Virus record (IMG/VR): IMGVR_UViG_3300010367_000013
Location: 1 to 33,937 of that record
Strand: one strand, 5' to 3'
From: a virus
Length of the DNA stretch: 33,937 nucleotides
Shown: positions 1 through 33,937 of the stretch, in pieces
Position numbering within the stretch: position 1 is the stretch's first letter
Layout: every line of letters begins with the position of its first letter
Position numbers and translations under genes: made by a program
The notes under the pieces: model-generated
Told to the model about the DNA's origin: nothing
Database searches by the model: none
What the model saw: the letters and a program-made list of their open reading frames with translations, nothing else

Positions 1-2
1 CG

Positions 3-146
3 AAGCCGGCCGCCGCCCCGGCCGCGAAGGCTGCGGCCCCCGCGCGCTGCCGCGACGCCAAGGGCCACTTCGCCAAGTGCCCGACCGCCGCCGCGAAGAA
101 GACCTGTCGCGACGCCAAGGGCATGTTCGTCGCCTGCCCGAAGTGA
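3..146 (+). CDS. Host protein, C-terminal fragment (Ala/Pro/Lys-rich, Cys-motif repeats)
   Basis: The reading frame is open from the first bases and stops with TGA at 144-146; the start lies outside the window. The visible 47 residues are rich in Ala, Pro and Lys and carry two near copies of a 12-residue unit (CRDAKGHFAKCP and CRDAKGMFVACP), each starting and nearly ending with Cys. Such tails occur in small, probably exported or histone-like proteins of Xanthomonadaceae; that is family memory, and I do not assign a function. It is followed by a strong terminator and then the attL scar, so it is the chromosomal gene flanking the prophage. Confidence 0.6.
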   Translation, partial: KPAAAPAAKAAAPARCRDAKGHFAKCPTAAAKKTCRDAKGMFVACPK

Positions 147-195
147 ACCGCATCGGTGCGCCGGCGCTTCGGCGCCGGCGTCGCCGGGGCAACAA

Positions 196-219
196 AAAAC
201 CCCGCTTTCGCGGGGTTTT
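196..219. terminator. Bidirectional intrinsic terminator at the host/prophage boundary
   Basis: A perfect 10-bp stem (AAAACCCCGC, 196-205; GCGGGGTTTT, 210-219) encloses a TTTC loop. On the plus strand it ends in four T; on the minus strand the stem is followed by TTTTTTGTT. It can therefore end the host gene from the left and leftward transcripts from the right, originally those of the tRNA-Leu gene and, in the lysogen, any readthrough from the phage leftward operon. Confidence 0.9.
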
Positions 220-229
220 CCAGCGTATC

Positions 230-247
230 TGGTGCCCAGGAGAGGAC
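230..247 (-). other. attL core: 3' end of a tRNA-Leu gene
   Basis: The minus strand reads GTCCTCTCCTGGGCACCA, which is the end of the T-loop, the T-stem 3' strand, the 7-nt acceptor 3' strand (CCTGGGC), discriminator A and CCA of a bacterial tRNA-Leu with a GCCCAGG 5' acceptor. The rest of a tRNA is absent to the right, where phage sequence and then int begin. This is what integration into the 3' end of a tRNA gene leaves on the side of the native 3' end; the reconstituted full tRNA should sit at attR outside the window, also on the minus strand. The assignment to Leu rests on remembered tRNA sequences. Confidence 0.75.
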
Positions 248-375
248 ATCCCGTGCGTTTTCCGGGATGTAGCGCGCAGGCCCGACAAGCCCCGTTTTCC
301 GTGGCATGTCAACGACTTGGCCGCAAGGGTTCGGGTCCCTCATCCCCGACTGAAACCGGTCTGTCCCGGTTGAGC

Positions 376-397
376 TACGCCACGGATTACGCCACGC
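376..397 (+). repeat. Two direct repeats TACGCCACG, possible integrase arm sites
   Basis: TACGCCACG occurs at 376-384 and 388-396, exactly 12 bp apart, and the core GCCACGGA also occurs inverted at 298-305. The repeats lie between the attL core and int, where arm-type binding sites for tyrosine integrases or excisionase binding sites are found. The role is an inference from position and periodicity. Confidence 0.35.
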
Positions 398-404
398 TCT
401 GCCC

Positions 405-1364
405 ATGGGGAGCATTCGGCGACGCGGTGATCGATGGCGGGCGGAGATCCGGCGGAAGGGCCGGCCGTCCGAGTCTGCCACGTTCCGGACGAAGGCAGAG
501 GCCTCAGCGTGGGTGCAGCAGCGCGAGGGCGACCTGCTCGCGGCGAAGCTGCCAGACCACAGCGTCCGCGAGGCGCTGCGCCGCTACGGCCGGGAGGTCA
601 GCCCCAAGCACAAGGGTGAGCAGTGGGAGGTCGTGCGCTTGGCCATGCTGGAGCGGGACCCACTGGCGGCCGTCATGCTCCCGGACCTGCAGCCCCGCCA
701 CCTCGCCGAATGGCGCGAACGCCGGCTGAAGTCCGTGTCCGGCGCGTCGGTGCGCCGCGAGATGTCTCTGCTGCGATCGGTCCTGAAGGTGTGCCGGGCC
801 GAGTGGGGCTGGCTGCGCATCGATCCGCTGGCCGACGTCGCTAAGCCACCGAGCCCGCCGAGCCGCCGCCGGCGCATTTCCCGCGACGAGGAGGACCGCA
901 TCGTCCTCGCGCTCGGCTACAACGGCGGCGCCCCGGAGAACGCTTCCCAGCGCGTGGCGCTGGCCTTCCTGTTCGCGCTCGAGACCGCGATGCGATCGGG
1001 GGAGATTCTCGCCCTGCGGCCCGGCGACGTGGGCGCCAAGTCGGTGACCCTGCGCGCGACCAAGAACGGCGACGTGCGCCGGGTTCCGCTATCGCCGCGT
1101 GCGCGCGAGATCCTTGCGCTGCTGCCGGCCGCCGATCCGGTGTTCGATCTCGACGCCGGCATCCGGGATGCGCTGTTCCGCAAGGCCCGCGACCGCGCCG
1201 GCATCGCCGACCTGCACTTCCACGACAGCCGGGCGGAGGCCATCTGGCGGCTGTCGAAGAAGCTGGACGTGCTGGAGCTGGCGCGGGTGATCGGGCACCG
1301 GGACATCAAGTCGCTGATGCTGTACTACCAGGCCGACGCCGACGAGCTGGCCGACCGGCTCTGA
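405..1364 (+). CDS. int: Tyrosine-recombinase integrase
   Basis: This 319-residue phage integrase performs site-specific recombination between attP and the tRNA-Leu attB. An N-terminal arm-binding segment (about 1-45) and a SAM-like core-binding segment (about 50-150) precede the catalytic domain (about 155-319). All catalytic positions are visible: Arg197 (AMRSGE), Lys220, His273 and Arg276 (HFHDSR), His298 (IGHRD) and Tyr307, nine residues after His298 as in the family. There is no clear Shine-Dalgarno before the ATG at 405. The gene faces rightward into the leftward early operon, and its last 59 bp overlap the excisionase-like gene antisense. Confidence 0.95.
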   Translation: MGSIRRRGDRWRAEIRRKGRPSESATFRTKAEASAWVQQREGDLLAAKLPDHSVREALRRYGREVSPKHKGEQWEVVRLAMLERDPLAAVMLPDLQPRHLAEWRERRLKSVSGASVRREMSLLRSVLKVCRAEWGWLRIDPLADVAKPPSPPSRRRRISRDEEDRIVLALGYNGGAPENASQRVALAFLFALETAMRSGEILALRPGDVGAKSVTLRATKNGDVRRVPLSPRAREILALLPAADPVFDLDAGIRDALFRKARDRAGIADLHFHDSRAEAIWRLSKKLDVLELARVIGHRDIKSLMLYYQADADELADRL

Positions 1365-1548
1365 CTAGCTTGTCGCGGTAGGCCAGCACCTCGCCGGCGA
1401 TCCACGTCGCCGGGCGCATGCTGACGCGGGCCGGGAAGTCCGGCTTGCAGGCGTGGGTTTCGAGCACGGTGCGCGCTGCGCAGCCGAGGATCTGGCCGAC
1501 GGCATCGGCGTCGATCGCGCGCAGTTCAAAGGGGACGGGTTCAGCCAT
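1306..1548 (-). CDS. Excisionase-like small DNA-binding protein
   Basis: This 80-residue protein has an MerR/AlpA-like helix-turn-helix (about residues 12-55, with DADAVGQILGCAARTV) and a basic tail, as in phage excisionases. Its position as last gene of the leftward operon, beside int and attL, supports a role in excision. The 3' end overlaps int by 59 bp on the other strand. Its start overlaps the end of the preceding gene by 8 bp. The assignment rests on size, HTH-like sequence and context; a transcription regulator of int is the alternative. Confidence 0.6.
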   Translation of the reverse strand: MAEPVPFELRAIDADAVGQILGCAARTVLETHACKPDFPARVSMRPATWIAGEVLAYRDKLVRAGRPARRRRPGSTASAT

Positions 1549-1795
1549 GGGGATTCTCCAGAGCGTCTGTTCTCATCGCCGCCAGCGCATACCCTGCGCC
1601 GTCGAGCAGTTCTTCGGCCATGTGCTGCAGCCACTCGTTGTGCGACAGGTCGTCACGGTCGAGCGTCGCGCCGTACTTCTTGCGACCGCGCTCGTCGCGT
1701 TCGATGAGCATGCGGATGAGCGCCTGCGTCGTGGCACTGCAACGGGGGATGCGTTCGATCAGGTGGTCGCCCGCTTGGGTGTCTGTCGCGCTCAT
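1541..1795 (-). CDS. Small phage protein, MazG-like helical
   Basis: The 84-residue protein contains a segment (about 30-75: ERDERGRKKYG, LDRDDL, EWLQHMAEELLDGAGY) that I recognise from many phage proteins sometimes annotated as MazG-like or dATP/dGTP pyrophosphohydrolase-like. The EELLD run could be part of a metal-binding helix, but the full ExxE...ExxD pattern of MazG is not obvious. It sits between the SSB-tail protein and the excisionase-like gene. An enzymatic function is not established. Confidence 0.55.
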   Translation of the reverse strand: MSATDTQAGDHLIERIPRCSATTQALIRMLIERDERGRKKYGATLDRDDLSHNEWLQHMAEELLDGAGYALAAMRTDALENPHG

Positions 1796-1804
1796 CGTCG
1801 ATCC

Positions 1805-2134
1805 TCAAAACGGAATGTCGTCGTCGGCGAAGTCGTCAGCTCCCTTTGCGCGAGGTGGCATTGGTTCCTGCCGCTGTTGACGAGGCGGCGCGCTTCTCTC
1901 GCTGCGGCCAGAGCCCAACCGCTGTCGATCCGGCTTCCAGCTATCGACGGCCGCGTACCACTTTCCGTCCTGCGATTCCTTGATGTCGACGTTGATCCAT
2001 TCGTCGTCCTTCTCTCTCAGCCACTCGATCAGCTCCTCGCGCTTGATCGACAACCGCGCCTTAACGTACCCGGGGGCGTTGTCGTGCGGCGCCTTGGCGA
2101 TCATGCCGCCGACGAACTCGATGTTGCTGCTCAT
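1805..2134 (-). CDS. Small early protein with SSB-like acidic C-terminal tail (DDDIPF)
   Basis: This 109-residue protein starts at the ATG at 2134, preceded by GGAAGG, and overlaps the previous stop as ATGA. Residues 1-75 form a compact, probably beta-rich domain (SSNIEFVGGMIAKAPHDNAP, then WYAAVDSWKP). A basic Arg/Gln/Pro-rich linker follows, and the protein ends in ADDFADDDIPF. That terminus matches the tail with which bacterial SSB binds its partners (ExoI, RecO, PriA and others). The N-terminal part could be a reduced single-strand-binding domain, or the protein may only imitate the SSB tail. It lies in the same operon as RecT and the YqaJ exonuclease, consistent with recombination or replication. 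Confidence 0.7.
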   Translation of the reverse strand: MSSNIEFVGGMIAKAPHDNAPGYVKARLSIKREELIEWLREKDDEWINVDIKESQDGKWYAAVDSWKPDRQRLGSGRSERSAPPRQQRQEPMPPRAKGADDFADDDIPF

Positions 2135-2295
2135 GCTTCCTTCCTCTGCTTCTTGCGCGCGGCCTTGTAGATCTGGTGCGCGCGCTGCCTGGTGATGTTG
2201 TAGATGCGGCCGATCTCGGAGAACGGCATGTGGTCGTGGTCGTGCATCTGGACGATGGTGGGGTTGCGGTCCGGCGGCCTGCTGTCGGTGGTCAT
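2131..2295 (-). CDS. Small HTH protein
   Basis: A 54-residue protein starts at ATG 2295 with GGGGGAAG upstream. The C-terminal half (FSEIGRIYNITRQRAHQIYK, followed by a Lys/Arg-rich end) looks like the region-4 helix-turn-helix of sigma-70 factors. It probably binds DNA or touches RNA polymerase. Its stop overlaps the next start (ATGA) and its start overlaps the upstream stop by one base (TGATG), so translation is coupled on both sides. Confidence 0.7.
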   Translation of the reverse strand: MTTDSRPPDRNPTIVQMHDHDHMPFSEIGRIYNITRQRAHQIYKAARKKQRKEA

Positions 2296-2450
2296 CACTT
2301 CCCCCTCGCGGCGCGGTGCCAGCGTTCAATAGCAACTGTCACCAGAATTTGCTCATATAGCGCGCGAAGGTTTAAGCCTCTAGATGGATCAGTCCAGCCT
2401 GCTCGCCAAGCCGCCCTCGCCATCTTCACGTGCCTCGGTTTGATATTCAC
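2295..2450 (-). CDS. Small basic protein, unknown
   Basis: A 51-residue frame starts at GTG 2450, overlapping the previous stop as GTGA, and ends in TGA sharing one base with the next ATG. The sequence is rich in Arg, Trp and Ala (for example MARAAWRAGWTDPSRGL). Nothing identifies a function. I call it real because it exactly fills an otherwise empty 150-bp gap in an operon where nearly every junction overlaps in the same way. Confidence 0.5.
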   Translation of the reverse strand: MNIKPRHVKMARAAWRAGWTDPSRGLNLRALYEQILVTVAIERWHRAARGK

Positions 2451-2617
2451 GCCTTACCCCTCATTATTTTTGCTGCACAGTCCTTGCAGAAACGTCGCCC
2501 GCCAAGGCACGGCAGGCAGCAGGTTGGCCCGATGGATTTGCATGCGCAGCACGTGCGGTAATCCTTGTTGAGGGCCGCTCGCTTCAGCCCCCGCATGGCG
2601 ATCAGAATCCCGATCAC
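2447..2617 (-). CDS. Small cysteine-rich (zinc-ribbon-like) protein
   Basis: This 56-residue protein carries Cys pairs in the order CCAC, CCLPC, CKDC within residues 23-47, suggesting one or two zinc-binding knuckles. The GTG start at 2617 overlaps the upstream stop (GTGA); a later ATG at 2596 would give 49 residues. The N-terminus is hydrophobic (IGILIAM). The function is unknown; zinc-stabilised protein or nucleic-acid contact is a reasonable guess. Confidence 0.6.
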   Translation of the reverse strand: MIGILIAMRGLKRAALNKDYRTCCACKSIGPTCCLPCLGGRRFCKDCAAKIMRGKA

Positions 2618-3036
2618 GTCTTACCCCCTTCGCGGTCGGCGAGGATGGCGTCGATAGCGGCGTCCCATTCGGACTCTGGCTCATCACAGTTCAACTCGAA
2701 CAAACCAGAAGCATCTTCCATGCGCCCGGAAGTGCAGTTTTTCCGCAGCCACCGATACCGCCGATCGTTCGCCTCCAACTCCGCGACCCGCCTCTGCAAC
2801 TCCGCCGTCGCCTCTGCGACTCTGGCGGCGGCGTAGGACTGCACAAACTCCGCGCTGTATCCGAGTGAAATTTCTTCTGAACCGACAAGGATTGATCCAT
2901 TGTCGGGCTCCGGCAACGCCACCTTCGACACGCCCGGGCCATCCGAAGACAGCCCGGGCGGAGCTACAGTCGATCGATCGGGTTGTACCCCGTATCCACT
3001 TTTCATCACCTCCTTCTTGTCGTCTCGCACGGTCAT
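2614..3036 (-). CDS. Phage early protein with coiled coil, unknown
   Basis: The 140-residue protein has a low-complexity N-terminus, a coiled-coil segment at about residues 65-93 (RVAEATAELQRRVAELEAN), then the motif DRRYRWLRKNC and a C-terminus FELNCDEPESEWDAAIDAIL. The RYRWLR...DAAID layout is common in hypothetical proteins of early phage operons. The function is unknown. Both ends overlap neighbours by 4 bp. Confidence 0.65.
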   Translation of the reverse strand: MTVRDDKKEVMKSGYGVQPDRSTVAPPGLSSDGPGVSKVALPEPDNGSILVGSEEISLGYSAEFVQSYAAARVAEATAELQRRVAELEANDRRYRWLRKNCTSGRMEDASGLFELNCDEPESEWDAAIDAILADREGGKT

Positions 3037-3197
3037 TCGGCACCGTCCTTCGCGTCATCAACGTTGAACCCACAGCGCTTGCGCAGCGCATCCCATCCGC
3101 CACTGCGTTCGACTGTTCTTTCGAGCGCATCCACAAGCACGTCAACGTCTGATGCACCGTCCTTCGCGGCCTGCTGCGCGTTGTCTTTGGTGTTCAT
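3033..3197 (-). CDS. Small protein, unknown
   Basis: A 54-residue frame starts at ATG 3197, inside the stop of the HNH gene, and ends in TGA inside the next ATG. It is acidic in the middle (DVDVLVDALERTVE) and ends in KRCGFNVDDAKDGAE. There are no recognisable motifs. Four-base overlaps on both sides support it as a translated, coupled gene. Confidence 0.6.
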   Translation of the reverse strand: MNTKDNAQQAAKDGASDVDVLVDALERTVERSGGWDALRKRCGFNVDDAKDGAE

Positions 3198-3715
3198 GGC
3201 TGCGTCCCAGTGCGTTCGGTGGGTTGGAATTGGTGCAGTTCAGCTTTTGCTTTTGCGCGAGCTTGAACTGCATCTTCGATGTTGTTGAAGTGGCCTAAAG
3301 TCACCTCGACGCTTTTACTCTTGATCCTTGCTCGCCACTTGCCTGCCTTTTTGTCCCAGCCAACGCCGTGGCGTTTTGACCTGCTGTTGCGCGGAAGGGC
3401 TCTGTTTTGTCCGTTCTCGGCGTGAGTAGCCTCCCGCAAGTTGGCTATCCTGTTGTCGCCTCTATTCCCGTTGATGTGGTCGATTTCTTCAGCCGGCCAT
3501 GCGCCATGGACGTAAAGCCATGCAAGTCGATGGGCCCTATACGGCACACCATCCACCCTTATCCTGATATAGCCTTCGCCATCATCGCTTCCGGCGATGT
3601 CTCCGGGTTTGACGCTGTTGCAAAGCGCTACTTTTCGGTAGAAAACGCCGGTTCCCGCATCATAAGCAAGTAGTTCTCGTAGACGGTCGGCCGTCAGATC
3701 GTTTTTAGGCTTCAC
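3194..3715 (-). CDS. HNH endonuclease with C-terminal AP2 DNA-binding domain
   Basis: This 173-residue protein starts at GTG 3715, overlapping the previous stop (GTGA). Residues about 50-105 form an HNH_3 nuclease (HRLAWLYVHGAWP, then EIDHINGNRGDNRIANLREA with Asp79-His80 and the Asn residues of the motif). Residues about 117-165 form an AP2/ERF-like DNA-binding domain (HGVGWDKKAGKWRARI). This architecture is typical of phage homing endonucleases. Codon use is less GC-rich than in the neighbours, suggesting recent arrival, yet the gene fits its place with 4-bp overlaps at both ends. Confidence 0.92.
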   Translation of the reverse strand: MKPKNDLTADRLRELLAYDAGTGVFYRKVALCNSVKPGDIAGSDDGEGYIRIRVDGVPYRAHRLAWLYVHGAWPAEEIDHINGNRGDNRIANLREATHAENGQNRALPRNSRSKRHGVGWDKKAGKWRARIKSKSVEVTLGHFNNIEDAVQARAKAKAELHQFQPTERTGTQP

Positions 3716-4380
3716 GACCGCTCCACAAGTCGGCGGGCGAACTCGCGCAGGTTCTCCGGGCTCATCACGACCACGTCGTCGCGGGTACAGCCGTCCTCGG
3801 GCTTGAAGTCGCTGACCTCGCGCGCCAGCGCCTCCCCGTCCTCGAGCGCCGAAGGGACGGCCTCGCCCGCCGGCTGCGGGGCGGCGGCCGACTCCGCAGA
3901 CGTTTGGCGACCCGCGTTGTTCCAGTCCCGCCACGTGCCGGCGTAGAGGTAACGGACGATCGTCGGAGGACCATCGGCATCACGCACGTGAGCCAGCCGC
4001 ATAGCTTGGGCCTCGTCTTCCGTTGCCAGCACGCCAAGCGGCCCATTCCGGACCAGCACACCGTCCGGAAGGGACAGCGCATAGAGGACGGTTTTAAATG
4101 GCACGGCCGTCGATAAACCTACGCCATTCCCGTCGTGAATCCATGCCGGCTTTCCATCCGATCCAGCAAATGCAACCGGCGCCAGTTTGCCGACCTGCGC
4201 CACCGCGCCCCGCGCGGCGAGGAAGCGTTCCAGTTCCTGCTCGCGTTCGCGGGCGGCTTCATCCACGCGCGCTGAAAACGACTCGTAGTCCTTGTCGGCG
4301 TGGTCAAGATGGATGTCTCGCCCCTGCAGCAGCACGTTGCGCAGGAAACTCCAGGCGCTGAACTTGCGCACGTCACCCAT
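3712..4380 (-). CDS. Phage early protein, unknown
   Basis: The 222-residue protein has an N-terminal helical part (FSARVDEAAREREQELERFL, about 35-55), a central globular region of short strands (PDGVLVRNGPLGVLATEDEAQAM, broken here only for reference to about 105-128), a disordered Ala/Pro stretch near 160-175 and a helical C-terminus. It resembles mosaic early-region proteins that share modules with their neighbours. No function is assigned. It overlaps the upstream gene by 8 bp. Confidence 0.65.
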   Translation of the reverse strand: MGDVRKFSAWSFLRNVLLQGRDIHLDHADKDYESFSARVDEAAREREQELERFLAARGAVAQVGKLAPVAFAGSDGKPAWIHDGNGVGLSTAVPFKTVLYALSLPDGVLVRNGPLGVLATEDEAQAMRLAHVRDADGPPTIVRYLYAGTWRDWNNAGRQTSAESAAAPQPAGEAVPSALEDGEALAREVSDFKPEDGCTRDDVVVMSPENLREFARRLVERS

Positions 4381-4855
4381 GGCGGCCGTCCTCCAGCGCG
4401 GCGGTGAGGGCGGCGCGGGCCTCGTCCCACACCGAATGGTTCGGGGGCAGGTCTTCGAGCTCTTGGTCGCAGCGGTCTTCCTCGTCTCGGCGGAGGCTCC
4501 AGATTGCGCGAGCAGCAGCCACGTGCATGGCGTCCGTCACCGTCACCCGCGTCGGGGCGGGGTGCGTGTAGAGCGCGCGAAACTCGACACCAGTCACCGG
4601 CGAGGTGGAGTCAATCGCCTTCGATTCGTACTCGTCGCGCGTGCAGCGACTCCAGTTCCCGCATGAGTAGCGGAATTGGTATTCCGCCGCCTCCCCCTGC
4701 GCGGACAGGGCGCGCTCGATGCGGTCGCGGAAGTCGATCAGGTGGCCGAGGTAGGTCTTGAACCCGCCGATGCTCACGTCGTGCAGCGGATTCTGTGCGA
4801 TCAGCTTGTTGATGTCCGCCAGCACCTCGGCGGCGGTCTCGGGCTTAGCGGTCAT
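4373..4855 (-). CDS. Phage early protein, unknown
   Basis: The 160-residue protein begins with a helical region (AEVLADINKLIAQN, LIDFRDRIERAL), followed by a segment with EYQFRYSCGNWSRCTRDEYE and RALYTHPAP that I recognise as a recurrent module in phage hypothetical proteins, and a helical end with RRDEEDRCDQELEDL. The function is unknown. It overlaps both neighbours by 8-11 bp. Confidence 0.65.
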   Translation of the reverse strand: MTAKPETAAEVLADINKLIAQNPLHDVSIGGFKTYLGHLIDFRDRIERALSAQGEAAEYQFRYSCGNWSRCTRDEYESKAIDSTSPVTGVEFRALYTHPAPTRVTVTDAMHVAAARAIWSLRRDEEDRCDQELEDLPPNHSVWDEARAALTAALEDGRHG

Positions 4856-5138
4856 GATTTTCCTCCTCCGGCCACCAGGTCACGCCCGGTCGGCCCGTGT
4901 TGCGGTCTGGCCTCGGCCCCTTGCGCGTCACCTCGCCGACGGCCAGAAGCTCCGGTAGGCGGCGGGCGAGCATGTAGCGGTCGAGTCCGGTTTCGATGGA
5001 CAGCTCCGCGCTGGTGCGGCCGGGGCAAGCCCGGACAGCGGCGGCGGCCTGTCGTTGCTGGTGTCCTGCGATGCCGCGCGCCACGAAGTCAGCGGCGGCG
5101 TGCGAGCTGGACGGGTCGGAGTGGCGGGCGCGGGGCAT
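4845..5138 (-). CDS. Winged-helix DNA-binding protein
   Basis: This 97-residue protein has an N-terminal HSDPSSSHAAADFV motif and a winged-helix core (about residues 28-85: QAAAAVRACPGRTSAELSIE, then LARRLPELLAVGEV and a basic wing). Similar small MarR-like or penicillinase-repressor-like proteins are frequent in phage early operons. It may regulate transcription or assist replication. It overlaps the next gene by 11 bp. Confidence 0.7.
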   Translation of the reverse strand: MPRARHSDPSSSHAAADFVARGIAGHQQRQAAAAVRACPGRTSAELSIETGLDRYMLARRLPELLAVGEVTRKGPRPDRNTGRPGVTWWPEEENHDR

Positions 5139-5147
5139 GGTCAGTCC

Positions 5148-5357
5148 TCAGAAGGGGAGTTCGGGCGGGACCAGCGTGATCGTCTGAACGTCACGAGAGA
5201 CGGATTCGGAGATGGCCTCCAGCACGTAGAACCGGAGACCCTTGTTGCACTTCGCCAAGAGCTCCGCTTCCTTCAACGCGCTTGACTTGTTCGGATGCCG
5301 ATAGGTCGGACTGCTGCCGCCGGGAGTCCAGACGAGGAAGAAAGATTCGGTGCTCAT
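5148..5357 (-). CDS. Small protein encoded beside RecT, C-terminus ELPF
   Basis: The 69-residue protein starts at ATG 5357, overlapping the recT stop (ATGA). The pattern FFLVWTPGGSSPTYRHPNKS followed by ALKEAELLAKCN and FYVLEAI is a recurrent small phage protein of unknown function. The last residues are PPELPF, which resembles a weakly acidic version of the SSB tail. It is translationally coupled to recT and may act with it, but that is inference. Confidence 0.7.
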   Translation of the reverse strand: MSTESFFLVWTPGGSSPTYRHPNKSSALKEAELLAKCNKGLRFYVLEAISESVSRDVQTITLVPPELPF

Positions 5358-6373
5358 GCCTGATCCCCCTCGATCGCAGCCCGGCGCGCGGTGTACGCCT
5401 CCGTCACCTTCGCGCGGTCCTCGGGCGAGGCGTTCGACACCAGCCCGAGCATGTCGTAGGCGGAGTCCAGCGCGTCGACGTCGGCGGCCTGCTCGATGCC
5501 GGACAGGACTTCGGCGACGGTCATGGGGCTGTCGTCGTCGACGGGCAACGCCGTCGCAGCGCTCGGGCTGATGACGCCATCGATGACCATCGGCGATTCC
5601 TGGGGCAGGCCGGCGTCGCTGCGCTCGTCGTTCGCGATGGCGTGCTGGATCTCGATGCTGACCGGCAGCCACTTGAACAGGCGGCGCGTGACGGTCTTCA
5701 GCGCCATCGCTTCGAAGTGCTCATGCCACGGCGTGTTCGGCGGCTGGCCGGGCTTGGCGTAGCGCAGCGCCGTCTTGTAGCCCTGAGACTCGTCGCGGAC
5801 CTTGCGGACATCGGCCACACTCATCACCTCGAACTGCACGCCGCCGTCCTTCAGCTTGGCGACGGCGTAGACGTAGGTGATCTCGCCGCGGTCGCCGTCG
5901 GCCGGCGTGTGCTCGACGTTCTCGTCCAGGCCGTAGGTGTAGGCGAACTCGTCGCGCTCGCGCACCGCGCGCGCCGTGAGGCTGACAATCTGGCCGGACC
6001 GGCGCGCGAGGTCGATCATGCCGCGGTAACCGATGATGAACTGCACCTCGACGCGATTCTGCCGGCGATTCTCGAACGGGATCAGGTAGCAGTGGCCGAG
6101 CGCGCCGCCCGGCTCCAGCCCGAGCGCGGCGCACTGCATGATCGCGCCGAGGAACGACGTCTGGTCGCACTGCGCCAGCTTCGGCACCTTGCGGACCTCG
6201 GTGAGCGCGATGCGCGCCAGGCGATCGGCGGTCATGTGCTTGGGAAGCGCCATGCTGATCTGCTGCTTGATGCGCGGATCGGTCAGCAGGCCGGCGATGG
6301 TCTTGGGCTGTTCGGCGGCGGCGGCGGGCAGGTTGGCGCCGGTGGCGACGGCGCGGAGCTTGTCGGTGGACAT
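5354..6373 (-). CDS. recT: RecT-family single-strand annealing recombinase
   Basis: This 339-residue protein carries the RecT core (about residues 40-250), including TEVRKVPKLAQCDQTSFLGA, QCAALGLEPG and IPFENRR near 75-115 and IIGYRGMIDLARRSGQI near 115-135. RecT proteins anneal complementary single strands produced by a partner exonuclease, here the YqaJ-type nuclease encoded just upstream. The C-terminal 80 residues are acidic and probably flexible. The next small gene starts inside its stop codon. The pair makes phage-encoded homologous recombination, important for concatemer formation and mosaicism. Confidence 0.95.
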   Translation of the reverse strand: MSTDKLRAVATGANLPAAAAEQPKTIAGLLTDPRIKQQISMALPKHMTADRLARIALTEVRKVPKLAQCDQTSFLGAIMQCAALGLEPGGALGHCYLIPFENRRQNRVEVQFIIGYRGMIDLARRSGQIVSLTARAVRERDEFAYTYGLDENVEHTPADGDRGEITYVYAVAKLKDGGVQFEVMSVADVRKVRDESQGYKTALRYAKPGQPPNTPWHEHFEAMALKTVTRRLFKWLPVSIEIQHAIANDERSDAGLPQESPMVIDGVISPSAATALPVDDDSPMTVAEVLSGIEQAADVDALDSAYDMLGLVSNASPEDRAKVTEAYTARRAAIEGDQA

Positions 6374-6387
6374 GGGGTTTCAGTTCC

Positions 6388-7329
6388 TCACTTGACGATG
6401 AAGGGGCGGACGGTGCTCTTGCCCGTGTACTTGCGGGCGAGCGTCGAGTGATCGTTCTTGAAGGCGTCGAGGTCGAAGCGCGACGCTGTGTGCGGCTTCC
6501 ACGTCACGGCGGTGCGACTGTCGGCGATCAGCTCGACGGCATCGCCCATGGCGCGCTTGACGGCAAACTCGATGGCGTCGGCTTCCAGCTCGCGGGCCTT
6601 GATCTCGGCCTTGATCGCGCGCAGGCGCAGCCACTGCTGGTGCAGGTCGTCGTCGGCAAGCAGGGCGGGCGCTTGCACGTCGCCCTGATACAGCCGGTCG
6701 AGGTCGGACAGCGTCAGCGGGTCGGGGCGCACGCCCAGCGTCACGAGCTGCCAGAACGCGGCGCAACGGGCGCGCATGGCGTGGATCGTCGCGTCGTCGC
6801 GCAGCACGGGATATGCGCGGATTTCATCGGCACCGAACAACGGGGCAACCAGACAGCGCTGCCTGCTGGTGACGCCGAGCCCATGCATCGCCTGCGCCGT
6901 GTACCAGACGGGCACTTCGTCGGTGCCGGCCTCGCCCCACTCGTGCGCCTTGAACGGGTGCACGGTCTTCAACTCGACGTTCGTGATCTCGTCCTCGCCG
7001 TCGAGGCGCAGCTCGAAGTCGATCTCGGCCGCCAGGTAATCCCTCGCCGGGTCGACGTAGCGGCGATTCGTCGAGACGATCTCGACGTCATGGCCGGCGT
7101 CGTGCAGGTGCTCGACCAGCATCTCGGCGACAACAGCTTCCCAGCGCTGGCCGCGACGCTTCACGCCGGACGAGGCGTCATGCGGCAGGGCCGGCGCGGT
7201 CTTGGCTTCCCACAGTTGCAGCGGCGTGCGCCACGGGCTGATGCCGAGCACGGCGGCGATGTCGCTGCCGCCGATGTAGCACCGGCGGTCGTGCTTGTCG
7301 TCGGGGATGATGGCGAGTGCCGTGCTCAC
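6388..7329 (-). CDS. YqaJ-type (lambda-exonuclease-like) recombination nuclease
   Basis: The 313-residue protein starts at GTG 7329, overlapping the upstream stop (GTGA). The nuclease core shows IGGSDIAAVLGISPWRTPL (about 19-37), a conserved Glu in RRGQRWEAVVAEML, and the PD-(D/E)xK signature AEIDFEL...EITNVELKT (about 95-120). It resects double-strand ends to make 3' single strands for RecT. A helical C-terminal region (ADDDLHQQWLRLRAIKAEI) follows. A 14-bp gap separates it from recT, with which it forms an exonuclease/annealase pair. Confidence 0.9.
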   Translation of the reverse strand: MSTALAIIPDDKHDRRCYIGGSDIAAVLGISPWRTPLQLWEAKTAPALPHDASSGVKRRGQRWEAVVAEMLVEHLHDAGHDVEIVSTNRRYVDPARDYLAAEIDFELRLDGEDEITNVELKTVHPFKAHEWGEAGTDEVPVWYTAQAMHGLGVTSRQRCLVAPLFGADEIRAYPVLRDDATIHAMRARCAAFWQLVTLGVRPDPLTLSDLDRLYQGDVQAPALLADDDLHQQWLRLRAIKAEIKARELEADAIEFAVKRAMGDAVELIADSRTAVTWKPHTASRFDLDAFKNDHSTLARKYTGKSTVRPFIVK

Positions 7330-7529
7330 GCCTGCGCGTCCCCCCCGTCGTCGATCGCGATGCCCGCGGCCACAAGCTTCGCGACCTCGTTGCCGCTGAG
7401 CTTGCGGACTTCGACGTGGCGCAGGCCGCGTGCGCGCGCCTTCGGGACGCTCGTCGCGTAGACGTAGCCGCGGTATGCGCCGTTGACGGCGACTTCGTAG
7501 ACTTCGGGCTGCTTCTCGGTGTCGGTCAT
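7326..7529 (-). CDS. Small protein upstream of the exonuclease, unknown
   Basis: The 67-residue protein starts at ATG 7529, preceded by AGGGAA. The N-terminal half contains VYEVAVNGAYRGYVYATSV, a strand-rich pattern, and RHVEVRKLSGNEVAKLVAAG. The open frame extends farther upstream to 7700, but the extension is low-complexity, lies in the structured gap and lacks a ribosome site, so I keep the short form. Its stop overlaps the exonuclease start. Confidence 0.65.
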   Translation of the reverse strand: MTDTEKQPEVYEVAVNGAYRGYVYATSVPKARARGLRHVEVRKLSGNEVAKLVAAGIAIDDGGDAQA

Positions 7530-7806
7530 GGTGTTTCCCTGGTGGTGATCGGTGAGGGTGCCCGGCTTGGGGTCCGGGCACCCTGTATGCATGCACGCCC
7601 TTTCGGCATTGGGCCTAGCCGTAACGGTCACTTCATGGCTTAACTCCGGTGATTTGCCTCGCCGCTGGCGGGTGAGGTGGACCCTGATATGTGCCAGCAC
7701 ATTTGCCGGTTACGTCTCCGGCGCGGCCCCTACGCTAGGTAGTTCCGCCGTCTGGGTTCTCCCGCCTCGACAATCACGGTGGCGGGCTACCGGCACGCTG
7801 CACGGG
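7530..7806 (-). ncRNA. Structured 277-bp gap in the early operon, possible regulatory RNA
   Basis: No frame here gives a plausible protein. Several stems are visible: GGTAG 7738-7742 with CTACC 7787-7791 enclosing CCCGCC 7761-7766 with GGCGGG 7781-7786; ATGTGC/GCACAT 7689-7702; CCTC 7657-7660 with GAGG 7674-7677, with an inner GCC/GGC; and a 10-bp stem at 7556-7583. It lies in the leftward transcript between gene blocks, directly before the exonuclease-RecT set. It could be a leader-type regulator, a processing site or a stable RNA; the call as RNA is inference. Confidence 0.35.
7556..7583 (-). promoter_or_regulatory. 10-bp perfect hairpin upstream of the recombination genes
   Basis: GGGTGCCCGG (7556-7565) and CCGGGCACCC (7574-7583) form a perfect stem with an 8-nt loop. 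It ends 27 nt before the start codon at 7529. No T-run follows on either strand, so it is not a standard terminator. As an mRNA element it could stabilise a processed 5' end or control access to the downstream ribosome site. Confidence 0.5.
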
Positions 7807-8019
7807 TTATTTGGTTCTCCAGCAACGGAAGCCATCACCATCGATCCGGACTGAGAAGACCATTCCATGCCTGCGACCGTATTGAGCGGCAGAGGATCGG
7901 ACTTGATATCTCTCGCACCAGAAGCTGTCGCCGACATTCATCTGCCCGAATGGGTAAACAATGCGGTTTGAACTGGTGCCTCCCGGAACCTTGACATTCT
8001 TTTGGATCTTGAAGCCCAT
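7807..8019 (-). CDS. Small conserved phage protein, unknown
   Basis: The 70-residue protein starts at ATG 8019, with GAGG upstream. The sequence GFKIQKNVKVPG, YPFGQMNVGDSFWCE, and RRHGMVFSVRIDGDGFRCWR matches a common small phage protein pattern with VGDSF and a C-terminal G-R-VWR-like end. These often occur in early or middle phage operons. I have no function for it. It is the last gene before the 277-bp non-coding gap. Confidence 0.75.
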   Translation of the reverse strand: MGFKIQKNVKVPGGTSSNRIVYPFGQMNVGDSFWCERYQVRSSAAQYGRRHGMVFSVRIDGDGFRCWRTK

Positions 8020-8046
8020 CACTGCCTCTGTGTAGTTGGTGGACGC

Positions 8047-8187
8047 TTACGCCGCCTTCACTGTTCGGAAGTCCGGCACCTTGCCGTCGCGCGTTTCGGC
8101 GGACTGGCGGATGTACTGGTCGCGCTGGTCAAGCAACAGCTTCGCGGCTGCCTGATCGAGCTGAATCACGATGGGGTCGGTGGTCAT
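8047..8187 (-). CDS. Small protein, unknown
   Basis: A 46-residue frame starts at ATG 8187 inside the previous stop (ATGA). It is largely helical (IQLDQAAAKLLLDQRDQYI) with a basic C-terminus. No family is recognised. Existence is supported mainly by the 4-bp overlap and by its exact fit in the operon. Confidence 0.55.
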   Translation of the reverse strand: MTTDPIVIQLDQAAAKLLLDQRDQYIRQSAETRDGKVPDFRTVKAA

Positions 8188-8513
8188 TCGGGCGATTCCA
8201 CGAAGCGGATGACTTTGCAGTCGGGAACAGGCCACAGCGGTTTGACTTTGAACAAGCCTCCCTCGTACAAGGAGCCGTCCTCGTTCTGCATGACCCACAC
8301 CACGCGCGGCTCGGGCTTGAGGCGATGGTCCCACCCAGTGATACCGGAAATCACGCCATCGGCCGACGCATCCCAACGTTTTTCATTCCCACGATCACTG
8401 ATTCTCCGACTCTGGATTTCTCCTCCTCTCTTCACGATTTCTGCCATCGCCATGTAGAACTCCGGCGAGTTGTACGGGTACAGCGACGTATCGGGCTTGA
8501 TGTCGGTGGTCAC
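8184..8513 (-). CDS. Early protein, unknown
   Basis: The 109-residue protein is read from GTG 8513, which overlaps the upstream stop (GTGA). It contains SPEFYMAMAEIVKRGGE, a middle region with WDHRLKPEPRVVWVMQN, and ends in VIRFVESPE. A later ATG inside MAMAEIV is possible. No recognised domain; the region is less GC-rich than its surroundings. Confidence 0.6.
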   Translation of the reverse strand: MTTDIKPDTSLYPYNSPEFYMAMAEIVKRGGEIQSRRISDRGNEKRWDASADGVISGITGWDHRLKPEPRVVWVMQNEDGSLYEGGLFKVKPLWPVPDCKVIRFVESPE

Positions 8514-8722
8514 GGCAGGTACTCGATGTTGTAGGTGGGGTGGTAATTCCGAGAAAAACGGTCGCCGTCCAGCCGAATGCGCAGGTGTGCATCGCGAGAC
8601 CCGGTGATGGTGCCCATGATCTTGATGTCGCCATCGCCGTTCGGGTTGTTGTCGATGTACGCAACCCGCCCGCCACGCTTCGCCGGCACTCCGTAGGTCT
8701 TGCGGATGTACTGCATGCTCAC
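8510..8722 (-). CDS. Small conserved phage protein, unknown
   Basis: The 70-residue protein contains MQYIRKTYGVPAKRGGRVAY, a short strand segment ending in MGTITGSRDAHLRIRLDG, and an aromatic C-terminus. It matches a frequent small phage protein with a beta-barrel-like pattern (GxVxYT...GTIxG..ARLRIRLDG). GTG 8722 is chosen: it has GGAGG five bases upstream and overlaps the previous stop (GTGA). ATG 8716 is the alternative. Confidence 0.75.
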   Translation of the reverse strand: MSMQYIRKTYGVPAKRGGRVAYIDNNPNGDGDIKIMGTITGSRDAHLRIRLDGDRFSRNYHPTYNIEYLP

Positions 8723-8838
8723 GATTTCCTCCAGGCGCTCTCACGCGCCGCGGCAAGTTGAAGTCGGCGCAACGGCAGCAGCAGGCGTGCGTTGCGGCAG
8801 GATCGAAGGGCGTTGGCGTAGCGGATCAGGGGGTGCAT
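8719..8838 (-). CDS. 39-residue basic helical protein
   Basis: ATG 8838 starts inside the end of the upstream gene (13-bp overlap), and the TGA at 8719-8721 overlaps the next GTG start. The sequence (for example LIRYANALRSCRNARLLLPL) is an amphipathic basic helix rich in Leu, Arg and Ala. I have seen similar very short frames at this position in other phages of this host group, but this is from memory. The function is unknown. Confidence 0.55.
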   Translation of the reverse strand: MHPLIRYANALRSCRNARLLLPLRRLQLAAARESAWRKS

Positions 8839-9071
8839 GGCTTGTCCTCGGACTTCCTGTGCGGAGGAAGTTCCATCCATTCGTCAGGTTCCCACACTCG
8901 CCCGTCAGGTGCCTTCCAACTCCCAGTTTTCCCGTTTTTGTGCCACTCCCAAAAAACGACGTTGTAGACAACCCATCCATCGCCTGATGCAACGCCTAAG
9001 ATTCTCGGGCCTCGTGCCCACTTGCCCGGCTCGCCCTTCGGCGCAGTCTCGATCGGCATCCACTCACTCAT
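8826..9071 (-). CDS. DUF551-like phage protein
   Basis: The 81-residue protein starts with MSEWMPIETAPKGEPG and ends with PDEWMELPPHRK. The W-x-P-I-E-T-A-P opening and the W-M-x-L-P-x-P closing are hallmarks of the DUF551 group, common in enterobacterial and other phage early regions. The function of the family is not known to me. Upstream AGAAGG supports the start. Confidence 0.8.
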   Translation of the reverse strand: MSEWMPIETAPKGEPGKWARGPRILGVASGDGWVVYNVVFWEWHKNGKTGSWKAPDGRVWEPDEWMELPPHRKSEDKPCTP

Positions 9072-9234
9072 CGCCCTTCTCCCTCGGCTCCCAGTAGCGG
9101 CCAGAGGGGCCGCAGTCACCACCTCGCTCTCTTGCCGCCTCCGGGTCTGCTCTCCAGACCTCAGCGCGCGTGCAAGTTCTGCCGCCATGCGGAGAAAACC
9201 ACCTACACCCCTCACACGTCCGCTCAGCGCTCAT
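9064..9234 (-). CDS. Small cysteine-containing protein
   Basis: The 56-residue protein has Cys residues at CEGC (7-10), CTRAEVW (21) and CGPSGRYWEP (41), a pattern C-x2-C...C...C that may bind one zinc ion. The C-terminal CGPSGRYWEP motif recurs in small phage proteins. Start at ATG 9234; it overlaps both neighbours by 8-11 bp. Confidence 0.65.
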   Translation of the reverse strand: MSAERTCEGCRWFSPHGGRTCTRAEVWRADPEAARERGGDCGPSGRYWEPREKGDE

Positions 9235-9493
9235 GGTCTTGACCCTTGCAGGCGAGGAGGGCGGCGGCGCGGCGGACTCTTGCCTTCGCAACACGCACTT
9301 CCGCAGCATTGAAGTCAGTGGCGAAGCAGTTGTTTCGATCTCGCACAGCCGCGTCGTACTCCTCATCCGCCGCGAACAGCTCGACGATTGCGTCGCGCGC
9401 ATCGCGCAAAATATCAGCCGACTTGTATTCGCAATACACGCCTTCAAGAAGCCCGGTTGCTTCGCTGATAGCCACCACTACATCAACCTTCAC
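9224..9493 (-). CDS. Early protein, unknown
   Basis: The 89-residue protein is mostly helical and acidic in the middle (SADILRDARDAIVELF, AADEEYDAAVRDRN), with a basic C-terminal helix (VRVAKARVRRAAALL). No family recognised. It overlaps the upstream gene and the next gene by 11 bp each. Confidence 0.6.
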   Translation of the reverse strand: MKVDVVVAISEATGLLEGVYCEYKSADILRDARDAIVELFAADEEYDAAVRDRNNCFATDFNAAEVRVAKARVRRAAALLACKGQDHER

Positions 9494-9644
9494 GACGATC
9501 CTCCTCCCGCCTGTCGCGGCGGTTGCTCAGTTGCTTCGGGAACTCGGCTTTGAGGCTTTTCAGCAATCGCCGCGTCTCGTACTCGGTGATGTCCAGCCTG
9601 TCGCCGATCAGTAGCTCGCGGAGCTTGGCGGCGGGATCAGTCAT
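9483..9644 (-). CDS. Small helical protein, unknown
   Basis: The 53-residue protein starts at ATG 9644, and reads AAKLRELLIGDRLDITEYE and RRLLKSLKAEFP before a strongly charged RRDRREEDRREG end. It may be a small DNA- or RNA-contacting helix pair. The function is unknown. It overlaps its neighbours by 8 and 11 bp. Confidence 0.6.
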   Translation of the reverse strand: MTDPAAKLRELLIGDRLDITEYETRRLLKSLKAEFPKQLSNRRDRREEDRREG

Positions 9645-9978
9645 GGCCGGAATCCTCGGCAAAGATCGCTTCGTTCTCGGCCTGCATCTCACACTGCCCG
9701 CGCATGAAAACCGGGCAATGCGGCTTGCACCCGTCGTTGATCCCGAAGCTAAAGCATTCATTGCTGCCGCCATTCAGCACGTAAGCGTCATATGCTCGGG
9801 CCTTCGCTGCCTTGGCGACTTTTGCCTCTTGCTCCGCTTGGGCCTCGGCGGCTTCCTTGTCGATTGCTGCCTGCCTGCGTCTCGCCTGCTCGGCGTATGC
9901 GGCCGTGATCGCCGGATGCTCGAAAATCTTGCCGACGGCTTTGAATATCGAATCGAACTCGTCGCGAATGTCAGGCAT
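9637..9978 (-). CDS. Early protein with coiled coil and Cys cluster
   Basis: The 113-residue protein has a long Ala/Glu/Lys-rich helix (about residues 28-65) and a C-terminal cluster CFSFGINDGCKPHCPVF...C (about 80-100) that could bind metal. It overlaps neighbours by 8 bp on each side. No family is recognised. Confidence 0.6.
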   Translation of the reverse strand: MPDIRDEFDSIFKAVGKIFEHPAITAAYAEQARRRQAAIDKEAAEAQAEQEAKVAKAAKARAYDAYVLNGGSNECFSFGINDGCKPHCPVFMRGQCEMQAENEAIFAEDSGHD

Positions 9979-10132
9979 TGCCTTCCTCCATCCTCTCGAT
10001 CATCGCCAGCCGCTCCAGCATCGCGAACCACAGGTCTCGCTGCTGCTCCGTCGGCGCTTGGCGAATCCCATCTCTGATAGCTGCCGTTGCGTTGCTGATA
10101 ACCAACGCGTAGAGCGCATGCCAGTCATACAT
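9971..10132 (-). CDS. Small helical protein, unknown
   Basis: A 53-residue frame starts at ATG 10132 and ends in TGA inside the start of the next gene. It has two helices (WHALYALVISNATAAIRDG and QQRDLWFAMLERLAMIERM). No family is recognised. It fills the interval between two overlapping genes exactly. Confidence 0.55.
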   Translation of the reverse strand: MYDWHALYALVISNATAAIRDGIRQAPTEQQRDLWFAMLERLAMIERMEEGNA

Positions 10133-10607
10133 CGCGGGCCTCCGCGCGGGCGGCGTCGATGGCGCCGCGAATGGTCACCGGTTCGGAGCCGAGGAAAACG
10201 ACCGACGAAACCGACACGTTCCCGGCAGGCGCAATGCCGACCGCCCAGCCCATTCGCTTCGGGACGTTGTTTGCGTCCAGCCAGTTCAGCCGGTCGCGGT
10301 CTGCCCGCAGCGCCTCGACCTCCTTGACCAGCGCGGAATTATTCTCTTCCGCATTCCCTGCGCGCCCCATCAGGTTCGCGACTCGCTCGCTGTACTCGAT
10401 GTTTGCTTGCTCCAACCGGTTGATCTTCGCGACCAGCGCGGCCTCGCGCTCGGCCATGGCGGCGACGGCGGTGCGAAGTTCGCCGATGTCGCGGTAGACC
10501 TTCGAACTGCTGCCGCTGCGGATGTCGCGCTCCAACTCTGCCAGACGATCAATCGTCGCCAGCACCTCCGCCGCGCTCATCGGCGCAGCGCCTGTCGTCG
10601 TGGTCAT
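10125..10607 (-). CDS. Coiled-coil early protein, unknown
   Basis: The 160-residue protein starts at ATG 10607 inside the upstream stop (ATGA). Residues about 12-110 are a long coiled coil (LAELERDIRS, AALVAKINRLEQANIEYSER, KEVEALRADRDRLNWLDA), followed by a small strand-rich C-terminal domain. The coil plus RDRLNWLDAN motif is frequent in phage early proteins of the Ead/Ea22 kind. The function is unknown. Confidence 0.65.
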   Translation of the reverse strand: MTTTTGAAPMSAAEVLATIDRLAELERDIRSGSSSKVYRDIGELRTAVAAMAEREAALVAKINRLEQANIEYSERVANLMGRAGNAEENNSALVKEVEALRADRDRLNWLDANNVPKRMGWAVGIAPAGNVSVSSVVFLGSEPVTIRGAIDAARAEARDV

Positions 10608-10897
10608 GGGGTCGCTCCGGTGGCTTTTGCGATGGCCGCGCGATCTTCCCATCGCTTCCCAGTGCGGTCGAAGTACGCCTGAAACCGCGAAGCCATGTTG
10701 TCGGCGACGCGCTGTGCATGCGTCGCGTTGAGGCAGCGGCGACGGTAAACGGGTTTGTCGCAGCCCCCGGGTCTGGAGGCGTACACCACTGCCACATCGC
10801 GCCACTTCGAGAGCTTGCAGGCCGCCAGCGAAAGTCCGCTGTGTCGCTCGGCCTCGCCCCGATAGGTCGGCGCGGCGGTGTTGGCGGGGGCGGTCAT
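10604..10897 (-). CDS. Early protein, unknown
   Basis: The 97-residue protein is basic and contains Cys at 27, 46 and 55 (LAACKLSKW, GGCDKPVYRRRC), possibly for metal binding or disulphide bonds. It ends in a helical region (FQAYFDRTGKRWEDR). No family is recognised. It overlaps both neighbours by 4 bp (ATGA). Confidence 0.6.
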   Translation of the reverse strand: MTAPANTAAPTYRGEAERHSGLSLAACKLSKWRDVAVVYASRPGGCDKPVYRRRCLNATHAQRVADNMASRFQAYFDRTGKRWEDRAAIAKATGATP

Positions 10898-11280
10898 GCG
10901 GCACCCCGCATCTCATCAACCCGGCTCACGCAGCGCGAGGCCAGCGCCAGCATTTCGGCCTGCAGCAGGCGCGACCGACTCGACGGCCGCATCGCGACCA
11001 GGCGGAAGTAGTCGTATTCGGCGACGCGCGATCCGCTGTCCCATGCTCCTGCGCGGCGAGAGGCCAGCATGTTGCGGCGGCTGGCCGCCATGATCGTCAG
11101 CGGATCGCCGGCGAATGCACGGGCACCGAACGTGTAGACCTGCGGCCGCGGACCGGTGTACCGATCGCCGGCCTTGTGCGCCGGGATGAACTCACCGGAG
11201 CACTCGTCCCAGAACCCGGGCTCGACGTCGTCGGCCGGGTTGTAGCTGTCGTAGATCAGCTCGCGGAGATCCTGCGACAT
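10894..11280 (-). CDS. First gene of the leftward early operon, unknown
   Basis: The 128-residue protein is encoded first after the leftward promoter at 11320-11348. GGAG lies just upstream of the ATG at 11280. The N-terminus is acidic (YNPADDVEPGFWDECSGEFI), and the C-terminal half is helical and basic. In lambda the equivalent position holds the antiterminator N, but this protein lacks an obvious N-terminal arginine-rich motif. Its function is unknown. Confidence 0.65.
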   Translation of the reverse strand: MSQDLRELIYDSYNPADDVEPGFWDECSGEFIPAHKAGDRYTGPRPQVYTFGARAFAGDPLTIMAASRRNMLASRRAGAWDSGSRVAEYDYFRLVAMRPSSRSRLLQAEMLALASRCVSRVDEMRGAA

Positions 11281-11319
11281 CTCCCATCTCCTCGCCCCGG
11301 GTGGTGGGGCGTTGGAGAG

Positions 11320-11348
11320 AGATTAGGACAAGCTAAGTCTCTTGTCAA
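11320..11348 (-). promoter_or_regulatory. Leftward early promoter (pL-like)
   Basis: On the minus strand a consensus -35 TTGACA (11343-11348) and a -10 TAATCT (11320-11325) are separated by 17 bp. The predicted start is near 11313, giving a leader of about 33 nt before the ATG at 11280. It aligns closely with the rightward promoter at 12236-12264, with the same sequence around -35 and -10, and carries repressor-type operators. Confidence 0.88.
11323..11336. promoter_or_regulatory. Operator OL1 candidate
   Basis: The 14-bp site TTAGGACAAGCTAA (minus strand TTAGCTTGTCCTAA) overlaps the -10 of pL. Outer arms TTAG/CTAA form a dyad, and 11 of 14 bases match the site at pR (TTAGCGAGTCCTAA). It is a likely binding site for the repressor encoded at 11659-12198 and for Cro. 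Confidence 0.7.
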
Positions 11349-11361
11349 TAGGAGTAGCTAA
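11348..11361. promoter_or_regulatory. Operator OL2 candidate
   Basis: ATAGGAGTAGCTAA (minus strand TTAGCTACTCCTAT) matches OL1 with one imperfect arm and begins exactly 25 bp from it, next to the -35 of pL. The spacing suggests cooperative binding of two dimers. The assignment is from sequence similarity only. Confidence 0.55.
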
Positions 11362-11398
11362 CTTTTTGGACGATCCGACGAACGGTAAGACGCCCGCC

Positions 11399-11662
11399 TC
11401 AGGTCGCGATACGCGCCATGAAAAATATGGCCGCAGCGGAAAGCGCATTGCGCGCCGTAAGCCGTTTCACGGATTTTTCGGTCTCCGAGAACTTCGCTTG
11501 CGACTGCTCGTCAAGCTTCCGGATTTCTCCGACCTCTAAAATCGCCGATATCCAGGAAAGAAATAGGGAGGTTGGCGCAATCCACGTGATCGGAAGCAGC
11601 CCGACGCCGGCTATTCCCCCGCCGATCATCGCCGCGACAGCCGCGATCTCCCGGGCTTTCAT
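11399..11662 (-). CDS. Small membrane protein cotranscribed with the repressor
   Basis: The 87-residue protein starts inside the stop of the repressor gene (ATGA), so it should be made in the lysogen. It has a hydrophobic hairpin (about 4-45, including IAAVAAMIGGGIAGVGLLP and SLFLSWISAIL), a charged helix (VGEIRKLDEQSQAKFSETEK) and a third hydrophobic end (ALSAAAIFFMARIA). Membrane proteins expressed with a prophage repressor are often superinfection-exclusion or other lysogenic-conversion factors; here this is inference from position. Confidence 0.7.
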   Translation of the reverse strand: MKAREIAAVAAMIGGGIAGVGLLPITWIAPTSLFLSWISAILEVGEIRKLDEQSQAKFSETEKSVKRLTARNALSAAAIFFMARIAT

Positions 11663-12198
11663 CGCTTGCCACCGTTTCCGCCTTGGCCTTTCGTTCCAGA
11701 AAGGCCACCAGACAGGCTATTTCGAGTTCTTTCCCCATAAGAACGCGCCTCTCTGACCGCGAACAGGTCGGCGACAATGGCGCCTGCGGTCATTGCAGGA
11801 TCGGCACCAGATCGCATCGCCGACAGCTCTGCGTATGCGTCTGCAAACAGCCCTGCTTGTTCTCTGTCGGTTAGGTCGACGTCGCGATTCCTTCGCCGCA
11901 TGACGATGCGCATAGCCTCGGCTACCGTGCAGATCATATCCGGATCAAGTCGCTCCGCCTGAGACGGCGCAAGGGGCTCGGAGTCGTGCATGTCGCCTTT
12001 CCCCGTTGCCAGCCAGGTCTGCGATACGCCAAGTGCCCTTGCGGCCTTCAGCAAATTCTCACCACGCAAGAACTTGGCTTTTTCGGACAGCCACCCGTTG
12101 ACGCTCGGCGGCTTCACGCCACAGGCGGCGGCCAATTCCTTCTGGTTCATCCCGGTGGCGCTCATAGCGCGCCTGAGTCGATCGGCAAGAGTTTCCAT
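11659..12198 (-). CDS. CI-like phage repressor without LexA-type protease domain
   Basis: The 179-residue protein starts at ATG 12198. Residues about 3-62 form an HTH of the Cro/CI/XRE class (LADRLRRAMSATGMNQKELA, CGVKPPSVNGWLS, LLKAARALGVSQTWLATGKG). The C-terminal part (about 80-179) is helical and ends in a Gly/Ser-rich tail; I see no Ser/Lys catalytic pair or Ala-Gly cleavage site of S24 repressors, and the protein is shorter than typical CI. It lies between two operator-containing promoters and is transcribed away from cro. It should silence pL and pR in the lysogen; induction may not use RecA-stimulated self-cleavage. Confidence 0.88.
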   Translation of the reverse strand: METLADRLRRAMSATGMNQKELAAACGVKPPSVNGWLSEKAKFLRGENLLKAARALGVSQTWLATGKGDMHDSEPLAPSQAERLDPDMICTVAEAMRIVMRRRNRDVDLTDREQAGLFADAYAELSAMRSGADPAMTAGAIVADLFAVREARSYGERTRNSLSGGLSGTKGQGGNGGKR

Positions 12199-12235
12199 CC
12201 CGGCAGGGTAGGACCGAGGGGGTTCGGAGTTGCTA

Positions 12236-12264
12236 TTGACTTGGCGATTAGCGAGTCCTAATCT
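12236..12264 (+). promoter_or_regulatory. Rightward early promoter (pR-like)
   Basis: TTGACT (12236-12241) and TAATCT (12259-12264) are separated by 17 bp. The stretch matches pL at most positions, including the flanking CTA and TC. The predicted transcription start is about 12271, which is the A of the cro start codon, so the message is probably leaderless or nearly so. Promoter for the repressor on the other strand must lie in the same interval (12199-12270), but I see no good consensus; possible -10-like CAATAG on the minus strand is weak. Confidence 0.85.
12248..12261. promoter_or_regulatory. Operator OR1 candidate
   Basis: TTAGCGAGTCCTAA lies across the spacer and -10 of pR at the same place as OL1 in pL. 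Its arms TTAG/CTAA form a dyad. A degenerate partner, GTAGGACCGAGGGG, lies near 12208-12221, but matches poorly. Confidence 0.7.
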
Positions 12265-12270
12265 CCGCGA

Positions 12271-12456
12271 ATGAACCCATCCGACCTGATCGACAAGCTC
12301 GGCGGCACCAAAGCCGTCGCCGACCTCTGCCAAGTCCGCCAGCCGTCCGTCTCGCAGTGGCGCATGCGAGGGATCCCGAAGGCGCGGCTTCTGTTCCTCC
12401 AGCTCGCGAGGCCGGAAGCTTTCCCGCGGAAGCGCAATAGCCGGAGAACCACATAA
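12271..12456 (+). CDS. Cro-like HTH repressor
   Basis: The 61-residue protein has a YdaS/Cro-type helix-turn-helix: DLIDKLGGTKAVADLCQV, then RQPSVSQWRMRGIPKARL. It is the first gene after pR and divergent from the CI-like gene, the standard Cro position. It should repress repressor synthesis and dampen early transcription. There is no Shine-Dalgarno, and the ATG coincides with the predicted transcription start, so translation is probably from a leaderless mRNA. Confidence 0.88.
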   Translation: MNPSDLIDKLGGTKAVADLCQVRQPSVSQWRMRGIPKARLLFLQLARPEAFPRKRNSRRTT

Positions 12457-12522
12457 AAGCGACATCCGATCAATTCCATCTATTGGGCTCCCTCACAACG
12501 CGGGCGCCCGGGAGAACCGGAC

Positions 12523-12732
12523 ATGGATTACTGCGAAACCACCGCGCAGCCCCGATACCAGTCGCCATCGGCCGCACAGAAACAGGCCGACGGCATCCGT
12601 CGTCGCAACGGCGGCTACGACGCCCACATCTACCGCTGCGCGTACTGCGGGGCATGGCACCTCACCGGCCACTCGAAGACCTCGCGCGCCATCAAGAACC
12701 GCAAGCGCGACAAGACGAGGGGGAGGGGATGA
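12523..12732 (+). CDS. Small zinc-finger-like phage protein
   Basis: The 69-residue protein contains YRCAYCGAWHLTGHS (about 37-51), which places C-x2-C and two His residues as a possible single zinc site, between a helical N-terminus (SAAQKQADGIRRRNGGY) and a Lys/Arg-rich tail. Similar small proteins start many phage replication operons. GGGAG lies before the ATG. The next gene starts inside its stop. Confidence 0.75.
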   Translation: MDYCETTAQPRYQSPSAAQKQADGIRRRNGGYDAHIYRCAYCGAWHLTGHSKTSRAIKNRKRDKTRGRG

Positions 12733-13217
12733 GCATGTCCAGCCACCAATCGGCGTGCCCGAAGTCGACGACGTACCTCACGCCGCCGGAATGGATCGCG
12801 AAGCTGGGGCCGTTCGACCTCGACCCCTGCGCCGCGCCAAGCCCGCGCCCGTGGCCGACTGCAGCGCGGCACATCGAACTGCCCGAGGATGGCCTCGACG
12901 TCGAATGGCGCGGCCGAGTCTGGTGCAACCCGCCATTCGGGCGCGAGGCCGACGCCTGGGCCGCACGCATGGCGTTCCACGGCAATGGCGTGCTGTTGCT
13001 GCCGGCGCGAACAGAGACGCGGACGTGGTTCCGCAGCGTGTGGCCATGCGCGACTGCCGTTCTGTTCGCCGAAGGGCGCCCGCATTTCCACGCAGCCGAC
13101 GGCTCGCGGCATCCGTACAACTCGGGCTGCCCGATCGCGCTGATCGCGTACGGCGGTGGCAACGCTGCTGCGCTCCGTCAGTCCGGGATTGGCGTCGTTG
13201 TGGAGGTGATGGCATGA
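12729..13217 (+). CDS. Phage Dam-type DNA N6-adenine methyltransferase
   Basis: The 162-residue protein starts at ATG 12729, overlapping the previous stop. It shows the features of the phage Dam family: TPPEWIAKLGPFDLDPCA (about 18-35), WRGRVWCNPPFGRE (60-73) with the catalytic NPPF (67-70), and C-terminal PFNSG-like HPYNSGCPIALIAYG. It transfers a methyl group from S-adenosylmethionine to adenine N6, probably to shield phage DNA from host restriction or to affect gene regulation. The size is typical for this family. Confidence 0.88.
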   Translation: MSMSSHQSACPKSTTYLTPPEWIAKLGPFDLDPCAAPSPRPWPTAARHIELPEDGLDVEWRGRVWCNPPFGREADAWAARMAFHGNGVLLLPARTETRTWFRSVWPCATAVLFAEGRPHFHAADGSRHPYNSGCPIALIAYGGGNAAALRQSGIGVVVEVMA

Positions 13218-13819
13218 GTCGTGGCCAGAGCATCCACTACGCCCGCGCCATGAAAGTCCTCATCGGCTGCGAGGAATCCGGCGCCGTGCGCGACGCCTTC
13301 ATCCGGGGGGGGCATGACGCCATGTCCTGCGACCTGATGCCGACCCGTTCGCCGGGGCCACACTACTGCGGCGACGTGTTCGACGTGATCGACTATCCGT
13401 GGGATCTCGCCATCTTCCATCCGCCGTGCACGCACACCAGCGTCAGCGGCGCGAAGCACTTCGCGGCGAAGTGGGCGGACGGCAGGCAGGCCGCCGGCGT
13501 GTCGTTCTTCATGGCGCTCGTGCGGCGTTCCTCCCACATCCCGCGGGTCGCGCTGGAACAGCCGGTGTCGATCATCTCCAGCCTGTACCGCAAGCCGGAC
13601 CAGGTCATTCAGCCGTGGCAGTTCGGGCACGGCGAAACCAAGGCGACGTGCCTGTGGTTGCGAGGGCTGCCGCTGTTGCAGCCGACAGCCATCGTCGAGG
13701 GCCGTGAGGCGCGCGTCCATCGGATGGCGCCCGGGCCGGACCGCGCTCGAGACCGGAGCGCGACGTATCAGGGCATCGCCGATGCGATGGCTGCCCAGTG
13801 GGGAGGGCTGTTCGCATGA
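13214..13819 (+). CDS. Short cytosine-C5-methyltransferase-like protein
   Basis: The 201-residue protein has a SAM-binding-like start (MKVLIGCEESGAVRDAF, after residue 12), a motif-IV-like FHPPCTHTSVSG (68-79) with the candidate nucleophile Cys72, and VALEQP (112-117), which corresponds to the ENV motif with Glu115. A late segment GHGETKATCLWLRGLPLL resembles other phage proteins labelled DNA cytosine methyltransferase. No target-recognition domain is seen, so it is shorter than Dcm-type enzymes. It could methylate or otherwise modify pyrimidines, or bind DNA without known specificity. An internal ATG at 13250 is an alternative start. Confidence 0.65.
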   Translation: MSRGQSIHYARAMKVLIGCEESGAVRDAFIRGGHDAMSCDLMPTRSPGPHYCGDVFDVIDYPWDLAIFHPPCTHTSVSGAKHFAAKWADGRQAAGVSFFMALVRRSSHIPRVALEQPVSIISSLYRKPDQVIQPWQFGHGETKATCLWLRGLPLLQPTAIVEGREARVHRMAPGPDRARDRSATYQGIADAMAAQWGGLFA

Positions 13820-13980
13820 AGCGCCGCCGCAACCTATCGCCCCGCGACGTCTTCGACGAAGCCATGCGCGCTCCGCCGATGACCACCCGCGAGATCCGCA
13901 ACTACCGACGCGCCCAGGCTGCCGAGATGGCCCGGGCCGAAGCCAAGCGCGCCGCACAGCGCACACAGGAGACGCCGTAG
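13816..13980 (+). CDS. Small basic protein, unknown
   Basis: The 54-residue protein starts at ATG 13816 inside the preceding stop (ATGA). It is strongly basic and helical (SPRDVFDEAMRAPPMTTREI, then an Ala/Arg/Glu-rich helix). It lies between the modification genes and the initiator and could bind nucleic acid. Nothing more can be said. Confidence 0.6.
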   Translation: MKRRRNLSPRDVFDEAMRAPPMTTREIRNYRRAQAAEMARAEAKRAAQRTQETP

Positions 13981-14702
13981 TGGCCCGCATCCGAACGATC
14001 AAACCCGAGTTCCCGCAGTCCGAAAGCATGGGCCGCGTGTCCCGTGAAGCGCGGCTCCTGTTCATCCTGCTGTGGCCGATTTGCGACGACCACGGGAGGA
14101 CTCGCGCGGCCTCGCGAATGCTCGCGAGCACTCTTTTCCCCTACGACGATGATGCAAAAACCGCCATCGACGGCTGGTTGGACGAGTTGGAGGCCGAGGG
14201 ATGCATTCGCCGGTACTCGGTCGATGGGTCAGCGTACCTCGAAATTTGCAAGTGGTTGATTCATCAGAAGATCGACAAGCCGAGCAAGCCGCAATTCCCA
14301 GGATTCGACGAGGGTTCGCCTACTCCTCGCGAGGATTCGCGAACATTCGTTGTAGGAAAGGAAGGGAAGGGAAAGGAAAGGAAGGGAGAGGAGCGCGAGG
14401 AGAGGGCGACCGACGGCGGCGACGCGAAAGCCCCTCGCTCGCCATCCGGCTCGCGACTGCCCGCCGGTTGGACTCCGTCCGGTGACCTCCTCGCCTGGGC
14501 CAAGACTGAACGACCCGACGTCGACCCGACCCGGGAGCTCGCCGGCTTCCGGGACTACTGGGCCTCCGTCGCCGGGGCCAAGGGGCGCAAGGCCGACTGG
14601 GACGCGACGTTCCGGAACTGGATCCGCAAGGCCAACCCGACGCCGGGCATTCGCCTCGTCGCCAGCTCGTCGGCTCCCGCTGTCTCGAGGCCGCTCCTGT
14701 GA
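13980..14702 (+). CDS. Replication initiator, lambda O / DnaT-like
   Basis: The 240-residue protein starts at GTG 13980, which shares a base with the preceding TAG. Residues 1-100 form a winged-helix domain recognisable from phage replication proteins (RIRTIKPEF, ARLLFILLWPICDDHGR, RMLASTLFP). A charged linker (about 125-145, rich in Gly/Lys/Glu) follows. The C-terminal part (WTPSGDLLAWAKTERPDVDP ... WASVAGAKGRKADWDATFRNWIRK) resembles the DnaT C-terminal domain, which helps load DnaB. It is directly followed by the dnaB gene. The gene itself carries iteron-like repeats and a purine tract, possible origin. Confidence 0.82.
   Translation: MARIRTIKPEFPQSESMGRVSREARLLFILLWPICDDHGRTRAASRMLASTLFPYDDDAKTAIDGWLDELEAEGCIRRYSVDGSAYLEICKWLIHQKIDKPSKPQFPGFDEGSPTPREDSRTFVVGKEGKGKERKGEEREERATDGGDAKAPRSPSGSRLPAGWTPSGDLLAWAKTERPDVDPTRELAGFRDYWASVAGAKGRKADWDATFRNWIRKANPTPGIRLVASSSAPAVSRPLL
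14101..14393 (+). repeat. Iteron-like 10-bp repeats and homopurine tract, candidate phage origin
   Basis: CTCGCG starts at 14101, 14111 and 14121, and again as CTCGCGAGGA at 14326 and TTCGCGAACA at 14336, with TTCG at 14346. Period 10 is not a multiple of three, so it is not due to protein repeats. A 40-nt uninterrupted purine run (14354-14393) follows. Lambda-type phages keep their origin inside the O gene, as four iterons next to an unwinding region. The match here is in layout only. Confidence 0.45.
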
Positions 14703-16054
14703 ACGATCGCCGCTCGCTGCAGCTCCGAATCCCGCCCCAGGCGATCGAGGCCGAGCAATCCGTGCTAGGCGGCATCATGCTGGCGCCGAAAGCGCTTGAC
14801 CGCGTCTCGCTGACCGAAGCCGACTTCTACCGGCGAGACCATCAGCTCATCTTCCGCGCCATCCTCGCGCTCGCTGATGCCGGGAAGCCCTACGACGCCG
14901 TCACGCTCGCCGAGTGGTTCGAGTCGAACGGACTGGTGGAACAGGTCGCAGGTGGCGCGTACCTGATCGACCTTGCCAGCAACACGCCGTCGGCCGCGAA
15001 CATCGCCGCCTATGCGCAGATCGTGCGCGACAAGTCGATTCTTCGCCAGGCGATCGACATCGCAACCTGCCTCGTCAACGACGCCTTCCAGCCAGACGGG
15101 CGCGACAGCGACGACATCCTGGACACCGGCATCCGACAGCTCATGGCGATTGCGAAGGCCGAGTCGAAAACCGAGTACACGATGAAGCAGGCAGTGACGC
15201 TCGCGTTCGAGGACGCGCAGGATGCCTACAACCACCGCGGCACAATCCGCGGCGTCACGACCGGGATCACGCGAATCGATGCGCGACTCGGCGGATGGAA
15301 CCCCGGCGACCTGATCTTCCTCGCGGCTCGACCGTCGATGGGCAAGACCGCGCTCATGGTCAACCTCGCCGATGCCGCGTCGGGGGCAGGACACGCGGTC
15401 GGGATCATCTCCGGCGAGCAGTCCGCCATGCAGCTTGGGCAACGGTCCATCGCCGTCAACGGCGCCATCGCCGCAGAGCGCATGCGCAACGGGCAGTTCG
15501 AGGACGAGGATTGGCCACGCATGACCGAAGCGATCCGCCGTCTGAAGTCGCGCAATGTGCTGATCGACGACCGCAGTTCTCCTCGACTCGACGTCATCGC
15601 GCGCATTGCTCGCCGCTGGAAGCACGATCACGGCATGCGCGTGTTGTTCGTCGACTACCTGCAGCGCATCGAAATTCCTCGCGCTCAAAATCGAATCGAG
15701 GAAGTCAGCGAGGCCGCGCGCGGGCTCAAGACGATCGCCCGTGAACTCGACATCCCCGTCGTCTGCCTCGCCCAGGTGAAAGCCGAAGTCGACAAGCGCC
15801 CCGGCGACAAGCGCCCCAACCTCGGCGACATCGCCAACAGCGACGAGGCGACGCGAGAGGCGGATCAGATCCTATTCCTCTACCGCGACGAGGTCTACAA
15901 CCACGATTCGCCAGATCGTGGAATGGCGGAACTCAACTGCGAGAAGAACCGCCACGGCCCCACCGGTCAGTTCCGGCTGCGCTTCGACGCGCCGACCATG
16001 CGATTCATCGATCCCGACAAAGCCTACAACCCGCCTTCCATCGACGAGGAGTGA
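14699..16054 (+). CDS. dnaB: Replicative DNA helicase, DnaB family
   Basis: The 451-residue protein starts at GTG 14699, overlapping the initiator stop. The N-terminal DnaB domain begins IPPQAIEAEQSVLGGIML and spans about 5-105. The RecA-like motor follows with Walker A ARPSMGKT (210-217), a Walker-B-like VLFVDYLQRIE near 320, and the H4 region with IANSDEATREADQILFLYRDE near 380-400. It unwinds DNA at the phage replication fork as a hexamer. Having its own DnaB and a loader-like protein, the phage probably does not depend on the host helicase. Confidence 0.96.
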   Translation: MNDRRSLQLRIPPQAIEAEQSVLGGIMLAPKALDRVSLTEADFYRRDHQLIFRAILALADAGKPYDAVTLAEWFESNGLVEQVAGGAYLIDLASNTPSAANIAAYAQIVRDKSILRQAIDIATCLVNDAFQPDGRDSDDILDTGIRQLMAIAKAESKTEYTMKQAVTLAFEDAQDAYNHRGTIRGVTTGITRIDARLGGWNPGDLIFLAARPSMGKTALMVNLADAASGAGHAVGIISGEQSAMQLGQRSIAVNGAIAAERMRNGQFEDEDWPRMTEAIRRLKSRNVLIDDRSSPRLDVIARIARRWKHDHGMRVLFVDYLQRIEIPRAQNRIEEVSEAARGLKTIARELDIPVVCLAQVKAEVDKRPGDKRPNLGDIANSDEATREADQILFLYRDEVYNHDSPDRGMAELNCEKNRHGPTGQFRLRFDAPTMRFIDPDKAYNPPSIDEE

Positions 16055-16056
16055 AC

Positions 16057-16602
16057 GTGACATCCGGCCTGATGCAGTACATCCCTCATTGCTTGCTTGC
16101 AATCGTTGCGGTTGTCATCGCAACCCGAAACCGGAGCCGAGATAAAATGACCATGCCCAACTGCCGCACCTGCAAAGACACTGGCCTCATCCCGGCCGAG
16201 TACGGCATGCAGCCTTGCCCGATGTGCGAGGCGTGGGAGTCGCGCGCTCGTGCCAAGTACCACATCCGCGCCTCCCGGCGATGGTACGAGCCCCTTGACG
16301 GAGGCCAGCCTTTCAGCTTCCAACCCCTGTCCGACTGGACAGCGTGCATCGGCAACGTCCGCTACACACCCATCGCCGGCCAAGAGCCCAATACCTTCCA
16401 TCGCTTCATGCAGCGATGGATGCTTGGCATTCGGTGGGAGAGGACAAATCGGGCCGACGAGGCGCGAGAGCGCGTTCCCGACGACCGCGCTGCAGAGCGC
16501 CATATTTTGCGTCTTGTCGACTCGATCATCTTAGGACTCATTGTCACGATCATCTCTCTTATCGCGGCCTGCTGGTGGCTGCTGCCGGGAGGGAGGGCGT
16601 GA
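16057..16602 (+). CDS. Membrane-linked protein with CxxC zinc-like motifs, unknown
   Basis: Read from GTG 16057 (AGGAG five bases upstream) it has 181 residues. An N-terminal hydrophobic stretch (YIPHCLLAIVAVVIAT) is followed by two DnaJ-like Cys pairs (CRTCKDTG and CPMC, within about 35-60), a globular middle with aromatic residues and a C-terminal membrane helix (IILGLIVTIISLIAACWWLL). An alternative start at ATG 16147 removes the first hydrophobic part and keeps the Cys motifs. No family is recognised with confidence. Confidence 0.6.
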   Translation: MTSGLMQYIPHCLLAIVAVVIATRNRSRDKMTMPNCRTCKDTGLIPAEYGMQPCPMCEAWESRARAKYHIRASRRWYEPLDGGQPFSFQPLSDWTACIGNVRYTPIAGQEPNTFHRFMQRWMLGIRWERTNRADEARERVPDDRAAERHILRLVDSIILGLIVTIISLIAACWWLLPGGRA

Positions 16603-16835
16603 GCGCGAGCCCATGGTCCTATCGCGCATCTGCCGCGGCAGCAGGTGCCGCGATGGCTCGCATGCAGGCCGAAGCCCGCGCGCAACGTGCTGGGCAAGAG
16701 GCCAACCTAGCTCACGTCGCCGGGCTTCGCTTGCGTCGAACGGCAGCCCCTGACAAGTGCGCGTGTTGCGGCTCGCGCGAGTTCCGAAGCCACAACGGGC
16801 GCAGCGTGTGCGCGTATTGCAGGAGCGGAGCATGA
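16599..16835 (+). CDS. Small zinc-ribbon protein
   Basis: The 78-residue protein starts at GTG 16599 inside the previous stop. A helical Ala/Arg-rich N-terminus is followed by a clear zinc ribbon, CACCGSREF and VCAYC, at about 53-75. Such proteins often neighbour resolvases in phage replication regions. It may bind nucleic acid or act as a transcription factor. Confidence 0.7.
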   Translation: MSASPWSYRASAAAAGAAMARMQAEARAQRAGQEANLAHVAGLRLRRTAAPDKCACCGSREFRSHNGRSVCAYCRSGA

Positions 16836-17182
16836 TCGACATCACCATCCCGATCCGCACGGTCAACCCGACGAACAACCGGCAGCACTGGCGGGTGGTG
16901 TGGCAGAGGAGCAAGAAGCAGCGCGAGGTCGTGTTCCATGCGGTGCATGGCGAATACCCGACGATGCCGGCGATCGTCACCATGACCCGCATCAGCACCG
17001 GCACGCTCGACGACGACAACCTGCGCCCCGCGCTCAAATCCATCCGCGACGGCATCGCCGATGCGTTCGGCGTGCCCGACAACGATCCGCGCATCGAATG
17101 GCGCTATGTCCAAGCGAAAGGCAAGCGCGGCGAGCATGCGGTGCGAATAAAGATCGAATCGAATGGGGGAACAGCCAAATGA
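16832..17182 (+). CDS. rusA: RusA-like Holliday-junction resolvase
   Basis: The 116-residue protein has the size and motif of RusA: TLDDDNLRPALKSIRDGIAD (59-77) with acidic residues Asp60-62, Lys69 and Asp73, and DNDPRIEW (83-90) carrying further acidic residues. RusA cleaves four-way junctions made by recombination and replication. It starts inside the previous stop. It likely works with the RecT system. Confidence 0.87.
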   Translation: MIDITIPIRTVNPTNNRQHWRVVWQRSKKQREVVFHAVHGEYPTMPAIVTMTRISTGTLDDDNLRPALKSIRDGIADAFGVPDNDPRIEWRYVQAKGKRGEHAVRIKIESNGGTAK

Positions 17183-17766
17183 CTAGTTCGCAAATCGCGC
17201 GCGCGCCTGATTCTGGCGACGTTTTCGACGCACTCATGACGCTGTGGGGCCGCGCATACGGACCTCGCACACACGACGACGAACCGAAGCGCGCCTCGCA
17301 CCCGATCGCCAGCGCGATGGAGTTCGGGATGACGCGCGACCAGTACATCGCGAGCAAGATCGTGGGGCGCGATGGCAAGGCGCGAAGGACGACGATGGCG
17401 CGCGACCTTGGGTCGTGCGGCGTGCGCGTAGTGCCGATGGCCTACTGCGATCCGGTGCGCGCCACGGACGACAGCGGACGGCATCGTGGGCTCGCGCTCG
17501 ATCCGCTGGAGACACCCGAGGTGCAGTGGCTGCAGAAGGCGTGGCTGGAGCTGCACGCGATGTTCCCGCGCCAGGCGCAAGCGGTGCAGCTCCAGTTCCA
17601 GCGGCCTGACCTGTCGACACGCGAAGCGCGCGCCGCCGTCCTCGGCATCTCCGCCAAGCAGTGGGACCACGAGCTGGACCGCGGCGTGCGGTGGATGCGG
17701 TGCGCGGATGCGATGCGGCGGGTGGTCGACCGTGCAGGGGTTGACTTCCCGGGAAATCAGGGGTAG
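17179..17766 (+). CDS. Late-gene regulator candidate (antitermination Q-like / sigma-like HTH)
   Basis: The 195-residue protein is last in the rightward early operon. Its C-terminal part (about 113-185) is a helix-turn-helix similar to sigma region 4 (VQLQFQRPDLSTREARAAVL, GISAKQWDHELDRGVRWMR), with AMFPRQAQ before it. Proteins of this kind at this position are antiterminators or activators of late transcription in other phages. A promoter followed by two terminators lies just after it, which fits a Q-like role. The sequence does not prove the mechanism. Confidence 0.65.
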   Translation: MTSSQIARAPDSGDVFDALMTLWGRAYGPRTHDDEPKRASHPIASAMEFGMTRDQYIASKIVGRDGKARRTTMARDLGSCGVRVVPMAYCDPVRATDDSGRHRGLALDPLETPEVQWLQKAWLELHAMFPRQAQAVQLQFQRPDLSTREARAAVLGISAKQWDHELDRGVRWMRCADAMRRVVDRAGVDFPGNQG

Positions 17767-17769
17767 AAA
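17741..17769 (+). promoter_or_regulatory. Late promoter candidate (pR'-like)
   Basis: TTGACT (17741-17746), 17-bp spacer, TAGAAA (17764-17769). It overlaps the end of the late-regulator gene, with a predicted start near 17776. The terminator at 17801 follows after about 25-50 nt. This is the order of the lambda Q-dependent late promoter. Confidence 0.7.
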
Positions 17770-17800
17770 GCGCGCAAGCTGCCATCAGTCCCTCTCCCAA

Positions 17801-17826
17801 AGCCCGCCCTCACCGGCGGGCTTTTT
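17801..17826 (+). terminator. Intrinsic terminator tR'1-like
   Basis: AGCCCGCC (17801-17808) pairs perfectly with GGCGGGCT (17815-17822) around a 6-nt loop, followed by a T-run (17822-17826). It ends the rightward early operon and would stop transcripts from the promoter at 17741 unless antiterminated. Confidence 0.92.
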
Positions 17827-17861
17827 CGTTCCCGTCCCCCAGCCGGTCCTCCCCGCCGGCT

Positions 17862-17904
17862 CGAAGCCCCGGCCCGCTCCCCTGCGGCCGGGGCTTCGTC
17901 TTTT
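17862..17904 (+). terminator. Second intrinsic terminator before the lysis genes
   Basis: A perfect 13-bp stem (CGAAGCCCCGGCC 17862-17874; GGCCGGGGCTTCG 17886-17898) with an 11-nt loop is followed by TCTTTT. It lies only 14 bases before the endolysin start codon at 17919. Two terminators in series before the late genes suggest tight control by antitermination. Confidence 0.85.
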
Positions 17905-17918
17905 CGGAGCCCGAACGC

Positions 17919-18389
17919 ATGACCCGTCCCGCTGGCGAGAAGGCGCGGGCCCAGATCCGCGAGTTCGAGGGTCTGCGGCTCAAGGCCTACCGCGACACAG
18001 GCGGCGTCCTCACGATCGGCTACGGGCACACCGGCGGCGTCAAGGCCGGACAGGAGATCACCCGTGAGGACGCCGAGCGCCTGCTGCGTGGCGACGTGCT
18101 GCAGGCCGAGCAGGTCGTTGCCCGGCACGTCGACGCCGGCCAACTGCAATCGCTGCCTCAGGGCGCTTACGACGCGCTCGTGGACTTGGCGTTCAACCTC
18201 GGCGACCAGGTGTTCGCGAGCCCGCGGACCAAGGCGCTGACCGGCCTGTCTCAGGCGCTGAATGCCAGCCGGCTCGACGACGTGCCGGCGCAGATGATGC
18301 GCTGGGTCTACGACAACGGCCACAAGCTCGATGGCCTCGTTCGCCGGCGCAAGGCCTGCGCGGACATGTGGCGGGAGGCGTTCCGGTGA
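17919..18389 (+). CDS. Endolysin: T4-type lysozyme (glycoside hydrolase 24)
   Basis: The 156-residue enzyme has the canonical E-8aa-D-5aa-T triad: Glu17, Asp26 and Thr32, within REFEGLRLKAYRDTGG and TIGYGHT. It hydrolyses the N-acetylmuramic acid to N-acetylglucosamine bond of peptidoglycan. There is no signal peptide or signal-anchor, so a holin is needed for release. It is the first late gene after the double terminator, with GGAG upstream. Confidence 0.96.
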   Translation: MTRPAGEKARAQIREFEGLRLKAYRDTGGVLTIGYGHTGGVKAGQEITREDAERLLRGDVLQAEQVVARHVDAGQLQSLPQGAYDALVDLAFNLGDQVFASPRTKALTGLSQALNASRLDDVPAQMMRWVYDNGHKLDGLVRRRKACADMWREAFR

Positions 18390-18697
18390 CTGCTGACAGC
18401 CTGGTCTACTGGGCCGTGACGGCGATTGTTGGAGGTGCCGCAGGCGTCGCGATTCTGATCGCGGCGTGGCAGCTCAAGTCCCACCTCGCCCTGGTCAGGG
18501 AGTTCGACCAGTTCAAGGGCGTGGTCAGCTCGACTTATGCGACCACGCCGGCCGTCAAGGAGGCTGTCGCATCGGCAATACGCCCCCTGGAGCGTGAGGT
18601 CGAACGCCTGATCGCACAGTCGGCGCAGGTTGGTGAGTTCCTTCGCGAGCTGGCTGCAGAGCGTCACATCAGCATCAGCGCGGCGAGGCACGACTGA
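18386..18697 (+). CDS. Membrane/coiled-coil lysis-cassette protein (DUF2730-like)
   Basis: The 103-residue protein starts at GTG 18386 inside the endolysin stop. One transmembrane helix (about 8-30: WAVTAIVGGAAGVAILIAAW) is followed by a coiled coil (VKEAVASAIRPLEREVERL) and a helical end. This layout resembles DUF2730 proteins of phage lysis regions. It may help holin or spanin function, but its role is unknown. Confidence 0.65.
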   Translation: MTADSLVYWAVTAIVGGAAGVAILIAAWQLKSHLALVREFDQFKGVVSSTYATTPAVKEAVASAIRPLEREVERLIAQSAQVGEFLRELAAERHISISAARHD

Positions 18698-18698
18698 C

Positions 18699-19007
18699 AT
18701 GCACGCCCAGGACTTGGCGACAGTGCTCGATGCAATTCAGCGGAACGCAGACACAGCAGCGAGGCTGCTGATCGCTGCGGAATCACTCAGGCAGGCGCAG
18801 GAGGCGCCGCCGCAGTCAGGCAGCAGCAGCGGGAACCTCACGGTGCAGTTCGGCGCCGGCGGAATCGCGCTGTGGGCATCCATGACCTTCTGCGCCGTCG
18901 CCATGACCGTCGCTATCGGCGCCCTGATCCTGTTCGTCAACCTCGACCGCAAGGTCGACCGTGCCATCGACTACCAACAGGCCAACTACCGGAGCGCCAA
19001 GCCGTGA
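18699..19007 (+). CDS. Single-span membrane protein in the lysis cassette
   Basis: The 102-residue protein has an N-terminal amphipathic helix, a Gly/Ser/Gln linker and a C-terminal transmembrane helix (about 58-82: ALWASMTFCAVAMTVAIGAL) with a basic cytoplasmic-like end. Possible holin, antiholin or accessory protein. The next start overlaps its stop. Confidence 0.6.
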   Translation: MHAQDLATVLDAIQRNADTAARLLIAAESLRQAQEAPPQSGSSSGNLTVQFGAGGIALWASMTFCAVAMTVAIGALILFVNLDRKVDRAIDYQQANYRSAKP

Positions 19008-19363
19008 GCACGATCATCATCATCACCCCGCCGCCGCCGCCTCCGCCCCCCCAGAATCCGCAGTTGTCGGCCGTCGACCTCAACGCCTGGTACTGGGACG
19101 CCGGCTACCGCGCGGGATATCTCGCCGCGGCCAACGCCTCGCCGCAGGTGCAGGTCAAGCGTTGGTGGAAGTCCAAGACGGTGTGGCTGGGAACGTCGCT
19201 GACCGCGCTAGGCGCGGCCGCGAAGGTCGCAATCGTCTGGGCATTCGCCGAAAAGGATCTGGTGGTGGCCGCGTTCGGAAGCTACGGTCCCGCCGTGTTC
19301 CTCGCATTCGGCGCTGCTGTCGTGGCACTGCGGCTGGTGACCAAGGGCGGGCTGACGAAGTGA
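19004..19363 (+). CDS. Holin candidate with N-terminal polyproline
   Basis: The 119-residue protein starts at GTG 19004. The N-terminus reads IIIIT followed by eight prolines, coded in part by a C7 run at 19046-19052. After a soluble segment, two membrane helices follow (about 58-80, KTVWLGTSLTALGAAAKVA; and 92-113, GPAVFLAFGAAVVALRL). The pattern 'SKTVW...GP...LRLxTK' is familiar from phage holin-like proteins. It probably makes the inner-membrane lesion that releases the endolysin. Confidence 0.65.
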   Translation: MSTIIIITPPPPPPPPQNPQLSAVDLNAWYWDAGYRAGYLAAANASPQVQVKRWWKSKTVWLGTSLTALGAAAKVAIVWAFAEKDLVVAAFGSYGPAVFLAFGAAVVALRLVTKGGLTK

Positions 19364-19860
19364 TCCCTGCGGCATTCCTGCGGTGGATTCCCTACATCTT
19401 GGCGGTCGTCGCGCTTTTCGGAATCGGCTACTACCAGGGGAGCCGAAATGGTGCGGCGAAGGTCTCCGAGTGCCGCGCCGACCATGCGGCCTACCTCGCC
19501 AAGGTGGCCGAGGACAACGCCACGATGGTCGCGCTGTACCGCAAGAAGGAGCAGGCGGTCGCGGAGGACTTCGCAATGATCGCCGCCGAACACCAAGACA
19601 AGCTGGCCGAGGTGACCCGTGAAGCGAAAGAGTCTGTTCTGGCTGATGTGCGCGCTGGCCGCGTCCGGGTGCGCATCGCAAGCTGTCCGAGAGTGCCCGC
19701 CGCCTCCGAAGCTGCCTCCGGTCCCTCTGTCGATCATGGCGAAGCCGTCGGCGGAGACCAAGCTGCGGACCTTGCTGCTGGAGCCATCGCCATCGGCGCC
19801 GAAGCCGACGCCCAGCTCGCAGCCTGCCAAGCGACCCTGACCGCGGAGCGCTCGAAGTGA
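19360..19860 (+). CDS. Rz-like inner-membrane spanin
   Basis: The 166-residue protein starts at GTG 19360 inside the holin-candidate stop. An N-terminal membrane anchor (about 9-27: WIPYILAVVALFGIGYYQG) is followed by a periplasmic coiled coil (about 45-90: KKEQAVAEDFAMIAAEHQDK). This is the i-spanin type that links the inner membrane to the outer-membrane lipoprotein partner during the last step of lysis. The partner is encoded inside this gene in the +1 frame. Confidence 0.85.
   Translation: MIPAAFLRWIPYILAVVALFGIGYYQGSRNGAAKVSECRADHAAYLAKVAEDNATMVALYRKKEQAVAEDFAMIAAEHQDKLAEVTREAKESVLADVRAGRVRVRIASCPRVPAASEAASGPSVDHGEAVGGDQAADLAAGAIAIGAEADAQLAACQATLTAERSK
19619..19840 (+). CDS. Rz1-like outer-membrane spanin lipoprotein, embedded in Rz
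   Basis: A 73-residue frame from GTG 19619 lies entirely within the Rz-like gene in another frame. The signal peptide MKRKSLFWLMCALAASGC ends in a lipobox with Cys18 as acylated residue. The mature part is proline-rich (CPPPPKLPPVP), typical of Rz1. An embedded Rz1 is known from lambda; here lipobox, proline content and location agree. Confidence 0.88.
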   Translation: MKRKSLFWLMCALAASGCASQAVRECPPPPKLPPVPLSIMAKPSAETKLRTLLLEPSPSAPKPTPSSQPAKRP

Positions 19861-19927
19861 TCTACCTCCGCCGCCATCCCCTCGCTGAAGCGATCCGTCT
19901 CGCGATCCTAACCCACTACCGCTGACC

Positions 19928-20377
19928 ATGGGCAAGCCTCTGAGCCAGTACGTCGAGTACACCGACGAGCTGGCGGGGGAGATTTGCACGCGCATCGCCA
20001 ACGGAGAGACGCTGACGTCGATCCTGCGCACGCCCGGAATGCCGACGCGACGCGCGATCGAGAAGTGGGTCAAAAGCCGCGAGGACTTCGGCGAGGCGTA
20101 CCGCGAGGCCCGCATCCAAGGTTTCGACGTGCTGGCCGAGGGATGCATCGACATCGCGGACGATGGTCGCAACGACTTCATGGAAACGGAGAACGGTCCG
20201 GCCTTCAACCCGGAGGCCGTGCAGCGCTCGAAGCTGCGTGTGTGGACGCGCCTGGAGTTGCTGAAGCGCTGGGATCCGAAGCGCTACGGCGACCTGCTGA
20301 AGCAGGAGCATTCCGGCGGCGTCACCCTCGAAACGATCGTCGCCGGCAGCGTGAGGAAGCCCGGTGCAAGCGAGTGA
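19928..20377 (+). CDS. terS: Terminase small subunit
   Basis: The 149-residue protein has an N-terminal HTH (about 10-55: YTDELAGEICTRIANGE, then MPTRRAIEKWVKSREDF) and a central oligomerisation part (IDIADDGRNDF, then VWTRLELLKRWDPKRYG). This is the known pattern of phage small terminases that recognise the packaging site. It lies directly before the large subunit, whose start overlaps its end by 14 bp. A 67-bp gap without clear signals precedes it. Confidence 0.9.
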   Translation: MGKPLSQYVEYTDELAGEICTRIANGETLTSILRTPGMPTRRAIEKWVKSREDFGEAYREARIQGFDVLAEGCIDIADDGRNDFMETENGPAFNPEAVQRSKLRVWTRLELLKRWDPKRYGDLLKQEHSGGVTLETIVAGSVRKPGASE

Positions 20378-21821
20378 CGTGATTCGCCGGTGGCGGGAAG
20401 ACCCCGTCGCCTTCGTCGTCGACAACTTCGGTGTCGAGCCGGACGAGTGGCAGAAGGACGCGCTCGCCCACCTCGGTGGTCAGTTCAACCCACGCCGGCG
20501 CGTGTGTATGAAAGCGTGCACGGGACCCGGAAAGTCCGCCGTGCTCGCGTGGGCTGGCTGGCATCGCCTCGTGTGCTTCGCAGACAAGGGCGAGCATCCG
20601 AAGGGGGCCGCGCTCGCGTTCACCGCGGCGAACCTCAAGGACAACCTGTGGGCGGAGCTGTCGAAGTGGCAGTCCCGGTCTCAGTTCCTGCTGTCCGCGT
20701 TCAAGTGGACGAAGGAACGCATCTACGCCATCGATCATCCGGAAACGTGGTTCCTGTCCGCACGATCGTATGCGCAGGACGCGGACGCCGAGGCGATCGG
20801 TCGCGCGCTGTCGGGCCTGCACGGGCAGTTCCCGTTCGTGCTGCTGGACGAGACAGGCGACATGCCGATCGCGGTCGGCAAGGCGGCAACGCAGATTTTC
20901 ACCGGCATGCCGACCGACGCCGCGGTGATCCAGGCCGGGAACCCGACCAGCATCGACGGCCTGCTGTACGAGTCGTGCAATTCCGGGCTCTACCAGGTCG
21001 TCACGATCACCGCCGACCCCGATGACCCGAAGCGCACGCCGCGCGTCGACATCGACCATGCCCGCGAGATGATTGAGGCGCACGGGCGCGACAACCCGTG
21101 GGTCATGGCGACTATCCTCGGCCTGTTCCCGCCGGCCGGCTTCAATGCGCTGCTCGGCATCGAAGACGTCAACGCGGCCATGGCGCGGCACTACAGGCCC
21201 GAGGACTACAGCTTCGCGGCCCGCGTCCTCGGAGTCGATGTCTCGCTGTACGGTGACGACGCGAGTGTGATCTTCCCGCGGCAGGGGCTCGCGGCGTTCG
21301 AGCCTACCGTCCTTCGCGGCGTCGGGCCGATGGTCGGCGCCGGACACGTCGGCCGGAAGTGGGACGAGTGGAAGGTCGATGCCTGCTTCATCGATGCGAC
21401 GGGCGGATTCGGCGACCCGTGGGCGGCGGCGCTCGAGACTGTCGGTCGGGATCCAGTTCGGGTCATGTTCCATGGACCTGCGACGAGCAGGAAATACGCC
21501 AACAAGCGCGCCGAGATGTACTTCGAGATGGCCGAATGGGTGAAATCTGGAGGCGCCCTGCCTCCGATCCCCGGGCTTTCTCAGGAGCTGACATCGACCA
21601 CGTATTCGTTCAAGGGCGACCAGCTCATCATCGAACCCAAGCAGGAAGTCAAGAAGCGTATCGGACGATCGCCTGACATGGCGGACGCCCTGGCGCTGAC
21701 CTTTGCTTATCCGGTGACGCGCGGCGTCGCACGGAATGCAACTGCTGCCGTCGTCGGCGCGGACTTCGACCCATATCAGAGCGCACCCGTCACGGTCGGC
21801 ACGGACTTCAATCCCTACTGA
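20364..21821 (+). CDS. terL: Terminase large subunit
   Basis: The 485-residue packaging ATPase-nuclease starts at GTG 20364 with GAGGAAG upstream. Walker A is ACTGPGKS (51-58); a Walker B with Asp162-Glu163 lies in FVLLDETGD. The C-terminal nuclease half shows acidic motifs ARVLGVDVSLYGDDA and CFIDATGGFGD and SPDMADALALTFAY. It cuts concatemers and pumps DNA into the prohead through the portal encoded next. The length is normal. Confidence 0.96.
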   Translation: MQASDVIRRWREDPVAFVVDNFGVEPDEWQKDALAHLGGQFNPRRRVCMKACTGPGKSAVLAWAGWHRLVCFADKGEHPKGAALAFTAANLKDNLWAELSKWQSRSQFLLSAFKWTKERIYAIDHPETWFLSARSYAQDADAEAIGRALSGLHGQFPFVLLDETGDMPIAVGKAATQIFTGMPTDAAVIQAGNPTSIDGLLYESCNSGLYQVVTITADPDDPKRTPRVDIDHAREMIEAHGRDNPWVMATILGLFPPAGFNALLGIEDVNAAMARHYRPEDYSFAARVLGVDVSLYGDDASVIFPRQGLAAFEPTVLRGVGPMVGAGHVGRKWDEWKVDACFIDATGGFGDPWAAALETVGRDPVRVMFHGPATSRKYANKRAEMYFEMAEWVKSGGALPPIPGLSQELTSTTYSFKGDQLIIEPKQEVKKRIGRSPDMADALALTFAYPVTRGVARNATAAVVGADFDPYQSAPVTVGTDFNPY

Positions 21822-21830
21822 GCCCAACCC

Positions 21831-22031
21831 ATGTGCAGCGTGAGCAAGCCCAAGGTGCAGCACTCGGCACCTCCGCCGATGGCTGTCCCTGAAACGACCA
21901 ATCCGGAAGTTTCCGCCGCTCGCTCCAGGGCGAGGCAGCGAGCCTCTGCCGCCTATGGTCGCCAGTCGACCATTCTCGGTGGCGCCGTCGGTGGTCCGAC
22001 CTCACAAGCGAAGACGCTGCTCGGGAGCTGA
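21831..22031 (+). CDS. Small conserved protein between terminase and portal
   Basis: The 66-residue protein begins MCSVSKPKVQ and ends STILGGAVGG...AKTLLG. Similar short proteins with an MC-S-x-PK start and TILGG end occur at the same place in other podovirus-type phages. It could be a small virion or head-assembly protein. The function is unknown. Confidence 0.75.
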   Translation: MCSVSKPKVQHSAPPPMAVPETTNPEVSAARSRARQRASAAYGRQSTILGGAVGGPTSQAKTLLGS

Positions 22032-22032
22032 C

Positions 22033-23766
22033 ATGTCTGCCGTCATGCTCGAGTCGCCGCGCGAGCTGGCGTGGAAGCGCTTTGCGCACATGAAGAACGA
22101 GCGGATGAGCTGGGACAGCTTGTTCGTCGAGCTGCGCGACACGTTCATGCCAAACCGCGGCCGGTTTGAAGGCGACAAGAACAAGCGCATACAGCGCGTG
22201 GCGATGCTCAACAGCAAGCCGGCGATTGCGGTTCGGACGATGGCATCCGGCCTGCATGCCGGCCTGACCAGCCCGGCGCGGCCATGGCAGAAATCGACGA
22301 TCCGCGAGGATGACCTCGGCGAGTTCGGACCAGTGCGCGACTGGCTGGCGATCGTCGACGACCGGATGATGCGGTACTACACGATGTCTGGCCTGTACCA
22401 GGCGCTGCCGTTCATGTACGCCGAGTACGGGACGATGGGCATCATGGGCGGGATGCTGTTCGAGGACGACAAGACGCTATTCCGCGTCGAGCCGTACACG
22501 ATCGGATCGTACTACGTGGCCCGCAGTGACCGCGGCGAATACGACACCATGTACCGCGTCGTGCAGATGACGGTGCGGCAGATCGTATCGCGCTTCGGGT
22601 CTGGCCCGTTCGGCATGTCGCGGCTGTCCGCGGAGATTCGATCGAAGTGGGCGAACGCCGACCAGCGGGAGACTAACGTCGACGTGCTTCACACCGTCGA
22701 GCCCGGAGAGGGCGACAACTGGGTCAGTTCGTGGTGGGAGATGGGGCGCTGTGAGACCCGCATGCCGCTGAAGGTCGCGTCCTTCACCGGAAATCCGGTT
22801 CTGGCTGCATCGTGGGAGTACATCGAGAACGAGGCCTATCCCTGCAACTGCCCGGGCATGATCGCCCGCGGCGATGCGAAGGCGCTGCAGGTGGACGAGC
22901 GCCGCAAGTCGCAGGCGATCGAACGCAACGACAACCCCGCGATGCAGGGGCCGGTCAAGGCGACCAACGTCAACCTCGCCCCGGGCTCATACAACGCCGT
23001 CGATGCGATGCAGGCCACCGGCCAGAACGGCGGCATCCGGCCGATCTACGACCAGAAGATCGACATCGGCCAGCGCCTGGAGAACCTGCGTGAGCGCGAA
23101 CGTCGGATCGACACCGCGTTCTACGTCGACCTGTTCCTCATGCTCACCATGGACGAGCGCAGTCAGCGCGCGACGGCCGAGGAGATCCGGGCCAAGTACG
23201 ACGAAAAGGTGCTAGCGCTCGGGCCGACGCTGGAGCAGGCGAACGTCATGCTCCGCGGCCTTCACTCGTTCGTGTTCGACCTCATGGTCCGCAAGTCCAT
23301 GCCGATTTGGCGCGGCGTGATTGACGGCGACCCGATCCTGCCGAAGCCACCGGCCGAGCTGCTGCGCGATGGTGTCGAGATCGAGCCGGAGTTCATCAGC
23401 GCGCTTCAGCAGGCGCAGAAGGCACAGCAGTTGCAGGGCCTCGAACGGTTTGCGTCCATGGTCGGCAACATCGCAGCGCTAACGCAGCGTGCGCCGGAGA
23501 AGCTGGACACCGACCAGTTCCTCGACGAGTACGGCACCGCGCTGGGCGTCAACCCGCGCGTCGTCCGCGACGACGAGGAAGTGGCGCAGATGCGCGAGCA
23601 GCAGGCGCAGGCTGACCAGATGGCGCAGATGGCGCAGATGGCGCCGGCGCTGCGCGATGCGGCCGGTGCGCTGAAGGATGCGTCCGGCGCGGTCCCGCAA
23701 GACGGGTCCGTGCTGCAGTCGCTGGCCGGCGCCGCGGCTGATTCAGCCGGGATGTCGATGCAATGA
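22033..23766 (+). CDS. Portal (head-tail connector) protein
   Basis: The 577-residue protein resembles T7 gp8/BPP-1-type portals: RTMASGLHAGLTSPARPW, EYGTMGIMGGMLFED, IRPIYDQKIDIG and MDERSQRATAEEI. Twelve copies form the channel for DNA entry and exit. A Gln/Ala/Met-rich stretch near 520-545 (repeated MAQMAQM) and a low-complexity C-terminus follow the core. The start ATG 22033 has GGGAG upstream. Larger frame upstream in the same phase is not used because it runs through the preceding gene. Confidence 0.93.
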   Translation: MSAVMLESPRELAWKRFAHMKNERMSWDSLFVELRDTFMPNRGRFEGDKNKRIQRVAMLNSKPAIAVRTMASGLHAGLTSPARPWQKSTIREDDLGEFGPVRDWLAIVDDRMMRYYTMSGLYQALPFMYAEYGTMGIMGGMLFEDDKTLFRVEPYTIGSYYVARSDRGEYDTMYRVVQMTVRQIVSRFGSGPFGMSRLSAEIRSKWANADQRETNVDVLHTVEPGEGDNWVSSWWEMGRCETRMPLKVASFTGNPVLAASWEYIENEAYPCNCPGMIARGDAKALQVDERRKSQAIERNDNPAMQGPVKATNVNLAPGSYNAVDAMQATGQNGGIRPIYDQKIDIGQRLENLRERERRIDTAFYVDLFLMLTMDERSQRATAEEIRAKYDEKVLALGPTLEQANVMLRGLHSFVFDLMVRKSMPIWRGVIDGDPILPKPPAELLRDGVEIEPEFISALQQAQKAQQLQGLERFASMVGNIAALTQRAPEKLDTDQFLDEYGTALGVNPRVVRDDEEVAQMREQQAQADQMAQMAQMAPALRDAAGALKDASGAVPQDGSVLQSLAGAAADSAGMSMQ

Positions 23767-24089
23767 GTCGCCGCCTGGACAAGCTCAAGAAGCGCGAGCA
23801 ACACCAGCGCGAAGCCGACCTTCGGTGGTTCCTGTCGGACGCGCGCGGTCGCCGGATCGTTTGGCGCCTGCTGCAGGACAACCACTACGCGGAGCCGATC
23901 TTCAACGGGAACAGCCGCGACGCGATGGTCATCGGTCGGCAGGCAGCGGCGACCGAGTTCCTGCGCGACCTCAAGGCCATCGACATCAACCTCGTCCATC
24001 GCATGGAACTCGAAGCGATCGACGCACAGAAACTCGCCCAGCAGTCCGCGGAAGCGGACGCCGGCGATGACGACGCCGACGAACTCTAG
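23763..24089 (+). CDS. Bbp19-like phage protein
   Basis: The 108-residue protein starts inside the portal stop (ATGA). The motif GRRIVWRLLQDNHYAEPIFNGNS and VIGRQAAATEFLRDL is the pattern of proteins similar to Bordetella phage BPP-1 Bbp19, always near portal and scaffold genes. A strongly acidic tail (DAGDDDADEL) ends the protein. Possibly an accessory head-assembly factor. Confidence 0.8.
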   Translation: MSRRLDKLKKREQHQREADLRWFLSDARGRRIVWRLLQDNHYAEPIFNGNSRDAMVIGRQAAATEFLRDLKAIDINLVHRMELEAIDAQKLAQQSAEADAGDDDADEL

Positions 24090-24121
24090 TCGGCCATCCC
24101 CCACCTCCGGAGCTATCCCCC

Positions 24122-24805
24122 ATGACTGCCGAGAACACGGCGGCAACGGACACGGCTGACACCAATTCCGCTGCTGCCACGACGACGGCCGCCACCACCG
24201 ACGCGACGAATGCCACGACGCCCACGGGCTCGCAGGCAACACCGCCTGAAGGTGCAGAGACGGCCGCCGCAACCACAGACGGCAGTACCACTGCCGACAC
24301 GCCCGAGTCCTACACCTTCGTGATGCCGGAAGGCATGACGCTGGATCAGGGCCTCGCCGATGCCGTCACGCCGATCCTGCGCGAGGCCAACATCTCGCAA
24401 GAGGTCGCGCAGAAGCTAGCCGCCGCATTCGCCGAGCGTATGAAAGCGGCAGAGACCGGCGCCAAAGAGGCGTTCGACAAGGCCTACGAAGAAAGGCGGC
24501 AGGCCGAGATCACGACCAACGCGCAGAACTGGCTGCAGGCGCTGAAGGCCGACCCCGAAATCGGCGGCAACAAGGCCGATCAGGTCAAGGCTCGCGCGCT
24601 CGAAGCGGTAGGCGCAGTCGCCACGCCCGAGATGAAGGCCGCATTCGAGGAACACGGTTGGGGCAACCACCCCGAACTCGTGCGCCTCGTGCATCGCCTC
24701 ATCGACTACACGCCGCCCGAGAAGGGCGAGCGCGCTGCTGGCGCAGGCGGCACCGGAAGCAAGACCCCCGCAGCGGTGCTGTGGCCCGACCTGCCTCCCC
24801 GCTGA
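24122..24805 (+). CDS. Capsid scaffolding protein
   Basis: The 227-residue protein has a Thr/Ala-rich disordered N-terminus (1-60), then helices (ANISQEVAQKLAAAFAERM and FDKAYEERRQAEITTNAQNW) and a conserved end (EIGGNKADQVKARALEAVG, GWGNHPELVRLVHRL). The ...FGG...ALE...GNHPE...FVR...L pattern is typical of scaffolds, sometimes listed as protease/scaffold, upstream of major capsid genes. It would guide prohead assembly and leave before packaging. Confidence 0.85.
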   Translation: MTAENTAATDTADTNSAAATTTAATTDATNATTPTGSQATPPEGAETAAATTDGSTTADTPESYTFVMPEGMTLDQGLADAVTPILREANISQEVAQKLAAAFAERMKAAETGAKEAFDKAYEERRQAEITTNAQNWLQALKADPEIGGNKADQVKARALEAVGAVATPEMKAAFEEHGWGNHPELVRLVHRLIDYTPPEKGERAAGAGGTGSKTPAAVLWPDLPPR

Positions 24806-24836
24806 AACCAATCCCCCATTCTGAAGGACAACTACC

Positions 24837-25886
24837 ATGGCTACCCTCGCTACCGCGTCGGGTGCAGTGACCCTGCTCGACTTCGCGAAGTCGATCGACC
24901 CCGACGGCGTTCCCGCCAAGACCGTGGAACTGCTCTCGCAGTCCAACGAAGTCCTCGATGACATGGCCTGGATCGAGGGCAACCTCGCCACCGGTCATCA
25001 GGCATCGATCCGCACCGGCCTGCCGGTGTCGGTGTTCCGCAAGATGTATGGCGGCGTGCCGCCGAGCAAGTCGCTGCGTACCACCATCACCGACACCTGC
25101 GGCGTCCTCGAAGCTCGCAGCGAGATCGACAAGGCCGTTGCCGACCTCAACGGCAATTCGCAGGCATTCCGCATGTCGGAGGCCTACGCGTTCCTCGAAT
25201 CGATGAACCAGACGTTCGCCGACGCGCTGATCTACGGCGACATGTCGAAGGACCCCGAGAAGTTCAACGGGTTCGCCCAGCGTTACAACACGACCTCGAC
25301 GGGCACGTCGGAAATCGCGAAGAACGTGATCAGCGCCGGCGGCTCCGGCAACTGCACCAGCGTCTGGCTGGTCGTCTGGGGTCCGAACACGATCCACGGC
25401 ATCGTCCCGAAGGGCTCGAACGCCGGCATCCAGCACGAGGACCTCGGCGTGTTCGATGCATTCGACGGCACCAACGCGCGGTTCCGCGCGGTCGGCGATC
25501 GCTGGGAATGGAAGTGCGGACTGCACGTCAAGGATTGGCGGTACGCCGTCCGCATCGCGAACATCTCCATCACCGACCTGCTGGGCCAGTCCGGCACCCA
25601 GGCGAACACCGCGGCGACTTGGCTTCCGAAGCTCATGGTCAAAGCCATGGCGCGCATCCCGTCCATGGGCATGGGGCGGCCGGCGTTCTACGCCTCGCGC
25701 ACCGTCAAGGAAATGCTGTCGGTCGGCGCGCTGGACAAGTCGCAGAACGTGCTGTCGATCCAGGACGCCGTCAGCCAGTACGGCAAGCCGGAACCCGGCT
25801 ACGTCGCCCGCGGCGGCGTGAGCCTCCTCGGCATCCCGGTGAAGACCGTGGATCGCATCCTCGAAACCGAAACGGCCCTGACCTAA
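24837..25886 (+). CDS. Major capsid protein (BPP-1 Bbp17-like)
   Basis: The 349-residue protein has sequence hallmarks of the Bbp17 group: TLLDFAKSIDPDGVPAKTVE, LDDMAWIEGNLATGHQASIR, GVPPSKSLRTTITDTCGVLE and AVADLNGNSQAFRMSE. In BPP-1 this family folds as a rearranged (non-canonical topology) HK97-type shell protein. It forms the icosahedral head. Clear ribosome site AAGGACAAC before ATG; it is followed by a cement-type protein. Confidence 0.93.
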   Translation: MATLATASGAVTLLDFAKSIDPDGVPAKTVELLSQSNEVLDDMAWIEGNLATGHQASIRTGLPVSVFRKMYGGVPPSKSLRTTITDTCGVLEARSEIDKAVADLNGNSQAFRMSEAYAFLESMNQTFADALIYGDMSKDPEKFNGFAQRYNTTSTGTSEIAKNVISAGGSGNCTSVWLVVWGPNTIHGIVPKGSNAGIQHEDLGVFDAFDGTNARFRAVGDRWEWKCGLHVKDWRYAVRIANISITDLLGQSGTQANTAATWLPKLMVKAMARIPSMGMGRPAFYASRTVKEMLSVGALDKSQNVLSIQDAVSQYGKPEPGYVARGGVSLLGIPVKTVDRILETETALT

Positions 25887-25898
25887 GGAGTCGCCGCC

Positions 25899-26390
25899 AT
25901 GGCCTTCATCGATACCCAGAACGAGTTCTCGGATGCGCAGGCGATCACCTCGACCGCCATCTCGACGAACGTCTACGACCTGTTCTCCGTCCGCAAGGGC
26001 GGTTCCTCGACCGCTGCCGACATCTCGCCGAACACCCGCATCGACCTCGGTCCGGGCGACGTCGAGCTGTGGGTCGTCGTCACGGTCAACACGACCTTCA
26101 CCACCGGCACCTCCGCGGTGCTGACGGTGACGTTCGAGACCGCCGACGACGCCGGCCTGACGACCAACGCCACCGTCATCGCGACCTCCGCGAGCGCGAT
26201 CACCGCGGCCAACCTGACGCAGGGCACGCAGCTCATCGCGCTGTCGATTCCGTCGGCGCTGTACCGCCGCTACATCGGCATCCGCTACACGGTCGGCGTC
26301 GGCACGTTCACTGCCGGCGCCGTCGACGCGTACCTGACGCCGTCGCCGCAGGTGAATCGCATCCTGAAGTCGGCCTTCACGGTCCAGTAA
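25899..26390 (+). CDS. Capsid cement/decoration protein (Bbp16-like)
   Basis: The 163-residue protein starts with AFIDTQNEFSDAQAITSTAI and continues as beta-strand-rich sequence with many Thr and Val (VELWVVVTVNTTFTTG, SAVLTVTFETADDAG). It matches the pattern of BPP-1 Bbp16, a jelly-roll protein that stabilises the capsid from outside. Position after the major capsid gene agrees. AAGGAG precedes the ATG. Confidence 0.85.
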   Translation: MAFIDTQNEFSDAQAITSTAISTNVYDLFSVRKGGSSTAADISPNTRIDLGPGDVELWVVVTVNTTFTTGTSAVLTVTFETADDAGLTTNATVIATSASAITAANLTQGTQLIALSIPSALYRRYIGIRYTVGVGTFTAGAVDAYLTPSPQVNRILKSAFTVQ

Positions 26391-26401
26391 GGAGCTGATC
26401 C

Positions 26402-26587
26402 ATGACCACTGACGCGAAAGACGCGACCCCCACGCTCGTCGTGGCGATCGAGCGCGGCCATGACGGCTCCGGCCTGCGTGAAACCGGCGAACAGTTCTAC
26501 GTCCCGACGTGGCGACTGTCCGACGGATCCACATGGTTCGAGGCCGTTCCAGCCGAAGCGCCGGCCGAAAAGCCGGCCAAGAAGTAA
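26402..26587 (+). CDS. Small protein after the capsid genes, unknown
   Basis: The 61-residue protein contains TLVVAIERGHDGSGLRETGE, then FYVPTWRLSDGSTWFEAV, and a Pro/Ala/Lys tail. Similar small frames stand between capsid and tail genes in related phages. The function is unknown. AAGGAG lies upstream of the ATG. Confidence 0.7.
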   Translation: MTTDAKDATPTLVVAIERGHDGSGLRETGEQFYVPTWRLSDGSTWFEAVPAEAPAEKPAKK

Positions 26588-26593
26588 GGCACG

Positions 26594-26619
26594 AGCGGGG
26601 CGGCTTCGGTCGCCCCGCT
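26594..26619 (+). terminator. Hairpin between head and tail genes, weak terminator or attenuator
   Basis: AGCGGGGCG (26594-26602) pairs with CGCCCCGCT (26611-26619) around an 8-nt loop containing TTCG. It is followed by TCT only, so it may lower rather than stop transcription between the highly expressed capsid genes and the tail genes, or protect the upstream message. Confidence 0.5.
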
Positions 26620-26635
26620 TCTGGAGACCCGTGCG

Positions 26636-27277
26636 ATGAATCAGGTGGACGTCTGTAATCTGGCGCTCAGCCGGATCGGGCATGGCGCGTCTTCGGCGAT
26701 CGTGTCCCTCGAAGACGCCTCTGAGGCGGCGCGCTGCTGCAAGCGCGTGTTCGCGTCGACCATGCAGGCCGTGCTGGAAGAGTTCAACTGGTCGTGGGCG
26801 AAGGGCGTCGTTGCGCTGTCGCAGTCGACCGAAACGGTGCCCGGCTACACCTATGTCTACGCCTACCCTGCGGACTGCCTGACGATCCGCGGCATTTCGG
26901 CAGACGGCTACAACCCGACGAGGAGCCCGCGGTACAAGGCGCCGTTCGAAGTCGTGGCCGCCAGCAACGGCGAGTCGCGCCTGATTGCGACCGACCTGCA
27001 GAACGCCGTCGCGTTCGTGACCCGCGACATCAAGACTCCGGCCTTCGCCACGAACCTTTTCTGCCAGGCGCTCGCGTGGCGCCTCGCGAAGGAACTCGCG
27101 CTGGGGTTGAAGGCAAACCCACAGATGGCCCAGTCGGCTGAACAGGAATACCTGATCGCCGTGTCGAAGGCCGTCTCGGCGAACGAGCTGGAGCAGACGC
27201 CAGACGACCCGGATGATCCAGAGGACATCCGACAGTACGCCGGCAACGCCACGACTGGGTGGAAGTCGTGGCAGTGA
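26636..27277 (+). CDS. Tail tubular protein A-like adaptor
   Basis: The 213-residue protein opens MNQVDVCNLALSRIGHGA, the signature of phage tail adaptor proteins (T7 gp11-like), followed by EASEAARCCKRVFASTMQ, YPADCLTIRGIS and FVTRDIKTPAFATNLF. It would attach below the portal and carry the nozzle protein encoded next. The following gene overlaps its end. Confidence 0.82.
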   Translation: MNQVDVCNLALSRIGHGASSAIVSLEDASEAARCCKRVFASTMQAVLEEFNWSWAKGVVALSQSTETVPGYTYVYAYPADCLTIRGISADGYNPTRSPRYKAPFEVVAASNGESRLIATDLQNAVAFVTRDIKTPAFATNLFCQALAWRLAKELALGLKANPQMAQSAEQEYLIAVSKAVSANELEQTPDDPDDPEDIRQYAGNATTGWKSWQ

Positions 27278-28416
27278 TCCTGCAGCCGTCGTTCGGCGGC
27301 GGCGAATACGACCCCGGCCTCTGGGGCCGTCAGGACCTCGGGCGCTACGGCATCAGCGGCAGACTGGTCAAGAACTGGATCGTGCGGCCGACTGGCGGGC
27401 TTGAGCGCCGTCCCGGGACTCGCTTCATTGGCGAGGTAAAGGACTCGACGAGGCCCGTACGACTCATGCGCTTCAGTATCAGCGAGACGCTGGCGTACCT
27501 CTGCGTCTTCAACGCCGGCGTTGTCCAGTTCGTCTACCGCGGCGCATTCGTCACGTCTGGCGGCGTTCGCGTTGAGGTTCCTCACACGTACCTGGATGCC
27601 GAGCTTCCTGACATCCGATTCACGCAGTCCGCGGATACGATGTTCCTCGTCCATTCCGCCCACTCTCCACGAATACTAAAGAGGACGAGCGCGACTAGTT
27701 TCGCACTCTCTGATCTCACTACGCGTGAAGGGCCATTCCGAACGATCAACTCAGACCAGGCGCTCAAGTTTGCCGCATCAGCGAAAACTGGCACTGTCAC
27801 GGTTGAGTCGAACTTCGACATCTTCACCCCGGCTCTTGTCGGATCGCTCGTCTATCTCGAGCCCGAGGCGCTCGGCATCATCAAGCCATGGGTTCAGGGG
27901 GAACGCACCCCAAGCCTGACGACCGGCTCGTACCGAAAAAGTGACGGCAAGGTCTACAAAGCGACGACGGTGTCGATTCCGAGCGGGACCGGTGCGTACT
28001 GCGAGACCGGGAATGTGCGCCCGACGCATGAGGCGGGGCGGGAGTGGGATGGTCCCGGCGATCAGCGCACCTTCGACACGATCAACTATCGGGTCGGTGT
28101 CGAGTGGGAGTATTCCCATTCCGGCTACGGCATCGTCGAAATCACTGCATATACCGATGCGCAGCATGTCACTGGAGTAGTCAGGAAGACACTGCCCGAT
28201 CAGGTGGTCGGCGGGTTCGGCACGCCTGCGAATAGCTGGACATTCAGCGGTGATGGTACGACCAAGGTGTTCTCGATCACCGGGGCGGTGAGTACGTCGA
28301 ACTGGAACTACGCGGTCAGGATCAACGGTTCGCCGGTGCAAAGCGACCCGAACTACGTACCACCGGGAGGAGGGGCCGGCAGCAATAACCCGTATGCGGA
28401 CGAGCTGCTGCCATGA
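27274..28416 (+). CDS. Tail tubular protein B-like (nozzle), N-terminal part of a split gene
   Basis: Start is GTG 27274 (GTGA overlap, GGAAG upstream); GTG 27259 is also possible. The 380-residue product begins ILQPSFGGGEYDPGLWGRQD, then RPTGGLERRPGTRFIGEV and RLMRFSISETLAYLCVFNAG, which is the N-terminal pattern of podovirus nozzle proteins, usually 700-900 residues long. The frame stops in the middle of a small tail domain (WTFSGDGTTKVFSITGA ... VRINGSPVQ). Its missing strands are at the start of the next frame, with an ATGA overlap. GC content falls within this gene. Confidence 0.85.
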   Translation: MILQPSFGGGEYDPGLWGRQDLGRYGISGRLVKNWIVRPTGGLERRPGTRFIGEVKDSTRPVRLMRFSISETLAYLCVFNAGVVQFVYRGAFVTSGGVRVEVPHTYLDAELPDIRFTQSADTMFLVHSAHSPRILKRTSATSFALSDLTTREGPFRTINSDQALKFAASAKTGTVTVESNFDIFTPALVGSLVYLEPEALGIIKPWVQGERTPSLTTGSYRKSDGKVYKATTVSIPSGTGAYCETGNVRPTHEAGREWDGPGDQRTFDTINYRVGVEWEYSHSGYGIVEITAYTDAQHVTGVVRKTLPDQVVGGFGTPANSWTFSGDGTTKVFSITGAVSTSNWNYAVRINGSPVQSDPNYVPPGGGAGSNNPYADELLP

Positions 28417-30050
28417 CGCAGGGTTGGAACATTGATGCATCGGCGGACACGATCACGTTCAACGATGCACCGCCTGTCGGGACGAGCAACATCTCCGTCA
28501 TTGAGCGCGCTACTGCGGACATCAATGCCACGTCTGTCTGGGCGCTCGGTGCATGGAACTCTGCCTACGGGTATCCGTCCACCGTCGAGTTCTACGATGA
28601 CCGCCTTGGGTTTGCGGCGACGGTCTCCCAGCCGCAAACGCTGTGGTTCTCGCGGGTTGGCGACTACACGATGTTCGGGAAGTCGACGCCGATCGCTGAT
28701 GACGATGCGTTCTCGGCCACGATGAATGCCCGACAGCTCAACAAGATCAATGCGCTCATCCCGAAGCAGGATCTCCTTGTCGCGACCACAGGCGGAATCT
28801 GGAAGGTAGGCAGCGGTAGCTCCGACGCACTGACACCGACTACCGTGAGCGCCCGGCCTCAGCCATCCGTTGGCGCGAGCGCACTGTCGCCGCTCGATGT
28901 TGGCGAGACGGCAATCTACCAGACGCATCTCGGTGGAGAGGTTCGCGATCTCGCCTACGTTTTCGAGAGCGATGGCTATGCTGGCTCTGACCTGACGGCC
29001 TTCGCTTCCCATCTCGTGAAGGGCTACAGTCTGACCGCATGGGCGTGGAACCCTGGCCCATGGTCCGCGGCTTTCGTTGCGCGCGACGATGGCGCGCTGC
29101 TGACGCTGACGTACAAGCGGGAGCATCAGGTCGTTGCCTGGGCCCGGCATGACCTGTCCGGCGACGTCATCGACTCGGAGGCCATCCCAGAGGACGGCGG
29201 ATACGGCAGCTACGTCTGCGTCGAGCGCGTGATCGGCGGCGTGACGAAACGCTACGTCGAGCGCGTCGCCGACCCGGTCTACACCGATCGCCGGCTCGAG
29301 TGCGGGGTCGACTCCGCACTCACTTACGACGGGCGCAACACCACGGCGACTACGCTCACGCTTTCAGGTGGCGCCGCCCCTGGCGACGAGGTCGTCATCA
29401 CGGCGTCGACTGGCATTTTCAGCGCCTCGAACGTCGGCGACGAGATCGTTCTCGACTACGACGGCACGCCCTGCAGGATTCGGATCCTTTCCCGCGACAG
29501 CTCCACCGTCGCGCGCGGGATCGCCTCGCGCGCGCTGGTGACGTCCGACATGACGCCGGGGACGAGCTGGGCGCTTGCCGTCGACACCCTGTCTGGAGTC
29601 AGCCATCTCGAAGGCCTCACTGTGCAGGTGGGCGGCGACGGCATGGACTTCGGGACTTACACGGTGAGCGGAGGCGCCATCACGCTCCGTCAGCCGGCCG
29701 TGATCGCGACGCTCGGCATCCCATTCGATGCGGATTTCGAGTCTCTGGATATGGCGCTCGTCGGCGGCGAGTCCGTCGCCAACCGCCGCAAGATCGTGCG
29801 CGAGGTGGGGGTGCTGCTGTACTCCACGTCGACGCTCAAGGTCAGCGGCAGCGGGTTCGCGACAATGGACGAGATCCCGGCACGCGATGTCGACACGTCG
29901 ATGTCAGTGCCTCCGGAGCTTCGTACCGAGTGGGTGAGCGTTCCCGTCGACAGCATGTGGGTCAAGAACCCGCGTATCTATCTGCGCGCCTCCGGTCCGT
30001 ATGGAGCCCGAGTGCTGGCGATTGAGCCGAAGGTCGAGTTCGGCACATGA
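28413..30050 (+). CDS. Tail tubular protein B-like (nozzle), C-terminal part of a split gene
   Basis: The 545-residue product starts at ATG 28413 in the -1 frame relative to the preceding gene. It begins with WNIDASADTITFNDAPPVGT, which completes the small beta domain cut at the end of the previous frame, and continues with EFYDDRLGFAATVSQPQTLW, SRVGDYTMFG and IPKQDLLVATTGGIWKV, typical of the nozzle centre. Either two polypeptides associate, or a frameshift joins them, or the sequence or phage has a one-base lesion. Confidence 0.85.
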   Translation: MTQGWNIDASADTITFNDAPPVGTSNISVIERATADINATSVWALGAWNSAYGYPSTVEFYDDRLGFAATVSQPQTLWFSRVGDYTMFGKSTPIADDDAFSATMNARQLNKINALIPKQDLLVATTGGIWKVGSGSSDALTPTTVSARPQPSVGASALSPLDVGETAIYQTHLGGEVRDLAYVFESDGYAGSDLTAFASHLVKGYSLTAWAWNPGPWSAAFVARDDGALLTLTYKREHQVVAWARHDLSGDVIDSEAIPEDGGYGSYVCVERVIGGVTKRYVERVADPVYTDRRLECGVDSALTYDGRNTTATTLTLSGGAAPGDEVVITASTGIFSASNVGDEIVLDYDGTPCRIRILSRDSSTVARGIASRALVTSDMTPGTSWALAVDTLSGVSHLEGLTVQVGGDGMDFGTYTVSGGAITLRQPAVIATLGIPFDADFESLDMALVGGESVANRRKIVREVGVLLYSTSTLKVSGSGFATMDEIPARDVDTSMSVPPELRTEWVSVPVDSMWVKNPRIYLRASGPYGARVLAIEPKVEFGT

Positions 30051-30517
30051 AGGCAGCCGTCCGTCAAGCCGCCGAGTCCGACATCGCTGCGATTCTTTAC
30101 GACCTACGCCCAGCCGATGCCGCGGAGATGGAAGCGCTCGGGACGACGGCTGAAGACGCAATGCGCATGGGTCTGTCGATGTCCGACTGGGCTATGACAG
30201 GCACATTGGATGGCGTGCCGGTGTGCATGTTCGGCGTCGCTCCGCAGAACTACCTGCTTGGGTTCGGAACACCGTGGATGCTCGCGACGACGAGGATCGA
30301 GTCGGCGCAGGTAACGTTCCTGCGCGCCTGCCGGCCTGTCGTGCGGCGCATGCGCGAGACGTATCCGTCCCTGTCCAACGTCGTACACGCCGACAACGCG
30401 ATTGCGATCCGCTGGCTGCGCTGGCTCGGCTTCACCTTCCACATCGATGCCAATGGCTCGCCGGCGACGTTCGTTGTCAACGGCAAGCAATTCCATCTCT
30501 TTGCCATGGGATCTTGA
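30047..30517 (+). CDS. Internal virion protein A-like (T7 gp13 / DUF2833), GNAT-fold
   Basis: The 156-residue protein starts inside the preceding stop (ATGA). GTLDGVPVCMFGVAPQNYL, FGTPWMLATTRIES and AIRWLRWLGFTFH correspond to the acyltransferase-like fold of gp13-type proteins. T7 gp13 is needed for proper virion maturation although enzymatic activity is not known. Same order (nozzle, gp13-like, gp14-like, gp15/16-like) is seen here. Confidence 0.82.
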   Translation: MKAAVRQAAESDIAAILYDLRPADAAEMEALGTTAEDAMRMGLSMSDWAMTGTLDGVPVCMFGVAPQNYLLGFGTPWMLATTRIESAQVTFLRACRPVVRRMRETYPSLSNVVHADNAIAIRWLRWLGFTFHIDANGSPATFVVNGKQFHLFAMGS

Positions 30518-30519
30518 GC

Positions 30520-31068
30520 ATGTGCTCTCCAGCCGCAGCGTTTTGGGCCATTTCTCTCGCGGTCACTGCCTACAGTGGCGTGCGACAGGCAAACGCGGAA
30601 AAGGCGTCAGGCCAATACCAGGCCGAAGTCGCCAAGCAGAACGCCGACCTCAACGACCTGCGCGCGACGCAGGCGGCCACGATCGGGTCGATCCAAGAGG
30701 ACCAGCATCGGGCGAAGGTCCGGCAGATGGTCGGTGCGCAACGCGCGCAGTACGGGGCGAACGGTATCGACCTGTCTTCTGGTGTCGTGCAGGACATGAC
30801 CGACCAGACGACGATGATGGGAGAAACCGACGCACTGACGATCCGCTACAACGCCATGAATGAGGCGTGGGGTTATCGGACGCAGGCGGTGAACGACCGC
30901 AACGAAGGCCGGTTCGCGAAGTGGGCCGGGCGGCAGAAGGCCACCGGGACCTACCTCTCGACGGCTTCCAGCCTCGCAAGCCAAGGGTACGGTGGGTATT
31001 CCAGCGGCATGTTCGGCGGCGGCGGCGTAACCAAGTCTGGCGGTACGAACATCAAGGGATACGGCTGA
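30520..31068 (+). CDS. Internal virion/ejection protein (T7 gp14-like)
   Basis: The 182-residue protein opens with a hydrophobic segment MCSPAAAFWAISLAVTAYSG, followed by a coiled coil with AEKASGQYQAEVAKQNADL and a Gly-rich end (GGGGVTKSGG). T7 gp14-like proteins have such an N-terminus and insert in the outer membrane during DNA ejection. The order supports it. Confidence 0.8.
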   Translation: MCSPAAAFWAISLAVTAYSGVRQANAEKASGQYQAEVAKQNADLNDLRATQAATIGSIQEDQHRAKVRQMVGAQRAQYGANGIDLSSGVVQDMTDQTTMMGETDALTIRYNAMNEAWGYRTQAVNDRNEGRFAKWAGRQKATGTYLSTASSLASQGYGGYSSGMFGGGGVTKSGGTNIKGYG

Positions 31069-31069
31069 G

Positions 31070-33394
31070 ATGGCTCGCATCCCGACCTACGATGCGCCGC
31101 AGGTGCAGGCGAACGTCCTGCCTGGCGTTCGTATCTCCGATGCGCCGGCCCGCAGCATCGAAGCCGCCGGCAGTGCGATCGCGCATGGTCTCGGCAACGT
31201 CGCCAACGTCTTCGGCGACGTGGCGAAGGCCGAGCAGGAGAAGTCGAACCGCGCCGCGCAGATGGAGATCGACAACCAACTGAGCGCGCTCGAGAAAGAG
31301 ACGCTGCATGACCCGACGACCGGCCTGCTGGGGACGAGCGGCAAGGACGCGATCAACGTCGTCGACAAGTTCACGCCGCAGTGGCAGGACCGGCAGTCGA
31401 AGATCATCGCCGGCGCGCCGCCGCAGATCCGCCAGTGGGCGCAGGCACAGGCGGACAACCGCCGGCAGCAGGCGACGCAGACACTCATGCGCCACTCGAT
31501 GCTGGAGGGGCACAAGTACGCGGTGTCGCAGTCCGACGCGATGCTCGCGAACGCCGAACAGGCAGCGACGCTGAACTACCTCGACCCCGCGCGCGTGGAC
31601 GAGGAGGCGGCCCGGGCGATGGTCGCGGCCGATACGCGGAACAAGCTGGATGGTGGTGACGAGGCCACTGGCGCTACGCTGCGGCAGGCGGCGTCCAGCC
31701 GCGTCTACGGCGCCGTGCTGGCGCGGAAGACTGCCGAGGACCCGCACCAGGCCGCGGTGTACCTGGAGACGATCCGCGACCGGCTGACGCCCGACGACCT
31801 GATCCGTGCCGAAAGCACGCTGCGGCCGGTGCTGACGGATGCGAACGCGGGTGCGTGGTTGGATGCGGTCATCAAGGGGCAGCCCGAAGTCGCCGGTGCG
31901 ATCCCGGCAGCCGGCGCTGCCACCTCTCTCAAGCAGGCCGAGGACATCGCCCGCGGCTCGATTGGCCGCACGATCGGGCTGGAGTCTGGCGGCAAGGCCG
32001 ATGCGCGCAACCCGAACAGCAGCGCCACCGGTGCGGCCCAGTTCATCGACAAGACGTGGATCACGGTACTGACCAGTGCCCGGCCTGATCTCGTGGCCGG
32101 CAAGTCGCGCGCCGAGATCCTCGCGATGCGCAACGATCCGGTCCTGTCCCGCCAAATGGCCGAGGCCTACGCTGTCGACAACGCGCGCGGGCTGTTCCAG
32201 TCGGGCCTGCCGGTCACGCCGCAGACGATCTACATGGCCCACCACTTCGGCCTCGGTGGCGCCCGGCTGCTGCTGCAAGCCGATCCCGGGACGAAGGTCT
32301 CGGCGGTGCTGCCGGCGAGCGTGGTATCGGCGAACCCCTACCTGCGCAACAAGACGGTCGGCGAGCTGATCGCGAACCACCAGCAGCGAGCCGGTGAGCA
32401 GGCCGGTGCGAACGTACCCCAGCCTGCGCCGGCTGGGATGGTTGCTCCCGCCCGCAACGCCGACGGCTCCGTCAACTGGGGCGAGGTCGAGAAACGAGCG
32501 ATGGAGATCCCGAACCCGCTGCTGCGCGACGCCGTGCTGTCCCGCGCCCGGTCCATGTCGGCGATCGAGAACAACGCGCGCGAGGAGGCGGACAAGCAGC
32601 GCGGGATGCGGGTGTATCAAGCGATCAACGCCGATCCGAGCATTCCCCTGGCGCGCGCCCTGTCGCCGGCCGACTACGCATCCGTCGCCGCGGCCGGGAA
32701 GTTGCCGGCGCTGGAGTCCTACCGCAAGAACATGATCGAGGGCGGCCAGCGGCAGGACGACTATGCGCTGGTCGACACCCTCTACCGCGAGGCCGCCCTG
32801 AGCCCGGCGACGTTCGGCAGGCGCGACATCGCAAGCCTCGCAGACCGCCTGTCAACGCCGACGCTCACGCGGCTGCTGGATATGCAGGAGAAGGCCAAAA
32901 AGCCGGAGGAGACGGCAGATTGGGCCACCAAAGAACAGAGGATGGAGAATCTGTTTCGCATGTCCGGCGTCGGCCATGAAAAAGATGCAGCAGGCGATGG
33001 GTCGAAGGCAAAGAACGCTACGAGGGACAAGCACCGCGGCGAGTTGCGTGTGGCGTATCAGATGGCCTTATCGGAATTCATCAAGGTCCACACACGCAAG
33101 CCAACTCCCAAGGAAGACGACGAGCTTGTCAGGCAAACAGCGCTCAACTACGCAGTCCGGCGCGACGACATGACCGGAACCACGCGCATGGATCGCAATC
33201 AGACGCGAATCGAAAGTGGCTCTCCACTTCCTTCAGAAATTCTCGCGCAGATGCAACTGACGCCAGAAGGTCGAATGCAACTTGAGCTGGATGCTGCGAT
33301 CGGCCTTTATCAGTCGCGTACCGGGAAGGTTGCAGACCAAGCGTTCATCAACACTTGGATTCGCAACTATCGTCAGGGCGGAGGAAACCAGTAA
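31070..33394 (+). CDS. Internal virion protein with lytic transglycosylase domain
   Basis: The 774-residue protein has an N-terminal helical part (about 1-280), an SLT-type transglycosylase domain (about 290-400) with catalytic Glu305 in IGLESGGKADARN, then NSSATGAAQFIDKTW and YMAHHFGLGGAR, and a long helical C-terminus (about 440-774). During infection it would open peptidoglycan and take part in the ejection tube like T7 gp16. From about 32930 to the end codon use becomes less GC-rich, suggesting a recombination junction inside the gene. Confidence 0.9.
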   Translation: MARIPTYDAPQVQANVLPGVRISDAPARSIEAAGSAIAHGLGNVANVFGDVAKAEQEKSNRAAQMEIDNQLSALEKETLHDPTTGLLGTSGKDAINVVDKFTPQWQDRQSKIIAGAPPQIRQWAQAQADNRRQQATQTLMRHSMLEGHKYAVSQSDAMLANAEQAATLNYLDPARVDEEAARAMVAADTRNKLDGGDEATGATLRQAASSRVYGAVLARKTAEDPHQAAVYLETIRDRLTPDDLIRAESTLRPVLTDANAGAWLDAVIKGQPEVAGAIPAAGAATSLKQAEDIARGSIGRTIGLESGGKADARNPNSSATGAAQFIDKTWITVLTSARPDLVAGKSRAEILAMRNDPVLSRQMAEAYAVDNARGLFQSGLPVTPQTIYMAHHFGLGGARLLLQADPGTKVSAVLPASVVSANPYLRNKTVGELIANHQQRAGEQAGANVPQPAPAGMVAPARNADGSVNWGEVEKRAMEIPNPLLRDAVLSRARSMSAIENNAREEADKQRGMRVYQAINADPSIPLARALSPADYASVAAAGKLPALESYRKNMIEGGQRQDDYALVDTLYREAALSPATFGRRDIASLADRLSTPTLTRLLDMQEKAKKPEETADWATKEQRMENLFRMSGVGHEKDAAGDGSKAKNATRDKHRGELRVAYQMALSEFIKVHTRKPTPKEDDELVRQTALNYAVRRDDMTGTTRMDRNQTRIESGSPLPSEILAQMQLTPEGRMQLELDAAIGLYQSRTGKVADQAFINTWIRNYRQGGGNQ

Positions 33395-33937
33395 TGGCTG
33401 ACTGGCGTCAGAATTTCGACCAGATCATCGCCGAGGCTGACGCCGAACGCACCCGACAGCAGACCTCCGCCGGCCTGCTGGCATCGCAGCGCAATCCGGA
33501 CCAGTACGCGCGCGCGAACGCGCTGTCGGACAAGACGGGCCTGTCGCCGGACCTCGTCCACGATAACCTGCCGCAGTTCGAGCAGCAGGATCGCGACGCC
33601 GGGTTCAAGCGGCTGACGGATTCGCATCCGGAGTTTACGGGCCTCGCCTCCAATCCCCGCTGGCGCACGCTGGCGCAGGATCAGGCGCCGCAGTTGTCGG
33701 CATTCGCTGAGGCTCTGAAGAAGGCCAAGCGCGACCGCTCCCCCTTGGCGACCGGCACCGGCACGGCGAACGACCCTCTGCGCGTCAACAAGGCGCTCGG
33801 GTTTGGGAAGCCCGGCGACTACGCGGACGTGTGGAACCGGGCGCCGGTCGGCACCTGGGTGCAGCTTGAGGACGGCAGTCTCGCCCGCCGCGACGCAAGC
33901 ATGTGGGAGAACGTCGCCGGCGCGGTTGCTCGAGGCG
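33394..33937 (+). CDS. Internal virion protein, N-terminal fragment (runs off the window)
   Basis: ATG 33394 shares its first base with the previous TAA, and GGAGG lies upstream. The visible 181 codons include FDQIIAEADAERTRQQTSAG, LLASQRNPDQYARAN and FKRLTDSHPEFTGLA, followed by a part with NDPLRVNKALGFG. In related phages the gene at this place encodes a very large internal (ejection) protein. The end is outside the window. Confidence 0.75.
   Translation, partial: MADWRQNFDQIIAEADAERTRQQTSAGLLASQRNPDQYARANALSDKTGLSPDLVHDNLPQFEQQDRDAGFKRLTDSHPEFTGLASNPRWRTLAQDQAPQLSAFAEALKKAKRDRSPLATGTGTANDPLRVNKALGFGKPGDYADVWNRAPVGTWVQLEDGSLARRDASMWENVAGAVARG

Follow-up and report, generated by a model that had tools for sequence, protein, structure and literature searches.

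The late-control switch of lambda comprises the Q gene, the promoter pR', the terminator tR' and the lysis genes, and its leader is about 194 nt in length. Helices H3-H6 of 21Q, the Q protein of phage 21, adopt a sigma-region-4 fold (PMC6606751), and AlpA has the fold of 21Q despite the lack of sequence similarity between the two (PMC6606751, PMC9371919). The AlpA binding element sits between the -35 and -10 elements (PMC7969949, PMC9371919). At the AlpA-controlled PA0807 promoter of P. aeruginosa, predicted terminators begin 26 and 247 bp past the start, and a terminator has been predicted at 54 for alpB (PMC7969949). In this study, we analyzed a site of similar layout in a virus record of 33,937 bases with a G+C content of 65% (the whole stretch is hereafter called the window). 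The site is probably a Q-type late-gene antitermination switch of a temperate phage, working like the Q-pR'-tR' switches of lambda and phage 21; judging from sequence, we give this reading a probability of about 0.72.

Gene order of the window

The window belongs to a temperate phage whose head and tail genes are T7-like (podovirus-type). The genes used for orientation were as follows.

405-1361: integrase (phrog_1)
13704-14699: replication initiator (Rep), upstream of DnaB
14699-16051: DnaB helicase
16832-17182, + strand: RusA-like resolvase (phrog_34, 9.9e-8), last gene ahead of the putative Q gene
17179-17766, + strand: gene of a 195-aa putative Q-type antiterminator (phrog_35346, labelled unknown function)
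17919-18389, + strand: endolysin (Phage_lysozyme, PF00959, 5.7e-35), first late gene
19619-19837: Rz-like spanin ORF (weak match)
from 19928: TerS
from 20364: TerL
from 21955: portal-like head-tail adaptor
from 24837: major head protein

The integrase and early genes lie before the site, and the endolysin, TerS, TerL, portal, capsid and tail genes follow it on the + strand, giving the order Rep-DnaB-...-RusA-[195-aa gene]-lysis-TerS-TerL, in which the ATG of the 195-aa gene overlaps the RusA stop codon. Tubular tail proteins and an internal virion protein are also encoded. Elsewhere in the window, two successive ORFs (27259-30047) correspond to the first and second parts of the phrog_376 tail protein, as though a single tail gene had been divided, and a 774-aa ORF with endolysin/transglycosylase profile matches (31070-33391) stands at the end of the virion genes, additional to the endolysin at 17919. 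A symmetric hairpin, AAAACCCCGC-TTTC-GCGGGGTTTT, is located immediately left of the integrase gene (196-219), and a perfect 11-bp inverted repeat without a T-run, AGGGTGCCCGG/CCGGGCACCCT, adjoins ORFs without PHROG match (7555-7584).

Predicted promoter and tandem terminators ahead of the endolysin gene

The following elements were located between the 195-aa gene and the endolysin gene.

17741-17746, + strand: predicted -35 element TTGACT, inside the 3' end of the 195-aa gene
17747-17763, + strand: 17-nt spacer TCCCGGGAAATCAGGGG, candidate site for a QBE/ABE analogue by analogy with 21Q and AlpA
17764-17769, + strand: predicted -10 element TAGAAA, identical to the hexamer of the homologous locus L020
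17776, + strand: presumed transcription start A, placed by its spacing to the -10 box
17799-17826, + strand: predicted intrinsic terminator T1 (tR'-like), 10-bp stem at 17799-17824 and T-run to 17826
about 17841-17861, + strand: small hairpin between T1 and T2, without a T-run
17862-17905, + strand: predicted intrinsic terminator T2, stem at 17862-17898 followed by TCTTTTC

A first-pass annotation had placed a TTGACT-N17-TAGAAA promoter over the end of a helix-turn-helix (HTH) protein gene, and both sequence reading and exact search found it at 17741-17769. The stop codon TAG of the 195-aa gene (17764-17766) forms the first three letters of the -10 box, in which the conserved T at the last position is missing. 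Such promoter pairs (TTGAC-N16-18 followed by a -10 element with at least 4 of 6 positions) occurred 9.7 times per Mb in Markov sequence with the composition of the window, or with P ~0.0006 per 60 nt.

T1 has 10 perfect pairs and a 6-nt loop (-18.8 kcal/mol, 17795-17832). The second terminator had been described as a perfect 13-bp stem just ahead of the endolysin, and this was borne out: T2 (-32.9 kcal/mol, 17850-17905) has 13 perfect pairs, a T-tract weaker than that of T1, and a stem that ends 20 nt short of the ATG of the endolysin gene (17919). For the proposed distance of about 25 nt from promoter to T1, we measured 29 nt between the -10 box and the stem, and ~23 nt with the presumed start near A17776 as the reference point. 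No strong + strand terminators other than T1 and T2 occur in the 34 kb window, and terminators of their quality occur about once per Mb in Markov sequence, against two on the + strand of the window. The promoter and terminators at 17741-17905 are more than chance. A generic promoter/terminator scanner listed neither the promoter nor T1, the former owing to the missing final T of TAGAAA and the latter owing to the scanner's own stem and tail rule. Rfam gave no match for the leader/terminator site, and a DNA search with the 226-base site returned short GC-rich or hairpin matches only.

Since T2 ends 20 nt before the ATG and only 37 nt separate T1 from T2, there is no room for a separate endolysin promoter, and therefore endolysin transcripts should cross at least T2. 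If T1 and T2 do terminate, endolysin expression would need readthrough, either from the promoter at 17741 or from farther upstream.

The 195-aa protein, its homologue and the same layout with unrelated proteins

No Pfam family matched the 195-aa protein at E<=1, including the lambda Q family PF03589 and PF06530, and no NCBIfam match was obtained; the earlier description of the protein as not an obvious relative of lambda Q agrees with this, as no Pfam antitermination family matched. The protein is matched by phrog_35346 (2.7e-16) over residues 14-175 and profile positions 6-179 of 183. Membership of PF06530 was considered and rejected: hhalign comparisons with the PF06530-matching and Cr-LKS3/Cy-LDV1 Q profiles were weak, and sigma-factor controls equalled them. 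After background and sigma-factor controls the protein was not filed there, since sigma-factor ORFs score at least as high as the 195-aa protein does against the antitermination-Q profile.

An AlphaFold2 model built from two sequences had a mean pLDDT of 48, with residues about 113-186 near 80 and residues 1-112 under 50. Residues about 103-185, a moderate-confidence part of this poor model, match sigma region 4 of solved structures with Z up to 8.6, and in the model the C-terminus looks like a sigma-region-4-like HTH, as in 21Q. The match is generic, being shared with ordinary sigma factors and not specific to Q proteins. Among the fold matches listed there was no Q structure, which is uninformative either way, and the PDB sequence matches of the protein included neither the 21Q chains nor the AlpA chain. 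A second model with the L020 sequence placed first was poor throughout, and too poor for use. From its sequence, the protein may possibly represent a new antiterminator family.

A total of 80 related IMG/VR loci were gathered via TerL for comparison. Only one homologue of the 195-aa protein was found, in L020 (phmmer 1e-14; 39% over 84 residues by BLASTP and 29% over the whole alignment), and it also matches phrog_35346 (6.7e-24). No further homologues were obtained by tblastn in phages and plasmids or by profile scans of genome contigs, and scans of viral contigs returned the L020 record only. When phrog_35346 was searched in the class of G047 (369 genomes), a single weak match (L088) was obtained; it lies in a long open frame that has a transporter-like ORF next to it and no recognisable phage genes, and was judged false. 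In addition, matches to the Lessievirus phages BcepMigl and BcepIL02 were confined to the RusA-like region. The TerS scan found no relatives, and TerL was matched in genomes at 30-35% only.

In L020, a TTGACG-N18-TAGAAA promoter (4093-4122) lies at the end of the homologue gene with the stop codon TGA within the -35 box, and T-tailed terminators at 4308-4328 and 4463-4491 stand ahead of the lysis gene, whose ATG is at 4518. The window and L020 thus agree in promoter position, in the -10 hexamer and in having two tandem terminators, whereas the leader before the first T-tailed terminator is about 180 nt in L020 and about 23 nt in the window. L020 also carries a hairpin without a T-run, GCCTCCG..CGGAGGC (4139-4165), about 20 nt past the -10 box, possibly a pause or processing structure. 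The spacers of the two loci have little in common; from these two homologues neither a conserved spacer binding element nor a clear -10-like pause element could be demonstrated, and since a single homologue was found, no binding element is derivable. Weak A2..T6 candidates were noted by eye only near +1 in the window, L020 and L093. In the window, GGGAAATCAGGGGTA (17751-17765), which overlaps the -10 box, agrees with 8 of the 10 specified positions of the AlpA motif GGGACGN5GGTA (PMC7969949); this was noticed post hoc and was not used as evidence.

The same layout was also found with proteins of other sequence. Cr-LKS3 and Cy-LDV1 share DnaB with the window (54%), Cr-LKS3 also the integrase (50%), and both have the order RusA - 'putative antitermination protein Q' - lysis genes. 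Their 139-aa Q has no detectable similarity to the window protein, and its gene end carries TTGACG-N17-TGAAAT, followed 28-29 nt on by a AAAGCCCCGC..GCGGGGCTTTTT terminator. This Q is related to the L104 protein (tblastn 5e-4 and 7e-3), which matches PF06530 at 2.5e-4, below the family's cut-off; another PF06530 member, L095, has sequence matches at 4e-8 to the 21Q chains of known structure, 6p18 and 6jnx. L032 encodes at the Q position a 178-aa ORF (4120-4656) of no known family, without detectable similarity to the window protein, whose end carries TTGACG-N17-TAGTTT with a terminator 26 nt on; by its position this ORF is another candidate antiterminator.

A scan of 850 kb for promoter and terminator pairs found 7 sites, against 0, 1 and 0 in shuffled sequence, four of them at the end of the gene in the Q position (window, L032, L092 and L093, the last two counted as one lineage with 97% identical Q). 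A promoter followed by an intrinsic terminator between the regulator and lysis genes was present in the window and recurred in L020, L032, L092 and L093. Most IMG/VR relatives by TerL did not display the pattern, and L005, L008, L065 and L067 have terminators upstream of TerL with no clear TTGAC promoter. The elements of the site, their non-random occurrence and their recurrence with homologous and non-homologous proteins were all computed here.

Reading of the site and comparison with described systems

From these features we infer promoter activity, transcript length, a binding site, a pause and antitermination. Host sigma70-RNA polymerase would initiate at the promoter that overlaps the 3' end of the 195-aa gene; as long as the 195-aa protein is missing, it would stop after about 50 nt at T1, with T2 as a backup. 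The early operon would make the 195-aa protein, a putative DNA-binding protein that by analogy probably unlocks the switch as lambda Q does: its C-terminal HTH would bind in or beside the late promoter, and the protein would load on the early elongation complex, so that T1, T2 and later terminators would be ignored and the lysis, packaging and virion genes turned on. The Q/pR'/tR' reading, first proposed from the window alone, has gained support from the gene order, from the same layout in phages with an annotated Q at this place, and from the L020 homologue.

Other explanations were weighed against the same evidence. The 195-aa protein might activate the late promoter (in the manner of RinA/ArpU, with a sigma-4-like domain bound near -35), T1 and T2 mainly ending the early transcript and being crossed by leakiness. 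The general resemblance of the C-terminal domain to sigma region 4, the equally high scores of sigma-factor ORFs against the Q profile and the non-consensus -10 box agree with this, but two strong terminators lie between promoter and endolysin, and two again in L020, so that with activation and nothing more, most transcripts would still end at them; we consider an activator rather unlikely. Terminators are ordinary at the ends of early operons, and T1 and T2 could be merely such an end beside a fortuitous promoter-like site, the late genes being served by promoters elsewhere or by N-type antitermination farther upstream. This we regard as unlikely, given the rarity of such a promoter (P ~0.0006 per 60 nt), the comparable promoter at the equivalent place in L020, L032 and Cr-LKS3/Cy-LDV1, and the lack of room for another promoter before the endolysin. 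That the discrete short transcript predicted here (about 50 nt) is a functional small regulatory RNA, with the 195-aa protein unrelated to late control, appears highly improbable in view of the absence of an Rfam match and of the different leader sequences and lengths of the homologous loci (about 23 and about 180 nt).

Under the preferred reading of a Q-type switch, we tentatively put forward, as a proposal with somewhat less than even odds, that the members of phrog_35346 are processive antiterminators forming a sequence family of their own, and that phages of this kind swap unrelated Qs on a near-constant promoter-terminator module (26-29 nt, leader about 50 nt) in several lineages. The site offers a testable function for phrog_35346, a PHROG family labelled unknown function. 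It would also extend the Q-type switches by a compact example from a GC-rich phage, a setting in which late regulators are seldom easy to identify from sequence. If unrelated proteins do serve one promoter-terminator layout, this would fit the proposal that more Q-like antiterminators unrecognisable by sequence are to be found (PMC9371919), and the layout itself would be a means of finding them.

The window shares with lambda the order of regulator gene, promoter, terminator and lysis genes; its leader is about 50 nt against about 194 nt in lambda, and two tandem terminators are present. The much shorter leader claimed by the first-pass annotation thus holds against lambda and fails as an unusual trait, since it recurs in other records and at the AlpA-controlled PA0807 promoter. 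With phage 21 (PDB 6JNX, 6P18), the window has in common an HTH protein gene, a late promoter and then a terminator, and the modelled 195-aa protein would share the C-terminal sigma-region-4-like fold of 21Q (PMC6606751). Unlike phage 21, the window spacer has no TGAGCA direct repeats, and no sequence match between 21Q and the 195-aa protein exceeded the sigma-factor controls. Residues 1-112, where a counterpart of the N-terminal nozzle ring of 21Q (RNA exit channel) would lie, have pLDDT <50 in the model. Cr-LKS3 and Cy-LDV1 agree with the window in that RusA is followed by Q, by a promoter within the end of the Q gene, by a terminator and then by the lysis genes, in the N17 spacer and in the 28-29-nt gap, and differ in their dissimilar 139-aa Q. 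The AlpA promoters (PalpB and that of PA0807) resemble the window in the short leader and in two predicted terminators before the operon, although AlpA governs a chromosomal lysis programme and the window site precedes the late genes of a phage. The short leader and tandem terminators are therefore not new: PA0807, whose predicted terminators begin at +26 and +247, is a precedent that makes the compact arrangement with two terminators one of a known kind.
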